Source: Agreia sp. PsM10 (GTDB lineage: Bacteria > Actinomycetota > Actinomycetes > Actinomycetales > Microbacteriaceae). From it: a stretch of 64,000 bases of DNA. Positions 1 to 64,000 of the stretch are shown here, piece by piece. The stretch is taken from assembly GCF_030433855.1 (NCBI RefSeq), contig NZ_JARUXC010000008.1:1-64000 (forward strand), in the 5' to 3' direction. A program made the position numbers and the translations under genes. Below the pieces are notes generated by a model. It saw only the letters and a program-made list of their open reading frames with translations. It was not told the origin of the DNA and ran no database searches. The first letter of the stretch is position 1. Each line of letters begins with the position of its first letter.

Positions 1-1
1 G

Positions 2-61
2 TCGCTCTTCGACAACTCCCTGCTCGACGACATCTACGGCGGCAAGTCCAGCCTGCAGTAG
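2..61 (+). CDS. 3' end of an unidentified gene (partial)
   Basis: An open frame enters the window and ends at TAG 59-61, giving the C-terminal tail SLFDNSLLDDIYGGKSSLQ. Twenty codons are too few to name the family. Its position directly ahead of the ribosyl-hydrolase/ribokinase operon would suit a transport or enzyme subunit of the same pathway, but that is inference only. Confidence 0.55.
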   Translation, partial: SLFDNSLLDDIYGGKSSLQ

Positions 62-74
62 AACCGACCGCCGC

Positions 75-106
75 GGGGGGGGGGGGCCCCCCCCCCCCCC
101 CCCCCC
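75..106. repeat. G12C20 homopolymer pair
   Basis: Twelve G are followed directly by twenty C, in the gap between the unidentified upstream gene and the first ADP-ribosylglycohydrolase. The two runs are complementary, so the site could fold on itself, although there is no loop. It lies 12 nt after the upstream stop codon. It may be a terminator-like element, a slippage-prone tract, or a sequencing/assembly error, because such tracts are hard to read. Confidence 0.8.
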
Positions 107-186
107 TCGGCCTCAGCACCGGACCACACCCCATGACACACGACACTCAGCCGGCCAGACCTGCCGGAACACAAGGAGACTTCAGG

Positions 187-1329
187 ATGGATCTGCTCGA
201 AGACAAGGCGACCGGGGCTCTCGCGGGCGCCGCAGTGGGCGACGCCCTGGGAGGAGCCGCGGAGGGCAACACACCCGAGGCCATCCAGGAACGCTACGAC
301 GGATTCATCACGGGAGTCGTGCCGCCGTTCCTCGCGGACTGGCGCAACGCCCGGCCCATCGCTCCGTATCACAAGGGCGACGGCCACATCACCGATGACA
401 CCCTCATGACAAACGCGCTCGTCGACGTCTACGACGAGGTGCGCGACCACCTCGACGCCTACGCGATCGCCGAGCAGTTCGTTCCGCGCCTCATCGGCGA
501 ACGCCAGTGGATCCCCGAGCTCGAGACCGACGCGATCCTGCTGCAGCGCATCTTCCTCGCCGAGAAGTGGCTGGTCGCGCGCATCCACTACGGCCACATC
601 GACCCCCGCGAGGCGGGCGTCGGCAACATCGTGAACTGCGGCGCCACCATGTACGCGGCCCCCATCGGAATCATCAACGCCGGATCGCCCGACACCGCCT
701 ATGCCGAGGCCGTCGACGTGGCCGGCGCCCACCAGTCGAGCTACGGCCGCGAGGCGGCCGGTGTCTACGCGGCGGCGGTCGCCGAGGCGATGCGCGTCGG
801 CGCGACCGTCTCGAGCGTTCTGGATGTCGCCCTACGGCTCGCGAAGGACGGCACGCGCGACGCGATCGAATCGGTCGTCGAGGCCGCATCCACCCGCAGC
901 GACTGGCGCGACTCGCTCGCCCACCTGCGCTCGGCCGTCGAGCCGTTCGACACCGTCGGCCCGAACTACCGGGCGCCCGCCCGCGATGCCCGCATCCCGA
1001 GCCGCACGAAGTCGATCGAGGAGCTGCCCATCGCCCTCGGCATGCTCGTGGTCGGCGGAGGAGACTACAGCGAGGCCGTTCTCGGCTCGATCAACTACGG
1101 CCGAGACTCCGACTCGATCGCCGTGATGGCCGGGTCGATCGCGGGCGCGCTGCACGGGCTCGAGGCGGTTCCGGGCGAGTGGGTCGACGCCGTCACGCAG
1201 GGCAGCCGCATCGACATCACGGCCACCGGCCCGCGCATCGCGGCCGTCGCGCGTGAGGTGTTCGAGAAGGACTGCGCCCGCGCCGAGGCCCGCGCGGCCT
1301 CGATGTCGGCGCTCACGCGGGCACTCTGA
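187..1329 (+). CDS. ADP-ribosylglycohydrolase family protein (first copy)
   Basis: A 380-residue member of the ADP-ribosylglycohydrolase (DraG/ARH) fold, enzymes that cleave N- or O-glycosidic bonds to ribose using two Mg ions. Visible motifs are GALAGAAVGDALGG near residue 10, TDDT at 69-72 and GRDSDS at 305-310, which match the metal-binding Asp clusters of the family. The ATG at 187 is preceded by AAGGAG with 8 nt spacing; an in-frame ATG at 133 has no ribosome-binding site and would add 18 unlike residues. The stop overlaps the start of the next gene (TGATG), so the two are translationally coupled. A downstream ribokinase suggests the product is a free ribose or ribose-like sugar. The substrate is unknown. 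Confidence 0.85.
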   Translation: MDLLEDKATGALAGAAVGDALGGAAEGNTPEAIQERYDGFITGVVPPFLADWRNARPIAPYHKGDGHITDDTLMTNALVDVYDEVRDHLDAYAIAEQFVPRLIGERQWIPELETDAILLQRIFLAEKWLVARIHYGHIDPREAGVGNIVNCGATMYAAPIGIINAGSPDTAYAEAVDVAGAHQSSYGREAAGVYAAAVAEAMRVGATVSSVLDVALRLAKDGTRDAIESVVEAASTRSDWRDSLAHLRSAVEPFDTVGPNYRAPARDARIPSRTKSIEELPIALGMLVVGGGDYSEAVLGSINYGRDSDSIAVMAGSIAGALHGLEAVPGEWVDAVTQGSRIDITATGPRIAAVAREVFEKDCARAEARAASMSALTRAL

Positions 1330-2705
1330 TGCTGCGATTGAGCTGGACCCAGCCCGAGGACCTGGTGCCGCACGCGCTGGCCGCCGCTCGCCTCGACGGG
1401 GTCGACGTGTCGGCGCTCGAGGCGGAATGGGTGGCCGCGGGCGGATCGCCGAACGCCGCCGTCAGCGGTGCCTCACCCGTGCCCGCCTCGCCCGAGCTGC
1501 GCGAGCTCGGGCGAGCGCTGCTCGCCCGCATCGACGAGTTGCCGCTTCCCGGTGCGCTCGTCGCCGCAGAGCCCGACGGCTTCGCCGCCATTCTCGACCT
1601 GGCGCCGCAGCCGCCCGAACTGCCGGCAGCCTCTGCCCGCTCGTTCGGCGACCGGATGCTCGGGGCCTGGCTGGGCAGGGCCGCCGGCTGCCTGCTCGGC
1701 AAGCCCGTGGAGAAGATCTCGCGCGAGGGCATCCGCGCCATCGCGCAGTCGACCGGCAACTGGCCGGTCTCGTCGTACTTCACAGAGCAGGGACTCGACC
1801 CGGCCGTCGCCGCGCGGTACCCGTGGAACCGGCGCAGCCGCCCCACGAGCCTCGTCGAGAACATCGACGGCATGCCCGAGGACGACGACCTCAACTTTCC
1901 CCTGATCGCCCTCGAACTGCTCGAGCGCGCGGGGGCCGACTTCACGACCGACGAGGTGGCGCTCTCGTGGCTCGCGAATCTGCCCGGAGGCCGCGTGTTC
2001 ACGGCCGAGCGCATCGTCTACCGCAATTTGCTCGAGGGGCACGAGCCCGACGTGGCGGCCACGGTGCAGAACCCGTTCCAGGATTGGATCGGTGCGCAGA
2101 TCCGCACCGATGTCTATGGCTGGGCGCGGCCCGGCGACCCCCACGCCGCGGCCGCGCTCGCTCACCGCGACGCATGGCTCAGCCATCGACGCAGCGGGCT
2201 CTACGGTGCGCTGTTCGTCGCGGCTGCCAGCTCCGCGGCGCTCGTCGCCTCGTCGGTGCACGAGGTGATCGCGGCCGGGCTCTCGGCGGTTCCCGAGGGC
2301 AGCCGCTACGCCGCGGCCATCCTGCGCGGCGCCGAGCTGGGCGCATCCGATCTCTCGATCGACGAGGGCCTCGACGCGCTCGCCGCCGGGTTCGGTCACC
2401 TGCACTGGGTGCACGCGCTCAACAACAGCGCGCTGCTGGCGTTCGCGCTCGTGCGCTCCGACGGCGACTTCGCGACGGCGATCTCGATCGCCGTGATGGG
2501 CGGATGGGACACGGACTCGGTGGGGGCCACCGCCGGTGCGATCGCGGGCGCCCTCACCGGAGCCGCCGCGCTGCCGCCGGCATGGATCGAGCCGCTGCAC
2601 AATCGGCTCGCCACGTCGATCCCTGGCTTCGACGGCATCGGCTTCGACGAGCTCGCCGCCCGCACGGGCGCGCTCGTGCCGACCCTCGCGCAGGCCGCCC
2701 GATGA
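1329..2705 (+). CDS. ADP-ribosylglycohydrolase family protein (second copy)
   Basis: 458 residues. The first 100 or so residues are an Ala-rich N-terminal part not typical of the fold; the hydrolase core begins near the GDRMLGAWLGRAAGCLLGKP segment. EDDDLNF and GGWDTDSVGATAG correspond to the two Asp-rich Mg sites of the family. It is clearly diverged from the gene before it, so this is an ancient paralogue pair rather than a recent duplication. It starts at the ATG that overlaps the previous stop and ends in an ATGA overlap with the ribokinase. Two different hydrolases side by side suggest either two substrates or a heteromeric enzyme; neither can be decided here. Confidence 0.85.
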   Translation: MLRLSWTQPEDLVPHALAAARLDGVDVSALEAEWVAAGGSPNAAVSGASPVPASPELRELGRALLARIDELPLPGALVAAEPDGFAAILDLAPQPPELPAASARSFGDRMLGAWLGRAAGCLLGKPVEKISREGIRAIAQSTGNWPVSSYFTEQGLDPAVAARYPWNRRSRPTSLVENIDGMPEDDDLNFPLIALELLERAGADFTTDEVALSWLANLPGGRVFTAERIVYRNLLEGHEPDVAATVQNPFQDWIGAQIRTDVYGWARPGDPHAAAALAHRDAWLSHRRSGLYGALFVAAASSAALVASSVHEVIAAGLSAVPEGSRYAAAILRGAELGASDLSIDEGLDALAAGFGHLHWVHALNNSALLAFALVRSDGDFATAISIAVMGGWDTDSVGATAGAIAGALTGAAALPPAWIEPLHNRLATSIPGFDGIGFDELAARTGALVPTLAQAAR

Positions 2706-3601
2706 GCGTCATCGTGGTCGGAAGCGCCAACCTCGACCTCGTCTACACGGTCGAGGCGATCCCCGCGCCCGGCGAGACCGTGCTTGCGACGGGCGGCGGC
2801 CGGCATCCGGGTGGCAAGGGCGTCAACCAGGCCGTCGCGGCCGCCCGTGCCGGTGCGGCGACCACGTTCGTCGCGCTGCTCGGCGACGACGACGCGGGGG
2901 CGCTGCTGCGCGACAGCCTGCGCGGCGCCGGGGTCGTGGATGCGACGCGCGTCACCGCCGGCGAGACCGGCACCGCGCTCATCACCGTCGACGCGCACGC
3001 CGAGAACACGATCGTGGTGAACCAGGGAACGAACGCGCTGTTCACCTCGCTCGCCGACGACCAGGCGCAGCTCATCCGCGACGCGGACGTGCTCGTGCTG
3101 CAGCTCGAGATCCCCCTCGAGACCGTGCGCGTGGCCGCCGCCATCGCCCGCGCCGCGGGAACGCGCGTGCTGCTGAACGCGGCGCCGGTGCGGCCTCTGC
3201 CCTCCGAGCTGCTCGCGCTCGTCGACGTGCTGATCGTGAACGAGACCGAGGCGGCTCAGCTCGCCGGCGACGACGCGCGCGACCTGTTCTCGCGGGCACG
3301 GGCGCTCACCCGCGACGTGCCGAGCGTCATCATCACCCTCGGGTCGGCCGGTTCGGCGCTGCTGCATCGCGGCGACGCCGAGCTCACGCGGGTGGATGCT
3401 CACGAGGTCGAGGCCGTCGATACCACGGGGGCCGGCGACACGTTCTGCGGCGCCTTCGCCACCGCGCTCGACGAGGGGCTCGACATGCCCTCGGCTGTGC
3501 GCTTCGCGACCGCGGCCTCCGCCCTCTCGGTGCAGCGCGTGGGAGCTGTGCCCTCCATTCCCGATCGCAAGGAGATCGACGCTCTTGTCTCATCGCTCTG
3601 A
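2702..3601 (+). CDS. rbsK: ribokinase (PfkB family)
   Basis: 299 residues. It phosphorylates D-ribose or a related free sugar with ATP in the cytoplasm. The N-terminal PfkB signature GGGRHPGGKGVNQAVAAARAG and the C-terminal signature VDTTGAGDTFCGAF (catalytic Asp 246) are both intact, and the length is normal for ribokinases. The start is the ATG of an ATGA overlap with the preceding hydrolase. Its position after two ribosyl-hydrolase-like proteins implies that it captures the sugar they release as a 5-phosphate. Other PfkB sugars cannot be excluded. Confidence 0.88.
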   Translation: MSVIVVGSANLDLVYTVEAIPAPGETVLATGGGRHPGGKGVNQAVAAARAGAATTFVALLGDDDAGALLRDSLRGAGVVDATRVTAGETGTALITVDAHAENTIVVNQGTNALFTSLADDQAQLIRDADVLVLQLEIPLETVRVAAAIARAAGTRVLLNAAPVRPLPSELLALVDVLIVNETEAAQLAGDDARDLFSRARALTRDVPSVIITLGSAGSALLHRGDAELTRVDAHEVEAVDTTGAGDTFCGAFATALDEGLDMPSAVRFATAASALSVQRVGAVPSIPDRKEIDALVSSL

Positions 3602-5666
3602 CGTCCTGCCCGCCGTCGAACCTGTTCACGACCCCGACGAGGCCAACACCAACGAGTTCGACCCGCTGGTGCCGCGCCCGATCGACCGCGCGACCGAGCT
3701 GCCGCTGACCGGCGCGCTCGATGAGGCAGTGGGCGACATCGCCAAGATCTTCGCGGCTCCCGCGGACCCGGCCGAGTGGCCCGCCTGGCGTGAGGCGCTC
3801 GCGGCCTGGCGCGCCGACGCCCACCGCCGCATCGACTACTCGGGCGCGGCCTACGACGACGTCACCTCGCGCTGGACCCAGCACTGCGCATCCGTCGCCC
3901 TCGTGTGGCTCTGGGACGAGCGGCTCTTCGACGCCGAGGCGGAGCGCTTCGACGTGCAGCGTTTCGTCGACGCGACGACCGCTTTCGGAGGTGTCGACGG
4001 CGTGGTGCTCTGGCACGCCTACCCGGTGATCGGCGTCGACGATCGCAACCAGTTCGACTACTACCGCGACGTTCCCGGTCTCCGCGAGCTCATCGCCGAG
4101 TTCCAGCGGCTCGGCATCCGCGTGTTCATCGACTACAACCCGTGGGACACGGGGACGCGCCGCGCCGACAACGACGACGCGGCAGAGCTCGCCCTGATCG
4201 TCGACGAGCTGGGCGTCGACGGCGTCTTCCTCGACACGATGAAGGAGGGCGACCGCGCGCTCGTCACGGCCCTGCGCGAGTCGTCGCCGCCGCGCGCGCT
4301 CGAGGGCGAGTCGCGTGTTCCCAACGTGCGCATCGAAGACCACCAGCTGAGCTGGGCGCAGTGGTTCGACGACAGCGAGGCGCCCGGCGTGATGCGCGCC
4401 CACTGGTTCGAGCGTCGGCACATGATGCACTCCACCCGCCGCTGGAATCGCGACCACAGCTCCGAGCTGCAGTCGGCCTTTATGAACGGCACGGGCATGC
4501 TCGTCTGGGACACGGTCTTCGGCGTCTGGGTGGGCTGGAACGCCCGCGACCGGTCGACGCTGCGGCGTATGCTGCGGGTGCAGCGCGCCCTCGGCGACGT
4601 GTTCGTTTCGGGCGACTGGGTGCCGCTCGACGGCGCCTCCGCCCACGCCCTCGAGCACGGCGTCTACGCCTCGCGCTGGTCGACGGACGAGGTCGATGTC
4701 TACACGCTCGTCAACCGCTCGGGTTCGGACTACACAGGCCCGGCCCTGACGGGCGAGCACGGCTCGGGCGTGCTGTGGGATGCGACGGCCGGGCGCATCG
4801 TCGGCCCCGAGGGCGTCGTCGTTCCCGCCCGAGGCGTCACCGCGATCGTGCGCGAGAGGGCGCGCGCGGGTACGACGGTTCCGGATGCGACATCGCCGGT
4901 TGTGGCGGAGCCGCACTCCGATGTTCTCCGCGGGCTCCTCGCCGAGGCCGCCGCGGATGCGCCCAGCGCCGACTCGAGGTTCCCCGCGCGCGAGGCCGTG
5001 CGACGGGTGCCGGCGCCGGCGCCGGTCGCGGCGGCACCTGCGGACTCGGTCGTGATCGACGCCGCGACGCACGAACTCGTCGTGCGCTTCCGCCGTCGCG
5101 AGACGGGACTCTACGGCGAGGCTCCCTACGTCGAGGAGTGGAAGCCGCTGCCGCCCCGGCTGCACGACGACCGCAGCCTCGAGGTCACGGTGGAGACCGG
5201 CCGCGTCGCCGTCGCCCGTCGCGAGGTCACCCGCGCCGAGTTCGATCGCTTCGTGGCCGACACGGGCTACGCGCCCGCGAGCGACAACCGCTTCCTGCTC
5301 GCCGCCCAGGCGGATGGCGACGCGGCGAACTGCATCGACCTCGACGACGCGCGCGCCTACGCCGCGTGGGCCGGGGCCCGCCTGCCCACCGAATTCGAGT
5401 GGCAGCTGGCGGCATCCGACCGGGCCTTCGAACGGGCAGAGCCGTGGGTCTGGAACTGGACCGAGAGCGAGCATAGCGACGGCGTCACCCGCTTCGTGCA
5501 GCTGAAGGGCGGAGCCGACTTCGAGGCGCAGGGCTCGGACTGGTACGTCGACGGAGGCCGCCGCGCGCCCGAGTTCAGCCTGAAGTACCTGCTCACGGGG
5601 CTGGGGCTCTCGAGGTCGCCGAACATCGGCTTCCGCCTCGCGTGGGACGTGGAGGACGGCGAATGA
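3585..5666 (+). CDS. putative glycoside-hydrolase-like/SUMF1-domain fusion protein
   Basis: 693 residues from a TTG start that overlaps the end of the ribokinase gene; AAGGAG at 3569-3574 stands 10 nt before it. The N-terminal two-thirds reads as a TIM-barrel glycosidase-like enzyme (runs such as GVDGVVLWHAYPVIG and LGVDGVFLDTMKEGD). The last 170 residues have the formylglycine-generating-enzyme/SUMF1 lectin-like layout: EVTRAEFDRFV, a RLPTEFEWQLAA segment and the terminal PNIGFRLAW. The paired active-site cysteines of true formylglycine-generating enzymes are not seen, so this domain is more likely a binding or structural module. No signal peptide. It may release or recognise the glycoside that feeds the operon; the substrate is unknown. 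Confidence 0.65.
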   Translation: MSHRSDVLPAVEPVHDPDEANTNEFDPLVPRPIDRATELPLTGALDEAVGDIAKIFAAPADPAEWPAWREALAAWRADAHRRIDYSGAAYDDVTSRWTQHCASVALVWLWDERLFDAEAERFDVQRFVDATTAFGGVDGVVLWHAYPVIGVDDRNQFDYYRDVPGLRELIAEFQRLGIRVFIDYNPWDTGTRRADNDDAAELALIVDELGVDGVFLDTMKEGDRALVTALRESSPPRALEGESRVPNVRIEDHQLSWAQWFDDSEAPGVMRAHWFERRHMMHSTRRWNRDHSSELQSAFMNGTGMLVWDTVFGVWVGWNARDRSTLRRMLRVQRALGDVFVSGDWVPLDGASAHALEHGVYASRWSTDEVDVYTLVNRSGSDYTGPALTGEHGSGVLWDATAGRIVGPEGVVVPARGVTAIVRERARAGTTVPDATSPVVAEPHSDVLRGLLAEAAADAPSADSRFPAREAVRRVPAPAPVAAAPADSVVIDAATHELVVRFRRRETGLYGEAPYVEEWKPLPPRLHDDRSLEVTVETGRVAVARREVTRAEFDRFVADTGYAPASDNRFLLAAQADGDAANCIDLDDARAYAAWAGARLPTEFEWQLAASDRAFERAEPWVWNWTESEHSDGVTRFVQLKGGADFEAQGSDWYVDGGRRAPEFSLKYLLTGLGLSRSPNIGFRLAWDVEDGE

Positions 5667-6853
5667 GCAGCGCGCCTCTCGATGGAGTGAGGGTTCTCGA
5701 CGTCTCGACGCTCTTCGCGGGTCCGCTCGCCGCCACGTTCCTGGGCGACTTCGGGGCCGACGTGATCAAGGTCGAGCATCCGCTCAAGCCCGACGCCTCG
5801 CGCGGGCACGGGCCCGCCAAAGACGGCGTGAACCTGTGGTGGAAGACGCTCGGCCGCAACAAGCGCACGGTCACGCTCAACCTCGGCCAGGCCGACGGGG
5901 CCGCCGTGCTGCTCGAGCTCGTGCGCACGGCCGACGTGCTGATCGAGAACTTCAGGCCCGGCACGCTCGAGCGCTGGGGTCTGGGGCCGGATGCGCTGCT
6001 CGCCGCCAACCCGGCACTGGTCATAGCGAGGGTCACCGCTTTCGGACAATTCGGGCCCTACTCGGCCCGTCCCGGCTTCGGCAGCCTCGCCGAGGCGATG
6101 AGCGGATTCGCCGCGCTCACGGGCGAGCCCGACGGGCCGCCGACCCTGCCGCCCTTCGGCCTCGCCGACGGCGTCGCCGCGCTCGCCACGAGCTACGCGG
6201 TGATGGTGGCGCTTCGCTCAGCCGAGGCGACCGGCCGCGGCCAGGTGGTCGACATGGCCATCATCGAGCCCATCCTGATGCTGCTCGGCGGCCAGATCAC
6301 GGCCTTCGACCAGCTCGGAACCGTGCAGGCGCGCACCGGCAACCGCAGCGTGAACAACGCGCCGCGCAACGTGTACCGCACGGCCGACGACGAGTGGGTC
6401 GCCATCTCGACCAGCTCGCAGTCCATCGCCGAGCGCGTGATGACCCTCGTCGGTCGGCCCGAACTCGTCGACGAGACCTGGTTCTCGAGCGGGCACAGCC
6501 GGGCCCAGCATGCCGACGAGCTCGACGAGGCCGTCGCATCCTGGGTCGCCGCGCGCCCCACGGCGGTGGTGCTCGAGGAGTTCGAGAGGGCCCAGGCCGC
6601 GGTCGCGCCCGTCTACGATGTGCGGGGCATCCTCGCCGATCCGCAGTACGCCGCGCTCGGCACCGTTCAGACCGTCGACGACGACGAGCTGGGCCCGGTC
6701 AAGATGCAGAACGTGCTGTTCCGGCTCTCCGAGACGCCCGGATCGATCCGGTTCAGCGGCCGGCCGCACGGCCACGACACCGACGAGGTGCTCGACGAGA
6801 TCGGCATCACGGCGGAGCAGCGGGCAGCGCTGCGCGAACGGGGGATCCTGTGA
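5663..6853 (+). CDS. CaiB/BaiF-type CoA-transferase (family III)
   Basis: 396 residues. Family III enzymes move CoA between carboxylic acids. Typical features are the N-terminal segment GVRVLDVSTLFAGPLAATFLG, the FGADVIKVEHP strand, a long GRGQVVDMAIIEP stretch with the candidate catalytic Asp 197, and a C-terminal GRPHGHDTDEVL motif. It starts in an ATGA overlap with the previous gene and ends in a GTGA overlap with a CitE-like lyase. The pairing suggests that a carboxylic acid part of the substrate is activated to a CoA ester and then cleaved. Confidence 0.88.
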   Translation: MSSAPLDGVRVLDVSTLFAGPLAATFLGDFGADVIKVEHPLKPDASRGHGPAKDGVNLWWKTLGRNKRTVTLNLGQADGAAVLLELVRTADVLIENFRPGTLERWGLGPDALLAANPALVIARVTAFGQFGPYSARPGFGSLAEAMSGFAALTGEPDGPPTLPPFGLADGVAALATSYAVMVALRSAEATGRGQVVDMAIIEPILMLLGGQITAFDQLGTVQARTGNRSVNNAPRNVYRTADDEWVAISTSSQSIAERVMTLVGRPELVDETWFSSGHSRAQHADELDEAVASWVAARPTAVVLEEFERAQAAVAPVYDVRGILADPQYAALGTVQTVDDDELGPVKMQNVLFRLSETPGSIRFSGRPHGHDTDEVLDEIGITAEQRAALRERGIL

Positions 6854-7698
6854 GCGCCCGCGCATCCGGTGCCCGGCCTATCGTCGCCGCTCTGTACGTG
6901 CCCGGGGACCGCCCGGATCGCTTCGAGACGGCGGCGGCGAGCGGCGCGAACATGGTGATCCTCGACCTCGAGGACGCGGTCGCGCCCGAGCGCAAAGACG
7001 CCGCCCGTGAGGCCGTGCTCGACTGGCTCGCCGCGTTCAGGCCGGGCGACGAACGGCATCCGGCGCTCGCCGTGGTGCAGGTGCGCATCAACAGCGGTGA
7101 ACGCGGCGACGACGACGTGCGCGCGCTGGCCTCATCACCCGCGGCGATCGAGCTGCGCGTGCCCAAGGTCGAGACGCCCGGTCAGCTCGACGTGCTCGCG
7201 GGCCTCGCCTCCGGGCTGCCGGTGACCGCCCTCGTCGAGTCGGCGCTGGGCGTCGAGAACGCCTACGCGATCGCCGCGCATCCGGCCGTGACCCGGCTCG
7301 CGCTCGGCGAATCCGACCTCGCGAGCGAGCTCGGCACACGCGCGCCCGCCGTGCTCGACTATGCCCGCATCCGGCTGCTGTACGCGGCCCGGTCGGCAGG
7401 GCTCGAGGCGCCGATGATGTCGGCGTTCCCCGACATCCGCAATCTGGATGCGCTGCGCGCCGACACCCTGCGAGGCCGCGAGTCGGGCTGGTTCGGACGG
7501 TCGGCGGTCCACCCCAGCCAGCTGCCCGTCATCCACGAGGCGTTCGCCCCGACCGACGCCGAACTCGACTGGGCCCGCGAGGTCCTCTCCGTCGGCGAGG
7601 CCGGGGGAGTCTCGACCCTCGCGAGCGGCGAGATGGTCGACGCGGCCATGCTCGGCCGGGCGCGGTCGATCCTCCGCGCGGCGGAGCCCTTCGCCTGA
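6850..7698 (+). CDS. HpcH/HpaI aldolase / CitE-like CoA-ester lyase
   Basis: 282 residues, GTG start overlapping the stop of the CoA-transferase gene. The family contains citrate lyase beta subunits, malyl-CoA lyases and related metal-dependent C-C lyases. Seen here are LYVPGDRPDRF, VILDLEDAVAPERK, the RINS strand, ALVESALG and RLALGESDL, which carry the substrate arginine and the metal-binding acidic residues. No CitF/CitD partners lie nearby, so classic citrate lyase is unlikely; cleavage of a beta-hydroxyacyl-CoA made by the preceding CoA-transferase is the simplest reading. Last gene of the coupled operon. Confidence 0.85.
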   Translation: MSARASGARPIVAALYVPGDRPDRFETAAASGANMVILDLEDAVAPERKDAAREAVLDWLAAFRPGDERHPALAVVQVRINSGERGDDDVRALASSPAAIELRVPKVETPGQLDVLAGLASGLPVTALVESALGVENAYAIAAHPAVTRLALGESDLASELGTRAPAVLDYARIRLLYAARSAGLEAPMMSAFPDIRNLDALRADTLRGRESGWFGRSAVHPSQLPVIHEAFAPTDAELDWAREVLSVGEAGGVSTLASGEMVDAAMLGRARSILRAAEPFA

Positions 7699-7760
7699 CC
7701 CTGTCGCCTGATCCTGTCGTCTGACCCGAACCATCCAGCACCATCCAGAGAGGCAACACA

Positions 7761-10124
7761 ATGATGTGGACGTCGAAGACCGCGGCCGTGGCCGCGCTCG
7801 CACTCACGGGGGCGGGCATCCTCGCCCTTCCCGCCGCCCCGGCCCAGGCGGCCGGCAGCACCTTCGAGGAGGGTTCGTTCGAGAGCTCGGCCATCGGCGG
7901 TCCCGTGGATTACACGGTCTACCTGCCCGAGGGCTATGACGCATCGGGTGCCACGCGCTATCCGACGCTCTACCTGCTGCACGGCCGCGGCGACACGCAG
8001 GCCGCGTGGAAGCAGGTCGGCCCCGACCTCGACGAGCTGATCGCGGCCGGCAGCATCCCGCCGATGGTCGTCGTGATGCCGGATGCGCCGTGGAACGAGC
8101 GCGGAAACTACTACGTCGACTCGCAGTACACCGGGGGTGCGACGCCCGGTGTCGCCGTCGAGACCGCGTTCACGACCGAGCTCATCCCCACGATCGATCA
8201 GAAGTACGCCACGATCGACGACCGCGCATCGCGCGTCGTGGGCGGCTACTCCATGGGCGGCGCGGGCGCGCTGCGCTACGCCACCGCGCACCAGGACCTC
8301 TTCGCCAACGCGCTCATCCTGAGCCCGGCCGTGTACGTGCCGACTCCGCCGGTCGACTCGTCGGCGCGCGAGTTCGGGGCCTACGGCGTGGGCGACCAGG
8401 TCTTCGACGAGCAGCGCTACCTCTCGCTCAACTACCCCGCGACGTTCGCCGCGTTCGACCCGGCGTCGCCGCTGCACCTGTTCATCGCGGTCGGCGACGA
8501 CGAGTACGTGAACCCCGACCCGGCCGATGCGAACCACGACATCGACTACGAGTCGGCGACGCTCTACAACGCGGCCAAGCGCGTGCCCGGGATCACCGCG
8601 GAGTTCCGCGTCTACAACGGCGGGCACGACTGGGGCGTATGGCGGGAGGGGTTCCGCGAGGGCATCCAGGACATCGCGGGCTACCTGCAGACCACGCCTC
8701 GTGCACCCTTCGAGGGAACGCAGCTCGGCACCGCCGGCGACGACCGCGCCGGGGGAGTGCTCGCGCTGACCGACGGCGGCGGAGTGCAGGCCGTGAACGC
8801 GGCGGGAGCGCTCGGCGGCGTCGGCGGTGCCGGTGGTCTCGACATCGTGCTGCAGCGCTTCGCGGCCGACGGCTCGGAGGTGTGGTCGAGCGCCATCGCG
8901 TCCGCGCTCGACGACCGCGCCTACGGTGTGGTCGCCTCCGCCGACGACTCGGTGATCGTGGGCGGCTACTCGAAGCGCGACCACGCGGGCGCCGTGAACG
9001 ACGACGTGCTCGTCGCCCGGGCCGGCGGCGACGGAACCGTGCTGTGGCAGACATCCATCGGATCGGCCTCGGCCGCCGACCGCGCCTACGGCGTCGCGGC
9101 CGACGGCGCCGACGGCGCCTACCTCGCGGGCTACACCTCGGGAACCCTCGAGGGCGAGTCGAGCGCGGGCGACAAGGACGCGATGATCACGCGGGTGGAT
9201 GCCGATGGCCGGGTCGCGTGGTCGCATCAGGTCGGCAGCACGGGAGAGGACAAGGCGTTCGCGGCGGCCCTGGCGAGCGACGGCGGTGTCTACGTGGCCG
9301 GAACGGCCGGGGCGTCGATGCCCGGGGCGTCGGGCTCGGGCGGCTACGACGCGTGGATCGCGAAGTACTCGGCCGATGGTGCTCGGGAGTGGCTGCAGCA
9401 GTTCGGCACCGAGGCGGGCGACCAGGTCAGTGCCCTGCTCGCGACTCCCACGGGAGTGGTCGTGGCCGGCTTCACCGGGGGCTCGCTCTCGGGAGCCACG
9501 GCCGCCGGCGGCAACGAGGCCTTCGTGCGCTCGTTCGATGCGAGCGGCACAGCCCTCTTCACGACGCAGCTCGGAACGGCCGACGATGACAGGGGCGCGG
9601 CCCTGGTCGCCGGCGCCGACGGCGGCGTCGTGCTCGTCGGCCACACAGCGGGGCGCTTCGCCGAGGGCGGCGCCGGCGGAGTCGACGTGTTCACCGCGAC
9701 GCTCGACGCATCCGGTGCCGAGACGGCGCGCAGCCAGTTCGGAACCCCGCAGCGCGACGGCGCCGACGAATACGACGAGGGCAACCTGTTCGCGTCGGCG
9801 CGTGGAGACGGAACCGCCTTCGTTCAGGGGCTCACCTACGGGGCCGTCGACGGGGCATCCAATGCCGGGTCGGGAGACGTGTTCCTCACGACGATCGAGG
9901 TCGGGGTCGACGCCACGGTGCCGGGCGAGGGCGGGTCGCCCGGTGCGGGCGCCGGTGCCGGTGCGGGCTCGACGCCGGTCGGGGGCTCGGGCGTGGCCGG
10001 CATGCTCGGCCTCACGGGCATGGATGCGACGGCACGGCTCGCGCTCGCCGGCATGCTGCTGCTGCTCGGCGCGACCGCGGTGCTGGTGCGCCGCCGAGTT
10101 CGCGCGCAGGCGCAGCGTCACTGA
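7761..10124 (+). CDS. secreted esterase with beta-propeller repeats and C-terminal membrane anchor
   Basis: 787 residues. A signal peptide (about 1-30, ending near APAQA) is followed by an esterase-D/feruloyl-esterase-like alpha/beta hydrolase domain: YLLHGRGD oxyanion region, nucleophile Ser 164 in GYSMGG and GGHDWGVW with the likely catalytic His. From about residue 310 to 710 there are repeated units of the SBBP beta-propeller type (repeated GDDRA, GGYS and VAG patterns). A Gly/Ala-rich linker, one transmembrane helix and an RRRVRAQ tail follow, so the protein should be displayed on the cell surface. GAGAGG precedes the ATG at a normal distance. A polysaccharide-bound ester is a plausible substrate. 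Confidence 0.8.
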   Translation: MMWTSKTAAVAALALTGAGILALPAAPAQAAGSTFEEGSFESSAIGGPVDYTVYLPEGYDASGATRYPTLYLLHGRGDTQAAWKQVGPDLDELIAAGSIPPMVVVMPDAPWNERGNYYVDSQYTGGATPGVAVETAFTTELIPTIDQKYATIDDRASRVVGGYSMGGAGALRYATAHQDLFANALILSPAVYVPTPPVDSSAREFGAYGVGDQVFDEQRYLSLNYPATFAAFDPASPLHLFIAVGDDEYVNPDPADANHDIDYESATLYNAAKRVPGITAEFRVYNGGHDWGVWREGFREGIQDIAGYLQTTPRAPFEGTQLGTAGDDRAGGVLALTDGGGVQAVNAAGALGGVGGAGGLDIVLQRFAADGSEVWSSAIASALDDRAYGVVASADDSVIVGGYSKRDHAGAVNDDVLVARAGGDGTVLWQTSIGSASAADRAYGVAADGADGAYLAGYTSGTLEGESSAGDKDAMITRVDADGRVAWSHQVGSTGEDKAFAAALASDGGVYVAGTAGASMPGASGSGGYDAWIAKYSADGAREWLQQFGTEAGDQVSALLATPTGVVVAGFTGGSLSGATAAGGNEAFVRSFDASGTALFTTQLGTADDDRGAALVAGADGGVVLVGHTAGRFAEGGAGGVDVFTATLDASGAETARSQFGTPQRDGADEYDEGNLFASARGDGTAFVQGLTYGAVDGASNAGSGDVFLTTIEVGVDATVPGEGGSPGAGAGAGAGSTPVGGSGVAGMLGLTGMDATARLALAGMLLLLGATAVLVRRRVRAQAQRH

Positions 10125-10133
10125 CCGGGGCTG

Positions 10134-10156
10134 CCCTTCGACAGGCTCAGGGAACG
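10134..10156 (-). repeat. 23-bp dispersed repeat, family R1
   Basis: One copy of the repeat CCCTTCGACAGGCTCAGGGA plus ACG, read on the plus strand. It lies between the esterase stop and the PucR start. The same sequence recurs in either orientation at 11717, 31781, 34748, 34774, 36087, 36115 and 36161. It is a short intergenic REP-like element. Confidence 0.9.
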
Positions 10157-10180
10157 AGACCGCACCGGTACCCTCGGTAG

Positions 10181-11710
10181 ATGCCCACCTCGCTCCGCAC
10201 TCTGCTCGCGGATGAGCGCTTCCACCTGCGCCTGCTCGCGGGCGAGAAGCTGGCGCAGCTCGACGCTCCGATCGCCTGGGTGCACAGCTCCGACTTCCCC
10301 GATCCGACGCCGTGGCTCGAGGAGGGGCAGCTGCTGCTGACCGACGGCGACCAGATGCGTCCGGGAACACCCGACGCCGACATCGACGCCTACGTCGCCC
10401 GCCTCCGCGACCGCGGAATCCTGGGCCTGGGGTTCGCCACGAGCATCATCCACGACGACGTTCCGCCCGCCCTCGTGCGCGCCTGCGAGACCCGCGGCAT
10501 CCCGCTGTTCGAGGTGGCCGACCGCACGCCGTTCATCGCCATCATCCGCGCGGTCGCCGACGTGATCGCCCTCGACGAGCGCGAGCGCCTCGAGTGGTCG
10601 CTCGACGCGCAGCGCTCGATCGCCCTCGCGGCCCTGCGCCCCGACGGCCTCGAGGCGATCCTCGCCGAGCTCGAGCGCCGGCTCGGCTGCTGGGTCGTCC
10701 TGTTCGACAGCCTGGGCGACGAGGTGCGATCGTCGCCCCAGCGCAGCATGCCGGCGTCGCTGCACGACGCGGTGCAGGATGCCGTGGGCCAGGTTCTCGC
10801 GAAGGGATCGCGGGCGGGGGCCAGGCTGAGTGCCGCCGACGGCGGCGTCGTCCTGCAGACGCTCGGCAGCGGCGGCAGCCTGCGCGGGGTGCTGGCACTG
10901 GGAACCCTGGCGCCCCTCGACGGCGCGGGAGCCGACCTTGTGACGAGCGTCATCGCGCTCGCGTCCATCGCGCTCGAGCAGAGTCGCGCGCTCGAGGGTG
11001 CGCGCCGCGACCTGCGCAGCGGTCTGTTCGAACTGCTGCTCGAGGGCAACGTCGAGGGAGCCCAGAGAACGGCCCGCAGGCTGTGGGGCGATCTACCGGC
11101 GGAGCCGCTGACCGTCACGGTCGCCGCAGCCGCCGATGTGCCCGAGTCCCTGCTCACCGAGCTGGAGCTCCTGGCGGAGCGTCGTCGGGGCACGGTGTTC
11201 TTCGCCGAACGCGACGACGAGCTCGTGCTGGTGGCGTCGTCGGCAACGGGTGCTCTCCCTCCGCAGTTCGATCGTCTCTCGATCAGGTCGGGCACCTCCG
11301 CGCCCGTCGCCTGGACCGAGCTGACCCGGGGCCTCGCCGAGGCCCGCCGCGCCTTGTCGGTCACGACGCCGGAGCGTCCGACGGCCGCGTTCGGGGAACT
11401 CGCCGGATCGGGCATGCTGGGCGTTCTCGCCCGGGCCGGGGCCCAGGATGTCGCGGCGCGCGTGCTCGAGCCGCTCACGGCATCCGGACGGGGTGATGTC
11501 GACGTGCTGCTCGCCAGCGCCGCCGCCTGGCTCGACGCGAACGGGGCGTGGGACCCGGCGGCGAAGGCGCTGGGCGTGCATCGGCACACGCTGCGGGCGC
11601 GCCTCGCGATCGTGCAGCAGCTGCTCGGCCTCGACCTCGACCGCTTCGCCGACAGGGCGGAGCTGTGGGCCGCCCTCACCTTCGCGGAGCCGCCCCGCCC
11701 CGTTCCCTGA
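10181..11710 (+). CDS. PucR family transcriptional regulator
   Basis: 509 residues in the usual PucR layout: an N-terminal PucR domain (about 1-125, with WLEEGQLLLTDG), a middle sensor/GGDEF-like region, and a C-terminal HTH_30 domain around the KALGVHRHTLRARLA segment. PucR proteins activate purine, amino-acid or alkane catabolism genes; the target here may be the operon at 187-7698 or the dehydrogenase downstream, which cannot be decided. The stop codon TGA 11708-11710 lies inside a partial R1 repeat, so the last residues RPVP are partly encoded by the repeat. Confidence 0.88.
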   Translation: MPTSLRTLLADERFHLRLLAGEKLAQLDAPIAWVHSSDFPDPTPWLEEGQLLLTDGDQMRPGTPDADIDAYVARLRDRGILGLGFATSIIHDDVPPALVRACETRGIPLFEVADRTPFIAIIRAVADVIALDERERLEWSLDAQRSIALAALRPDGLEAILAELERRLGCWVVLFDSLGDEVRSSPQRSMPASLHDAVQDAVGQVLAKGSRAGARLSAADGGVVLQTLGSGGSLRGVLALGTLAPLDGAGADLVTSVIALASIALEQSRALEGARRDLRSGLFELLLEGNVEGAQRTARRLWGDLPAEPLTVTVAAAADVPESLLTELELLAERRRGTVFFAERDDELVLVASSATGALPPQFDRLSIRSGTSAPVAWTELTRGLAEARRALSVTTPERPTAAFGELAGSGMLGVLARAGAQDVAARVLEPLTASGRGDVDVLLASAAAWLDANGAWDPAAKALGVHRHTLRARLAIVQQLLGLDLDRFADRAELWAALTFAEPPRPVP

Positions 11711-11739
11711 GCTTGTCGTTCCCTGAGCTTGTCGAAGGG
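11701..11739 (+). repeat. R1 repeat, truncated plus complete copy in tandem
   Basis: A truncated copy (11701-11718) is followed directly by a complete copy (11717-11739). Together they form the junction between the PucR gene and the convergent dehydrogenase gene and supply the PucR stop codon. An inverted repeat GGCGGCC...GGCCGCC follows at about 11738-11757 and may act as a terminator. Confidence 0.85.
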
Positions 11740-11763
11740 CGGCCTGTGCGGCCGCCCGACGCG

Positions 11764-13272
11764 CTAGTTCTGGGGGAAGCCCAGGTTGATTCCGCCGTGC
11801 GACGGGTCGAGCCACCGGCTGGTCACGGCCTTCTCGCGGGTGAAGAAGTCGAAGCCGTGCACGCCGTATGCCTTGTTCGAGCCGAAGATCGAGTCCTTGA
11901 ATCCGCCGAACGAGTAGTACGCCACGGGCACAGGAATCGGCACGTTGATGCCGATCATGCCCACCTCGATCTCGTTCTGGAAGCGGCGCGCGGCCCCTCC
12001 GTCGTTCGTGAAGATCGCGGTTCCGTTGCCGAAGGCACCGTTGTTGATGAGCGCCACGCCCTCCTCGTACGACGACACCCGAACCACGGACAGCACCGGT
12101 CCGAAGATCTCCTCTGTATACGCGCGGGAGGTGACGGGCACGTTGTCGAGGAGCGTCGGGCCGAGCCAGAATCCCTCGGCCGCACCGTCGACCTCGATGC
12201 CGCGTCCGTCGACCACGACCGTCGCGCCGTCGGTCGCCGCGATGTCGATGTAGCCGGCCACCTTGTCGCGGTGCGCCTCGGTCACGAGCGGACCCATGTC
12301 GCAGTTGCGTCGACCGTCGCCGGTCTTCAGCGTGGACATGCGCTGCGTGACCTTTTCGATCAGTTCGTCGGCGACCGGCTCGACCGCCACGACCACCGAG
12401 ATGGCCATGCAGCGCTCGCCCGCTGAGCCGAAGCCGGCGTTGATCGCCGCGTCGGCGGTGAGGTCGAGGTCGGCGTCGGGCAGCACCAGCATGTGGTTCT
12501 TCGCGCCGCCGAGAGCCTGCACGCGCTTGCCGTTCTTGGCGGCCGTCTCATAGATGTACTGGGCGATCGGCGTGGAGCCCACGAACGAGATGCTCTTCAC
12601 ATCGGGGTGCTCGAGTAGGCCGTCGACCGCGACCTTGTCGCCGTGCAGCACGTTGAACACGCCGTCGGGCAGTCCCGCCTCGGTGAAGAGCTCGGCGAGC
12701 CAGTTCGCCGCCGACGGGTCTTTCTCGCTCGGCTTCAGCACCACCGTGTTGCCCGCCGCGATCGCGATCGGGAAGAACCACATCGGCACCATGGCCGGAA
12801 AGTTGAACGGGCTGATCACGCCGACGACGCCGAGCGGCTGCCGCAGCGAGTACACGTCGACACCGGTCGACACGTTCTCGGAGTATTCGCCCTTGATGAG
12901 GTGCGGGAATCCGGTGGCGAGCTCGACGACCTCGAGGCCGCGGGTGATCTCGCCCAGGGCGTCGGAGAGCACCTTGCCGTGCTCCGACGTGAGGATGTCG
13001 GCGAGTTCGGCTTTGCGCGACGCCAGCAGCTCGCGGAACGTGAAGAGAACCTGCTGCCGCTTCGTGATCGACGTGTCGCGCCAGCCGGGGAATGCCGCCT
13101 TCGCGCTCGCCACGACCGCGTCGATCTCGGCCTGGTCGGCCAGGGCCACCTGCTTGGTCACCACACCGAGGGCCGGGTCGTACACGGGGGCGGTGCGGCC
13201 GGATGTCGACAGGTACTCGGCGCCGTCGACCCAGTGATGCACGATGGGCTGATTCTCGGTGGTGTCGGTCAT
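11764..13272 (-). CDS. mmsA: CoA-acylating methylmalonate-semialdehyde dehydrogenase
   Basis: 502 residues, the normal length. It oxidises methylmalonate (or malonate) semialdehyde to propionyl- (acetyl-) CoA with NAD and CoA, in valine, thymine or inositol breakdown. The aldehyde dehydrogenase fold is clear: FNFPAMVPMWFFPIAIA, the LKPSEKDPSAA cofactor region, SFVGSTPIA and the catalytic Cys 288 in GSAGERCMAIS. The YYSFGGFKDSIFG ending is typical of this subfamily. AGGAG lies 7 nt before the ATG. A TetR gene stands upstream in the same direction and probably controls it. Other valine or inositol genes are not in the window. Confidence 0.92.
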   Translation of the reverse strand: MTDTTENQPIVHHWVDGAEYLSTSGRTAPVYDPALGVVTKQVALADQAEIDAVVASAKAAFPGWRDTSITKRQQVLFTFRELLASRKAELADILTSEHGKVLSDALGEITRGLEVVELATGFPHLIKGEYSENVSTGVDVYSLRQPLGVVGVISPFNFPAMVPMWFFPIAIAAGNTVVLKPSEKDPSAANWLAELFTEAGLPDGVFNVLHGDKVAVDGLLEHPDVKSISFVGSTPIAQYIYETAAKNGKRVQALGGAKNHMLVLPDADLDLTADAAINAGFGSAGERCMAISVVVAVEPVADELIEKVTQRMSTLKTGDGRRNCDMGPLVTEAHRDKVAGYIDIAATDGATVVVDGRGIEVDGAAEGFWLGPTLLDNVPVTSRAYTEEIFGPVLSVVRVSSYEEGVALINNGAFGNGTAIFTNDGGAARRFQNEIEVGMIGINVPIPVPVAYYSFGGFKDSIFGSNKAYGVHGFDFFTREKAVTSRWLDPSHGGINLGFPQN

Positions 13273-13424
13273 TGAACTGCTCCTCTTAGTCGATAGAGAG
13301 GCCACGGCCGGAGCCGCCCCTGCAGTCACGCTACCGCCTGATCGGTCTCCGGTGCAGTGCGGATCTGTCCAATCCGGGCCGCTTCGTTCGCCGTTGTGGC
13401 GGGTCGTTGCCGGGAGGTCGAGAG

Positions 13425-14000
13425 CTAGGCGAGCCCGTCGCAGTATGCGTCGGCGATGGCGGCCAGCTTCTCGCGCGGCACCTGCAGTTTGCTCATCTGG
13501 ATGAGGCCCTGCGACACGAGGATGATCTGCGCTGCCAGCACCTCTGCAGCTCGTGCCTGGGGTGACGTCTCGTGCGCGTCGGCCAATCGCTCGGAGACCA
13601 ATCGCTCCATCGTGTCGGTCGTCGTGCGGCACAGCTCGATGACCCGAGCGTCTCTGCCGCCGAATTCGGCGACGCTGTTGAGCATGAGGCATCCGCGTCG
13701 GTCTCGCTGGTCAGAGCAGTCGGCCACGATCACGTCGAAGAACTCGCGGATCGACTCCGCTGCCGTGCTGCCGACCGACATGGCCGCGCTCACGATGTCG
13801 ATGCGTGTCTGGCAGTACGACTCGAGAATGGCGAAGAAGAGATCGAACTTGCTGCCGTAGGCGGCATAGATGCTGCCGTTGCCGACCCTGGTGGCCGCCG
13901 AGATGTCGCCGATCGACGTGTTCGCGAATCCATTGCTCCAGAACAGCTCGCGTGAGGCATGGCGCAGCATCTCATCGTCGAACTCCCGGGTACGAGCCAT
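13425..14000 (-). CDS. TetR/AcrR family transcriptional regulator
   Basis: 191 residues. The N-terminal helix-turn-helix is plain: ELFWSNGFANTSIGDISAAT followed by GNGSIYAAYGSKFDLFFAIL. The C-terminal ligand domain contains the RRGCLMLNS segment common in TetR_C subgroups. It lies 152 bp upstream of mmsA on the same strand, with a TetR-like inverted repeat just upstream of its own start, so it probably represses itself and perhaps mmsA. The effector is unknown. Confidence 0.9.
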   Translation of the reverse strand: MARTREFDDEMLRHASRELFWSNGFANTSIGDISAATRVGNGSIYAAYGSKFDLFFAILESYCQTRIDIVSAAMSVGSTAAESIREFFDVIVADCSDQRDRRGCLMLNSVAEFGGRDARVIELCRTTTDTMERLVSERLADAHETSPQARAAEVLAAQIILVSQGLIQMSKLQVPREKLAAIADAYCDGLA

Positions 14001-14002
14001 CG

Positions 14003-14015
14003 TGGTAGTTTACCA
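14003..14015. promoter_or_regulatory. probable TetR operator
   Basis: TGGTA-GTT-TACCA is a perfect 5-3-5 inverted repeat directly upstream of the TetR start codon (14000), in a locally AT-richer spot between the divergent TetR and cyclase genes. The position is that of an autoregulatory operator. Confidence 0.5.
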
Positions 14016-14101
14016 AGCCCGTGTGCCGTGTGCGCACTCTCAGGCGGCTTCCGCCGAGGAGGTGTAATGTGCCCGATCCTCCCGTGCCTAAAATGAGGGG
14101 C

Positions 14102-16408
14102 ATGTGGGGTCACGGCGAGAGAGGGAGCACGTCGCCCTCGTCGAGCCCGGCGCCCTCGTCGAGCACAGGCTCCGACTCCTCCGCGACAGCCGGTGACCGC
14201 ATCTGCCCCGCCTGCGGCGCGCGATCGGTCGACGCCGCGAACTTCTGCTTCCAGTGCGGGGCTGCGCTGCCGGGCACGGCAGACCCGCAGCCCGCCGAAC
14301 GACGCTTCACGAGCATCCTGTTCGCCGACCTCGTGGGCTTCACCGAACTCGCCGAGCGCACCGACGCCGAAGACGTACGCGAACTGCTCTCGGGCTACTT
14401 CGCCCTCTGCCGCAGCACGATCGAATCGCTCGGCGGTGTCGTCGAGAAGTTCATCGGCGACGCCGTGATGGCGGTCTGGGGTGCGACCCGCACCCGGGAG
14501 GACGACGCCGAGCGTGCCGTGCGCGCCGCCCTCGAACTGACGCGGGCCGTGGGGGACTACGGTCGGGCATCCGGCATGGGCGCCCTCGCCGTGCGCGTCG
14601 GCGTCGTGACCGATGAGGTCGCCGTCGTGCTCGGGGCGGCCGGCGAGGGCATGGTCACCGGTGCCGCCGTCAATCTGGCCGCCCGTCTGCAGGGAGCGGC
14701 CGCTCCCGCGACCGTGCTCACCGACGTGCACACGCGCACCCTCACCGTGGATCGCATCGACTTCGGACGCGAGATCCGCATCGCGATCAAGGGGATCGCC
14801 GACGAGGTGCCGGCCTACCCCGCGCTCCGCGTCATCTCCGAGACCGGATCGGGCGCGGCGCCCGCCGCCGAGATCCTCACCACGCTGGTCGGGCGCGATG
14901 CCGAGCGCGACGTGCTCACCGCATCCTTCGACCGTGTCGTGGCCACCGGCCGTCCGCACGTCGCGGTCGTCTCGGCCGACGCCGGCGTGGGCAAGAGCCG
15001 CCTCGTACTCGAACTGCGCGACCACCTCGACCACGTGCCGATGGCCATCATGTGGCACTCGGCGCGCTGCCTCTCGTATGGCGAGGGCGTCTCGTACTCG
15101 GCGCTGTCGTCGGCCGTGCGCTCGCGCATCGGCTCGGTCGAGGGCGAGAGCGAGGCGGTGGCGCTGGGTCGCCTGCGCACCAAGCTCGTGAGCTGGACGC
15201 CGGCGAACTCGACGCAGCTCGACGATCTCGACTGGATGTGCGAGCGCCTCGCGCCGCTGCTGGGCGCCGATGCCCACGGCGCTCCGCTGCTGAACTCCGG
15301 TTCCGCGGGCTTCGGTCGCGACGAGTACTTCGCCGCGTGGTCGCTGTGGTTCGAGCGGATGTCCGCCGGAGAGAACGCTCCCGTCGTCTGGGTGATCGAA
15401 GACGCCCACTGGGCCGACGACGGCCTTCTCGACTTCGTGGAACATCTGCGCAGAGAGAACCCCGCACCCGTGCTGGTCGTGATCGTCACTCGACCAGAGC
15501 TGCTCGTGCGCCGGCCCGCCGTCGGCCTGGGCGAGAACACCACGCTGCTCGAGCTCTCGCCGCTCGACGAGGAGTCGATCGTCGCGCTCATCGCCGGGCT
15601 CGCCCCCGAGCTGCCCCGCGACGTGCTGCACCTGCTCTCCGCCCGCGTCGGCGGCGTTCCCCTCTACGCGCGCGAGCTGCTGCGCAGCCTCGTCGACGAC
15701 GGCCTGCTCGAGGACACTCCCCAGGGCCTCCGACTCGCCCCGGGAATCAGCGCCCGGATGCTGGCCGACGCCGAGCCCCCTGCCAGCCTGCGCGTGCTCA
15801 TCGCGTCGCGCCTCGACGCGCTCGAGCCGGGTGCGCGGCTGGTGGCCCAGCTCGCCGCGGTGCTCGGATTCTCCTTCTCCATGCCCGCGCTTGCTGCGGT
15901 GTCGCGGCGCTCGCCGGGCGACCTCGCCGCCGACGTCGCCACGCTCGAGACCCGCGGCATCCTCATCTCGATCACCGACCCGCTGTCGTCGGAGCGAGGG
16001 CAGTACGTCTTCAGCCACCCGCTGATCCGCCAGGTGGCCTACGAGATGCAGTCGCGCAGGTCGCGCAGCGAGCGGCACCTCGCCACGGTCGACTTCCTCG
16101 AGAGCGCGCCCGACGAGGGATCGCGGGCCGCGGCTGTCATCGCCCAGCACCTCGTCGACGCACTGCAGCTGCAGACCGCACCCTCGGCATCCACCGAATC
16201 GGCCGCGCGCCGCGCCGTTCACTGGCTGCTGGCCGCAGCGGATTCGGCCCGACGGCTCGGCGCGGCGACCGCGGCCACGCGCCTCTACGAACAGGCCATC
16301 GACGTGTGGCCGCTGGCGAATCCGGCCGGACGCGACGCCGACGGGCGCACCGTGCGCGACCTCGAGGAGCTCGCCCGCGAGGTGGCCACGTCGCCGGCCG
16401 GCACGTGA
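14102..16408 (+). CDS. adenylate/guanylate cyclase with AAA ATPase domain
   Basis: About 768 residues. After a Ser/Thr-rich leader comes a zinc ribbon (CPAC...CFQC), then a class III nucleotide cyclase domain (FADLVGFTELAERTD with a metal Asp, GDAVMAVWG with the second), then a large AAA/STAND-type ATPase with the Walker A loop SADAGVGKSR and the Walker B-like VVWVIEDAHWAD. It ends just after the first TPR-like segment, whereas relatives usually carry several hundred more residues of TPR, so it is a short version. A cyclase next to a Crp-type regulator suggests a local cAMP-type circuit. ATG 14093 is an alternative start; a GAGGGG stands ahead of 14102. Confidence 0.82.
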   Translation: MWGHGERGSTSPSSSPAPSSSTGSDSSATAGDRICPACGARSVDAANFCFQCGAALPGTADPQPAERRFTSILFADLVGFTELAERTDAEDVRELLSGYFALCRSTIESLGGVVEKFIGDAVMAVWGATRTREDDAERAVRAALELTRAVGDYGRASGMGALAVRVGVVTDEVAVVLGAAGEGMVTGAAVNLAARLQGAAAPATVLTDVHTRTLTVDRIDFGREIRIAIKGIADEVPAYPALRVISETGSGAAPAAEILTTLVGRDAERDVLTASFDRVVATGRPHVAVVSADAGVGKSRLVLELRDHLDHVPMAIMWHSARCLSYGEGVSYSALSSAVRSRIGSVEGESEAVALGRLRTKLVSWTPANSTQLDDLDWMCERLAPLLGADAHGAPLLNSGSAGFGRDEYFAAWSLWFERMSAGENAPVVWVIEDAHWADDGLLDFVEHLRRENPAPVLVVIVTRPELLVRRPAVGLGENTTLLELSPLDEESIVALIAGLAPELPRDVLHLLSARVGGVPLYARELLRSLVDDGLLEDTPQGLRLAPGISARMLADAEPPASLRVLIASRLDALEPGARLVAQLAAVLGFSFSMPALAAVSRRSPGDLAADVATLETRGILISITDPLSSERGQYVFSHPLIRQVAYEMQSRRSRSERHLATVDFLESAPDEGSRAAAVIAQHLVDALQLQTAPSASTESAARRAVHWLLAAADSARRLGAATAATRLYEQAIDVWPLANPAGRDADGRTVRDLEELAREVATSPAGT

Positions 16409-16417
16409 CCGTGCAGC

Positions 16418-17107
16418 CTACGAGTTGACGTAGGCCCTGAGCGACTCGACGTCGCTGAGAGTCACGCGGCGACCGTCGACGGTGATGCGTCCGTCTCGGG
16501 TGAGGGTGCGCAGCGCCGTGTTGAGCGACTGGCGCGCGACCCCGAGCTGCGCCGCGATACCCGCCTGGCTCATGGGCAGCTCGACGGTGACCTGGTTGAC
16601 GTCATGGCGCCACTCGGGAATGTAGGTGAGCAGCAGCTTGGCGAGCCGGCGAGGCAGGTCGAGGAACACCAGGTCGCTCTGGGTGCCGGTGAGGCGTCGC
16701 ACGATCGAGGCGAGCTCCTCGACGACCGACATCAGCGCCTCGGGCGAGCTCGTGAGCAGGGCCCGGATGCGATCGGCTGGCACCGCGATCACCTCGGCTT
16801 CGTCGATCGACTCGGCCGTCGCGGAGCGCGCGAGGCCGTCCATCACCGAGAGGTCGCCGATCGTGCCACCGCCCTCCACGACGGAGAGGCCGAGCTCGGT
16901 GCCCTCCGACGAGCGCCGGGCGATGCGGATGCGCCCGGAGCGCACGATGTAGAAGTGCGCGCTGGCCGTGCCCTCCTCGAACAGCAGCTCGCCGCGGCTG
17001 AGCGGCACGACGAAGCTGTGCGCTGTGAGGTCTTCGAGCTGCTCATCGGTGAACGGCGCCATCAACGAGGCGCCGCGCAGGTCGTAGATCGTTACTCCGG
17101 AGGCCAT
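16418..17107 (-). CDS. Crp/Fnr family transcriptional regulator
   Basis: 229 residues: an N-terminal cyclic-nucleotide-binding beta-barrel (FTDEQLEDLTAHSFVV to about 120), a long dimerisation helix, and a C-terminal winged helix with MSQAGIAAQLGVARQSLNTAL as recognition region. No cysteine cluster for Fe-S binding is seen, so the Fnr type is unlikely. It converges tail to tail with the adenylate-cyclase gene (9 bp apart), which makes a cyclase-receptor pair attractive, but the phosphate-binding-cassette arginine is not clearly conserved. Confidence 0.88.
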   Translation of the reverse strand: MASGVTIYDLRGASLMAPFTDEQLEDLTAHSFVVPLSRGELLFEEGTASAHFYIVRSGRIRIARRSSEGTELGLSVVEGGGTIGDLSVMDGLARSATAESIDEAEVIAVPADRIRALLTSSPEALMSVVEELASIVRRLTGTQSDLVFLDLPRRLAKLLLTYIPEWRHDVNQVTVELPMSQAGIAAQLGVARQSLNTALRTLTRDGRITVDGRRVTLSDVESLRAYVNS

Positions 17108-17213
17108 TCCGGCAGGGTACCAGCGCGGCCGCGCCCATCCGCGCCCTGCGGGTGCATCCGCTCCCGGTCGTCCAGCAGCGGATGCGCCGAAGGGGCGCGG
17201 GTATGCGAACGAC

Positions 17214-17504
17214 TCAGGAGGTCGCCGTGTTCAGGCTCTTGAGGCCCGCGAACTCCAGGTACTGCCGTCCGTCTCGGCTGATGTAGGTCACGAGCGTGTG
17301 CCCGCACGAGCGGCACAGCACGATCACGCCCTCGGCATCCCGCTCGACGACCGCCTCGCTCAGCGCGGCAGCGGCGCCGCAGTGCCGGCACGTGCCGACC
17401 GCCGTCGTGATGTCGAGGCGCAGAATCTCGCCGAGGGGGCCTGCGGCCGCGTTGCCGTCGACGCGGCTCACGGGAACATTCGCCTGGCGTGCGTGCTCGG
17501 GCAT
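17214..17504 (-). CDS. DUF6510 zinc-ribbon protein
   Basis: 96 residues with two CxxC pairs (CRHC near 39 and CRSC near 64), forming a zinc ribbon. DUF6510 proteins commonly stand beside a flavin reductase and a small sulfite-oxidase-fold enzyme, exactly as here. Its ATG is 1 nt after the stop of the reductase gene, with GGAGGAAG as ribosome-binding site inside the end of that gene. The function is not known; it may be a small accessory or assembly factor. Confidence 0.75.
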   Translation of the reverse strand: MPEHARQANVPVSRVDGNAAAGPLGEILRLDITTAVGTCRHCGAAAALSEAVVERDAEGVIVLCRSCGHTLVTYISRDGRQYLEFAGLKSLNTATS

Positions 17505-17505
17505 G

Positions 17506-18231
17506 TCAGCTTCCTCCGAAACGCTCGGTCTTGATCCGTTCGGCCGGATGCCCCAGGTCGACCAGGATGCGCGCGACCGCCTCGACGAAACCGGTCGGCC
17601 CGCAGACATACACGAGCGGGTTGTCGGCCACGGGCAGGGTGGATGCCTCGATGTCGGCCCGGGTGATGCGTCCGGCCGTGCGCGCGAATCCCACGGGGGC
17701 GGTGCGGGTGTAGACCCAGTCGAGGGCGAAGCTGTCGTCGACGAGTCCCTCGAGCTCCGACGCGTAGTAGGCGTCCTCCGGCGCACGGACCGAGTACAGC
17801 ATCCGGAACTTCGCCGTGCTCGCCGCCGCCCGGTGCGCGCGGGCGATCGACACGAGCGGAACGATGCCCGAGCCTCCCGCGATGAGCTGCACCGGCTCGG
17901 TCTGGGAGTCGCGCCAGACGAAGAAGTTGCCGAGAGGGCCCCGCACCTCGAGCATGTCGCCGGGCTCCACGTCCTGCACGAGATAGGGCGAGACCTCGCC
18001 GTCGGGAAGCTCGTCGACGGCGAGCTCGACGCTGTGCCCGTCGCCGAACGAGGCGATCGAGTACGAGCGCACGGCCTGATAGCCGTCTTCAGCGGTCAAG
18101 CGCAGATCGAGGTGCTGCCCGGCCAGGTTGCCGGGCCACTCGGGCACGTCGAGAATGAGAACCCGGCCCTGGGGCGTGACGCGCATGGCCCTGGCCACCG
18201 TTCCTACAAGCCAGCCGGCGACGATCGCCAC
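17506..18231 (-). CDS. ferredoxin/flavin reductase-type oxidoreductase
   Basis: About 241 residues of the ferredoxin-NADP reductase superfamily: RSYSIAS for flavin binding (about residue 68), a GPLGNFFVW loop, GGSGIVPLVS for NAD(P) and the terminal CGPTGFVEAVARIL. No C-terminal 2Fe-2S ferredoxin domain is present. The GTG start overlaps the TAG of the upstream molybdoenzyme (TAGTG), so the two are coupled; an internal ATG at 18186 is an alternative start. It probably passes electrons between NAD(P)H and the molybdoenzyme. Confidence 0.85.
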   Translation of the reverse strand: MAIVAGWLVGTVARAMRVTPQGRVLILDVPEWPGNLAGQHLDLRLTAEDGYQAVRSYSIASFGDGHSVELAVDELPDGEVSPYLVQDVEPGDMLEVRGPLGNFFVWRDSQTEPVQLIAGGSGIVPLVSIARAHRAAASTAKFRMLYSVRAPEDAYYASELEGLVDDSFALDWVYTRTAPVGFARTAGRITRADIEASTLPVADNPLVYVCGPTGFVEAVARILVDLGHPAERIKTERFGGS

Positions 18232-18824
18232 TACCAGTACCGCTGCTCTTTCCAGGGGTCGCCGTACATGTTGTAGCCGTTCTGCTCCCAGAATCCGGGG
18301 TCGTCGTCGGAGTGCATGCGGATGCCGTGCACCCACTTCGCGCTCTTCCAGAAGTAGAGGTGCGGAACCAGCAGCCGGGCGGGACCGCCGTGCTCGGGGT
18401 CGAGCGGCTCGCCGTCGAACTCGAATGCGATCCAGGCCTTGCCGCCCTGCAGGTCTTCGAGGGGCACGTTCGTCGTGTACCCGCCGTACGACTCGATCAT
18501 CGTGTACGCATCCGACGTGTCGATGTCGGCGAAGAGGGTGTCGAGCGAGACGCCGCGCCACGACGTGCCGAGCTTCGACCAGCGGGTCACGCAGTGGATG
18601 TCGGTGTGCACGTCTTCGATGGGCAGAGCCATGAGCTCGTCCCAGCTCCAGGTCGTCACGGCACCGGACTCGGTGGTGATGCTGAAGCTCCAGTCAGCGG
18701 TGTCGATGCGGGGCGTGGGCCCTGCCGACAGCACCGGGAAGTCCTCGGTGAGGTACTGGCCCGGGGGAAGCTCCGGGTCGGACTCGCGCCTGCGAGCCCC
18801 GAAACCGCGGGAGAAGACTGCCAT
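18231..18824 (-). CDS. molybdopterin-dependent oxidoreductase (sulfite oxidase/MsrP fold)
   Basis: 197 residues. It consists almost only of the SUOX-type molybdopterin domain, with the Mo-ligand cysteine in HCVTRWSKLG and a DHGGPARLLVPHLYFWKSAKW-like C-terminal stretch typical of the family. No Tat signal or haem domain is seen, so it should work in the cytoplasm with the downstream reductase. First gene of a three-gene unit. The substrate is unknown; oxyanion or methionine-sulfoxide chemistry is possible from the family. Cofactor genes (mobA, moeA) are 20 kb away. Confidence 0.87.
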   Translation of the reverse strand: MAVFSRGFGARRRESDPELPPGQYLTEDFPVLSAGPTPRIDTADWSFSITTESGAVTTWSWDELMALPIEDVHTDIHCVTRWSKLGTSWRGVSLDTLFADIDTSDAYTMIESYGGYTTNVPLEDLQGGKAWIAFEFDGEPLDPEHGGPARLLVPHLYFWKSAKWVHGIRMHSDDDPGFWEQNGYNMYGDPWKEQRYW

Positions 18825-18914
18825 GGTGTGCTCCTTGTTCTGGTGTGGGTGGATGTCGCAGGTGCCTGTATCGATTGTGCCCTAAACGCTGCGATTCGCA
18901 GCCGGTGACAACAT

Positions 18915-20129
18915 CTATTGCCGGACGGATGCCCGTGCCCGGCGCCGCATGAGGGTTCCGGCCGTGACCGTTGCCGCGAGCACGAGCGCCACGAAGACGA
19001 GCAGCACGGCGGTGGCGGGTTCGAAGGCGAGCGCGGCGCCCACGACCAGCACGGGGATGGCGAGACCCGCGTAGGCGACGAGGAAGATGAGCGCAAGCGT
19101 CTCTCCCTTGCGCTTCGGGTCTGCGAGCGAGACGGCGGTGCCGATCGCCCCTTTGAACAGCAGGCCCACACCGAGCCCGGCGATGACGCCGCCGCCGATG
19201 AAGAGCACGATCTGCGGAAGCAGCGCCCCGAGTGCCACCAGAACGAGCCCGGTCGAGCACGCCGCGATGGCGATGGTGAACTGCCGGTGGACCGGAACGG
19301 GAGTCAGCAGGATCTGACCCGCCGCTGCGGCGGCGAAGACCGCGAACGAGGTGGCTCCGGCCAGCAGGTGGTCTCCGGCCTCGAACGTGACCACGAGAAA
19401 AGTCGGTGCGAGCGAGGTGAAGAGGCCGAACACGGCGAAGCCCGAGAACGCACCGAACGCCGCGATGATGAATGGCCGACGCGCACCCTCCGGCACGGAC
19501 AGCTTCTGCGGGTGATATGCCGGCGCCTCGTCGGGAACGTCGACCGTCTCGGGCACAAGCATGAGCGCCACGGCGGCGACGATCAGCACGAGCAGGAATA
19601 CGAGGTGCGGCAGCACGAGGGGGTCGGGCAGGAACTCGGCGAAGAGCCCGCCGATGAGCGGCCCGAGCGAGAGACCGCCCAGGTTCGCCGCTCCCGAGAC
19701 GGATGCCGCGACCACCGTGTTCTCGTTCGGCCGGGCCGTGGCGCGCAGCTCGCCGAGGTGGGCCGTGGCCGTCGCCGTGAGCATGCCGATGCTCGCCCCG
19801 TTGACGAGCCGGGCGACGATGAGCCCCGGCACCTCGGGGAACAGCAGGAAGAGCACGGCCGACAGGGCGGATACGAGCACGGCCACGACGAGCACCCGAC
19901 GCCGGCCGAGCCAGTCGCTCACGTGTCCCGCGAGGTAGAGGCTCACGATCACGCCGACCGCGTACGCGGCGAAGATCAGCGTGATCACGAAGGCCGGGAA
20001 CCCGTCGCGCTGCTGATACAGCGGGTACAGCGGCGTGGGCACGGTCGAGTAGGCCATCACGAGAAGGAAGGTGACGGCGACGATCCAGAAACCGGCGCCG
20101 TGTCGAACGGTCGGGATGCGACGGGGCAT
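18915..20129 (-). CDS. MFS transporter
   Basis: 404 residues with about 12 hydrophobic segments. The cytoplasmic loop between helices 2 and 3 is GHVSDWLGRRRVL, the major-facilitator signature. The VPTPLYPLYQQRDGF loop after helix 1 and a large TATAHLGELRAT segment place it with drug/metabolite exporters rather than sugar porters. AAAGGA stands 12 nt before the ATG. The divergent neighbour is a 94-residue protein; a perfect 6-4-6 palindrome lies between them. The substrate is unknown. Confidence 0.88.
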   Translation of the reverse strand: MPRRIPTVRHGAGFWIVAVTFLLVMAYSTVPTPLYPLYQQRDGFPAFVITLIFAAYAVGVIVSLYLAGHVSDWLGRRRVLVVAVLVSALSAVLFLLFPEVPGLIVARLVNGASIGMLTATATAHLGELRATARPNENTVVAASVSGAANLGGLSLGPLIGGLFAEFLPDPLVLPHLVFLLVLIVAAVALMLVPETVDVPDEAPAYHPQKLSVPEGARRPFIIAAFGAFSGFAVFGLFTSLAPTFLVVTFEAGDHLLAGATSFAVFAAAAAGQILLTPVPVHRQFTIAIAACSTGLVLVALGALLPQIVLFIGGGVIAGLGVGLLFKGAIGTAVSLADPKRKGETLALIFLVAYAGLAIPVLVVGAALAFEPATAVLLVFVALVLAATVTAGTLMRRRARASVRQ

Positions 20130-20247
20130 GGGTGCGTCGGGTCCTTTCGGCGGGTGCTGCACGGCTTCGGTGAAACGGCTTCGGTGTAGACGAGTAGATG
20201 CCATCCTCTCGCGCCCCGGCGGACGCCGGGCGCGCACGGTATCGACG

Positions 20248-20263
20248 TTCGACGTATGTCGAA
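20248..20263. promoter_or_regulatory. palindrome TTCGAC-GTAT-GTCGAA
   Basis: A perfect 6-4-6 inverted repeat in the 168-bp gap between the divergent MFS gene and the small 94-residue gene. An operator for a dimeric regulator is likely; no regulator gene of obvious match is adjacent. Confidence 0.45.
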
Positions 20264-20297
20264 TGCTTTCGAGGGGGATCGTGTCTAGGTTCGTCGT

Positions 20298-20582
20298 ATG
20301 ACCGACGCGACCGAACCCCTGCATGTGAGCCAGCACCACCGCACGACGCTCGAGCACATCGAGCGCCACCCCACCACCCACAACCTCGAGTGGAACGATG
20401 TGATCGGCCTTCTCGACGAGGTCGCCGATGTGCGAGAGGAGCACGACGGCAAGTTCGTCGTGAAGCTCGGCGACGGACGCATCGTTCTGACGAAGCCCAA
20501 GCACAAGGATGTCGACGAGCAGACCGTCCTCGACCTCCGTCGGCTGCTTCACGATGCGGGATACACGAGCTCGAAGAAGTAG
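20298..20582 (+). CDS. small conserved protein, possible HicA-like fold
   Basis: 94 residues, hydrophilic, His-rich at the N-terminus. The core HNLEWNDVIGLLDEVADV followed by beta strands GKFVVKLGDGRIVLTKPKH looks like the alpha-beta-beta-beta-alpha order of HicA/dsRNA-binding-like proteins, but the catalytic His of HicA toxins is not clearly placed. No partner antitoxin gene is adjacent. Common as an uncharacterised single gene in actinobacteria. I would not call it a toxin. Confidence 0.65.
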   Translation: MTDATEPLHVSQHHRTTLEHIERHPTTHNLEWNDVIGLLDEVADVREEHDGKFVVKLGDGRIVLTKPKHKDVDEQTVLDLRRLLHDAGYTSSKK

Positions 20583-20636
20583 CTGTGGGGCGCCTCCCCC
20601 TGCAGAGGGAGGTGCCGCGCCCCGCGTTTCGCTAGC

Positions 20637-21965
20637 GTGAGTGCTGTGACGAACAGCAGGGTCGATGCGCTCGACGACGCATGGGTGCGCCCGCGGCCGT
20701 CGCGCCGGGGGTACAGGAACGACGCCGTTCTGGCCGTGGTCGTCTTCGCGCTGAGTCTCGGCAGCCTCGAGCTGTACTACTCGATCGGCTTCTACCCCGA
20801 CCCGGCGCCCGCGTGGCTCGGCATACTGATGATGCTTCTGCAGAGCGCGCCCCTCGCCTGGCGGCGGCGCTACCCCGTGTCTGTGCTCGTGTTCAGCGCG
20901 GCCGTGTTCATGGCCGTTCAGATCCTGAACGTGCCCGAGGTGCTGTTCAGCAACATCGCCTTCTTCATCGCGATGTACACGGCCGGAGCCTGGGGCAGGC
21001 ATCGTCGCCTCTCGATGGCGGCGCGCCTCCTGGTGATCGCGGCCATGTTCGTGTGGCTGTTCTCGGCGCTGCTCGCGCCGGCCTTCGCCGCCGGCCTCGC
21101 AGACAGGGATGTCGTGGGCTCGGTATCGCCGGTCGTGGCGGTCGGTCTCGTGACGATTCTGCAGAACCTGCTCTATTTCGGTGGCGCCTACTACTTCGGC
21201 AGCAGGGCATGGATCGCCGCCCGCGAGCGGGCCGCCCTGGAGGACCGCACCGAGCAGCTCGCCGAGGAGCGCGAGCGCACCGCTGCGCAGGCCGTGTCGC
21301 TCGAACGGCTGCGCATCGCCCGCGAACTGCACGATGTCGTCGCCCACCACGTCTCCGTGATGGGCGTGCAGGCCGGCGCCGCCCGACGGGTTCTGCAGCG
21401 CGACCCGCAGCAGGCGGTCGAATCGCTGTCGGCCATCGAGTCGAGTGCGCGCGAGGCGGTCGACGAACTGCACCGCATGCTCACGACGCTGCGCGACGAC
21501 AGCCAGCCAATCGAGACGGGCGGCGCGGTCGACAGCCCCAGTACGCACGGTGTCGAGCAGCTGCCCGAGCTGCTCGGCGACGCCCGCTCCGCCGGACTCG
21601 CGGCCGAGCTCACCATCGTCGGAGACCCTCGCCCTCTCAGCCCTCTGGTGTCGATCACGGTCTATCGCGTCGTGCAGGAGGCCATCACGAACGCCATCAA
21701 GCACGCCGGCGCATCGGCGTCGATCGATGCGCGGCTGCGCTACCTCGACTCGATGGTCGAGGTCGAGGTCACCGACTCGGGCGGGCTGCCCGCGCGCAGC
21801 GCCACCGGGCAGGGCTCCGGGCTCGGCATCGTGGGCATGCGCGAGCGCCTCGCCGCGGTCGGCGGCACGCTGGAGGCGGGTCCGCGCGCTCGCGGCGGCT
21901 ACCTCGTGCGGGCCGACATCCCGACCGCCTCGGCGGTCGCGCGCTCGAAGCAGGAGGCACAGTGA
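20637..21965 (+). CDS. sensor histidine kinase
   Basis: 442 residues. Five or six transmembrane segments (about 30-190) precede a HisKA_3 dimerisation domain with the phosphorylated His 232 in ARELHDVVAHH and a C-terminal HATPase domain ending in GSGLGIVGMRERL. This is the NarL-type kinase layout. GTG start at 20637; a GTG at 20646 is an alternative. The stop overlaps the response regulator (GTGA). It may sense cell-envelope stress and control the ABC exporter that follows. Confidence 0.92.
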   Translation: MSAVTNSRVDALDDAWVRPRPSRRGYRNDAVLAVVVFALSLGSLELYYSIGFYPDPAPAWLGILMMLLQSAPLAWRRRYPVSVLVFSAAVFMAVQILNVPEVLFSNIAFFIAMYTAGAWGRHRRLSMAARLLVIAAMFVWLFSALLAPAFAAGLADRDVVGSVSPVVAVGLVTILQNLLYFGGAYYFGSRAWIAARERAALEDRTEQLAEERERTAAQAVSLERLRIARELHDVVAHHVSVMGVQAGAARRVLQRDPQQAVESLSAIESSAREAVDELHRMLTTLRDDSQPIETGGAVDSPSTHGVEQLPELLGDARSAGLAAELTIVGDPRPLSPLVSITVYRVVQEAITNAIKHAGASASIDARLRYLDSMVEVEVTDSGGLPARSATGQGSGLGIVGMRERLAAVGGTLEAGPRARGGYLVRADIPTASAVARSKQEAQ

Positions 21966-22693
21966 CAGACGCCGAGATCCGCGTGCTGCTGGTCGACGAT
22001 CAGGATCTTCTGCGCAGCGGCATCCGCATCATCCTCGAGAGCGAGCCCGGAATCGTGGTGGTCGGCGAGGCGCGAGACGGGCACGGCGCCCTCGAACGCA
22101 TCAGGCAGGTCTCTCCCGACGTGGTCTGCCTCGACGTGCAGATGCCCGGCATGGACGGGCTCACCGCGACCCGCCTGATCACGGCCCTCGAGCCTCCGCC
22201 CGCCGTTCTGGTGCTCACCACGTTCGACCGTGACGACTACCTCTTCGAGGCGCTCGAGGGCGGAGCCAGCGGGTTTCTGCTGAAGAACAGCACGCCCGAG
22301 CAGCTCGTCGACGCGGTGCAGGTCGTCGCGCGCGGCGATGCCCTGCTGAGCCCGGACGTGACGCGGCGTGTGATCGAGCGGTTCGCGCAGCGCGACGCCG
22401 GCGCCAGGTCCGCTGCGGCGAGTGCGGCGGGTTCGGATGCCGCTGTCGCGGCCGCCGCAGCCTCGAGCGCTGCGGCCGCGGCCAAGGTCTCCGACCTCAC
22501 GGCACGCGAACGCGACGTGCTCGGCTACGTGGCACGCGGCATGAGCAACGCCGAGATCGCGTCGGAGCTCTTCCTCGGGGAGGCCACGGTGAAGACCCAC
22601 GTCTCGAAGGTGCTGCAGAAGCTCGGCGTGCGCGACCGCATCCAGGCCGTGGTCTTCGCCTACGAGCACGGCATCGCGGTTCCCGGCGCTTGA
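21962..22693 (+). CDS. LuxR/NarL-type response regulator
   Basis: 243 residues. The receiver domain has VDDQD at the start and phospho-acceptor Asp 58 in CLDVQMPGMDG; the LuxR-type helix-turn-helix (LTARERDVLGYVARGMSNAEIA) occupies the C-terminus. Between them lies a 35-residue linker made nearly only of Ala, Ser and Gly. Start GTG in a 4-nt overlap with the kinase gene. Likely target: the ABC exporter genes 190 bp downstream. Confidence 0.93.
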   Translation: MTDAEIRVLLVDDQDLLRSGIRIILESEPGIVVVGEARDGHGALERIRQVSPDVVCLDVQMPGMDGLTATRLITALEPPPAVLVLTTFDRDDYLFEALEGGASGFLLKNSTPEQLVDAVQVVARGDALLSPDVTRRVIERFAQRDAGARSAAASAAGSDAAVAAAAASSAAAAAKVSDLTARERDVLGYVARGMSNAEIASELFLGEATVKTHVSKVLQKLGVRDRIQAVVFAYEHGIAVPGA

Positions 22694-22702
22694 CCGTGTC
22701 GC

Positions 22703-22768
22703 AGTAGTGCCCGGCGCGGACTGTCGCGCCCGGTGTGCCGGTAACTTCAGTCCGCGGCGGGCACTATT
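22703..22768. terminator. long imperfect inverted repeat after the response-regulator gene
   Basis: Arms 22703-22722 and 22749-22768 pair over 18 of 20 positions with a 26-nt loop. It begins 9 nt after the stop codon of the response regulator, so it can act as a transcription terminator (no T-tract) or as an mRNA-processing hairpin before the ABC genes. Confidence 0.55.
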
Positions 22769-22775
22769 GCCTCCA

Positions 22776-22829
22776 TCTGGCGGGGGAGAGCAGCGGGTGG
22801 CGGCTGCGCACGCTACGTCTGGCGGGGGA
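22776..22829 (+). promoter_or_regulatory. 12-nt direct repeat upstream of the ABC exporter
   Basis: TCTGGCGGGGGA occurs at 22776-22787 and again at 22818-22829, 42 bp apart, about four helical turns, just upstream of the exporter gene. Phased direct repeats are common for response-regulator binding; the link to the NarL-type regulator is inference. Confidence 0.35.
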
Positions 22830-22879
22830 TGTGAGCGTGCGCGGGCCTCAATAGCGTGGAGGCGACGGAAGGAACATCC

Positions 22880-23764
22880 ATGCTGCAGCTCGACGCAGTC
22901 ACCAAACGCTTCGGCGACCGCACCGCCCTCGACGCCGTGAGCTTCGAGGTCGGAGACGGCCGACTGACCGGGTTCGTGGGAGGCAACGGCGCCGGCAAGA
23001 CCACGACCATGCGCATCATCCTGGGCGTGCTCGCCGCCGACTCCGGAACGGTGCGCCTGGGCGGCTCCGTGCTCGGCGCGGCAGATCGGCGCCGCTTCGG
23101 CTACATGCCGGAGGAGCGCGGTCTCTACGCCAAGATGAAGGTCGCCGAGCAGCTCGTGTACCTCGCGCGGCTGCACGGACTCTCCCGTCGCGACGCCGAG
23201 GCGAACGCCGCCGAGCTGCTCGAGCGGCTCGGACTCGCCGAGCGCGCCGACGACACCGTCGAGAGCCTCTCGCTCGGAAACCAGCAGCGTGCGCAGATCG
23301 CCGCCGCCCTCGTGCACTCTCCCGAGGTGCTCATTCTCGACGAGCCCTTCTCCGGGCTCGACCCCATGGCCGTCGAGACCGTGCTCGGGGTGCTGCACGA
23401 CGTGGCGAAGCGGGGTGCCCCGGTGCTGTTCTCGTCGCACCAGCTGGATGTCGTCGAGCGGCTCTGCGACGACGTCGTCGTGATCGCGAACGGCCAGGTC
23501 AGGGCGAGCGGCTCGCGCCAGAAGCTGCAGGACGACAATGCTGTGCGGCAGTTCGAACTGCTCGTCTCATCCGACGCCGCATGGGTGCGCGAGATGCCCG
23601 GCGTCACCGTGCTCGACTTCGACGGAGGCTACGCCCTCTTCGAGGCCGACGACGACGAGGCCGCGCAGGCCGTTCTGCGGCGCGCCATGCAGCAGGGTCC
23701 GGTCGCCAGCTTCGCGCCCCGACACCGATCGCTCGCCGAGATCTTCACGGAGGTCGTGAAATGA
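22880..23764 (+). CDS. ABC transporter ATP-binding protein (ABC-2 exporter)
   Basis: 294 residues. Walker A GGNGAGKTTT, a signature region SLSLGNQQRAQIAAALVHSP and Walker B LILDEPFSGLDP are intact. The C-terminal 70 residues form the DUF4162-like tail of NatA/CcmA-type exporters. ATG 22880 is preceded by GGAAGGA; a GTG at 22856 would add eight residues. ATGA overlap with the permease gene. Likely an exporter of Na+, a drug or an envelope component. Confidence 0.92.
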   Translation: MLQLDAVTKRFGDRTALDAVSFEVGDGRLTGFVGGNGAGKTTTMRIILGVLAADSGTVRLGGSVLGAADRRRFGYMPEERGLYAKMKVAEQLVYLARLHGLSRRDAEANAAELLERLGLAERADDTVESLSLGNQQRAQIAAALVHSPEVLILDEPFSGLDPMAVETVLGVLHDVAKRGAPVLFSSHQLDVVERLCDDVVVIANGQVRASGSRQKLQDDNAVRQFELLVSSDAAWVREMPGVTVLDFDGGYALFEADDDEAAQAVLRRAMQQGPVASFAPRHRSLAEIFTEVVK

Positions 23765-24858
23765 CCATCGCAGACACCCGGACCAACACCTTCGCTCAGA
23801 GCGCGGTGCTCGTCGCCGACCGCGAGGTGCGCATGCGCCTGCGCAGCAAGGCCTTCATCGTCTCGTCGGCGATCCTGCTGCTGGCCGTGATCGCGTCGAT
23901 CGTGGCGGGCAGCATCTTCGGCGCCTCAGCGGCCAGCTCCGTCACCCGCGTCGCCGTGGTCGGCGACACCCAGCCGTTCACGCAGGTCGCCTCGCTCGAC
24001 GTGACCGAGGCCGACAGCGTCGGCGATGCCGAGCAGCTCGTGCGTGCCGGCGATGTCGAGGCCGCGATCGTTCCGGGCGACGGGCCCACGGGCATCCGGA
24101 TTCTGGCGCTCGAGGAGGCGCCCGCCGCGCTCGTGCAGCTGCTGAGCGCGACGCCCGAGGTGTCGCTGCTCGAACCGGCCGACCAGAACGGGTCGCTCGC
24201 CTATCTGGTGGGGCTCGGCTTCGGCATCGTGTTCTTCATGGCGGCGACCCTCTTCGGCACGACGATCGCCCAGAGCGTCGTCGAGGAGAAGGCAAGCCGC
24301 GTCGTCGAGATCCTCATGTCGGCGATCTCCGCGCGCGCCCTGCTGGCCGGCAAGGTCATCGGCAACACGATTCTGGCGTTCGGCCAGATCCTGCTGATCG
24401 CCGGGGCGGCGATCGTCGGGCTGGTGGTCACGGGGCAGGATGCGCTGCTCAGCGACCTGGGGCCCTCGATCGTCTGGTTCGTGGTGTTCTTCGCGGTGGG
24501 CTTCGTGCTGCTGGCCGCGCTGTTCGCCTCGGCGGCCGCGCTCGTGTCGCGGCAGGAGGACATCGGATCGGTGACCACCCCGGTGATGATGCTGGTGATG
24601 ATCCCGTACTTCCTCATCGTGTTCGCCTGGGACAACGACCTGGTGCTCACGATCATGTCGTACGTGCCGTTCTCGGCACCGATCGGCATGCCGATGCGCA
24701 TCTACCTCGGAACCGCCGAGTGGTGGGAGCCGCTGCTCTCGCTGGTGGTCATCATCGCCACGACCGTGGTGGTCGTCCTGCTCGGGTCGAGGATCTACTC
24801 GAACTCGCTGCTGCGCACGGGCGCGAGGGTGAAGATCCTGGATGCGCTGCGCGGCTAG
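23761..24858 (+). CDS. ABC-2 type permease (NatB-like)
   Basis: 365 residues: one N-terminal transmembrane helix, an extracytoplasmic domain (about 60-145), then five or six helices with the SVVEEKASRVVEILMSAIS coupling segment characteristic of NatB/YhaP-type permeases. Starts in an ATGA overlap with the ATPase. Its TAG overlaps by 4 bp the stop of the convergent kinase gene. Confidence 0.9.
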   Translation: MTIADTRTNTFAQSAVLVADREVRMRLRSKAFIVSSAILLLAVIASIVAGSIFGASAASSVTRVAVVGDTQPFTQVASLDVTEADSVGDAEQLVRAGDVEAAIVPGDGPTGIRILALEEAPAALVQLLSATPEVSLLEPADQNGSLAYLVGLGFGIVFFMAATLFGTTIAQSVVEEKASRVVEILMSAISARALLAGKVIGNTILAFGQILLIAGAAIVGLVVTGQDALLSDLGPSIVWFVVFFAVGFVLLAALFASAAALVSRQEDIGSVTTPVMMLVMIPYFLIVFAWDNDLVLTIMSYVPFSAPIGMPMRIYLGTAEWWEPLLSLVVIIATTVVVVLLGSRIYSNSLLRTGARVKILDALRG

Positions 24859-26045
24859 GCGCGTCGGGCGATCGCCGCGATGAAGCCCCCGACGAAGGTG
24901 TCGCCCAGGCCGATCGTGGTGGGCTGCTCGACCGTCAGCAGAAAGGCGGGCACGCAGCACACCTCGGCGCCCAGGCGGGCCCGGATGCCGGCGGCGAGCT
25001 CGGCGCCCAGCGGGTTCACGGGCAGCAGGCCGGTCTGCAGGTAGTTGCGCTCGGTGAAGCCGTCGCCGCGCACGTATCGCGTACTGGCCATCTGGATCGC
25101 ACCGCGCAGCGCATCCTCGTAGTCGCCGGCACGGTCGCCCAGGGCGAGCGACCAGAACCTGGTGTGCACCACCAGCAGCGAGGCCGGGATGAGCTCGCGG
25201 AGTTCGCCGAGCGCCGCGCAGACCTCATCGACGTCGAGCAGGTCGACGGGGTGGCCCACGTAGGCCTGCATCTCGTCTTCGTTCATGCTGTACACGTCGA
25301 TGCGATCGAGCAGGGCCTGGCGCACGTGCCGGCTCAGTGCCGGCACGTGGAAGCCCGAGTCCTCGTAGAAGACGAGCGCACTCGGCGGCAGGCGGCTCAG
25401 GTGCCGACGGATGTCGTCGAGCCGTCGCAGCAGCGTCTCCTCGCTCTGGATGCTGTTGAATCCCGAGATCATGAAGAGCTCGGCCTGTTCCAGGCTGGTG
25501 CCGAGTTCGTCGCTGAGCACGAGCTCGGCGTTCGGCGGATCATTCGCGAAGATGACCCGGTTCGCGTGCGGCGAGCGCAGCTCGAGCTCGCCCACGCGCA
25601 CCCTGCTGCCCTCGACGAACTGAACGATGAGGTGCGGGTCGAGGGTGTCGCGCTCGGCGCTCGAGATGTAGGCGGAGCCCCGGGGGAGCAGCCGTCGCAC
25701 GTTGTCGTCGATGCTCACGAGGTGCAGCGTGCAGGTCACGCCCAGCGCCTCCATCGCGTAGGCCGCCCGCACGCCCGTTCCGCCGAGGGTGATGCGTCGA
25801 CGGAACCGGGCGGCGAACTCCTCGACCGTGCGGGAGGAGGCGACGAATCGCTCTCCTCCCGCACCGTCCTTCACGAAGGCGAGCAGCGCGATCAGCAAGT
25901 CGCGTTCGCTGCGGATCGCGATCAGCCGGGAGAGCTCGGAGGGCTGGATCGAGTAGTGCAGCACGAGGTCGTCGATCACCCGGGAGTCCCAGACGATCTC
26001 GTAGTCCACCGTTCCGCCGAGACCCAGCACGAGCTTCTCATTCAT
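24855..26045 (-). CDS. ADP-dependent phosphofructokinase/glucokinase family sugar kinase
   Basis: 396 residues. The ribokinase-like fold of archaeal-type ADP-dependent kinases is indicated by GLGGTVDYEI at the start, a GGTGVRAAYAMEALG helix, a small NEDEMQAYVG segment and the catalytic GLGDTFVGGF near the C-terminus. Such enzymes use ADP as phosphoryl donor. Promoter-distal gene of the sugar operon, 37 bp after the class II aldolase. It probably phosphorylates a ketose or ketose phosphate so that the aldolase can split it. PfkB-type specificity cannot be ruled out. Confidence 0.75.
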   Translation of the reverse strand: MNEKLVLGLGGTVDYEIVWDSRVIDDLVLHYSIQPSELSRLIAIRSERDLLIALLAFVKDGAGGERFVASSRTVEEFAARFRRRITLGGTGVRAAYAMEALGVTCTLHLVSIDDNVRRLLPRGSAYISSAERDTLDPHLIVQFVEGSRVRVGELELRSPHANRVIFANDPPNAELVLSDELGTSLEQAELFMISGFNSIQSEETLLRRLDDIRRHLSRLPPSALVFYEDSGFHVPALSRHVRQALLDRIDVYSMNEDEMQAYVGHPVDLLDVDEVCAALGELRELIPASLLVVHTRFWSLALGDRAGDYEDALRGAIQMASTRYVRGDGFTERNYLQTGLLPVNPLGAELAAGIRARLGAEVCCVPAFLLTVEQPTTIGLGDTFVGGFIAAIARRA

Positions 26046-26082
26046 CGTGACACCAAACGCATCGTGGGCTCGCGCCCGTCGG

Positions 26083-26943
26083 TCAGTACAGCGTGGCCTT
26101 GCCGGCCGATTCGAAGAGGTCGATCTTCTGGGCGGCCGTCTCCTTCATCGCGGCGATCGACGGGGGCTGGATGGTGTTGGGCTCGCGCACGCTCGCGTCG
26201 GCCAGCACCTCGCGCATCTTGTTGTGGTACGCCGCCTTGATGTCGGACGAGATGTTGATCTTATTCACTCCGAGCTTCACCGACTCGCCGATCTCGCCGT
26301 CGGGGTTGTTGGATCCGCCGTGCAGCACGAGGGGGATGTTGACCTTCGCCTTGATGCGCTTGAGCAGCTCGAGCTTGAGCTCGGGCTTCATGCTCGCCGG
26401 GTAGATGCCGTGGCTCGTGCCGATGGCGATCGCGAGGCTGTCGACGCCGGTGGCCTCGACGAACGTCACCGCCTCGTCGGGCTCGGTGTAGATGATGGAT
26501 GCGGCGCCGTCCTCGGCCTCGTTGTCGGTCTTGCCGATTGTGCCGAGCTCTCCCTCGACGGAGACGCCCACGGCGTGGGCCGTGTCGACGACCTTCTTCG
26601 TGATGGCGATGTTCTCGTCGAACGGCAGCATCGAGCCGTCGATCATCACCGAGGTGAAGCCGCTCTGAATCGCCAGCAGCACCTGCTCGTAGCTCGCGCC
26701 GTGGTCGAGGTGGATGGTGACCGGCACGCTCGAGCGGTTCGCCCGGGCGATGATCGCGTGCAGCACGTCGGTGCCGATGTGGCTCAGCTCGTCGGGGTGG
26801 ATGGCGATGAGCAGCGGCGACTGCTTCTCTTCGCTGATCTCGAAGAGGCCGTTCATCATGGCGTAGTCGCTGACGTTGAACGCCGGCACGGCGAAGTTGT
26901 TCGCGTTGGCGACGTCGAGAAGGTCTTTTCCGGAAACGAGCAT
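26083..26943 (-). CDS. class II ketose-bisphosphate aldolase (GatY/KbaY/Fba type)
   Basis: 286 residues. Zinc-dependent cleavage of fructose- or tagatose-1,6-bisphosphate-like substrates. Visible: AFNVSDYAMMNGL, zinc ligands in HLDHG (about 78-82), GTSHGIYP and LVLHGGSN, and the phosphate-binding NKINISSDIK segment. Normal length. Lies between the permease and kinase genes in a sugar operon, so it splits the phosphorylated product of the imported sugar. Confidence 0.92.
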   Translation of the reverse strand: MLVSGKDLLDVANANNFAVPAFNVSDYAMMNGLFEISEEKQSPLLIAIHPDELSHIGTDVLHAIIARANRSSVPVTIHLDHGASYEQVLLAIQSGFTSVMIDGSMLPFDENIAITKKVVDTAHAVGVSVEGELGTIGKTDNEAEDGAASIIYTEPDEAVTFVEATGVDSLAIAIGTSHGIYPASMKPELKLELLKRIKAKVNIPLVLHGGSNNPDGEIGESVKLGVNKINISSDIKAAYHNKMREVLADASVREPNTIQPPSIAAMKETAAQKIDLFESAGKATLY

Positions 26944-27007
26944 GGTGGGTTTTCTCCTTGTGTTGTGGTGAGGCGGTGATGTCGAGAGGAAGGGGGTGAA
27001 AGAAGGG

Positions 27008-27934
27008 TCAGCTCTTGACGGCGCCGGCGGTCATGCCGCCGATGAAGTAGCGCTGGAAGAAGAGGAAGAGGATCAGCACGGGGATGCAGCCGAGGATGCT
27101 CATCGCCATCATCTCGTTCCACTCGTAGGAGTTCTGGCCCATGAGCAGCTGGATGCCGATGGGCACCGTGCGCATGTCCTCCGTGCGGGTGAGCGTGAGG
27201 GCGAACAGGTATTCGTTCCACGCGATCATGAACGTGTAGACGCCCACGGAGACGATGCCGGGAATCGAGATCGGCACCAGGATGCGCCAGAGCACGGTGA
27301 GCGGTCCGGCCCCGTCCATGCGGGCCGCCTCGTCGAGCTCCTTCGGCAGGGTGTTGAAGTAGCCGGTCATCATGATGATCGCGTAGGGGAGCGTGAACAC
27401 CAGGTAGGTGAGGATGAGGCCCTGATAGGTGTTGTAGAGGCCCAGCACCACCATGAGTCCGAAGAACGGGATCAGCAGCGTGATCGGCGGAACGGCCTGG
27501 ATGCTGACGATGATCATGTTGATCGGGCGCTTGCCCTTGAACTCGTAGCGGCTGAACGCGTACGAGGCGAGGATCGCCACGAGCAGCGTCAGAGCGGTGA
27601 CGGCCAGCGAGACGACGTAGCTGTTGATGAAGAAGCGCACCTTCGTCGGGTCGGTGAGGATCGTGATGTACGCGTCGAACGAGAACGTCGAGGTGATCAG
27701 CTGCGGCGGGTAGGCGAAGATCTCGGTGTTCGGCTTGAACGAGCTCGAGGCCATCCAGAGGATCGGGAAGGCGGCGAAGGCCGCCCCCGTCAGCAGGAGC
27801 AGGATGATGACGACCTTCGCGAGTCGCTCCTTCGGCCGGCGCCGCGGCTTCTGCGCGGGCGAGCGTCGGGCGCCATCCGGTGTCGTACGAACGGCCGACG
27901 TCTGTTTCTGGGCGAATGTCGTCATGTCAGTCAC
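27008..27934 (-). CDS. carbohydrate ABC transporter permease (MalG type)
   Basis: 308 residues from GTG 27934; an ATG at 27925, directly after the upstream stop, would shorten it by three residues. Six transmembrane helices and the EAA loop (ELDEAARMDGAGPLTVLWRI) that contacts the ATPase subunit. No ATPase gene is present in the operon, so a shared MsiK-like ATPase encoded elsewhere is expected, as is common in actinobacteria. Overlaps the end of the partner permease gene. Confidence 0.93.
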   Translation of the reverse strand: MTDMTTFAQKQTSAVRTTPDGARRSPAQKPRRRPKERLAKVVIILLLLTGAAFAAFPILWMASSSFKPNTEIFAYPPQLITSTFSFDAYITILTDPTKVRFFINSYVVSLAVTALTLLVAILASYAFSRYEFKGKRPINMIIVSIQAVPPITLLIPFFGLMVVLGLYNTYQGLILTYLVFTLPYAIIMMTGYFNTLPKELDEAARMDGAGPLTVLWRILVPISIPGIVSVGVYTFMIAWNEYLFALTLTRTEDMRTVPIGIQLLMGQNSYEWNEMMAMSILGCIPVLILFLFFQRYFIGGMTAGAVKS

Positions 27935-28862
27935 GCGCTTTCTGGTGACGCACGTAGAAGAACGCGAGCACCATGGTGAGAAGAAGGATGAGCACGGCGC
28001 TCGCGGACGCGACGGAGAATTCGTAGCGGCTGAAGGCGAGCTTGTAGGTGTAGGTGCTGAGCATCTCCGTGACGTTGACGGGGCCTCCGCCGGTGGTCAT
28101 CCAGATGAGGGCGAACTGCTGCGAGGTCCAGATGATGTCGAGCACGCTCATGCTGATGATGATCGGCTTCAGCTGCGGCAGGGTCACGTTCCAGAAACGC
28201 TGGAATGCGGATGCGCCGTCGACGCGGGCCGCCTCGTACAGATCGGCGGGCACGCCCTGCAGACCGGCGAGGAGGGTGACCATGTAGAACGAGTAGCCGG
28301 CCCAGATGTTGATGAACGTCACGGCCAGCAGCGCCGTGTCGGGGGACGACAGCCACTCGATGCCCTTGTCGGTCAGGCCGAGCGAGATGAGGATGTAGTT
28401 GATGACGCCGTTCGGGTTCAGCATCAGCCGCCAGAGCACGGCGATGATGGCGACGGTGAACAGCCACGGCAGGATGTAGACGACCCGGAAGAGCGCCTTG
28501 GTGACGTTGCCCACGAGGGGCGAGTTCAGCAGCATGGCGAAGCCGAGGCCGAGCAGCAGGTGTGCGGCGACGCTGACCAGCGTGAAGAAGAGGGTGTTGC
28601 CGGTCGCGGTGCGGAACACCGGGTCGCTCAGCACCTCGACGTAGTTGTCGATGCCGACGAACACCGGATTCTTGTTCGTGATCACGTTGTCCATGAACGA
28701 GTAGCCGATGACCATGATCACGGGGATGAGCATGAGCACGAGCATCACGATGACGGTCGGCGAGAGGAAGGCGTAGGGGGTCAGTCTGCGTGCGGTGGGG
28801 GCCCACCGGGGGGTGCTGCGCTTCGTGCTGACCGGTCTGACGACGGTGTTGGTCGAGGTCAC
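27927..28862 (-). CDS. sugar ABC transporter permease (MalF type)
   Basis: 311 residues, six helices, EAA motif in YEAARVDGASAFQRFWNVTLP. The GTG start at 28862 has AAAGG 8 nt upstream; the 20-odd residues before the first helix are Thr/Arg-rich. Pairs with the MalG-type protein to form the membrane channel. Confidence 0.93.
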   Translation of the reverse strand: MTSTNTVVRPVSTKRSTPRWAPTARRLTPYAFLSPTVIVMLVLMLIPVIMVIGYSFMDNVITNKNPVFVGIDNYVEVLSDPVFRTATGNTLFFTLVSVAAHLLLGLGFAMLLNSPLVGNVTKALFRVVYILPWLFTVAIIAVLWRLMLNPNGVINYILISLGLTDKGIEWLSSPDTALLAVTFINIWAGYSFYMVTLLAGLQGVPADLYEAARVDGASAFQRFWNVTLPQLKPIIISMSVLDIIWTSQQFALIWMTTGGGPVNVTEMLSTYTYKLAFSRYEFSVASASAVLILLLTMVLAFFYVRHQKARD

Positions 28863-28886
28863 TGCAGAAGCCTTTCTGTGAGGGGT

Positions 28887-28934
28887 GGCCGCGCCGAGGC
28901 CGTCCCTCTCTGTGAGGGGGGCCACGGCGCGGCC
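28887..28934 (-). terminator. intercistronic hairpin between binding protein and permease genes
   Basis: GGCCGCGCCG (28887-28896) and CGGCGCGGCC (28925-28934) form a perfect 10-bp stem; the segment also contains a direct repeat TCTGTGAGGGG (from 28875 and from 28910). Placed after the binding-protein stop, it fits a partial terminator or mRNA-stabilising hairpin that gives more binding protein than permease. Confidence 0.55.
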
Positions 28935-28966
28935 GTCAATCGACGGGTGTTTGTGAGGCGAGGGGG

Positions 28967-30256
28967 CTAGAACTCCCCGACCCACGCATCCTGGGCCTTC
29001 TTCAGGCCGTCGTCGACCGACTCGTCTCCCTGCAGAATCGCCTGCAGCTGCTCGTCGAAGAGGCGCATCAGCTGTTCGGCCACCGGCAGTCCGACGAACT
29101 CGTTGGCGGGCTTGCCCTCGGAGTAGATGTCGAAGGCCTCCTTGAACAGCGGGTCGCTCGACGAGAAGTCGGGCACGCTCTTCGTGTTGCCGGGGAACGC
29201 GTTCGCGAGGGTCGACAGCTCGGAGTTCGTCTTCTCGCTCATAAGGAACTGAACGAGCTTCCAGGACTCGGCCGGGTGCTTGCTGCTGGCAGAGACCCCG
29301 ATGCCCCACGAGGCGTAGGGGATTCCACGCTCTCCGGTGAAGCCGTCTTCGGCCGGGATCGCCGAGATGCTGAACTTGAGATCGGGGTTCGACGTGCGGA
29401 TCAGGTCGATGTGCGACAGCGAGTCGATCATCATTCCGACGCGGCCGTTGGTGAACTCCTCGACCTTGTCCTGCTCCTTCATCGTGGCCGAGCCGGGCGC
29501 GATCACGCCGTCGTCGTTCAGGCCCTTGATGTACTCCACCGCAGAGGTGACGTCGTCGTTGGTGACGTCGGGCTTGCCGTCCTTCAGCATGGTTCCGCCC
29601 GACGACCAGACCCACGACATCACGTCGTTCTGGATGCCGTTGGGCGCCTCGGAAGAGAGCGGCAGCACCCATCCGCTCGTGTTGTCGCCGAGCGCCGTCA
29701 CGGCCTTCGCGGCCGTCTCGAACTCGGTTCGGGTCGACGGCGGTGCGGTGACGCCGGCCTTCGCCAGCAGGTCGTCGTTCGTGAAGAGCGGGTAGACGAA
29801 GTTCACGACCGGGATCATCTGCGTCTTGCCGTCGACCTCGATCGTGCTGGCGAGCTCGCTGTCGTCGTAGTTCGCGTCCTTCATCAGAGTGCTCAGGTCG
29901 GCGAGCGCGCCCTGCTTGGCGAAGTCGCTGACCCATGCACCGTCGAGGCCGACGACGTCGGACATCGTGCCTGCTGCGGCACCGGCGAAGAGCTGCTCCT
30001 TCGTGGAGGCGTAGGGGCCGCTGAGAAGCTTGACCTTGATGCCGGGGTTCTCCGACTCGAACGTGTCCATCAGGGTGCGCAGGGCGCCGTCGGGCAGCTC
30101 CGGCTCCCACCACTGGGCGAGTTCGATGGTGACGTCGCCACCCGAGGTGGAGTCGTCGCTGCCGGCGCCTGAGGAGCAGCCGGTGACGAGGGTGAGGGCC
30201 GCTGCGGCAGCCACTGCCGTGGTGATGCCTCTTCTAAAACGAGCTTCTTTGCTCAT
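28967..30256 (-). CDS. extracellular sugar-binding lipoprotein
   Basis: 429 residues of the family 1 solute-binding proteins. A lipoprotein signal ends in LTLVTGC (lipobox Cys about 27). QWWEPELPDGALRTLMDTF and FENPGIKVKLL-type motifs are typical. AGGAG lies 5 nt before the ATG. First gene of the operon, divergent from the DeoR-type regulator. The bound sugar is unknown; the aldolase and kinase downstream suggest a hexose or ketose derivative. Confidence 0.93.
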   Translation of the reverse strand: MSKEARFRRGITTAVAAAAALTLVTGCSSGAGSDDSTSGGDVTIELAQWWEPELPDGALRTLMDTFESENPGIKVKLLSGPYASTKEQLFAGAAAGTMSDVVGLDGAWVSDFAKQGALADLSTLMKDANYDDSELASTIEVDGKTQMIPVVNFVYPLFTNDDLLAKAGVTAPPSTRTEFETAAKAVTALGDNTSGWVLPLSSEAPNGIQNDVMSWVWSSGGTMLKDGKPDVTNDDVTSAVEYIKGLNDDGVIAPGSATMKEQDKVEEFTNGRVGMMIDSLSHIDLIRTSNPDLKFSISAIPAEDGFTGERGIPYASWGIGVSASSKHPAESWKLVQFLMSEKTNSELSTLANAFPGNTKSVPDFSSSDPLFKEAFDIYSEGKPANEFVGLPVAEQLMRLFDEQLQAILQGDESVDDGLKKAQDAWVGEF

Positions 30257-30459
30257 GTCTCTCCTATGAGATGCGGGATCATGCTGTTGAGTGCGCTTTT
30301 GTGCGCCTTATTGATGTGAGAGTAGTCGTGCATGAACGTTAACGCAAGTAATCGCATCTGACTGCGTTCTTGTGCGTCTTTCTCGCCGGTGTTCGAGCCA
30401 ATATCTCGTCGTCGGGCAGCAGGTTGCGTCTTTCTGCGATGTTCTGCTACAAATCAGAC
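30257..30459. promoter_or_regulatory. divergent promoter region with repeated TGCGTCTTTCT motifs
   Basis: The 203-bp gap is AT-richer than the genes. TGCGTCTTTCT occurs at 30373-30383 and 30425-30435, with related TGCGTTCTTGTG at 30363 and CTTTTGTGCGC near 30295, plus the palindrome AACGTT/GTTAAC near 30335. Repeated TGCG-pyrimidine motifs are good candidates for binding sites of the adjacent DeoR-type repressor. Confidence 0.5.
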
Positions 30460-31305
30460 GTGGCCGACTCATCTTCTCTCTCAGACGGCGACGATCAGCC
30501 TCTTCGGCTGCCGGCGGGCCGCAAGGCGGATCTCACGGCGTACGTCACCGAGGTCGGCGAGGTCACGGTGTCGGCGCTCGCCGTGCGATTCGGTGTCTCC
30601 GCCGACACGATCCGGCGAGATCTCGATCAGCTCGACGCCGACGGCTTTCTCGTGCGAACCCACGGCGGCGCGGTGAGCATCGCGGTGATGCCGTCCACCG
30701 AGAAGAAGCTCGACGTGCGCCTCCGACTCCAGCGGTCTGCAAAGGAGAAGATCGGCGCACGGGCGGCGGGGCTCGTCGAGAACGGCTCGGTCGTCATGAT
30801 CAACGCCGGCACCACGACCCTGGCCGTCGTGCGGCATCTCGAGGATCACCGCGAGTTGACCATCGCCACGAACAACCTCCGCATCCCGACCGAGATCTCG
30901 CCGAAGGTGTGCCGCGACCTCTACGTCTTCGGCGGTGCCGTGAGGCTGAGCGGTCAGGCCACCATCGGGCCGATCGGCTTCCAGTTCTCCGACACGGGCA
31001 ACGACCTCGACCTCCACTGCGACCTTGCCCTCATCTCGGTCGGAGCGGTCTCGGCCGAGAGCGGCTTCTCGACGAGCAACCTGGCCGAGGCGCTGATGAT
31101 GAGCGAGATGGTGTCGCGGGCGTCGAAGGTCGCGATCCTCGCGGACTCGTCGAAATTCGACCGCCGACTCTTCGCCCAGGTCGCCGAGCTGGGCAGCGTG
31201 GACTATCTCGTCACCGACGTCGCCCCGGCGGACGAGCTCGCGGAGGCCCTCCGCAAGAACAAGGTCGAGGTGCTCCTTCCGCCGAGCGGCGCATCCGCCT
31301 CCTAG
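30460..31305 (+). CDS. DeoR/GlpR family transcriptional regulator
   Basis: 281 residues from GTG 30460; an ATG at 30439 is also possible and neither has a good ribosome-binding site. N-terminal DeoR helix-turn-helix (VSALAVRFGVSADTIRRDLD, then FLVRTHGGAV) and a C-terminal sugar-phosphate sensor domain (VMINAGTTTLAVVRHL, GFSTSNLAEA, ILADSSKF). Such proteins repress sugar operons and are released by a phosphorylated sugar. Divergent from the binding-protein gene, so it very likely controls the operon 24855-30256. Confidence 0.92.
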   Translation: MADSSSLSDGDDQPLRLPAGRKADLTAYVTEVGEVTVSALAVRFGVSADTIRRDLDQLDADGFLVRTHGGAVSIAVMPSTEKKLDVRLRLQRSAKEKIGARAAGLVENGSVVMINAGTTTLAVVRHLEDHRELTIATNNLRIPTEISPKVCRDLYVFGGAVRLSGQATIGPIGFQFSDTGNDLDLHCDLALISVGAVSAESGFSTSNLAEALMMSEMVSRASKVAILADSSKFDRRLFAQVAELGSVDYLVTDVAPADELAEALRKNKVEVLLPPSGASAS

Positions 31306-31366
31306 ACGCCGCGCGCCCCTCTGGTGTGAGATGGTCGAGGAGAAGGTTCTCGAGGAGGAGATGACG

Positions 31367-31771
31367 ATGGACTTCAATGACCGGATCATCGAGGAGTTCC
31401 GCGCCCACGACGGTCACGTCGAGACGGCGGGCTTCGGCGACAAGCTGATCCTCCTGCACACGATCGGAGCGCGCTCCGGCGAGGAGCGCGTCGCGCCCAC
31501 GATGGCGCTGCGCGACGAGGACTCGTGGCTCGTGTACGCGTCGAAGGCGGGCGCGCCCGACAACCCGGCCTGGTACTACAACCTCGTGCAGAACCCCGAC
31601 ATCACGATCGAGACGCCCCAGGGCGTGGTCGAGGTCAGGGCGCGTGAGCTGCACGGCGACGAACGCGACGCCGCCTGGGCGCAGGTGGTGGCCGTCGCCT
31701 CGGGCTTCGCCGACTATCAGGTCAAGGCGGGCCCGCGTGTGATCCCCGTCCTCCGCCTGACGTCGCGCTGA
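31367..31771 (+). CDS. nitroreductase/deazaflavin-dependent oxidoreductase family protein
   Basis: 134 residues of the F420/FMN-binding split-barrel family (DUF385): LILLHTIGARSGEERVAPTM, the DNPAWYYNLVQNPDITIE segment and a C-terminal RVIPVLRLT. Many relatives use coenzyme F420. A GGAGGAG lies 6 nt before ATG 31367; in-frame ATGs at 31331 and 31361 are less well placed. Stand-alone gene. Substrate unknown. Confidence 0.85.
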   Translation: MDFNDRIIEEFRAHDGHVETAGFGDKLILLHTIGARSGEERVAPTMALRDEDSWLVYASKAGAPDNPAWYYNLVQNPDITIETPQGVVEVRARELHGDERDAAWAQVVAVASGFADYQVKAGPRVIPVLRLTSR

Positions 31772-31780
31772 TCGTCCGGT

Positions 31781-31803
31781 CGTTCCCTGAGCCTGTCGAA
31801 GGG
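31781..31803 (+). repeat. R1 repeat
   Basis: One complete 23-bp copy of the R1 family (central CTTGTCGAA variant CCTGTCGAA) 10 bp after the oxidoreductase stop and before the beta-lactamase gene. Confidence 0.9.
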
Positions 31804-31844
31804 CAGCATGTGACAGCTCGCCCGCGGGCTGGCACACTCGAGGG

Positions 31845-32795
31845 ATGAGAACGAGCTCACGAGACGCGCGACGCATCCGATCGGGTGGTCTGGCGGCCGT
31901 GACGGCAGCGGTCGTGCTCTCTCTGCTCGGAGCCTGCTCGACGCCCGCGCCCAGCCCCACGCCCGCGGCCGTGTCGGAGCCCGTGGTCACGGCCCCTCCG
32001 GCGACGCCGAGCGATCCCACGCCCGCCTTCGCGCAGCTCGAGCAGGAGTTCGACGCCCGGCTCGGCGTCTACGCGCTCGACCCGCTCAGCCGCGCCGAGG
32101 TGGCCTACCGCGCTGACGAGCGGTTCGCCTACGCGTCGACCTTCAAGGCGCTGGCGGCGGGCATCCTGCTGAAGACCGTGCCCGACGAGCAGCTAGACGA
32201 GATCGTCTCGTACGGGGCCGACGAGCTGCTGCCCAACTCGCCGATCACCGAGGCCAATGTCGACGAGGGCATGACTCTCCGGGCCGTGGCCGAGGCGGCG
32301 GTGCGCTTCAGCGACAACACGGCGGGCAACATCGTTCTCGAGCGCCTCGGCGGGCCGGAGGGGTTCACCCAGGCGCTCCGCGACCTCGGAGACACGACGA
32401 GCAGCTCCGACCGCATCGAGACAGAGCTCAACAGCGCGATCCCCGGCGACACCCGGGACACGAGCACACCGCGCGCCTTCGCCCTCGACCTCGCCACCCT
32501 GCTCACCACCGACGCCCTGGGCGCGGCCCAGCAGTCGCAGCTCATCGACTGGATGACCGGCAACGCCACGGGCTCCGAGCTCATCGCTGCGGGCCTGGAT
32601 GCCGGATGGTCGGTCGCGGACAAATCGGGCGCCGGGGCGTACGGCACGCGCAACGACATCGCGCTCGTGTGGCCGCCGAGCGGGTCGCCGATCGTGCTCG
32701 TGATCATGTCGAACCGCCCCACGGAAGACGCGGAGTACGACAACGCCCTCATCGCGCGCGCCACCGAGGCGGCACTCGCCGGCCTCGGCTACTGA
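31845..32795 (+). CDS. class A beta-lactamase (lipoprotein)
   Basis: 316 residues. A lipoprotein signal ends in LLGAC, followed by a Pro/Thr-rich linker and the serine beta-lactamase fold. Catalytic elements: STFK with Ser 98 and Lys 101, SDN in RFSDNTAGN, ETELN of the omega loop with the general-base Glu, and KSGAGAYG. All class A motifs are present, so an active penicillinase is likely. Hydrolyses beta-lactams outside the membrane. No regulator gene is adjacent. Confidence 0.93.
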   Translation: MRTSSRDARRIRSGGLAAVTAAVVLSLLGACSTPAPSPTPAAVSEPVVTAPPATPSDPTPAFAQLEQEFDARLGVYALDPLSRAEVAYRADERFAYASTFKALAAGILLKTVPDEQLDEIVSYGADELLPNSPITEANVDEGMTLRAVAEAAVRFSDNTAGNIVLERLGGPEGFTQALRDLGDTTSSSDRIETELNSAIPGDTRDTSTPRAFALDLATLLTTDALGAAQQSQLIDWMTGNATGSELIAAGLDAGWSVADKSGAGAYGTRNDIALVWPPSGSPIVLVIMSNRPTEDAEYDNALIARATEAALAGLGY

Positions 32796-32801
32796 GCCGC
32801 G

Positions 32802-33470
32802 CTACGCGACCGGCTCGCCCTGCCAGGACTCGACGTGCCAGCCGTCGTCGGGCGAGCCCGTGAGCACAACGATGCCCGTGTTGCCCAGTCCGTGCGTGAC
32901 CGTGAACTCCGGCCCCAGGTTGTCGGCCCGGCCGGCCACCCACACGCGGATCGCGGCGTCGTGGTCGACGATCGCGACCGTGCCGCCATCCGCTCGGTCG
33001 GCCGACGAGGCCTGCTGGGCCCGCCAGATCTCGGCGATGCCACGGTCGAAGCGCTCGAAGAAGTGGTCGCCGCTGAATCCGCCGGGAACGGCGGCGGTGA
33101 AGTCGCCCTGCGCCCAGATGCGAAACGGCGAGGCGTAGGCCGACATGGCCTCGTGATCGCTGCGGTCCTCGAGTTCGCCCGCCTCGATCTCGTGGATGCC
33201 CTCGATCACGGTCAGGGGAAGGCCGGTCGCGCGCGACAGGGGCTCGGCCGTGAGCTGGGTTCGGCGAAGCGTGGATGCGTAGAGCCCGTCGAGAGGCACG
33301 TCGCGGAGGGTCTCGGCGAGGGCCTCGGCCTGCTCGCGTCCGCGTGGAGTGAGCTCGGGCCCCGGCTGGGTCGTCGACAGGATTCCCGCCTCGTTGGCAG
33401 TGGACTCCGCGTGCCGTATGAGAAGCATTCGAATGTGGGATTTCCCTGTTGGAATCCATGTGTGCGACAT
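32802..33470 (-). CDS. histidine phosphatase family protein
   Basis: 222 residues from the first ATG; a start at 33428 (MLLIRHAES) would remove 14 residues and fits family length better. RHAES holds the phospho-accepting His and YASTLRRTQLTAEPL the catalytic Arg; IVDHDAAIRVWV replaces the usual GH motif. Phosphoglycerate-mutase-like fold; substrate unknown. Convergent with the beta-lactamase gene, 6 bp apart. Confidence 0.88.
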   Translation of the reverse strand: MSHTWIPTGKSHIRMLLIRHAESTANEAGILSTTQPGPELTPRGREQAEALAETLRDVPLDGLYASTLRRTQLTAEPLSRATGLPLTVIEGIHEIEAGELEDRSDHEAMSAYASPFRIWAQGDFTAAVPGGFSGDHFFERFDRGIAEIWRAQQASSADRADGGTVAIVDHDAAIRVWVAGRADNLGPEFTVTHGLGNTGIVVLTGSPDDGWHVESWQGEPVA

Positions 33471-33487
33471 AGAGTCAGCCTAACGAC

Positions 33488-33503
33488 GTCCCCGACAGGG
33501 GAC
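33488..33503. promoter_or_regulatory. palindrome GTCCCC-GACA-GGGGAC
   Basis: A perfect 6-4-6 inverted repeat between the histidine phosphatase gene and the formaldehyde dehydrogenase gene, 22 bp before the fdhA start. Either an operator or a 5'-leader hairpin. Confidence 0.45.
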
Positions 33504-33524
33504 CGGTGATCAAGGGAGATCAAC

Positions 33525-34736
33525 ATGGCAGGAAACAGAGCAGTCGCTTATAAAGGGCCGGGCGAAGTCGAGGTCATCGATATCGACTACCCCACGTTCG
33601 AACTGAAGGACGGGCCGGGGGTGAATCCCGCGAACGTCGGCCGCAAGGTGCCCCACGGCGCCATCATCAGGACCGTCGCCACGAACATCTGCGGCTCCGA
33701 CCAGCACATGGTGCGAGGCCGCACGACGGCGCCGGTGAACCTCGTTCTCGGCCACGAGATCACCGGTGAGGTGGTCGAGGTCGGCCCCGGGGTGGAGTTC
33801 ATCAAGGTCGGCGACCTGGTGAGCGTTCCGTTCAACATCGCCTGTGGGCGGTGCCGCAACTGCAAGGAGCGCAAGACGGGCATCTGCCTCAACGTGAATC
33901 CCGACAGGCCGGGCAGCGCCTACGGCTACGTCGACATGGGCGGCTGGGTCGGCGGCCAGGCCGAATTCGTTCTGGTGCCCTACGCCGACTGGAACCTGCT
34001 GAAGTTCCCCGACAAGGATCAGGCCCTCGAGAAGATCATGGACCTGACCATGCTGTCCGACATCTTCCCGACCGGATTCCACGGAGCGGTCACGGCCGGC
34101 GTCGGGGTCGGGTCGACGGTGTACGTCGCGGGTGCCGGCCCTGTCGGTCTCGCGGCGGCGACGAGCGCGCTGCTGCTGGGAGCGGCGGCGGTGATCGTCG
34201 GCGACTTCAATGACGATCGCCTGGCGCAGGCGCGCAGCTTCGGATGCGAGACGGTCAATCTGGGAGCCGGCGAGCTGGTCGACCAGATCGAGCAGATCCT
34301 CGGCGTTCCCGAGGTCGACTGCGGCGTGGATGCCGTGGGCTTCGAGGCCAGGGGTCACGGCGGCGGCGAGGCGCCGGCGACGGTGCTGAACTCGCTGATG
34401 GACGTGACCGCGGCCGGAGGCGCCCTCGGCATTCCGGGACTGTACGTCACGGGCGACCCGGGCGGAGTCGACGAGGCGGCGCAGAAGGGTTCGCTGTCGC
34501 TCAGCCTCGGCACCGGATGGGCCAAGTCGCTGTCGTTCACCACCGGCCAGTGCCCGGTGATGAAGTACAACTACGGTCTGATGCAGGCGATCCTGCACGA
34601 CCGCGTGCACATCGCCAAGAACGTGAACGCGAAGGCGATCTCGCTCGACGATGCACCGCGCGGCTACGCCGAGTTCGATGCGGGAGCGGCCACGAAGTAC
34701 GTGCTGAACCCGAACGGCTACCTCGACGCGGCATAG
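33525..34736 (+). CDS. fdhA: glutathione-independent formaldehyde dehydrogenase
   Basis: 403 residues, close to Pseudomonas putida-type FdhA. A zinc alcohol dehydrogenase: catalytic-zinc residues in NICGSDQH and GHEITGEV, structural-zinc cysteines in CGRCRNCKERKTGIC, and the NAD-binding GAGPVGLAAA. It oxidises formaldehyde to formate without an external thiol, using tightly bound NAD. A formate-dehydrogenase-like enzyme lies 1.5 kb away and could take the formate further. AAGGGA precedes the ATG. A perfect 23-bp inverted repeat follows the gene. Confidence 0.9.
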   Translation: MAGNRAVAYKGPGEVEVIDIDYPTFELKDGPGVNPANVGRKVPHGAIIRTVATNICGSDQHMVRGRTTAPVNLVLGHEITGEVVEVGPGVEFIKVGDLVSVPFNIACGRCRNCKERKTGICLNVNPDRPGSAYGYVDMGGWVGGQAEFVLVPYADWNLLKFPDKDQALEKIMDLTMLSDIFPTGFHGAVTAGVGVGSTVYVAGAGPVGLAAATSALLLGAAAVIVGDFNDDRLAQARSFGCETVNLGAGELVDQIEQILGVPEVDCGVDAVGFEARGHGGGEAPATVLNSLMDVTAAGGALGIPGLYVTGDPGGVDEAAQKGSLSLSLGTGWAKSLSFTTGQCPVMKYNYGLMQAILHDRVHIAKNVNAKAISLDDAPRGYAEFDAGAATKYVLNPNGYLDAA

Positions 34737-34747
34737 CTCCCGCAGTC

Positions 34748-34796
34748 CGTTCCCTGAGCTTGTCGAAGGGCATCCCTTCGACAAGCTCAGGGAACG
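34748..34796. terminator. perfect hairpin from two facing R1 repeats
   Basis: R1 copies at 34748-34770 and 34774-34796 face each other with a 3-nt spacer (CAT), giving a perfect 23-bp stem 12 bp after the fdhA stop codon. A third partial copy follows at 34801-34811. The stem is strong enough to terminate or protect the fdhA transcript, though no T-tract follows. Confidence 0.75.
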
Positions 34797-34842
34797 CGGT
34801 CTCAGGGAACGGGCGGGAATAGATTCCCCAGGGGCCGCGTTC

Positions 34843-34888
34843 TCACTCACATATATGCAAACGCATAGAAAAGTTTAGGAGTGAGTGA
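34843..34888 (+). promoter_or_regulatory. nested inverted repeats over the ribosome-binding site
   Basis: Outer arms TCACTCAC (34843-34850) and GTGAGTGA (34881-34888) enclose a perfect inner palindrome TATGC-AAAC-GCATA (34854-34867). The outer right arm starts on the last base of the ribosome-binding site AGGAG (34877-34881) of the next gene. It could be a regulator operator or an RNA fold that limits translation. Confidence 0.45.
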
Positions 34889-34890
34889 AC

Positions 34891-36078
34891 ATGCAGTTCG
34901 GAATCTTCAGCGTCGGCGACGTCACGACAGACCCGACCACGGGGTACACGCCCAGCGACACTGAGCGCACCAAGGCCATGATCGCGATCGCGCAGCACGC
35001 CGACCAGGCCGGGCTCGACGTCTTCGCCGCCGGCGAGCACCACAACCCGCCCTTCGTCACGTCGTCACCCACGACGATGCTCGGCTATCTCGCCGGCATC
35101 ACCGAGAACATCGTGCTCTCCACGGCCACCACGCTCATCACGACGAACGACCCCGTGAAGATCGCCGAGGACTACGCGATGCTCCAGGTCATCAGCGACG
35201 GCCGCATGGACCTCATGATGGGCCGCGGCAACACCGGCCCGGTCTACCCCTGGTTCGGCAAGGACATCCGCAAGGGCCTCGAGCTCGCCACAGAGAACTA
35301 CGCTCTGCTTCGCCGCCTGTGGGAGGAGGAGGTCGTGGACTGGGCCGGAAACTTCCGCACGCCGCTCCAGGGCTTCACCGCGACCCCGCGACCCCTCGAC
35401 GGAGTCGCGCCGTTCGTGTGGCACGGATCGATCCGCAGCCCCCAGATCGCGGAGCAGGCCGCCTATTACGGCGACGGCTTCTTCCACAACAACATCTTCT
35501 GGCCGATCGAGCACACCGAGCAGATGGTGAAGCTCTACCGCAGCCGCTACGAGAACTACGGCCACGGCCGCGCCGACCAGGCGATCGTCGGCCTCGGCGG
35601 GCAGTTCTTCGCCCGCAAGAACTCGCAGGCCGCGAAGAACGAGTTCCGCCCGTACTTCGACAACGCGCCCGTCTACGGACACGGCCCGACGATGGAGGAC
35701 TTCACCGCGCAGACCCCGCTCACCGTGGGATCTCCGCAGGAGGTCATCGACCGCTACGCCGCGATGCGCGACCACGTGGGCGACTACCAGCGCCAGCTGT
35801 TCCTCATCGACCACGCCGGACTGCCGCTGAAGACGGTGCTCGAGCAGATCGACATCCTCGCCGAGGAGATCGTTCCCGCGCTCCGCAAGGAGAACGACTC
35901 GAAGCGCCCCGAGGGCGTTCCGAGCAACCCGCCCAGCCACGCCGAGCGCGTCGCCGCGGCCCGTGCGAAGGGTGCCGTCGCATCCACCCACGTCGACGGA
36001 GAAGACTCCTGGACCGGCCTCACGGCCGAGGGCGGCACGAAGCCGCTCGCCAAGGCGGGCGCGGCCTTCGGCCTGTAA
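34891..36078 (+). CDS. LLM class flavin-dependent oxidoreductase
   Basis: 395 residues, luciferase-like TIM barrel using FMN or F420: MQFGIFSVGDV, DVFAAGEHHNPPF, VLSTATTLITTNDPVKIAEDYAMLQVIS and DLMMGRGNTGPVYPWFG are characteristic. The ATG at 34891 has AGGAG nine bases upstream. The C-terminal 50 residues are hydrophilic and may be a tail outside the barrel. Substrate unknown. Confidence 0.9.
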   Translation: MQFGIFSVGDVTTDPTTGYTPSDTERTKAMIAIAQHADQAGLDVFAAGEHHNPPFVTSSPTTMLGYLAGITENIVLSTATTLITTNDPVKIAEDYAMLQVISDGRMDLMMGRGNTGPVYPWFGKDIRKGLELATENYALLRRLWEEEVVDWAGNFRTPLQGFTATPRPLDGVAPFVWHGSIRSPQIAEQAAYYGDGFFHNNIFWPIEHTEQMVKLYRSRYENYGHGRADQAIVGLGGQFFARKNSQAAKNEFRPYFDNAPVYGHGPTMEDFTAQTPLTVGSPQEVIDRYAAMRDHVGDYQRQLFLIDHAGLPLKTVLEQIDILAEEIVPALRKENDSKRPEGVPSNPPSHAERVAAARAKGAVASTHVDGEDSWTGLTAEGGTKPLAKAGAAFGL

Positions 36079-36086
36079 CGAACCTT

Positions 36087-36173
36087 CGCTCCCTGAGCTT
36101 GTCGAAGGGCAACCCCCTTCGACAGGCTCAGGGAACGGGTCTGTTCAGGGAACGGCCGCCCCCTTCGACAGGC

Positions 36174-36183
<10 letters not shown>
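36087..36183. repeat. cluster of three R1 repeats and one fragment
   Basis: Complete copies at 36087-36109, 36115-36137 and 36161-36183, the first facing the other two, with a fragment at 36144-36155. The cluster fills the gap between the two convergent genes, forms a hairpin from its first pair, and contains the stop codon of the formate-dehydrogenase-like gene. Confidence 0.9.
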
Positions 36184-38473
<2,290 letters not shown>

Positions 38474-38477
<4 letters not shown>

Positions 38478-39394
38478 GCGGCACCGATGCTTTCGCTGGA
38501 GAGGGGCTCGACGGAGTCGCCCTGATCGGACGGGTCAGGACTGAGGTCGGACTCGAGAGGGGCTGATTCAAGGACCCGCTCGGCACCGGAGTAGATGACC
38601 ATGGAGTCGCCGCGCAGGAAGCCGACGAGGGTGATGCCCAGCTCGACGGCCAGTTCGACCGCCAGCGACGAGGGCGCCGACACGGCGGCGAGCATCGGGA
38701 TGCCGGCCATCGAGGCCTTCTGCATGAGTTCGAAGCTGGCCCGGCCCGAGACCATGAGCACGGTTCCGCGCAGCGGCAGCAGATTCTGCTGCGTCGCCCA
38801 GCCGATCACCTTGTCGACCGCGTTGTGTCGGCCGACGTCTTCGCGCAGCACGAGCAGGCCGCCGGTGACGCCGTCGAAGAGGGCGGCCGCGTGCAGCCCG
38901 CCCGTCTTCTCGAACACGGCCTGCTGTTCGCGAAGCCTATTGGGGAACGTCGTGAGCAGCGCGGCCTCGATGCGCAGGTCATCCGATGCGGCCGTGTAGG
39001 ACGACGTCGTGCGCACCGCGTCGATCGACGCCTTGCCGCAGAGCCCGCACGAGCTCGTGGTGAAGAACGCCCGTGCGAGGCCCGGGTCGGGCGGAGCGAC
39101 GCCCGGTGCGAGCGTCACGTCGAGCACGTTGTAGGTGTTCATGCCGTCATCGTCCGTGCCCGCACAGTAGCGGGCCGCAGCGAACTGCTCGCCGTTCGAG
39201 ATCACGCCCTCCGAGACGAGGAACCCCGCGGCGAGGTCGATGTCGTTGCCCGGAGTGCGCATCGTGATCGCGAGCGAGAGGCCGCCCACGCGGATCTCGA
39301 GCGGCTCCTCGGCGGCGAGCACGTCTTCGCGCACCCTCTTGTGGCCTCCGACGCTCAGGCGGGTGACGCGACGACGAACCGTGATTCTGCCCAT
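38474..39394 (-). CDS. fdhD: formate dehydrogenase accessory sulfurtransferase
   Basis: 306 residues. FdhD moves sulfur from a cysteine desulfurase to the molybdenum cofactor of formate dehydrogenase. The conserved sulfur-carrying cysteines are in SCGLCGKAS, with GLHAAALFD and REDVGRHNAVDKVIG also typical. ATGA overlap with the oxidoreductase gene. Divergent from mobA across an 83-bp promoter region. Confidence 0.94.
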
Positions 39395-39477
39395 ACAGCA
39401 GGCTTATCATCGATTCGCCGATGTCGACAGGGCTGGCCGCAGCATCCGGGCGACTCGGTATCTCGTAGGCTGACTGA

Positions 39478-40170
39478 ATGCTGCTCGACGCGATCGTGCT
39501 CGCGGGCGGAAGGTCCTCCCGTCTCTCGGGCGTGCCCAAGGCGCAGCTGCTGTGGCACGGTGCGACGCTGCTGCAGAACACGGTCGATGCGGCCCTGCTG
39601 GGCGGCGCCCGGCGCGTGGTCGTCGTGGGTCCGGATGCGCCGGTTCCGGATGCGCCGGGTCCGGATGCGCCGGTTCCGGATGCGCGCATCCGGTTCACGC
39701 GCGAAGACCCGCCATTCGGCGGCCCCGCGGCGGCGATCGGTGCGGGAATGCGCGCCTTCGATGAGCTGGAGGCGAGCGCCGCGGATGCCGTGCTGGTGCT
39801 CGCGTGCGACATGCCGGAGATCGCTCGCGTCGTCACCGTGCTCGTCGAGTCGCTGCCCCTGGCCGGCTTTGACGGCGCTCTCCTGGTCGACTCCTCCGGC
39901 ATGCGGCAGCCCCTCGCGGCGGTCTACGGCCGCCCGGCCCTGGCCGATGCGGTGGAGGGGCTCCGCGCATCCGGCACCCTCGACGGCGCCTCGATGCGCT
40001 CGCTGATCGCCTCACTCGACCTGCGCGAACTGACAGACGCAGCGGGCGCCACGAGCGACGTCGACACCTGGCCCGACGCGGCCGCTTTCGGCATCGATCC
40101 GCCCCACGACGCACCATCCCCCGACGAGCACCCCGACGAGCACCCCGACGAGCAGAGGAGTCGAGCATGA
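39478..40170 (+). CDS. mobA: molybdenum cofactor guanylyltransferase (MobA-like)
   Basis: 230 residues. It attaches GMP to molybdopterin for bis-MGD enzymes such as the divergent FdhF. N-terminal LAGGRSSRLSGVPKAQLLW binds nucleotide; LACDMPE carries the metal Asp. Two repeat insertions: four 15-nt units at 39628-39687 encode alternating GPDAP/VPDAP (residues 51-70), and 12-nt units near 40123 encode DEHP. The C-terminal Asp/Glu/Pro tail is outside the fold. Overlaps the next gene by 4 bp. Confidence 0.88.
   Translation: MLLDAIVLAGGRSSRLSGVPKAQLLWHGATLLQNTVDAALLGGARRVVVVGPDAPVPDAPGPDAPVPDARIRFTREDPPFGGPAAAIGAGMRAFDELEASAADAVLVLACDMPEIARVVTVLVESLPLAGFDGALLVDSSGMRQPLAAVYGRPALADAVEGLRASGTLDGASMRSLIASLDLRELTDAAGATSDVDTWPDAAAFGIDPPHDAPSPDEHPDEHPDEQRSRA
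39628..39687 (+). repeat. four 15-nt tandem units inside mobA
   Basis: Units begin at 39628, 39643, 39658 and 39673 and alternate GGT/GTT in the first codon, so the array is also a doubled 30-nt unit. In frame: copy-number change would lengthen a loop without a frameshift. Confidence 0.9.
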
Positions 40171-40571
40171 GCGACGACCAGTCGAGCACCGAGAAGTCGA
40201 GCACCGAGGAGCCGAGCACTGAGAAGTCGAGCACCGAGAAGTCGAGCACTGAGACGCCGAGCACTGAGAAGCCGACGAAGCCGGCGCGGTCGCCGGAGGA
40301 GCAGGCCGAGATAACCGCGGCCCTCGAGCGCTGGAGCGCCTCCCTGGCCCAGGAGCTGGGCATCGCCGACCTCGAGGTCGACATCGATGCGGTGCTGGCG
40401 CTCGCGGGGGTCGCGGCGCACGCCGTGCTGCGCCCGGCGGCTCCGCTCACCACCTACCTGGTGGGCTACGCGGCGGGCCGTGCCGCGGCGCTCGACGAGG
40501 TGAGCGGCGAGCAGGCCACGGCTCGGGCGGCCGAGGTCGCCGTCGCTCTCGCGCGCAGCGTCGAAAGGTGA
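40167..40571 (+). CDS. DUF6457 protein with pentapeptide-repeat N-terminus
   Basis: 134 residues. The C-terminal 90 residues (from AALERWSASLAQELGI) form the DUF6457 domain found near molybdenum-cofactor genes in actinobacteria. The N-terminus is six repeats of (S/P)STE(K/E/T) encoded by 15-nt units at 40182-40271, likely disordered. Located between mobA and moeA with overlaps of 4 bp on both sides, so a role in molybdenum-cofactor use is probable but undefined. Confidence 0.78.
   Translation: MSDDQSSTEKSSTEEPSTEKSSTEKSSTETPSTEKPTKPARSPEEQAEITAALERWSASLAQELGIADLEVDIDAVLALAGVAAHAVLRPAAPLTTYLVGYAAGRAAALDEVSGEQATARAAEVAVALARSVER
40182..40271 (+). repeat. six 15-nt tandem units at the start of the DUF6457 gene
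   Basis: Six units of the type TCGAGCACCGAGAAG with a few substitutions (units start at 40182, 40197, 40212, 40227, 40242, 40257), all in frame. Confidence 0.92.
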
Positions 40572-41743
40572 GCGCGGCGCCGGGAGAGCAGCGCGTCGCG
40601 TGGGCCCAGGCTCGCGAGCTCGCGTTCGCCGCCGGGGCCGCGTCGCCTCCGGTCTCCGTGCCTCTCTCCGCGGCGGTCGCACGCGTTCTCGCCGATCCGG
40701 TACTCGCCCTCTGCGATGTTCCGCACTACGCGTCGTCGGCGATGGATGGCTGGGCCGTTCGCGGGCCGGGTCCCTGGGTGCTGCGCACGGCGTCGGAGAC
40801 CTCGGCAGCGGCGCTCGGGGCGAACGACGCCCGCGCCATCGTGACGGGTGGACTCATTCCCGAGGCCGCCGATGCGGTGCTGCGCAGCGAGGCGGGCGTC
40901 GTCGTGGGCGGCGAGCTGCGAGCGTCGATCGAGCCGTCGCCCGGCCAGCACATCCGGCCGGCGGGTGAGGAGTTCCGCAGGGGCGACGTGGCGATCGAGG
41001 CGGGCGTGCGGGTGAATCCCGCGCACATCGCGGTCGCCGCCGCGTGCGGAGCCGACGAGCTCGTCGTGCGGGCGCGAGGCCGGGTGTCTCTCGTGCTCAC
41101 GGGCGACGAGGTGGTGACCCACAGCATCCCGGCGCCGGGCACCGTGCGCGACAGTTTCGGCCCGACGTTGCCGGCGTTCGTCGGCATGCTGGGCGGCGAG
41201 GTCGTTCGCGAGGCCCGGAGGGGCGACGACCTCGAGGCGCTCGCGGACGCCCTGTCTGCGGAGCCGACCGCGAGCGACGTGGTCATCACGACCGGGGGCA
41301 CCGGCTCGTCGTCGGCCGACCACCTGCGCGCGGCTCTCTCGCGACTCGGCGCGCGCATCCAGGTCGGCGGGGTCGAGATGCGGCCGGGCGGTCCGAGCCT
41401 GCTGGCGCGTCTCGACGACGGGCGACTGCTGATCGGGCTCCCGGGCAATCCGCTCGCGGCGATGATGGGGCTGCTGACCCTGGCCGAGCCCCTGCTGGCG
41501 GCGCTCTCGGGCGGGCGAGTCGCCGAGCCGTCGCGCATCCGGCTGGCTCAGGCCGTGCCCCCGGGTCGCGGCGCGACGAGGCTCATTCCGTTCCGGCTCG
41601 TCGACGGGCTCGCCCTGCCCAGCGCGTTCACCGGGTCGGCGATGCTCCGAGGCCTCGCCGACGCGTCCGGGGTGCTGGTCGGCTCGAGTGCGGGCGCCGA
41701 GGCCGGAGCCGAGCTGGAGTTCGTGACGCTGCCCTGGTCGTGA
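40568..41743 (+). CDS. moeA: molybdopterin molybdotransferase (MoeA)
   Basis: 391 residues. It inserts molybdate into adenylated molybdopterin. Conserved: DVPHYASSAMDGWAV, AIVTGGLIPEAADAVLR, the VLTGDEVV active-site region, TTGGTGSSSADH and LLIGLPGNPLAAM. The GTG start overlaps the stop of the DUF6457 gene. Completes a mobA-DUF6457-moeA unit divergent from fdhD-fdhF. Confidence 0.92.
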   Translation: MSAAPGEQRVAWAQARELAFAAGAASPPVSVPLSAAVARVLADPVLALCDVPHYASSAMDGWAVRGPGPWVLRTASETSAAALGANDARAIVTGGLIPEAADAVLRSEAGVVVGGELRASIEPSPGQHIRPAGEEFRRGDVAIEAGVRVNPAHIAVAAACGADELVVRARGRVSLVLTGDEVVTHSIPAPGTVRDSFGPTLPAFVGMLGGEVVREARRGDDLEALADALSAEPTASDVVITTGGTGSSSADHLRAALSRLGARIQVGGVEMRPGGPSLLARLDDGRLLIGLPGNPLAAMMGLLTLAEPLLAALSGGRVAEPSRIRLAQAVPPGRGATRLIPFRLVDGLALPSAFTGSAMLRGLADASGVLVGSSAGAEAGAELEFVTLPWS

Positions 41744-41758
41744 CCGGCCGTCTGGTGG

Positions 41759-43054
41759 TCAGGCGTCGCGCGGGCCGCCATCCGTGCCGCGCAGCCGGGA
41801 CACGGCGGTCATCGCGTGGTAGATCACGATGGCGGCGACCGTGCCGAGCGCGATGCCGTTGAACGTGACCGAGCCGGCGTTCAGGGTGAAGTCGGCGATG
41901 CCGATGATCAGTGCCGTGGCCGCCGTGAACTGGTTGACCGGCTTCGAGAAGTCCACCTTGTTGTCGAGCCAGATCTTCACGCCGATGATGCCGATCAAGC
42001 CGTAGAGAGCGGTGGTCACGCCGCCGAGCACGCCGGCCGGGATCGTGTTGATGAGGGCGCCGACCTTGGGCGAGAGTCCGAGGAGGATCGCGACGGCGCC
42101 GGCGATCCAGTAGGCGGCGGTGGAGTAGATGCGGGTCGCGGCCATGACGCCGATGTTCTCGCCGTAGGTGGTGGTTCCCGATCCGCCGCCGAAGCCGGCG
42201 AGCACCGTGGCCAGGCCGTCGGCCAGCAGGGCGCGGCCGGTGAGCCTGTTCACCTCGGGCGAGTCGGTCATCTGCGCGACGCCGCGGATGTGGCCCACGT
42301 TCTCGGCGACGAGCACGAGCACGACCGGGAGGAAGGCGGGGAGCACGCCCCAGACCGCGGAGTCCGCGAACGGGTTGGCCGGAAGGGCGAACTGGGGGAG
42401 TCCCACCCACGCGGCATCGCCGACGGCCGAGAAGTCGACCTCGCCCGCGATGACCGCCGCCACGTAGCCCACGACCACACCGATGAAGATCGACAGGCGC
42501 GCGAGCATGCCTCGGAACAGCACGGTCGAGAAGATCACCGCCGCGAGGGTGATGAGTGCCGTCAGCGGCGCGAGCTGGAAGTTGTTCTTCGCGGCGGGAG
42601 CCAGGTTGAAGCCGATGAGGGCCACGATCGCGCCCGAGACGACGGGCGGCATGAGTGCGTTGATCCAGCCGATGCCGGTGATGAGAACGACCACCCCGAC
42701 CAGCGCGAGGAGCACGCCGACGGCGAGGATGCCGAAGAGCGCGCCGCCCATGCCCGTGGATGCGACGGCGGCCGTGATCGGGGCGATGAACGCGAACGAG
42801 GATCCGAGGTAGCTCGGGAGCCGGTTCTTCGTGATCAGCAGGAACAGCAGCGTGCCGATGCCGGAGAAGAGCAGCGTCGTCGCGGGCGGGAACCCGGTGA
42901 GCACGGGAACCAGGAAGGTCGCGCCGAACATCGCGACGACGTGCTGGCCGCCCAGGCCGATCATGCGGGGCCAGGTGAGTCGCTCGCCCGGCTTGACCAC
43001 GGCATCCGCCTCGACGTTCTTGCCGTCGCCGTGAAGTGTCCAGAGCTGTGCCAT
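41759..43054 (-). CDS. uracil/xanthine permease family protein (NCS2)
   Basis: 431 residues with about 14 hydrophobic segments. The NCS2 motif is seen in VLVAENVGHIRGVAQMT, with GGSGTTTYGENIGVMAATRIYS and GLPATT-like substrate helices; the start is MAQLWTLHGDGKNVEA, typical of actinobacterial uracil permeases. AGGGGAACG precedes the ATG. Convergent with moeA, divergent from the DUF559-like gene across the first 61-bp palindrome. Confidence 0.93.
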   Translation of the reverse strand: MAQLWTLHGDGKNVEADAVVKPGERLTWPRMIGLGGQHVVAMFGATFLVPVLTGFPPATTLLFSGIGTLLFLLITKNRLPSYLGSSFAFIAPITAAVASTGMGGALFGILAVGVLLALVGVVVLITGIGWINALMPPVVSGAIVALIGFNLAPAAKNNFQLAPLTALITLAAVIFSTVLFRGMLARLSIFIGVVVGYVAAVIAGEVDFSAVGDAAWVGLPQFALPANPFADSAVWGVLPAFLPVVLVLVAENVGHIRGVAQMTDSPEVNRLTGRALLADGLATVLAGFGGGSGTTTYGENIGVMAATRIYSTAAYWIAGAVAILLGLSPKVGALINTIPAGVLGGVTTALYGLIGIIGVKIWLDNKVDFSKPVNQFTAATALIIGIADFTLNAGSVTFNGIALGTVAAIVIYHAMTAVSRLRGTDGGPRDA

Positions 43055-43136
43055 GTTCGATCGTTCCCCTTGCCCGGCTGCTCGCCGGTTGTTGCGTGCT
43101 CGTCGATGAGCTCCCTCGAGACTAGTGGCCGAGCGC

Positions 43137-43197
43137 AATTCAGGAGGAGAGTGCGGCCGTGTGGATAGTGGCGTTGGCTGCGCTCTCCTCCTGAATT
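43137..43197. repeat. 61-bp palindromic element P1, copy A
   Basis: Ends AATTCAGGAGGAGAG and CTCTCCTCCTGAATT are exact inverses; the next seven positions pair with two G-T wobbles, leaving the loop core GTGGATAGTGGCG. Differs from copy B by four C/T changes. Lies upstream of both the uracil permease gene and the DUF559-like gene. Confidence 0.95.
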
Positions 43198-43272
43198 AGT
43201 CGCGGTCGACCGTTGTCCACAGAACCGCGGGATGCCGATGAGTGGGGCTGCCCGCTGGCGCACTCTCTCCGA

Positions 43273-44157
43273 ATGCAGAACTACCCCGTCGCCCCCCGAA
43301 GCCACCTGATAGCCCGAGGCATGTCGATTCGTCAGATCTCCGACGCGGTCGACGACGGTCGCATGATCCGTGTACGGCGGGGGTGGTACGCGTCGCCGGA
43401 TGCTCCTCCGCTCGTGGTGCAGGCCGTTCGCGTCGGCGGGTCGCTGACATCGTTCTCGGCCACGAGCCTGACCGGCATCTGGACGCCGCCAGGCATCCAG
43501 CTACACGTCGCCGTGCCTCGGAATGCGTCGAGGCTCCGATCGCCGCACGACGGTTCCCGGCAGTTGGATCGCCGTCGCGACCGAGTCTGCATCCACCCGC
43601 TGGACAGTGCGGGCGTCATTCGTGAACCCGTGCAAACCGTCGCGCAGGCGCTGGCTCACGCGGCGCTGTGCCAGACCGAGGAGATGGCCCTCACCGTGAT
43701 CGATTCGGCGCTCAACCTCGGTTTCGTATCGGAGCCGGAGCTTCGAGCGCAGTTCGAGAACCTCCCGCGCCGGTGCCGGCGTCTGCTCGATAAGGCCGAG
43801 CGGCGGAGCCAGTCGGGAATCGAGACGCTCGTCCGGGTTCGCCTGCGCAAGCTCGGAATCCATCTCACTGTGCAGGCGAAGATCTCCGGGGTCGGACACG
43901 TCGATCTGCTGATCGGCGATCGCTTCGTGATCAAGTGTGACAGCCACCGCTTCCACTGGCTCGAAGACCAGTACCGCGAAGACCACCGCCGCGACGCAGT
44001 GCTGGTGAGCATGGACTACGTCGTGTTTCGAGCGACGTACGAGATGGTGATGTTCGACTGGCCGTGGGTCGAGTCCATCGTGAGGCACGTGGTGGGTGCT
44101 CGAAAGCACATGTGGCCCCGTCGGCGCTCGGATGCAGTGGGCGAGCTTCTCGGCTGA
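43273..44157 (+). CDS. DUF559 / AbiEi-like protein with altered nuclease motif
   Basis: About 294 residues from ATG 43273; a TTG at 43213 could add 20. The N-terminal half (LIARGMSIRQISDAVDDGRMIRVRRGWYA) is the winged-helix region found in AbiEi-type antitoxin relatives. The C-terminal 110 residues have the Vsr-like endonuclease layout: SGIETLVRVRLRKLGI, GHVDLLIGDRFVIK and DSHRFHWLEDQYREDHRRD. The usual E-x-D-G of this family (as in VIEVDG) reads IKCDS, so catalysis may be lost. No AbiEii toxin partner is adjacent. Flanked on both sides by copies of the 61-bp palindrome. Confidence 0.78.
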   Translation: MQNYPVAPRSHLIARGMSIRQISDAVDDGRMIRVRRGWYASPDAPPLVVQAVRVGGSLTSFSATSLTGIWTPPGIQLHVAVPRNASRLRSPHDGSRQLDRRRDRVCIHPLDSAGVIREPVQTVAQALAHAALCQTEEMALTVIDSALNLGFVSEPELRAQFENLPRRCRRLLDKAERRSQSGIETLVRVRLRKLGIHLTVQAKISGVGHVDLLIGDRFVIKCDSHRFHWLEDQYREDHRRDAVLVSMDYVVFRATYEMVMFDWPWVESIVRHVVGARKHMWPRRRSDAVGELLG

Positions 44158-44164
44158 TGCGATC

Positions 44165-44225
44165 AATTCAGGAGGAGAGCGCGGCCGCGTGGATAGTGGC
44201 GTCGGCCGCGCTCTCCTCCTGAATT
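44165..44225. repeat. 61-bp palindromic element P1, copy B
   Basis: Same length and orientation as copy A. The arms pair perfectly over 22 bp; loop core GTGGATAGTGGCG. Begins 7 bp after the DUF559-like stop codon and ends 54 bp before the ABC1-kinase start, so it can serve as a terminator hairpin. Confidence 0.95.
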
Positions 44226-44254
44226 AGTGACGGGCACCGTGGCAGGATGGGCGC

Positions 44255-44287
44255 ATGACCGAGGCACAGGGGGCACCGCGTGGCTAA
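44255..44287 (+). CDS. possible 10-residue leader ORF
   Basis: ATG 44255 to TAA 44287 encodes MTEAQGAPRG and overlaps the GTG start of the ABC1-kinase gene by 8 bases in another frame. It may couple translation, or it may be chance. Confidence 0.3.
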   Translation: MTEAQGAPRG

Positions 44288-45941
44288 TCCGATCGCCGCA
44301 GCCGTCGGAACGCGGCTCGAACGCTACCGGGAGATCGCCAGCGTGCTGAGCAGGCACGGGCTCAGCTTCATCATCGGGGCCACCGGCCTCGAGCGCTTCG
44401 AGCCCGCCTGGCAGGAGCAGTCGCGGGCCAGCAATCCCGAGAATCTGCGGCGCGCACTCGAGGAGCTCGGCCCGACCTTCGTGAAGCTCGGCCAGCTGCT
44501 GTCGACGCGCTCCGACATCCTGCCGCCCGACTACCTGAACGAGCTGGCCAAGCTGCAGGACCGCGCACCGGCCGTGCCCGGCCCGGTGATCAAACGCCTC
44601 ATCGTCGACGAGCTCGGCGACCAGCCCGACAAGGTCTTCGCGAGCTTCCAGATCAAGCCGCTCGCCAGCGCCTCGATCGGGCAGGCGCACCTCGCCACGC
44701 TGCACGACGGAACGGAGGTCGTCGTCAAAGTGCAGCGGCCCGACATCGCCACGAACATCGCCATCGACCTCGAGATCCTGCACACGCTCGCCGTGCGGGC
44801 CTCCCGCCAGTGGAAGCTCGCGGCCGACTACAACATCACCGGCATCACCGACGAGTTCGCGCGCACACTGCGCGAGGAGCTCGACTACACGCATGAAGGC
44901 CGCAACGCCGAGACCTTCGCCGCCAACTTCGCGGGCGACGACACCATCCAGATCCCCCGCGTCTTCTGGGACACGAGCACCACGCGCGTGCTGACCCTCG
45001 AGCGCATCACGGGCCTCAAGGTCGACGACATCGCGGGCCTCGACGCCGCGGGGATCGACCGCCCCGGCATCATCACCCACGCCGTCGATGCCATCGCCCA
45101 GATGGTCTTCGTCGACGGGATCTTCCACGCCGACCCCCACCCCGGCAACCTCTTCGTCGAGCCGGACGGCCGCATCGGCCTGATCGACTTCGGCATGGTC
45201 GGGCAGATCGACGAGACCCTCCGCGGTCAGCTCGCCGATCTGTTCATGGCGCTGAGCAGGCACGATCCCGACCGCATGGCGTCGGCCCTCATCGCCCTGT
45301 CGAGTTCGAAGAAGTCGATCGATCAGGAGTCGCTGCGCGCCGACCTCGTGGGCTTCATCGACATCTACCGGGGCAAGGGCCTCGGCGAGGTCGACATGGG
45401 CGCGCTCATCAACAAGCTGCTCACCGTGCTCCGGCACAACCGGCTGCAGCTGCAGCCCTCCATCGTGATGTTGCTGCGCATGCTCCTCATGGTCGAGGGC
45501 ATGGGCGTGCTGCTCGATCCGACGTTCAGCCTGGGGGATGCTCTCAAGCCGTACGCGACGAAACTCGCGCTGTCGAAATTCTCACCGGCGGCGATCGCGA
45601 AGCGCCTGGCCGCGGCCGGGCTCGAGGCGGCTGAGCTCGGCATCGAGCTGCCCGACAAGATCCGCAAGGTGTTCGACGTGATCGACCGCAACGGCATCGA
45701 GGTGCACCTGCGCGCCTCCGAGCTCGACCCTCTGGTGGCGCGCGTCGAGAAGGTGGGCAACCGCGTGGTGGCCGGGGTGATCGCGGCCGCGTTCATCCGG
45801 GGCATCGGCGAGCTCGCCGTGAGCGACCGCAAGCGCTTCGGCAGCTGGAGCGGTCCGCTCATGGGAATCGGGCTGGGAGCGAGCGGCGCGCTGAGCGCCT
45901 ACATCGCGCTGACGTCGCGGCAGAGACGCCGCCGCAGCTGA
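44280..45941 (+). CDS. ABC1/UbiB-family atypical kinase (AarF)
   Basis: 553 residues. N-terminal KxGQ-type motif in PTFVKLGQLLSTRSDILP, an ALA-SIGQAH glycine-poor loop (ASASIGQAHLATL), VVVKVQRP with the ATP lysine, EEELDYTHEGRNAE, HADPHPGN catalytic loop and LIDFGMVGQ. The C-terminus has one or two transmembrane helices. Family members act in quinone or lipid metabolism. GTG start with AGGGGG 8 nt upstream. Downstream of palindrome copy B. Confidence 0.92.
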   Translation: MANPIAAAVGTRLERYREIASVLSRHGLSFIIGATGLERFEPAWQEQSRASNPENLRRALEELGPTFVKLGQLLSTRSDILPPDYLNELAKLQDRAPAVPGPVIKRLIVDELGDQPDKVFASFQIKPLASASIGQAHLATLHDGTEVVVKVQRPDIATNIAIDLEILHTLAVRASRQWKLAADYNITGITDEFARTLREELDYTHEGRNAETFAANFAGDDTIQIPRVFWDTSTTRVLTLERITGLKVDDIAGLDAAGIDRPGIITHAVDAIAQMVFVDGIFHADPHPGNLFVEPDGRIGLIDFGMVGQIDETLRGQLADLFMALSRHDPDRMASALIALSSSKKSIDQESLRADLVGFIDIYRGKGLGEVDMGALINKLLTVLRHNRLQLQPSIVMLLRMLLMVEGMGVLLDPTFSLGDALKPYATKLALSKFSPAAIAKRLAAAGLEAAELGIELPDKIRKVFDVIDRNGIEVHLRASELDPLVARVEKVGNRVVAGVIAAAFIRGIGELAVSDRKRFGSWSGPLMGIGLGASGALSAYIALTSRQRRRRS

Positions 45942-45974
45942 CGGCCGGCGAGTGCCCGCTCCGCGCGCCGCGAC

Positions 45975-46493
45975 TCAGGCCCCGGTGCGCTCCGCGACAC
46001 CGCGCACGAACGACGCCTGACCCGCGTGCTGCAGGTCGTCGGAGATCACGCTCACGAGCCGCGCCGCGAGGGTCACGGGCGGGTTCCACGAGGTGTCGAC
46101 GATGCGGGTGAAGTCGTCGTCGCCCAGCGCCGCCACGTAGTCGAGCGTGCGGGCGCAGACGGCGTCGTGATAGCCGATCAGATCGTCGGGGGCGACGCCG
46201 CGCACCTGCGCGACCTCGGCCGAGGACTGACCGTAGCCCGTGGCCGCGGCGTCGAAGGGCAGGCCGAAACGATCGTGCCAGCCGCCGTCGACCCAGAGCT
46301 CGTCGACCCCGGCGAGCTCGGAGACGTGCCCGTCCTGCACACGGGTGAGGTGCCACACCAGCCACGCCACCGTGTTGGCCTCGTCGTCGACGCGGAACGT
46401 GAGAACCTCCTCCGAGGCGCCGCCGACGGTGCGGCGCACGATCTGCTGGATTCTCTGGAAGGCGTCGGCGAGGGTGTCGGTGGTGGTCGTCAT
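45975..46493 (-). CDS. DinB-fold protein (DUF664/mycothiol-dependent type)
   Basis: 172 residues, a four-helix DinB/YfiT bundle. AWLVWHLTRVQDGHV carries one His, with GYHDAV and QHAGQASFVRG supplying the further metal-binding His residues, as in mycothiol-dependent maleylpyruvate isomerase relatives. ATG 46493 preferred; a TTG-type extension upstream looks unlikely. Convergent with the ABC1-kinase gene. Substrate unknown. Confidence 0.82.
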   Translation of the reverse strand: MTTTTDTLADAFQRIQQIVRRTVGGASEEVLTFRVDDEANTVAWLVWHLTRVQDGHVSELAGVDELWVDGGWHDRFGLPFDAAATGYGQSSAEVAQVRGVAPDDLIGYHDAVCARTLDYVAALGDDDFTRIVDTSWNPPVTLAARLVSVISDDLQHAGQASFVRGVAERTGA

Positions 46494-46593
46494 CTCTTCA
46501 GTCTTCTCCGTCGGGCAGGGGAGCGCCAGCACCTGAGGACCAATTTCGATAATGTGTCGGTATAGTCAATTCGACGGCAAGCGCGGGGGATCC

Positions 46594-47889
46594 ATGAGCA
46601 CCTATCTGATCTGCAGCACTCCGGTGCACGGCCACGCGTCGCCGATGGCGGTGATCGGGGCGCACCTCGTCTCGCGCGGACATCGGGTGATCATGCTCAC
46701 GGGAACGAGGTTCGCCGAGAAGATCGAGCGCGCGGGCATGGAGTTCGTGGCCCTCGAAGGCCGCGCGGACTTCGACGACCGGGATGTCGCCGGCTACCTG
46801 CCCGATCGCGAGCGGTACCGCGGTCTCGCCCAGGCGCAATACGACATCCAGAACATCTTCGTCAAGACAATTCCGGCTCAGGTCCGCTCGGTGCGGGCCG
46901 TGCTCGAACGCGAGCAGATCGACGCCATCCTGGTCGACGGCGCGTTCGGCGGCGTCTCGCCGCTGCTGGCCGATACGAGTGCCGATGGGCGGCGCCCGCC
47001 GATCCTCGCCGTGGGCGTGACCCCGCTCACCCAACTCAGTCGCGACACGGCGCCGGCCGGCCTCGGCATGGCGCCGTCGGCGACGCCGCTGGGCCGCATC
47101 CGCAATCGCACGCTGAACACGCTGGCCCGCCGGGTGCTCTTCCGCGATACCCAGCGCGCGGCCCAGGCGGCGTTCGCCGAGATCGGGGCTCCGAAGTCGG
47201 GGCTCTTCGTGATGGACATCTCGGGGGCCTTCGACCGTTTCCTGCAGCTCGGCCCGGCGACCCTCGAGTACCCCCGCGGCGACCTCACGCCGAACGTGCG
47301 CTTCGTCGGGGCGCTGCCGGCTGACGGCGGCGCCGCGCTGCCCGACTGGTGGGGCGACCTCGACGGATCGCGCCCCGTCGTGCACGTCACCCAGGGAACG
47401 ATCGACAATCACGACCTCGACCGCCTCATCAGGCCCACGATCACCGCCCTCGCCGACGACGACGTGCTGGTGGTGGTGTCGATGGGCGGCCGCCCCGCGG
47501 AGGGACTCGGCGAGGTTCCGGCCAACGTCCGCGTCGCCGACTACCTTCCCTACGACAGGCTGCTGCCGCTCATCGACGTCATCGTGACCAACGGCGGCTT
47601 CGGAGGGGTGCAGGCCGCGCTCGCCGCCGGCGTTCCCCTGGTCGTCGCGGGCGACACCGAAGACAAGCCCGAGGTCGCGGCCCGCGTCGGCTGGTCGGGG
47701 GCGGGCATCAATCTGCGCACCGGCACTCCGGCCCCGGATGCCGTGGGCTCGGCCGTGCGCGCCGTGCTGGCCGACGCGGGTTACCGTGCCCGGGCGCGAC
47801 GGTTCGCCGAGGAGCTGGCAGAGCTCGACACGCTCGCGATCGTCGACGAGGAGCTCGCCGCGGCGGTCGCCGGCTCGTCAGCGCGCTGA
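46594..47889 (+). CDS. UGT/MGT-type glycosyltransferase (GT1 family)
   Basis: 431 residues. N-terminal domain begins with the acceptor-site motif CSTPVHGHASPMAVIG; the C-terminal domain has LPLIDVIVTNGGFGGVQAAL and GVPLVVAGDTEDKPEVAARV, the nucleotide-sugar binding region of GT1 enzymes. The usual HGG of this motif reads NGG. Such enzymes glycosylate macrolides, carotenoids or lipids. GGGGGAT lies 5 nt before the ATG; a TATAGT at 46561-46566 may be the -10 box. Its 3' end overlaps the convergent membrane-protein gene by 12 bp. Confidence 0.88.
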   Translation: MSTYLICSTPVHGHASPMAVIGAHLVSRGHRVIMLTGTRFAEKIERAGMEFVALEGRADFDDRDVAGYLPDRERYRGLAQAQYDIQNIFVKTIPAQVRSVRAVLEREQIDAILVDGAFGGVSPLLADTSADGRRPPILAVGVTPLTQLSRDTAPAGLGMAPSATPLGRIRNRTLNTLARRVLFRDTQRAAQAAFAEIGAPKSGLFVMDISGAFDRFLQLGPATLEYPRGDLTPNVRFVGALPADGGAALPDWWGDLDGSRPVVHVTQGTIDNHDLDRLIRPTITALADDDVLVVVSMGGRPAEGLGEVPANVRVADYLPYDRLLPLIDVIVTNGGFGGVQAALAAGVPLVVAGDTEDKPEVAARVGWSGAGINLRTGTPAPDAVGSAVRAVLADAGYRARARRFAEELAELDTLAIVDEELAAAVAGSSAR

Positions 47890-48762
47890 GGCCGCCGCAT
47901 CCGGAGCCGTCGCAACCGTCGCAACCGACGAACCGGCCGTCTCCGGGCTGAACTCCACCCCGTTGTTCAGCACGAACACGAGCACGAGCCCCGCGGCGAC
48001 GAGACAGAGCAGCGCGGCGGTCGGCCGCCTGAACCGCAGGAACTCGTTGACCATGCGCACGGTTCCCTTGAACGGGTAGAACAGCGGGGCGAAGATGCCG
48101 GATGCCGCGACACCGATGAGCGTGTCGCTCACCATCTCGATGGGGTGGCTTCTCGTCGTGAACGTGAAGGTGAGCGCGTACACGAAGACGAGCACAGCGG
48201 TTCCCGCCGCCCAGGACCCGATTCCGAGGGAGCGCATCGAACTGACCGAGCCGTCGGCGTACGCGGTGACCCGCGTGGCGAAGAGGCGGGCGAGCAGCAC
48301 GGTTCCCGCGGCACCGACCGCGAAGCCGATCCAGTAGAGCGAGGTCGGGGCTCCGAACCAGAACAGCAGGGTCGCGGCGTCGCCCGCGCCCGTGAGGGGC
48401 GCCAGCAGCAGCGAGCTGAAGACGAGTTGAACGCTGATGAAGCCGAGCCAGGTGACGAAGAGGCGGGTGATCCCCGCTCCCCAGATGCGTGCGGCGAAGA
48501 TGAGCGCGAATCCGGTGACGAGGCTCGTGACCGCGGCGGCCGTCGACGTGAGGATGAGCGTCTGCGTCTGGGTGATGTCGAATTCGATGTAGCTCGGATA
48601 GAGCGTCGCCCGCGACTGCAGCGCGATCGCCGTCAGGAATCGGGCGAGCTCGTGCACCGTGATGGCGACGATGCCCGCGAGAACGAAGGCGACGGCGCCG
48701 TTGAACCAGAGAGTCGTGGACGGCGCCTGAGCATCGTCGGCCGCCGCTCGCGGAGTGCTCAC
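47878..48762 (-). CDS. polytopic membrane protein, M50-like remnant motif
   Basis: 294 residues with six to eight transmembrane segments. The first helix carries ITVHELARFLTAIALQS, resembling the HExxH helix of site-2/M50-type membrane proteins but lacking the second His, so a metalloprotease is unlikely to be active. GTG start in a GTGA overlap with the Lon-domain gene upstream. I do not recognise a named family. Confidence 0.75.
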   Translation of the reverse strand: MSTPRAAADDAQAPSTTLWFNGAVAFVLAGIVAITVHELARFLTAIALQSRATLYPSYIEFDITQTQTLILTSTAAAVTSLVTGFALIFAARIWGAGITRLFVTWLGFISVQLVFSSLLLAPLTGAGDAATLLFWFGAPTSLYWIGFAVGAAGTVLLARLFATRVTAYADGSVSSMRSLGIGSWAAGTAVLVFVYALTFTFTTRSHPIEMVSDTLIGVAASGIFAPLFYPFKGTVRMVNEFLRFRRPTAALLCLVAAGLVLVFVLNNGVEFSPETAGSSVATVATAPDAAASAR

Positions 48763-49430
48763 CGATCGTCCTCGAGCTCGTCTCCGGGCAGCGTGTCGGT
48801 GCTGTTCGGGCCGGGGCCGGCCGACCAGGCCGACGCGAACGACTCGGCCGCATCCGTCGCCCGTTCGAGAACGGTGGTGAGCAGTTCCTCCATCGAGATC
48901 GCCCCGAGGAACGCGAGCTGGTCGAGCTCGCCGACCGGCGCGATGCCCGCGAGCTGCCAGCAGGCCTCGAGCGGGTCGGTCGAGAGCTCGACGACGGATG
49001 CCCACCGCTGCTCGGTGAACTCGCTCGCCACCGCGAGGGCTCGGCGCACGGCCTGCTCGGTGTCGTCGCGCAGCGAGCGCAGCGACTCATCCCACTCGAG
49101 CGGCTCGAGGAAGCGGATCTGCGCCCGGGGGTACGGGTCGTCGTCGAGCCAGCCGACCACCTCGAAGCGCGAACCGCCCTCGGCGTTCACGGCCACGAAG
49201 CCCTCTCCGCCGGCCATCTCGGTGATGAGCGCGAGCGTGCCCAGCTGGAAACGGTGCTCGCCCCCGCCCACCTCCTGCCCTCGCTCGATCAGCACGACTC
49301 CGAACTGGGGCTGCTCGGCCTCGAGCATCTTCGCGAGCATCACGAGGTAGCGCTCCTCGAAGAGGCGCAGCGACACCGGCATGTAGGGGAAGAGAACCGT
49401 GCCGAGGGGGAACATGGGGATCTCGGGCAT
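48759..49430 (-). CDS. LON-substrate-binding-domain protein
   Basis: 223 residues. The N-terminal 190 residues are a LON N-domain: PMFPLGTVLFPYMPVSLRLFEERY at the start, then FGVVLIERG and GTLALITEM. There is no ATPase or protease part. Stand-alone LON domains are widespread in actinobacteria and of unknown function. Coupled to the downstream membrane-protein gene. Confidence 0.88.
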   Translation of the reverse strand: MPEIPMFPLGTVLFPYMPVSLRLFEERYLVMLAKMLEAEQPQFGVVLIERGQEVGGGEHRFQLGTLALITEMAGGEGFVAVNAEGGSRFEVVGWLDDDPYPRAQIRFLEPLEWDESLRSLRDDTEQAVRRALAVASEFTEQRWASVVELSTDPLEACWQLAGIAPVGELDQLAFLGAISMEELLTTVLERATDAAESFASAWSAGPGPNSTDTLPGDELEDDR

Positions 49431-49495
49431 GGCTCAAGACAAGCACGGTGCGCCGGGGTTGCCAATGGGATTGCGCCGGTTCTGCGGCGACCGGT

Positions 49496-50236
49496 TCAGG
49501 CGGGGCGCGATCCGGCGGGGCGCGATCCGGCGGAGCGTGATCCGGAGGAATACGGCGCGAGGACCTCGTCGAGCGACCGCTCGACCGTGTCGTCGGGAAT
49601 GAGTGCCCGGCCCTCGACCGATTGGATGTGCCGGTCGACGATGCCCTCGGCACGAGCGGCGTCGCCCGCCGCCATGGCCTCGAGCAGTTCCTCGTGCTCG
49701 CGCAGGCTGTCTGCCTGTGGATGCGCGGCGCCGTAGACGGCCAGGATGAGGGTGCTGCGGCCCACGATCTCGTTGATGTGGCGCAGCAGCAGCCGGTTCC
49801 CTGTGAGCTCGGCGAGAAGGATGTGGAACTCGGCGCCCAGCCTGACCGACAGCTTGTGGTCGGCGTCGGCGGATGCGCGGGCCTCGGCCTCGATGTGCGC
49901 CCGGATGGGCTCGGCGTACGACGGCGACCAGCTGTCGGCCAGCAGCGCGACGGTCGCCCGTTCGAGAGCGCGGCGCACGGTGAACACCTCGCGGGCCTCG
50001 TCGCGGCCGGGGTGCGCCACCCGCGCCGACTTGGTCTTGCCCACCTCGACGAGACCCTCCGCCGCGAGTCGCGCAAGAGCTGCCCGCACGATGGTCCGGC
50101 TGGCGCCGAAGCTCTTGCCGAGGGCGTCTTCGGGCAGCTTCGTCTCCGGTGCGAGTGCGCTCTCCATGATCGCTTCGCGCAGGGCGAGGTAGATGCCGTC
50201 GCCGCGGGAGACCGGCACGTCGGAGGAGTCGCTCAT
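49496..50236 (-). CDS. GntR family regulator (FCD domain)
   Basis: 246 residues. Winged helix at the N-terminus (LREAIMESALAPETKLPEDALGKSFGASRTIVRAAL), FCD ligand domain with metal-binding residues (HILLAELTGNRLLLRH). The C-terminus ends in a 15-nt-repeat-encoded tail SGSRS-AGSRP-AGSRPA (49506-49550). Divergent from the DUF1989 gene, with two palindromes between, so it controls that cluster and itself. Confidence 0.9.
   Translation of the reverse strand: MSDSSDVPVSRGDGIYLALREAIMESALAPETKLPEDALGKSFGASRTIVRAALARLAAEGLVEVGKTKSARVAHPGRDEAREVFTVRRALERATVALLADSWSPSYAEPIRAHIEAEARASADADHKLSVRLGAEFHILLAELTGNRLLLRHINEIVGRSTLILAVYGAAHPQADSLREHEELLEAMAAGDAARAEGIVDRHIQSVEGRALIPDDTVERSLDEVLAPYSSGSRSAGSRPAGSRPA
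49506..49550 (-). repeat. three 15-nt tandem units in the GntR gene
   Basis: Units CGCGATCCGGCGGGG and two near-copies start at 49506, 49521 and 49536 and encode the final AGSRP-type pentapeptides of the regulator. Confidence 0.88.
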
Positions 50237-50264
50237 GGGTCAATCGTAATCGCCCGACCGGAGT

Positions 50265-50278
50265 TTACGTACTCGTAA
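50265..50278. promoter_or_regulatory. inverted repeat TTACG-TACT-CGTAA
   Basis: Perfect 5-4-5 repeat, 29 bp upstream of the GntR start codon, in the divergent promoter region. Confidence 0.5.
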
Positions 50279-50286
50279 CATGGTCA

Positions 50287-50300
50287 TTCGGTATACCGAA
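50287..50300. promoter_or_regulatory. probable GntR operator TTCGGTATACCGAA
   Basis: Perfect 14-bp palindrome with a GTATAC core, midway between the divergent GntR and DUF1989 genes. FCD-type GntR proteins commonly bind short palindromes with a GTATAC-like centre. Confidence 0.7.
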
Positions 50301-50351
50301 ACATAGCGGTGTGCATACTTAACCATTCGAACCGCTTGACCAGGAGACGAC

Positions 50352-51482
50352 ATGACCACCACGACGACCGCGACCGCGATGCGTCTCACCCGCCAGCAGC
50401 GCGAGCTCATCGCCCGGTCGGTCGCCGACGGGGAGGCCGCCGACCAGACTGCGCTCCTGCGGCGAGCCGTGCTCGAGACGGCGACGGGGTCGATCGCCCG
50501 CCTGCCGATGCCGGCCACCAGTCGACGCGAGAGCGCGTGGCGTGAATCGCTGCTCGACGGGTCGGCGATCGCCCCGGGGGCCGAGCGCGTTCTGCTCGAG
50601 GAGTTCGTGCTCGAGCCCGGCACCGGGAAGGCGATCGAACTGCGCGCCGGCGAGATCCTGCGCCTCGAGCAGATCGAGGGATCGCAGTGCCTCGACTTCA
50701 ACGCCTTCAGCCTCGACGACTACCGCGAGGCCTTCCACTGCGGACGTACCCGCACGCTGCACGGAATCAACCCCACGACCGGAGACTTCCTCTGGTCGGC
50801 TCCGCCGCGCGAGCGGGCGATGCTCTTCATCCTGAGCGACAGCGTGCACTGCAACGATGTGCTCTTCCCCCGGTGCAGCGCCAACATGTACGAGTCGGTG
50901 CACGGCTTCCGCGAGCACACCAACTGCGCCGACATCCAGGCCGAGGCGCAGCGCGAGTACGGGCTCACGCCCGACGACGTGCACGACTCGTTCAACATCT
51001 TCATGGCGACCGAGGTGGTCGACGGGCAGCAGCGCATCCGCAGGCAGGACACCGCCCCGGGCGACCACATCGAGCTGCTCGCCGTTATGGATGTTCTGGC
51101 CGTGCCGAACATCTGCGGCTCCGACGTGCAGCCGACCAGTAACTTCTCGCTGAAGCCGGTGCGAGTGCAGAGGTTCCGCGCATCCATCGCCGACCTCGAC
51201 GCCGTGCCGACCATCTACGAATACGACTCGCAGCGCACACCGAGCCAGTTCGCGCAGCCCGCCATCCGAAACGAGCGGCGCCTGACCCGCGACCCGCAGT
51301 ACCGTCCCGCGTTCGAGGGGCTGCCGATCGGCGTCGAAGTGGAGCAGATCGAGCTCGACGAGGAGACGGCCGCGGCCTTCGACGAGCTGTGGCGAGGCGG
51401 GCTCTCGGCCCGCTACGCCGAGCGGGGCGACGGCCTGCGCGACGTGCTGTTCTCGTGGTGGATGGCGTCCCATGAGCGCTGA
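50352..51482 (+). CDS. DUF1989 (urea-carboxylase-associated) family protein
   Basis: 376 residues. DUF1989 core from about 95 to 280: AGEILRLEQIEGSQCLDFNAF, SAPPRERAMLFILSDSVHCND, HTNCADIQAE and DHIELLAVMDVLAVPNICGSD, with the metal-like Cys/His residues. In guanidine users, paired DUF1989 proteins deiminate carboxyguanidine; here there is a single, longer protein and no carboxylase gene. AGGAG precedes the ATG. Overlaps the flavin reductase gene by 11 bp. Confidence 0.85.
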   Translation: MTTTTTATAMRLTRQQRELIARSVADGEAADQTALLRRAVLETATGSIARLPMPATSRRESAWRESLLDGSAIAPGAERVLLEEFVLEPGTGKAIELRAGEILRLEQIEGSQCLDFNAFSLDDYREAFHCGRTRTLHGINPTTGDFLWSAPPRERAMLFILSDSVHCNDVLFPRCSANMYESVHGFREHTNCADIQAEAQREYGLTPDDVHDSFNIFMATEVVDGQQRIRRQDTAPGDHIELLAVMDVLAVPNICGSDVQPTSNFSLKPVRVQRFRASIADLDAVPTIYEYDSQRTPSQFAQPAIRNERRLTRDPQYRPAFEGLPIGVEVEQIELDEETAAAFDELWRGGLSARYAERGDGLRDVLFSWWMASHER

Positions 51483-52149
51483 TCTCACGGATGCCGCGCT
51501 CGGCCCCGCGCGGCACGTCGACACTGCGCAGGACATCGACTTCGAGACGCTGGGCGAGTACGAGCGCTACAAGCTGATGGCGAGCCTGATCGTGCCCCGG
51601 CCGATCGCCCTCGTGACCACGCTCGACGAGGGCGGGGTCGTGAATGCCGCGCCCTTCAGCATGTTCTGCATGCTCGGCGAGGAGCCCCCGCTGCTGCTCG
51701 TCAGCCTCAATCGGCTCGCCGGGGGAGCGCAGAAGGACACCGCCCGCAACATCGATCGCACGGGCGAGTTCGTGGTGCACATGGTCGACGAACCGCTCGC
51801 CGAGGCAGCCGACCGCTGCGGGGAGCGTATGCCCGCGGGCGTCAGCGAGCTCGACGCCGTGGGCCTGGCCGGCGTGCCGTCGCGCCTCGTCGGCCCGCCC
51901 ACCATCGCCGCGGCGCCCGTCGCCTTCGAATGCGTGCTGCACGAGAAGCTCGACACCGCGAGCCGCGAGATCTTCATCGGCCGCATCGTGTCGCTGCACA
52001 CCCGCGACCAGCTGATCGACACGGATGCCTGGCGCGTGCACCTGCACGACTACGCCCCCGTCGCCCGATTCGGCGCCAGCTTCTACACGACCACCCGCGA
52101 CCGCTTCGCGATCGGAGCCCGGGAGACGGCGATCGACACCCTCGCCTGA
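51472..52149 (+). CDS. flavin reductase family protein
   Basis: 225 residues of the FMN-binding split barrel (DIM6/NTAB type): LMASLIVPRPIALVTTLDE, NAAPFSMFCMLGEEPPLLL and the KDTARNI segment. Such proteins supply reduced flavin to a monooxygenase or are flavin enzymes themselves. Second gene of the GntR-controlled cluster. No monooxygenase gene is in the cluster. Confidence 0.88.
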   Translation: MSADLTDAALGPARHVDTAQDIDFETLGEYERYKLMASLIVPRPIALVTTLDEGGVVNAAPFSMFCMLGEEPPLLLVSLNRLAGGAQKDTARNIDRTGEFVVHMVDEPLAEAADRCGERMPAGVSELDAVGLAGVPSRLVGPPTIAAAPVAFECVLHEKLDTASREIFIGRIVSLHTRDQLIDTDAWRVHLHDYAPVARFGASFYTTTRDRFAIGARETAIDTLA

Positions 52150-52255
52150 GGCCGATCGCTCGTCACACACGACGTCACTCCACCGACAGCACCATCGACC
52201 GTTCCGCCAGACCGCACCACACCACCCCTGCGCACCATCCACCTCGAGGAGAATC

Positions 52256-53455
52256 ATGTCCAGCACGCTCCGCTCCACCCGCTCCCGGCGGCTCGGCCGC
52301 ACGGTCGCCACGTCGGCCTCCGCGCTCGCGCTCGTCGCCACCCTGGCCGCCTGCTCGACCGGCTCATCCGCCGATTCCGAGCCCACGGCATCCGTCGACC
52401 TGCCCATCGGCGCCGTCGACCTGGCCGCGGCCGGCTGCCCGGCGAATGTGGTCATCCAGACCGACTGGAACCCCGAGGCCGAGCAGGGCAACCTGTACCA
52501 GCTGATCGGGCCGGATGCCACGATCGACGCAGCGAAGAAGGCGGTCTCGGGCCCCCTGTTCGCGAGCGGCGAGTACACCGGAGTGAACGTCGAGGTGCGC
52601 TCGGGAGGGCCGGCCATCGGCTTCCAGACGGTGACCAGCCAGCAGTACACCGACACCGACATCACCCTCGGTTATGCCAACACCGACGAGGCCGTGCAGC
52701 TGAGCGACGAGATGCCGACCACGGCCGTGTTCGCGCCGTTCGAGGTGGGACCGCAGATCATCATGTGGGACCCCGCGACCTACCCCGACGTGAAGACGAT
52801 CGAAGACCTCGGCAAGACCGACGCGTTCGTGCGCTACTTCGGCGGCGCCGCCTACATGGAGTACCTGATGGGCAGCGGCATCCTGCCCGCCTCGCACGTC
52901 GACGGCGGCTACGACGGCACCCCCGCGAGCTTCATCGCGGCGGGCGGAAAGGATGCCCAGCAGGGCTTCGCGACCGTCGAGCCCTACGTCTACGAGAACG
53001 AGATCGCCGACTGGGGCAAGCCGGTCGCGTTCCAGCTCATCCACGACGCGGGCTACCCGATCTACGCCTCCGCGCTCTCGGTGCGCACCGGCGACCTCGA
53101 GGAGCTCTCGCCGTGCCTCACCGCGCTGGTGCCCGTGATCCAGCAGGCGACGGTCGACTACTACGCCGACCCGGCCGCCACCAACGAGCTCATCCTGAAC
53201 GCCGTCGCCGAGTTCGACAACGGCTGGGTCTACACGCCGGGTGTGGCCGACTACTCGGTGAAGGCGCAGGTCGAGCTGGGACTCGTGGGCAACGGATCCG
53301 ACGACACCGTGGGCAACTTCGACGTCGATCGCGTGCAGAAGATCATCGACATCACGACGCCGCTGTTCGAGAAGCTCGGAACGCCTCCGGCCGACGGACT
53401 CACGCCCGACCAGATCGTGACGAACGAGTTCATCGATCCCTCGATCGGCTTCTGA
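52256..53455 (+). CDS. NMT1/THI5-type ABC substrate-binding lipoprotein
   Basis: 399 residues. Lipoprotein signal ending in TLAAC, then an NMT1/taurine-type fold (VIQTDWNPEAEQGNLYQLIG, FEVGPQIIMWDP, AFQLIHDAGYPIYASALSV). No permease or ATPase gene adjoins it, so its transporter is elsewhere or it binds for a shared system. GAGGA 6 nt before ATG 52256. Third gene of the GntR cluster; the ligand may be the nitrogen compound handled by the DUF1989 protein. Confidence 0.87.
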   Translation: MSSTLRSTRSRRLGRTVATSASALALVATLAACSTGSSADSEPTASVDLPIGAVDLAAAGCPANVVIQTDWNPEAEQGNLYQLIGPDATIDAAKKAVSGPLFASGEYTGVNVEVRSGGPAIGFQTVTSQQYTDTDITLGYANTDEAVQLSDEMPTTAVFAPFEVGPQIIMWDPATYPDVKTIEDLGKTDAFVRYFGGAAYMEYLMGSGILPASHVDGGYDGTPASFIAAGGKDAQQGFATVEPYVYENEIADWGKPVAFQLIHDAGYPIYASALSVRTGDLEELSPCLTALVPVIQQATVDYYADPAATNELILNAVAEFDNGWVYTPGVADYSVKAQVELGLVGNGSDDTVGNFDVDRVQKIIDITTPLFEKLGTPPADGLTPDQIVTNEFIDPSIGF

Positions 53456-53474
53456 TCCGGGTCGTGCCGTAACG

Positions 53475-53535
53475 AATTCAGGAGGAGCGCGTGGCCGCCG
53501 CCACTATCCACGCGGTGGAGCGCTCCTCCTGAATT
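53475..53535. repeat. 61-bp palindromic element P1, copy C (reverse orientation)
   Basis: Same length and ends; its reverse complement carries the same loop core CGTGGATAGTGGCG. The inner stem is more diverged. It lies between the binding-protein stop and the convergent ATPase stop, as a bidirectional terminator would. Confidence 0.93.
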
Positions 53536-53553
53536 CGTGACGAGGTCCTCGCG

Positions 53554-55689
53554 TCAGCGCCCCAGGCGCAGGTCGATGCGGCGCAGCAGCTGCGCGTTGA
53601 GCGCCACCACGATGGTCGAGAGCGACATCAGCAGGGCGCCGATCTCCATGGGCAGCACGAAGCCGATCGGCGCGAGCACCCCGGCCGCGAGCGGCACGGA
53701 CAGCAGGTTGTAGCCCGCCGCCCACCACAGGTTCTGCGTCATCTTTCGGTAGCTGGCCTTCGACAGGTCGATCACCGAGACGACCGAACGCGGGTCGTCG
53801 CCGGCCAGGATGACGCCGGCCGCGGCGATGGCCACGTCGGTTCCGGCGCCGATCGCGATTCCCACATCGGCCTGGGCCAGGGCGGGGGCGTCGTTCACAC
53901 CGTCTCCGACCATGGCGACCTTGCGGCCCTCCTGCTGCAGCTCGCGAACGGTCGACGACTTGTCCTCCGGGCGCACGCCGGCGTAGACCCGCTCGATGCC
54001 CAGCTCTGCGGCCACCGAGTGCGCCACCGCCTCCGCATCTCCCGTGATCATCACGACCTGAACCCCTCGCGCCGCGAGGTCGGCCACGGCCTGCTTCGAC
54101 TCGGGGCGCACGGCGTCGGCGAGTCCGATCGCTCCGATCGGCACGCCGTCTGCGAGCACGTGCAGCACGATCGTGCCGTTCGCCGACCAGCCGCGCGTCG
54201 CATCCAGTGCCTCGGCGTTCGACTGCTCGAGCAGTCGCGGCCCGCCCACGGCGATGACGCGGCCGTCGACGGTGGCCTCGACGCCCACGGCGGTCGAGGC
54301 GCGGAAGTCCGTGGCCCGCGGCACCGTCAGGCCCCGTTCGGCGGCGGCCGCCACGATCGCGCGGGCCACCGGATGCTCGGAGTCGGCCTCCGCAGACGCG
54401 GCGAGTGCCAATAACTCGTTGTCGCCGAGCCGCGCGTCAGCGGTCGAGCCGCCGCTTGAGCCGCCGCTCGCGAGCACGTGGGTGACGGTCGGCGATCCCG
54501 TCGTGAGCGTTCCGGTCTTGTCGAACAGCACGGTGTCGACGGTGCGCATGCTCTCGAGCGCGAGCCTGTCTTTCACGAGCACGCCGGCCTTCGCCGCGCG
54601 CTCGGTCGCGATCGAGACGACCAGCGGAATCGCGAGGCCGAGCGCGTGCGGGCAGGCGATGACGAGCACGGTGATGGTGCGAATGATGGCGTCGTTCGGG
54701 CTGCCCACGAGCGACCACACGATCGCCGTGATCACGGCCGCGCCGAGGGCGAACCAGAACAGCCAGGCCGCGGCGCGGTCGGCGATGCGCTGGGCGCGAC
54801 TCGAGGAGTTCTGCGCGTCGGTCACCAGCTTGCGAATTCCGGCCAGTGCCGTGTCGTCGCCGGTCGCGGTGACCCGGATGCGCAGGGCCGAGTCGGTCGC
54901 GACGGTTCCCGCGACGACGGCGTCGCCGGCGCTGCGGGAGACGGGAACCGACTCGCCGGTGATCATGGACTCGTCGACGTCGGCTGTGCCGTCGATCACC
55001 TCGCCGTCGGCGGGCAGGCGGCCGCCGGGACGCACGACCACCGTGTCGCCGAGGCGGAGGTCGGCCGGGGCGACGGTGACGACCGAGCCATCGGCATCCA
55101 CCCGCTCGGCCTCGTCGGGCAGCAGGGCCGCGAGGCTGTCGAGGGCGCTCGACGCCTGGGCGAGCGAGCGCATCTCTATCCAGTGGCCGAGCAGCATGAT
55201 CACGATCAGCAGGGCGAGCTCCCACCAGAAGTCGAGCTGGTGATCGAGCAGGCCGAGCGTGGCGCCCCAGCTCGACACGAAGGCGACGCTGATGGCCAGG
55301 GCGATGAGCAGCATCATTCCCGGTTGGCGGGCCTTGATCTCGCCGAGCCCTCCGGTGAGGAAGGGGGCGCCGCCCCAGACGAACATCACGGTTCCGAGCA
55401 CGGGGGAGATCGCGCTGACGACGAGGTTGTCGGGCAGCTCGTAGCCGAGGAGCATCGCGAACATCGGCGAGAACGCCACGACGGGCAGGGCGATCACGAG
55501 CATGATCCAGAACAGGCGGCGGAAGTGCGCGGCGTGACCGCCGTGACCGCCATGGCCCGAGTGGTCGTGGCCGGCGTGGTCGTGGGCCTCATGGTTCATG
55601 TGGTCGTGGGCCTCATGGTTCATGTGCTCGTGGCTCGTGTGGTCGTGCTCGTGGTGCGTGTGCTCGAGGTGCTCATGCGTGTTGCTCAT
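53554..55689 (-). CDS. heavy-metal P-type ATPase (P1B, CPH type)
   Basis: 711 residues. A His-rich N-terminus (about 55 residues, including two copies of MNHEAHDH) replaces the usual CxxC metal domains. Eight membrane segments; CPHALGLAIP marks the CopB-like P1B-3 group; DKTGTLTTG holds the phosphorylated Asp, HPVARAIV the ATP-binding HP pair, GDGVNDAPALAQ the hinge. Exports Cu or a related ion. A CsoR-like operator lies 12 bp upstream of the ATG. Confidence 0.93.
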   Translation of the reverse strand: MSNTHEHLEHTHHEHDHTSHEHMNHEAHDHMNHEAHDHAGHDHSGHGGHGGHAAHFRRLFWIMLVIALPVVAFSPMFAMLLGYELPDNLVVSAISPVLGTVMFVWGGAPFLTGGLGEIKARQPGMMLLIALAISVAFVSSWGATLGLLDHQLDFWWELALLIVIMLLGHWIEMRSLAQASSALDSLAALLPDEAERVDADGSVVTVAPADLRLGDTVVVRPGGRLPADGEVIDGTADVDESMITGESVPVSRSAGDAVVAGTVATDSALRIRVTATGDDTALAGIRKLVTDAQNSSSRAQRIADRAAAWLFWFALGAAVITAIVWSLVGSPNDAIIRTITVLVIACPHALGLAIPLVVSIATERAAKAGVLVKDRLALESMRTVDTVLFDKTGTLTTGSPTVTHVLASGGSSGGSTADARLGDNELLALAASAEADSEHPVARAIVAAAAERGLTVPRATDFRASTAVGVEATVDGRVIAVGGPRLLEQSNAEALDATRGWSANGTIVLHVLADGVPIGAIGLADAVRPESKQAVADLAARGVQVVMITGDAEAVAHSVAAELGIERVYAGVRPEDKSSTVRELQQEGRKVAMVGDGVNDAPALAQADVGIAIGAGTDVAIAAAGVILAGDDPRSVVSVIDLSKASYRKMTQNLWWAAGYNLLSVPLAAGVLAPIGFVLPMEIGALLMSLSTIVVALNAQLLRRIDLRLGR
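55576..55623 (-). repeat. two perfect 24-nt units in the P-type ATPase gene
   Basis: Units 55576-55599 and 55600-55623 are identical and encode the repeated octapeptide MNHEAHDH of the His-rich metal-binding leader. Confidence 0.92.
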
Positions 55690-55700
55690 ACGTCGACCAT

Positions 55701-55717
55701 ATACCCCTAGGGGGTAT
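55701..55717. promoter_or_regulatory. CsoR/RcnR-type operator
   Basis: ATACCCC-TAG-GGGGTAT is a 7-3-7 inverted repeat, the pattern bound by copper-sensing CsoR repressors. It sits 12 bp upstream of the ATPase start and also in front of the divergent DUF3140 gene. No csoR gene is in the window. Confidence 0.75.
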
Positions 55718-55820
55718 GCGGCAATCGATATGGGGTGACAGAAAAGCGTCATATTCGCATAAAAGGGGCCGATTTTCATTCCCCTGCGGCGAAAGTGCGC
55801 CGAGGGTCGATACTGAGGGA

Positions 55821-56159
55821 ATGAGCCACGAAGATGACGACAATGCCGACGTCTGGACTGACTTCACCCATTCGGTGAACCTCACTCCCGCAGCGCTCGA
55901 GAAGTGGTTGACGACCGACGAGTCGCGAAGCGTGGGCCAGAGTGCGGGAGGCGAGGCGATCGGGCACCGCAGCGGCCGGCACATCCTCTCGATCCTCGAG
56001 AAGAAGAAGTCCGAACTCACGAAGGCCGACTACGAGCACATGCGCACGGTGCTCGGCTACATCAAGCGGCACTCCGCGCAGCGACCGAGCGGTGACGTGT
56101 CCGAGACGCCGTGGCGATACTCACTCATGAACTGGGGCCACGACCCCCTCAAGAAGTAA
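55821..56159 (+). CDS. DUF3140 protein
   Basis: 112 residues, hydrophilic, helical: DVWTDFTHSVNLTPAALEKWL, then RHILSILEKKKSELTKADYEHM and a C-terminal WRYSLMNWGHDP, which are the hallmarks of DUF3140. Members are found in actinobacteria and halotolerant bacteria next to DUF2945, as here. ATG 55821; the spacing to GAGGG is short, so a leaderless transcript is possible. Function unknown; DNA-associated or stress role suspected. Confidence 0.85.
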   Translation: MSHEDDDNADVWTDFTHSVNLTPAALEKWLTTDESRSVGQSAGGEAIGHRSGRHILSILEKKKSELTKADYEHMRTVLGYIKRHSAQRPSGDVSETPWRYSLMNWGHDPLKK

Positions 56160-56169
56160 GGGGCGAGAC

Positions 56170-56373
56170 ATGACGTTCTCGAAGGGCGACAAAGTCACCT
56201 GGAACACGCCACAGGGCGAGACCCGGGGCACCGTCGTCGAGAAGAAGACGAATGATTTCCCGTTCGACGGCCAGAAGTTCACCGCATCGAGCGACGACCC
56301 GGCCTACCTCGTCGAGAGCGACAAGTCGGGCAAGCGGGCGGCGCACAAGGAGTCGGCGCTCACGAAGGCCTGA
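56170..56373 (+). CDS. DUF2945 / hypervirulence-associated TUDOR-domain protein
   Basis: 67 residues: FSKGDKVTWNTPQGETRGTVVEKK and a C-terminal DDPAYLVESDKSGKRAAHKESALTK, the DUF2945 small beta-barrel. Same unit as the DUF3140 gene, 10 bp apart. Overlaps the stop of the convergent aztA-like gene by 14 bp. Confidence 0.88.
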   Translation: MTFSKGDKVTWNTPQGETRGTVVEKKTNDFPFDGQKFTASSDDPAYLVESDKSGKRAAHKESALTKA

Positions 56374-57010
56374 CCATTCGGCCGCGCTCCAGGCGCAGAA
56401 TCGCGTCGGCCTCGTGCAGCACGCTCGGCTCGTGCGTGGCGTGCACAACGATCGCCCCGCGTCGTGCTTCTGCTCGCAGTGCAGCGACGATGCAGTGCTG
56501 CGCGTCGGCATCGACGCCCGCGGTGGGTTCGTCGAGCAGTAGAACATCGGCCCGTCGGGCCAGCCCTTGGGCCACGAGGGCGCGCTGGCGCTGGCCGCCC
56601 GAGAGCGAGCCGAGGGGGCGTTCCGCCAGATTCTGGATGCCGAGGGCCCGCATGCAGGATTGCACCGTCTCGCGATCCCCGGCATCCAGTCGCCGCCACA
56701 TGCCCCGGTGTGCCCAGCGGCCCATGCTCACGACCTCGAGAACGCTGAGCGGCAGCGTGTCGCTCGCCGCGCTGCGCTGAACCACGAGGGCCGGCCGCCG
56801 CGTCGGGCCGAGCACGCGACCCGACTGCGGCGTGATGGTGCCCGCCAGCACGCCGAGCAGCGTCGATTTTCCTGAGCCGTTGCCACCCGAGAGTGCCGTC
56901 ACGGTGCCCGCGGTGAAGTCGGCCGACACGCCCGACAGTGCCGTCGTGCGGTCGAAACGAACCTCGATTTCGAGCGCTGCAAGGGAAGAGATGTCGCGAG
57001 GCGGCTGCAT
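56360..57010 (-). CDS. aztA: zinc ABC transporter ATP-binding protein (AztA/ZnuC-like)
   Basis: 216 residues, short for an ABC ATPase. Walker A GGNGSGKSTL, signature LSGGQRQRALVAQGL, Walker B VLLLDEPTAGVD and the switch His in HATHEP. Divergent from the permease gene with a Zur-type box in between, so the uptake system is split over two transcripts sharing one operator. Confidence 0.87.
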   Translation of the reverse strand: MQPPRDISSLAALEIEVRFDRTTALSGVSADFTAGTVTALSGGNGSGKSTLLGVLAGTITPQSGRVLGPTRRPALVVQRSAASDTLPLSVLEVVSMGRWAHRGMWRRLDAGDRETVQSCMRALGIQNLAERPLGSLSGGQRQRALVAQGLARRADVLLLDEPTAGVDADAQHCIVAALRAEARRGAIVVHATHEPSVLHEADAILRLERGRMVRPS

Positions 57011-57029
57011 GCGACGAGCTTATCGTTAA

Positions 57030-57044
57030 TGACAATCATTCTCA
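57030..57044. promoter_or_regulatory. Zur box
   Basis: TGACAATCATTCTCA matches the actinobacterial Zur palindrome (TGAAAATCATTTTCA) except at two symmetrical positions. Placed between the divergent ATPase (start 57010) and permease (start 57061) genes, so zinc-loaded Zur should repress both. Confidence 0.8.
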
Positions 57045-57060
57045 TGTAAGGTCACTTCTC

Positions 57061-57942
57061 GTGTCCTGGTTCGTAGATCCCCTCTCCTCCGAGTTCATGC
57101 TGCGCGCCCTCGTCGGCGGCGTTCTGGTCGCCTCGATGAGCGCCGTCGTCGGCACCTGGGTCGTCATCCGCGGCATGGCCTTCCTCGGCGAGGCGATGGC
57201 CCACGGCATGCTCCCGGGCGTCGCGATCGCAACGCTCGTCGGCCTGCCCGTGGTGCTCGGCGCCGCCGTGAGCGCCCTGGTCATGAGTGCGGGGGTCGGC
57301 ATCGTCTCGCGCCGGGGCCGGCTCTCGAACGACACCACCATCGGCCTGCTGTTCGTGGGCATGCTGGCCCTCGGCGTGATCATCGTGTCGCGCTCCCGCT
57401 CGTTCGCCGTCGACCTCGCGGCGATCCTGTTCGGCGACGTGCTCGCCATCGGCTGGCGCGACGTGCTGCTGCTCGCCGCCGCCCTCCTCCTGACCCTCGT
57501 GGTGGCGACCCTGTTCCACCGCCCGTTCGTGGCGCTGGCCTTCGATCCGAGGGTCGCCCGCACGCTCGCAATGCGACCCCGCCTCGCGCAGACCGTGCTC
57601 ACCGGCCTCGTGACCCTCGCGGTGGTGGCGTCGTACAGCGCGGTCGGCACGCTGCTCGTCGTCGGGCTGCTGCTGGCCCCCGCGGTGGCCGCAGGCCAAT
57701 GGATGCGCGGAATCCCCGCGACCATGGCGCTCGCGGCGGCGATCGGCTCGCTCGCCGTGCTCATCGGCCTGCTCGTCTCGTGGCACGCGTCCACGGCGGC
57801 CGGTGCGTCCATCGCCCTCACAGCCATCGTCCTCGCCGCACTCTCGGCCGGAGGCCGGGCTCTCGTCACACAACTCCGCTCGAGAGGGTCGGCCCGCCGT
57901 TCGCTCTCGCCGCATCCGACCGACTCACCGATCACCGCCTAG
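57061..57942 (+). CDS. aztB: zinc ABC transporter permease (AztB/ZnuB-like)
   Basis: 293 residues from GTG 57061 (AAGG upstream), eight or nine membrane segments. The family 3 ABC permease pattern is visible in GTWVVIRGMAFLGEAMAHGMLPG and TTIGLLFVGMLALG. Forms the channel for the AztC-delivered metal. Confidence 0.9.
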   Translation: MSWFVDPLSSEFMLRALVGGVLVASMSAVVGTWVVIRGMAFLGEAMAHGMLPGVAIATLVGLPVVLGAAVSALVMSAGVGIVSRRGRLSNDTTIGLLFVGMLALGVIIVSRSRSFAVDLAAILFGDVLAIGWRDVLLLAAALLLTLVVATLFHRPFVALAFDPRVARTLAMRPRLAQTVLTGLVTLAVVASYSAVGTLLVVGLLLAPAVAAGQWMRGIPATMALAAAIGSLAVLIGLLVSWHASTAAGASIALTAIVLAALSAGGRALVTQLRSRGSARRSLSPHPTDSPITA

Positions 57943-57952
57943 AAAGGCCCGC

Positions 57953-59227
57953 GTGTCAGCATCATCCAGCCATCGCCCCGCTCTGCTCCTCGCCGCCGCC
58001 CTCATCACCTCGCTGGCTCTACCCGGCTGCGCGGCGCCCGAAGACGCCTCGAGCGCTGAGGCCGGCGGCGGGGCGGCCGAGAAGCCCCACGGCTACGTCG
58101 AGGGAGCCGACGAGATGCCCGAGGCGCAGTTGCACCTCACCGGCATCGACCGCTCTGGCGCCGCGACTCTCGTCGACCTGCTCGACGAGACGAGCGTCTC
58201 GCTCGGATCGGTCGATGCTCCCTCCTCTGTCTCGACCGACGGCCGATTCGTCTTCGCCTCGTCGGCCGAGACCGGCACGCTCACCGTGCTCGACTCGGGT
58301 GCGTGGACGGTCGACCATCAGGACCACGTTCACTATTACTCCGCGCAGCCTCGACGTGCCGGCACGGTCACAGAGCAAGGCGAGGCCGTGGTCGAGGGCG
58401 GGCCATCCCTGACCGGCGTGTGGTTCGGCGACAGCGGGGTGGCTCTGCTGCTCGATTCTGAGGCATTGGGCCGGGGCGAGATCGTCGAGACCGCCCGGCT
58501 CGAATCGTCACCGCATACGGGCATGGTCGTTCCCTTCTCCGACGGCGCACTCGCGACGGTCGCGGGCAGTGACGGCCTGGCATCCGGTGTTCGTGCGATC
58601 GACCGCGACGGCGAGGCGATCGAGGGTCTCGAGGCCGAATGCGCGGAACTCGCCGGGTCGATCACGACGAACGTGGGTGTGGTCTTCGGATGCGCCGACG
58701 GCGCACTGCTCGCGACGAGCACGGGTGACGGCGGCATCGGCTCCGCGGTCGACTTCGAGAAGATTCCCTACCCCCAGGCCGTGGATGCGACCGACCGCGC
58801 GACCGACTTCGACAACCGCCGAGGCCGCCCCATCGTCGCAGCCGTCTCCGGCGATCGCGGGGCCTGGCTGCTCGACACCCGCGCCCGCCGGTGGAGCTTC
58901 CTGCCGACAGAGGTCCCGCTCGCCCGGGTCGTGGCGGCGTCCGACAGCGACGACCACACCGTGGCGCTCGCTCGAGACGGCCGAGTTCTTCTGCTCGACC
59001 CATCGACCGGTGCGGCGGTCGCGGCCACAGAGCCGCTCGCGGCCACGAGTCTGGCCGATCCCGCCTTGGCGGCGGGCGTCACCCTGCAGCTCGACGCCGA
59101 CCGGGTCTACCTCAACGCGCCCGCCGAGGGTGTCGTCTACGAGCTCGATTATGGTGACGGGCTGCGCGTCGCTCGCACGCTCACCGTCGGGGCCGAACCC
59201 GCCTTCCTCGCGGAGACCGGGCGATGA
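57953..59227 (+). CDS. AztD-like lipoprotein, first paralogue
   Basis: 424 residues from GTG 57953 (AGAAAGG six bases upstream). Lipoprotein signal ending in LPGC; the remainder is a beta-propeller of repeated SSVSTDGRFVFASSAETGTLTVLDS-like blades. The segment DHQDHVHYY holds the cluster of His residues expected of a zinc-handling AztD protein. It is inserted between the permease and the binding protein, where standard aztABCD loci have none. It overlaps the next gene by ATGA. Confidence 0.8.
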   Translation: MSASSSHRPALLLAAALITSLALPGCAAPEDASSAEAGGGAAEKPHGYVEGADEMPEAQLHLTGIDRSGAATLVDLLDETSVSLGSVDAPSSVSTDGRFVFASSAETGTLTVLDSGAWTVDHQDHVHYYSAQPRRAGTVTEQGEAVVEGGPSLTGVWFGDSGVALLLDSEALGRGEIVETARLESSPHTGMVVPFSDGALATVAGSDGLASGVRAIDRDGEAIEGLEAECAELAGSITTNVGVVFGCADGALLATSTGDGGIGSAVDFEKIPYPQAVDATDRATDFDNRRGRPIVAAVSGDRGAWLLDTRARRWSFLPTEVPLARVVAASDSDDHTVALARDGRVLLLDPSTGAAVAATEPLAATSLADPALAAGVTLQLDADRVYLNAPAEGVVYELDYGDGLRVARTLTVGAEPAFLAETGR

Positions 59228-60153
59228 GGGTGATCCGCGCGGCCCACGTGTCCGTGGGTCTCGCGCTCTCGGCGACGCTGCTCACCATCACGGGGTGCGC
59301 ACAGGCATCCGGCCCATCCGACCGGCCCCTCGTGGTCGTCTCGACGAACATCCTCGGAGATGTCGTCGACGAGATCGTCGGCGACGAGGCCGAGGTTCTT
59401 GTGCTGATGCAGCGGGGCGCCGACCCGCACTCGTTCGAGATCTCGGCGATGGAGGCCGCCCGCATTCAGGATGCCGACCTCATCGTGTCGAATGGGCTGG
59501 GGCTGGAGGAGGGACTGGAGAAGAACCTGGATGCGGCCACCGACGCCGGAGTTCGCTCGATCACGGCCGGAGAGCTCATCGAACCCCTCGAGTACTCGTC
59601 GGGCGATGCGGCCGGAGCGCCGGATCCGCACTTCTGGACAGACCCCGAGCGCATGGTGGAGGTCGTCGCGGGAATTGCGGCCGAGCTCGAGAAGACGGAC
59701 GGAGTCGATGCATCGGCCATCGCTTCGAACGTGGCCTCCTACACGGCACAGCTCGATGAGCTCGATACCGAGATGACCGCCGCCTTCGCCGCCATTCCCG
59801 AGGAGCGCCGCCAACTCGTGACGAACCACCACGTGTTCGGCTATCTGGCCGCCAGATACGACTTCACCGTGATCGGCGCCGTGATTCCGGGCGGCACGAC
59901 GCTCGCCGCTCCGAGCGCATCCGATCTCGACGACCTCGTCTCCGCCATCGAGAAGGCGCAGGTCTCCACGATCTTCGCGGACTCATCGCAGCCCGACCGC
60001 CTGGTGCAGGTTCTGGCCGACGAGGCATCCATCGACGTCTACGTCGTCGCGCTCTACACCGAATCGCTCGGCGAACCCGGCGGGGGAGCCGGCACCTACC
60101 TGCAGATGATGCGCTCGAACACCGAGCTCATCGCGACCGGGCTGTCTCCATAA
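59224..60153 (+). CDS. aztC: zinc-binding lipoprotein AztC (cluster A-I binding protein)
   Basis: 309 residues. Lipoprotein signal ending in TITGC. Metal ligands are in place: His 69 in DPHSFE, His 136 in DPHFW, His 202/203 in NHHVFGY and Asp 253 in FADSSQ. The His-rich loop of ZnuA is missing, as in AztC. Delivers zinc to the permease; loading by AztD is known for the family. Confidence 0.9.
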   Translation: MRVIRAAHVSVGLALSATLLTITGCAQASGPSDRPLVVVSTNILGDVVDEIVGDEAEVLVLMQRGADPHSFEISAMEAARIQDADLIVSNGLGLEEGLEKNLDAATDAGVRSITAGELIEPLEYSSGDAAGAPDPHFWTDPERMVEVVAGIAAELEKTDGVDASAIASNVASYTAQLDELDTEMTAAFAAIPEERRQLVTNHHVFGYLAARYDFTVIGAVIPGGTTLAAPSASDLDDLVSAIEKAQVSTIFADSSQPDRLVQVLADEASIDVYVVALYTESLGEPGGGAGTYLQMMRSNTELIATGLSP

Positions 60154-60185
60154 GGCATGCCCACCCCACCCCAGAAAAGGAAACA

Positions 60186-61412
60186 ATGAAGAATCAGCTC
60201 CACTCCCGGCGGATCGCGCTCGTCGCCGTCACCGCGTCGGCCCTCCTGCTGACCGCCTGCGCGACCGATGCCGCTCCCGCCCAGACCGCCGGCGCAGCCG
60301 CATCCGCAACCGACCCCGCCCCGCGGGTGTCGCTCACCTACGACGGCGGCCTCCTCGTGCTCGACGGCACGACCCTCGAGCTCGAGGCAAACATCGCGCT
60401 GCCGGGTTTCAACCGGATCAACGCGGCCGGCGACGGGCGCCATGTACTTGTCTCGACCACCGACGGATTCCAGGTGCTCGACACCGGAACCTGGACGGCC
60501 GACGGCGGGTCTCAAACGGCCGAGCCGGAACTCACCGATCTGGTCTTCGACGCGCCGACCCCGGGGCATGTGGTGCGGCACGGCGACAAGACCATCCTCT
60601 TCGCCGACGGAACCGGCGACACCACGATCTTCGACACCGACGCGCTGCTGACGGCGGCGGATGACGGACTACCCAAGACCGAAGTCGTACCGGCACCGGC
60701 GGCGCACCATGGGGTGTCGATCGAGCTCGAAGACGGCACTCTGCTGACCACGATCGGCACATCCGAGGGGCGCAGCGGCGTTCGCGTGCTCGATGAGTCG
60801 CGCACCGAGATCGCCCGCAACGAGGAGTGCCCCTCTGTGCACGGCGAGGGCGCGGCGAAGAACGAGGTCGCGGTCTTCGGATGCTCCGACGGCGTGCTGG
60901 TCTACGACGACGGCGAGTTCACGAAGATCCAGGCACCGGATGCCTACGGCCGCACCGGAAACCAGTACGTCACCGAGACCTCGTCGATCGCGGTCGGCGA
61001 CTACAACTCCGACCCCGATCGCGAGGGTGTTCTGCTCGAGCAGCTGACCCTGGTCGACACAGTCGCCAAGACGATGACAATCGTCACGCTGCCCGGCGGC
61101 GCCGGCTACACCTGGCGCGACGTGGCCCGCGGGCCGAGCGACGAGGCGATCATCCTCGGCTCCGACGGCGCCCTGCATGTGCTCGATCCCGAGACCGGCG
61201 AGTTCGGCGCCAGCTACCCGGTGATCGGCGCGTGGGAGGGTCCGGCCGAGTGGCAGGACGCCCATCCGGCGCTCATGGTTCTCGGAGGAATCGCCTACGT
61301 GACCGAGCCGGCGACCGACTCCCTCTTCGCCGTCGACGTGAAGACGGGCGAGGTCGTCACGAGTGCCGAGCTGCCAGCGACGCCGAACGAGATCGCGGTG
61401 GTCACCGGCTGA
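60186..61412 (+). CDS. aztD: zinc metallochaperone AztD, second paralogue
   Basis: 408 residues, lipoprotein signal ending in LTAC, beta-propeller fold with AHHGVSIELEDGTLLTTIG, VAVFGCSDGVLVYDDG and a final VDVKTGEVVTSAELPATPNEIAV. Closest to standard AztD by position after aztC, yet the DHxDHxH stretch of the first paralogue is absent here. GGAAAC precedes the ATG. Confidence 0.85.
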   Translation: MKNQLHSRRIALVAVTASALLLTACATDAAPAQTAGAAASATDPAPRVSLTYDGGLLVLDGTTLELEANIALPGFNRINAAGDGRHVLVSTTDGFQVLDTGTWTADGGSQTAEPELTDLVFDAPTPGHVVRHGDKTILFADGTGDTTIFDTDALLTAADDGLPKTEVVPAPAAHHGVSIELEDGTLLTTIGTSEGRSGVRVLDESRTEIARNEECPSVHGEGAAKNEVAVFGCSDGVLVYDDGEFTKIQAPDAYGRTGNQYVTETSSIAVGDYNSDPDREGVLLEQLTLVDTVAKTMTIVTLPGGAGYTWRDVARGPSDEAIILGSDGALHVLDPETGEFGASYPVIGAWEGPAEWQDAHPALMVLGGIAYVTEPATDSLFAVDVKTGEVVTSAELPATPNEIAVVTG

Positions 61413-61480
61413 GTGCTGCGCGTGTTGCCGGTTCGGGCTGATCGAACCGGCAACATGCGTTGGTCACAGCACGCGAAGGG

Positions 61481-61828
61481 TCACCTCGCGGAGAGCACGC
61501 AGAACTCGTTGCCCTCCGGGTCTGCGAGCACCACCCAGCTCTGTTCTCCCTGGCCGACGTCGACCCGGGTGGCGCCCATCGCGACGAGGCGGTCCACCTC
61601 GGCCGCCTGGTCGTCGGGAACGAAGTCGAGGTGCAGCCGGTTCTTCACGGTCTTGGCCTCGGGGACGTTCAGGAACAGCAGTGTCGGGACGGCACCTGTC
61701 GGGTTGCGCAGCTCGATGCCTTCGTCGTCCTCGTCGACGATCTCCCAGCCGAGCGCGTCGGCCCACCAGTGACCCTGCGCCACGAAATCCTCGCAGTCGA
61801 CGACCAGTTCTTCCCATGTGAGTGTCAT
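61481..61828 (-). CDS. VOC/glyoxalase-like protein
   Basis: 115 residues with the beta-alpha-beta-beta-beta glyoxalase pattern (HWWADALGWEI, RLHLDFVPDDQAAEVDRL, WVVLADPEGNEFCVL), as in the glyoxalase_6 group. Start MTLTWEELVV at 61828. Function unknown. Confidence 0.85.
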   Translation of the reverse strand: MTLTWEELVVDCEDFVAQGHWWADALGWEIVDEDDEGIELRNPTGAVPTLLFLNVPEAKTVKNRLHLDFVPDDQAAEVDRLVAMGATRVDVGQGEQSWVVLADPEGNEFCVLSAR

Positions 61829-61887
61829 GCCGCAAACGCTACGCTGCGGCGGGGGCCGGTCGAAAGCCCCTGAGTATGCTTCGTCGT

Positions 61888-62739
61888 ATGACTGAGTTCG
61901 TGACATCCGCAGACGGCACGCGCATCGCCTACGACCGGCTGGGCAGCGGCGCGCACGCCATCATTCTCGTCGGCAGCGCCATGAACTATCGGGCGTTCGA
62001 CCCGACGACCGCGCACATCGCCGCACTGCTCGCCGATCAGGGGTTCTCCGTCATCAACTACGACCGCCGCGGACGAGGCGAGAGCGAAGACACGCTGCCC
62101 TACGCGGTCGAGCGCGAGGTCGACGACATCGCAGCGCTGTTCGATGTGCTGGGCGGACCCGCGGCCCTCTACGGCAACTCCTCCGGCGGCGCGTTGGCGC
62201 TCTGGGCCGCGGCGACGCCCGGCGTGGGCGAGCGCATCACGAAGCTCGCCCTGTTCGAGGTTCCGCTCACTCTCGAAGGAGAAGGCGATGACGGGCTCGA
62301 GCTGCGCACCATCGACGACCTCGTCGAGTCCGGAGATCGCGGCGCCGTCGTCGAGTACTTCATGCGGAACATGCCGCCGCAGTGGCTCGAGGGCGCGAAG
62401 TCCTCGCCCGCGTGGCCCGACATGCTCGCCATCGCGCACACGCTCGCCTACGACGTCGCCGTTCTCGACAAGGCGAACCAGGCCCCCTGGGCCGAGCAAT
62501 GGGCATCCGTCACCCAGCCGGTGATCGCCATGGTGGGCGCCGAGACCCAGCCCATCTTCCCTCCGGCGGCGGCCGCGCTGGCCGAGGCGCTGCCTGGCGC
62601 GCGCAGCGTCGAGATCGACGCGGCGAACCACGGCGTGCGCCCCGAGGTGATGGCCGCGATCCTGGGCGGCTTCATCAGCGGGCACGAAGAGCTGGCGACC
62701 TTCCCCGAATACCCCGACGAACCGGAACAGCAGGTGTGA
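61888..62739 (+). CDS. alpha/beta hydrolase
   Basis: 283 residues. Nucleophile in GNSSGG; NYDRRGRGES as the typical strand-4 motif; the final His in DAANHGV. A TATGCT at 61875 with the ATG 8 nt downstream suggests a leaderless transcript. An in-frame ATG at 61876 is possible. Substrate unknown. Confidence 0.88.
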   Translation: MTEFVTSADGTRIAYDRLGSGAHAIILVGSAMNYRAFDPTTAHIAALLADQGFSVINYDRRGRGESEDTLPYAVEREVDDIAALFDVLGGPAALYGNSSGGALALWAAATPGVGERITKLALFEVPLTLEGEGDDGLELRTIDDLVESGDRGAVVEYFMRNMPPQWLEGAKSSPAWPDMLAIAHTLAYDVAVLDKANQAPWAEQWASVTQPVIAMVGAETQPIFPPAAAALAEALPGARSVEIDAANHGVRPEVMAAILGGFISGHEELATFPEYPDEPEQQV

Positions 62740-62741
62740 GC

Positions 62742-63161
62742 ATGGTCCCCGACATCAACTACCTTGCCGTGATCCTCGCGACCCTGTCGTCGATGATCGT
62801 CGGCTCGATCTGGTACACGCCGAAGGTCTTCGGCAACTACTGGATGCGCGCGGCGAACATCACACCGAGCGGCAAGGCGTCGGACGCGGTGCGCCCCATC
62901 GTCATCACCGTGATCGTGAGCTTCATCACCGCGTGGGTGCTGGCGGGGGCCGCGTTCATCTCGTGGGATTTCTACGGCGGCAGCTTTTTCGTGAACACCC
63001 TCGTGACCGCGCTGATCCTCTGGGCAGGCTTCACGGCGGCCCGCTTCATCACTCACGACGCGTTCGACGGCCGCCCCACCGGCCTCACGGTGCTGAACGT
63101 GGCCCACGAACTCGTCACGATCGTGATCATGGCCATCATCATCGGAGTGTGGCCGGCCTAG
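62742..63161 (+). CDS. DUF1761 membrane protein
   Basis: 139 residues with four transmembrane helices. INYLAVILATLSSMIVGSIWYTP is the start typical of DUF1761. Starts 2 bp after the hydrolase stop, so the two are likely one transcript. Function unknown. Confidence 0.87.
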   Translation: MVPDINYLAVILATLSSMIVGSIWYTPKVFGNYWMRAANITPSGKASDAVRPIVITVIVSFITAWVLAGAAFISWDFYGGSFFVNTLVTALILWAGFTAARFITHDAFDGRPTGLTVLNVAHELVTIVIMAIIIGVWPA

Positions 63162-63235
63162 CGGGCATCCGCGCCTAGCCGGCGCATCGGCTGCCGGCCG
63201 TCCGGGCGCGGATGTACCGAACGGGCGCGGATGCG

Positions 63236-63349
63236 TCAGCGCTGTCCGCGGAAGAGGCGCACCAGCACGATCACGGAGATCACCGCGATCGAGATGCCGG
63301 CCAGGCCGAGCAGTCCCAGGTAGATGCCCTCGAGCCAGGTGTAGTCCAT
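63236..63349 (-). CDS. 37-residue single-pass membrane protein
   Basis: MDYTWLEGIYLGLLGLAGIS, then a hydrophobic run IAVISVIVLV and a basic end RLFRGQR. GGGAG stands 9 nt before the ATG. The hydrophobic segment and positive-inside tail fit a small membrane peptide. Confidence 0.7.
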   Translation of the reverse strand: MDYTWLEGIYLGLLGLAGISIAVISVIVLVRLFRGQR

Positions 63350-63455
63350 CAGATGCGCTCCCTGCGGTCGGCGTCGTTGCTCACGGGGCGAGGCTACCCC
63401 GTCGAGAGTTCACGACCGGACCAGTTGACTTTTCGCGGTTGACCGCCCGCGGTCT

Positions 63456-63968
63456 CTACGATGTGATGGACAGCCCGCTGAAGTGGTGGTCGAACACCAG
63501 GCTCGTGCGGGTCGACGCGACGGCCGGATGCGCCGAGAGGTTGTCGAGCACGAAGTCGCGCACGGCGGCGCTGTCGCGCACGGCCACGTGGATGATGAAG
63601 TCCTCAGCCCCGCCGAGGAAGTAGAGCTGCACCACCTCGGGGAACTGCCGGATCTCCTCGCCGAGCTCCATCATGAGGTTGCGGGCGCCCGCGCGGATCG
63701 TGACGCTGATCAGCGCCTGCAGGCCGAGCCCCACCGTCGACGGGTCGACGTTGGCCGTGAACCCGGTGATCACGCCGCGGTTCACCAGCGACTTGACTCG
63801 CGCGACGCACGTCGACGGGGCGATGCCCACGAGTTCGGCCAGACGGTTGTTGGGCGTGCGGGCATTCGCCCTGAGGAAGCGCAGGATCTGGCGGTCGATC
63901 TCATCGAGTTCGGCGGGTGACCCTGCGGCGCGACGATCATTCGTCGCGCCTCGTGCTGCATCGGTCAT
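63456..63968 (-). CDS. Lrp/AsnC family transcriptional regulator
   Basis: 170 residues from ATG 63968. N-terminal winged helix (LDEIDRQILRFLRANARTPNNRLAELVGIAPSTCVARVKSL) and C-terminal RAM domain (ALISVTIRAGARNLMMEL, FIIHVAVRDSAAVRDFVLDNL). Senses an amino acid and may act near or far. Its upstream region lies at the window edge. Confidence 0.9.
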   Translation of the reverse strand: MTDAARGATNDRRAAGSPAELDEIDRQILRFLRANARTPNNRLAELVGIAPSTCVARVKSLVNRGVITGFTANVDPSTVGLGLQALISVTIRAGARNLMMELGEEIRQFPEVVQLYFLGGAEDFIIHVAVRDSAAVRDFVLDNLSAHPAVASTRTSLVFDHHFSGLSITS

Positions 63969-64000
63969 GACCGAACTATTGCACAAGATATGTGTTCAGA

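Follow-up and report, generated by a model that had tools for sequence, protein, structure and literature searches.

The 61-bp palindromes found in Agreia sp. PsM10 are probably (we put this at roughly 0.6) the cognate double-stranded sites of a dimeric nuclease encoded between two of them, and this gene and its palindromes would make up a REPtron-like element with presumed binding, cutting and mobility. The window, that is, the whole 64,000-nucleotide stretch of DNA analysed, carries the following features.

Palindrome A, 43137..43197, + strand: brackets the nuclease gene on the left, with conservation spanning about 43130-43204 (read directly)
Nuclease gene, 43213..44157, + strand: encodes a Vsr-like (MTES_1575/DUF559) nuclease with an AbiEi-like winged helix (open reading frame and profile matches)
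Palindrome B, 44165..44225, + strand: brackets the nuclease gene on the right, with conservation spanning about 44158-44232 (read directly)
Palindrome C, 53475..53535, - strand: solitary copy between two convergent genes (read directly)

The palindromes and the bracketed gene

Direct reading confirmed what the initial annotation had described, namely three real palindromes of 61 bp each with shared arms; the 13-bp arms are identical, the ends are AATTCAGG and the predicted stems are very stable. A and B show C/T differences at four positions, and C is inverted relative to both, as judged from its centre. Symmetric conserved bases extend beyond the arms, which corrects the size of the conserved unit from 61 to about 75 bp. 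Comparison with Rfam gave 0 matches above the gathering score to named RNA families in the window, and nothing in three 20-kb stretches of Agreia sp. Leaf283.

The suggestion to look for an accompanying gene proved fruitful, since A and B bracket a single nuclease gene. Its start is listed as TTG, but alignment favours an ATG at 43273. The encoded protein matches MTES_1575 at E 1.3e-5, below the Pfam cut-off (25.6 of 38.2 bits), and PADLOC AbiEi at E 8e-7; it is also below the Pfam cut-off for AbiEi_4. Among 20 homologs, MTES_1575 was found in 20/20 and AbiEi_4 in 15/20 at E<=0.01, and MTES_1575, DUF559 and AbiEi_4 were the only Pfam domains, with no transposase domain in any of the 20. The enzyme that accompanies these repeats is unrelated to RAYT. 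The profile matches the "mobile intron protein" 3r3p (E 0.0012), which we take to be I-Bth0305I. MTES_1575 has been described as Vsr-family in the accessible text of one study (PMC3710099). NCBIfam gave no match for the window protein; a weak NCBIfam signature on the related protein of genome G158 (E 0.15) was taken as chance. The single-sequence AlphaFold model had a mean pLDDT of 34 and was not used.

Catalytic-type residues are conserved among the homologs. Residue 241 of the window protein is K where at least 90% of homologs have E, and the gene of G006, another Agreia, is split over two frames, indicating that activity is not needed for the sites to persist in these two genomes, which was weighed against the element.

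In the preferred reading, the product of the bracketed gene would recognize the 61-bp palindromes in double-stranded form, and a dimer would span the site, its winged helices contacting the outer arms and its nuclease domains the centre. Palindrome A, gene and palindrome B may then be the complete form of the element, and solitary copies could have arisen by gene loss or by spread via cutting and gene conversion. Besides the 3r3p match, there are precedents for such binding. According to the accessible portions of the sources, AbiEi proteins bind 23-bp inverted repeats, with a 23-13-23 arrangement for Rv2827c (PMC7319586), and the dimer of the EDxHD enzyme I-Bth0305I covers nearly 60 bp of DNA (PMC3943268).

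Copies across genomes

The initial annotation had proposed a dispersed family of fixed length and ends, and further copies bore this out. Searching the same genome for the ends around a fixed-length middle gave 9 copies with exact arms (reversed control 0) and 13 at <=2 mismatches (control 0), so the copy number exceeds chance. A tighter 53-bp core pattern recovered 23 stretches in the genome collection, from five genera that all belong by taxonomy to Microbacteriaceae, as Agreia does. By our own count, the three Agreia genomes with the bracketed gene carry 13, 19 and 20 sites of this family (family 1), and the five without it 7, 5, 3, 0 and 0. An ortholog of palindrome C is present in Leaf283 (contig 1:1220067).

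The same gene is bracketed by the A/B pair in Leaf283 and G006, and among Agreia genomes like palindromes bracket it in G000, G002 and G006. Bracketed relatives occur in four other genera: g85 (G158, G257 and G297), g86, g75 and g26. At the same locus, G003 and G004 have a single palindrome and no gene, and G007 has neither. Despite these one-copy and empty alleles, no clear target-site duplication was seen, and comparing the G006 sites with Leaf283 revealed no simple insertions. The missing duplication was counted against the element. So were G093 (11 sites) and G210 (4 sites, allowing <=3 mismatches), where none of the gene hits at E<=1e-10 is bracketed, and G230, whose three gene hits are all distant from its sites.

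The setting of the sites bears on whether they are operators, through which the winged-helix protein would repress its own gene via the upstream palindrome and other genes via the dispersed copies, the nuclease domain being incidental. AbiEi proteins do control their own genes through inverted repeats of suitable size, according to the accessible text (PMC7319586), and 5/19 Leaf283 sites lie between divergent genes. Nevertheless, 7/19 lie between convergent genes, a pointless place for an operator, a second copy stands downstream of the gene at bracketed loci, and catalytic-type residues are conserved in the homologs. This explanation is therefore considered unlikely.

Double-stranded site or folded form

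The view that the folded form is recognized was not upheld. Among 21 copies selected for their exact 11-bp arms and compared with 500 shuffles, 80.5% of stem cells were paired versus 79.0% after shuffling (24/500 shuffles reached the observed value), pairs changed on both sides numbered 9 versus 8.9, and the covariation score was 0.106 versus 0.090 (34/500 reached it). Columns 14, 16, 17 and 24-28 were unpaired in 9 to 14 of the 21 copies. In g86 (12 copies), mirror covariation reached p 0.019 at one of 26 positions. Mirror agreement in g85 (27 copies, a set that mixes two arm subtypes and related copies) exceeded shuffles at 7/26 positions, namely 4, 7, 13, 14, 15, 17 and 18 (p 0.034, 0.001, 0.001, 0.011, 0.022, 0.005 and 0.037). 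An RNA hairpin with covariation was accordingly rejected for Agreia and g86, whereas g85 shows some mirror covariation. What is kept is the arms, the length and the centre, not the fold, like a double-stranded site for a protein.

Two further details of the initial annotation were not supported. The arms had been read as a Shine-Dalgarno/anti-Shine-Dalgarno pair, but palindromes of other families that go with this gene family have arms such as CTTGTAC or CGGGCGGAG. The loop GTGGATAGTGGCG is not generally conserved: its core GTGGAT is the centre of 18/19 Leaf283 sites but of 0/20 in G006, where centres are of the GCCACWGTGGC/GCCATAGTGGC type. Such a difference is as expected if the sites of a genome change together.

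Private palindromes of paralogous genes

Many paralogous genes own a private palindrome. Twelve paralogs were fetched with their flanks still unseen, and 6/12 had a private palindrome pair scoring >=38, compared with 1/424 control genes; over all loci the count was 11/18. Flank similarity exceeded the control 95th percentile in 9/12 of the pre-fetched paralogs and 16/23 of all loci, and the 99th percentile in 5/23. Some paralogs, for instance G093 649895, have no paired palindrome by either test, and these were counted against the element. With arms picked by eye, arm similarity tracks protein similarity (for the winged helix, Mantel r 0.60 with p 0.0002, and r 0.48 with p 0.004 in a reduced set). 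A second palindrome family, which brackets its own paralog, is dispersed in 8/8 Agreia genomes with 4-16 copies.

Relatives on mobile DNA are few (4/72,556 plasmid records and 1/50,697 phage records), and this near absence also weighs against the element; patterns in viral contigs gave 1 and 59 stretches, of which 0 were confirmed as relatives. Three plasmid loci from Tsukamurella and one from Actinomyces show flanking repeats, recognized partly by eye, and 2/4 pass the 95th percentile. Existing annotation places related plasmid genes in the AbiEi family.

Taken together, the palindrome-bracketed nuclease genes suggest an unrecognised family of nuclease-and-target-site elements, and no description of such elements was found in the accessible portions of the literature. 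More broadly, it is possible, although somewhat short of an even chance in our estimate, that the uncharacterised actinobacterial genes filed as "AbiEi family antitoxin" or DUF559 represent a distinct class of selfish element. In it, the winged-helix Vsr-like nuclease would bind and cut a private pair of dyad sites of about 60 bp each and seed its genome with solitary copies, which cut-and-convert would keep alike while site and protein co-evolve within each family.

Clustering near the replication origin

In four genomes having one main contig, the mean distance of family-1 sites to dnaA is below uniform (G006 p 2e-5, G297 0.011, G093 0.02 and G158 0.039; after merging of close sites 7e-5, 0.026, 0.022 and 0.077, respectively). 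Leaf283 at first seemed to contradict this, since contig 1 carries its sites and contig 4 carries dnaA. However, five N occur in contig 1 between 904,684 and 905,049, together with two stretches of 121 and 128 bp that are a 99% match to the beginning of the dnaA contig, and synteny with G006 is lost at this point; contig 1 was therefore treated as chimeric at 905 kb, and if so, Leaf283 agrees with the clustering. GC skew gave too weak a signal for use.

These distances would suit sites that organize the chromosome around oriC, like parS or ram sites, and that the nuclease gene merely happens to use. Yet G006 shows no clustering of the second family (mean 878 vs 843 kb), two Agreia genomes are without any family-1 site, and the g85 lists, which are not exhaustive, include sites >1 Mb from dnaA. 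The idea of a pure oriC marker was lowered once the second family proved unclustered, a chromosome-organising role now seems quite improbable, and none of the papers listed on origin-proximal or dispersed palindromes was relevant. It is a puzzle that one family crowds the origin when a second family of that genome is spread differently.

Very improbable, finally, is a spread of the palindromes as handy hairpins that terminate transcription in both directions, which would account for the stable predicted stems, the sites between convergent genes and the unrelated hairpin of similar length that Leaf283 has at the G006 387648 intergenic spot, but not for the sites between divergent genes, the inner stem without covariation, the fixed core length or the bracketing of one gene family.

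Comparison with known systems

REPtrons, as the accessible parts of two papers present them, consist of palindromic repeats beside a single-copy enzyme gene, with further copies dispersed outside genes; each flavour of repeat lies beside an enzyme gene of its own (PMC3116915, PMC3733652). Here too, the repeats flank an enzyme gene and are dispersed. Nevertheless, the enzyme combines a Vsr-like nuclease with a winged helix (Pfam, 20 homologs) and is not a Y1 (HuH) tyrosine transposase, the unit has a fixed length of 61-75 bp whereas the available text gives REPs 20-40 bp and GTAG or CGTC tags, and no sign of folded-strand recognition was seen in the copies compared.

The likeness to the EDxHD homing endonuclease I-Bth0305I lies in the related Vsr-like nuclease domain and, presumably, in the length of DNA spanned by a dimer. 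Unlike that enzyme, the gene here is not in an intron, is bracketed by two presumed sites instead of interrupting one, and has an N-terminal AbiEi-type winged helix. The type IV toxin-antitoxin system AbiE shares this N-terminus and, for Rv2827c, inverted repeats of comparable overall size in the accessible text (PMC7319586). It differs in that the protein here has a nuclease C-terminus, no AbiEii (DUF1814) toxin gene is adjacent in the window, where the neighbours are a permease (Xan_ur_permease) and an ABC1/UbiB-type kinase (ABC1), and palindromes lie on both sides and are dispersed. With regard to an insertion sequence or MITE, empty and one-copy alleles were seen, the homologs showed no transposase domain, and no clear target-site duplication was observed.

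If the preferred reading of a nuclease with its own palindromic sites is true, it would be a second, independent invention of the palindrome plus dedicated enzyme known from REP/RAYT, with target sites that are long and diverse. Many members of a gene family now filed as antitoxin or DUF would gain a predicted DNA target readable from the genome, making their function directly testable.

Distribution and Setting of the Palindromes

Three 61-bp palindromes (family 1) and the gene enclosed by two of them lie in the window as follows:

43137-43197, palindrome A
43213-44157, gene for a protein with an AbiEi-like winged helix and a Vsr-like nuclease (MTES_1575/DUF559)
44165-44225, palindrome B
53475-53535, palindrome C, inverted

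Direct reading confirmed the common length, the arms AATTCAGGAGGAG/CTCCTCCTGAATT and the four positions where A and B differ by C/T, as reported in the initial annotation. The arm search proposed there recovered nine exact-arm copies in the genome of Agreia sp. PsM10 (reversed control, 0), and 13 copies are found at ≤2 mismatches (reversed control, 0). Exact-arm copies occur in 5 of 60 relatives, every one of them Agreia. A 53-bp core pattern gave 23 stretches in a genome collection whose tool states a size of 257 billion bases, from which records close to the window's own genome were possibly omitted; they belong to Agreia, Gryllotalpicola, Leifsonia, Microterricola and Subtercola, all Microbacteriaceae. 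A sequence-only model (E ≤ 0.001) matched 6 of 8 Agreia genomes and 24 of 299 family genomes, where several weak matches look like chance by the appearance of their sequences. At ≤2 mismatches, 91 of 398 genomes contained a match, and the reversed control also yields single matches. A second palindrome, CGGGAGGAGAT-N37-ATCTCCTCCCG (family 2, ≤3 mismatches), is present in 8/8 Agreia genomes (control, 0) and in 0/3 genomes of another genus, g85.

Table. Palindromes per Agreia genome. Family 1: distinct sites, both strands merged from sequence-only-model matches (a few of them partial). Family 2: copies at ≤3 mismatches.
Genome, family 1, family 2
G000 (PsM10), 13, 8
G001, 0, 15
G002 (Leaf283), 19, 14
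G003 (Leaf210), 7, 4
G004, 3, 5
G005, 0, 16
G006, 20, 8
G007 (A. bicolorata), 5, 8

A crude gene caller places 13 of the 19 Leaf283 sites clear of predicted genes. Of the other six, three share 1-2 bp with a predicted gene, two run 37 and 44 bp into a predicted 5' end, and one falls within the predicted 5' part of a gene. Neighboring genes are convergent at seven sites, divergent at five and co-directional or unclear at seven. For eight of the 19, one or more other Agreia genomes carry a palindrome at the equivalent position, with 73-98% identity in the flanks; one or two further sites gave no clear comparison.

Mean distance to dnaA was below the uniform expectation in four genomes with one main contig: G006 (409 vs 843 kb, 20 sites, p 2e-5), G093 (11 sites, p 0.02), G158 (9 sites, p 0.039) and G297 (6 sites, p 0.011). 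Merging close sites gave 7e-5, 0.022, 0.077 and 0.026, respectively; the g85 site lists used here are not exhaustive. Family 2 is not clustered in G006 (878 vs 843 kb). Leaf283 would fit such clustering only on the assumption of a chimeric join at 905 kb of its contig 1. Such a join is probable in this public 1.95-Mb contig, at 904684-905177: this stretch (L126) is a duplicated junction rich in N, and it matches the beginning of the dnaA contig. Elsewhere on contig 1, a different hairpin repeat that is likewise dispersed (GTTCCCTGAGC-TTGTCGAAGGG, with its complement) occupies places matching G006 387648 and 364422, where G006 carries the 61-bp palindrome.

The Bracketed Nuclease Gene

The window protein matched MTES_1575 (E 1.3e-5; 25.6 bits, under the Pfam cut-off of 38.2), described as a Vsr-family nuclease domain (PMC3710099), and PADLOC AbiEi (E 8e-7). 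Among 20 aligned homologs, MTES_1575 was matched in 20, DUF559 in 18 and AbiEi_4 in 15 at E ≤ 0.01. Against solved structures, the family profile hit 3hrl (E 5.9e-6) and 3r3p, a "mobile intron protein" that we take to be I-Bth0305I (E 0.0012). Residue 241 of the window protein is K; at least 90% of homologs, Leaf283 included, have E.

The same gene is flanked by two palindrome copies in Leaf283 and G006. The G006 gene (C1:2872454-2873360) appears split over two reading frames, its palindromes being intact. In G158 (g85), two copies with a core length of 54, not 53, enclose a gene of 41% identity; the place of this gene is syntenic to ~480 kb of Leaf283 rather than 1,210 kb and is therefore not the same locus. 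Microterricola pindariensis (G257) and G297 have a related gene with 54-bp palindrome pairs, G094 (g86) has two copies on each side, and Gryllotalpicola ginsengisoli (G083, g75) and G239 (g26) have one on each side.

Twelve further paralogs were fetched by coordinates before their flanks were seen, and many carry palindromes with other arms (CGGGCGGAG, CTTGTAC, ACGGGAGGAGAT, TTCAGGCA). Six of these 12 attained a strict paired palindrome score ≥38, as did 11 of 18 loci overall and 1 of 424 Leaf283 control genes. Flank similarity exceeded the control 95th percentile in 9/12 and in 16/23 loci overall, and the 99th in 5/23, some controls scoring very high via other repeats. By coordinates, family 2 brackets paralogs in G002 (C3:254615-255454), G005 (C24:20153-20992) and G006 (1064885-1065706), and in G001, G003 and G007 a copy is found ~100 bp away from a paralog. 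With arms picked by eye, arm similarity tracks winged-helix similarity (Mantel r 0.60, p 0.0002; reduced set, r 0.48, p 0.0038). By eye only, a related gene on an Actinomyces oris plasmid (L297) is flanked by two copies of one short hairpin repeat, GTGTCCGATTTGGACAC, at ~1200-1240 and 2340-2380.

The A-B locus, between permease and UbiB-type kinase genes, differs among Agreia genomes. Leaf210 and G004 have a single palindrome upstream of the UbiB-type gene and lack the nuclease gene, in A. bicolorata the permease flank runs straight into the UbiB flank, and G001 may hold a remnant. The G005 match has 61% identity and lacks the permease side; it was left out of this comparison.

Conservation of the Palindrome

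Family-1 copies keep the arms, CC (21-22), GG (40-41) and the symmetry of the centre; inner columns vary. The earlier proposal that the folded form is recognized was not borne out by covariation. Across 21 copies, 80.5% of cells in the full-length stem were paired vs 79.0% in shuffles (reached by 24 of 500), nine pairs had changed on both sides vs 8.9, and the covariation score was 0.106 vs 0.090 (34 of 500). These copies were picked by exact 11-bp arms, so arm invariance among them is partly selection; one-sided arm mutations are present among model-found copies. Of the 13 g86 copies, 12 were used; their mirror agreement was near or below expectation, with p 0.019 at one of 26 positions. In g85 (27 copies mixing two arm subtypes), agreement exceeded shuffles at 7 of 26 positions (p 0.001-0.037). 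Taken together, the conservation and pairing data lead us to read the palindrome as a dyad DNA site.

Although eight Leaf283 sites have counterparts at matching positions in other Agreia, the centre GTGGAT occurs in 18/19 Leaf283 and 0/20 G006 sites; therefore, sites seem to change together. At 43155-43175 and 44183-44203, the centre TGTGGATAG/CGTGGATAG resembles a DnaA box, a likeness that is probably fortuitous because G006 copies do not have it.

Proposed Mechanism and Relation to REPtrons

The AbiEi target consists of two 23-bp inverted repeats with 3 bp between them; in Rv2827c the gap is 13 bp and the whole spans 59 bp (PMC7319586). An I-Bth0305I dimer covers nearly 60 bp of DNA (PMC3943268). 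Such a fixed-length dyad is what a dimer would require if its winged helices sat on the palindrome arms and its Vsr-like domains on the centre. We infer that the bracketed protein has the palindrome as its cognate site and that the element is complete where the gene is bracketed. It might spread by cutting and conversion, or the protein may be merely a DNA-bound nuclease with accessory sites. The rarity of relatives on plasmids (4 of 72,556 records at E ≤ 1e-8) and in phages (1 of 50,697 records at E ≤ 1e-3) counts against easy mobility. Strict dependence of sites on the gene is disfavored by G093, Leifsonia sp. Root4 (G210) and Subtercola boreus (G230), which have family-1 sites and no bracketed gene among matches at E ≤ 1e-10.

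No such bracketing was found in the searched literature on DUF559 and MTES_1575, which takes in few subscription papers. The Agreia element resembles REPtrons in pairing a repeat with a dedicated enzyme, but their defining RAYT enzyme and repeat tag were looked for and not found in it. By this arrangement, it is grouped with the repeat-plus-dedicated-enzyme kind.
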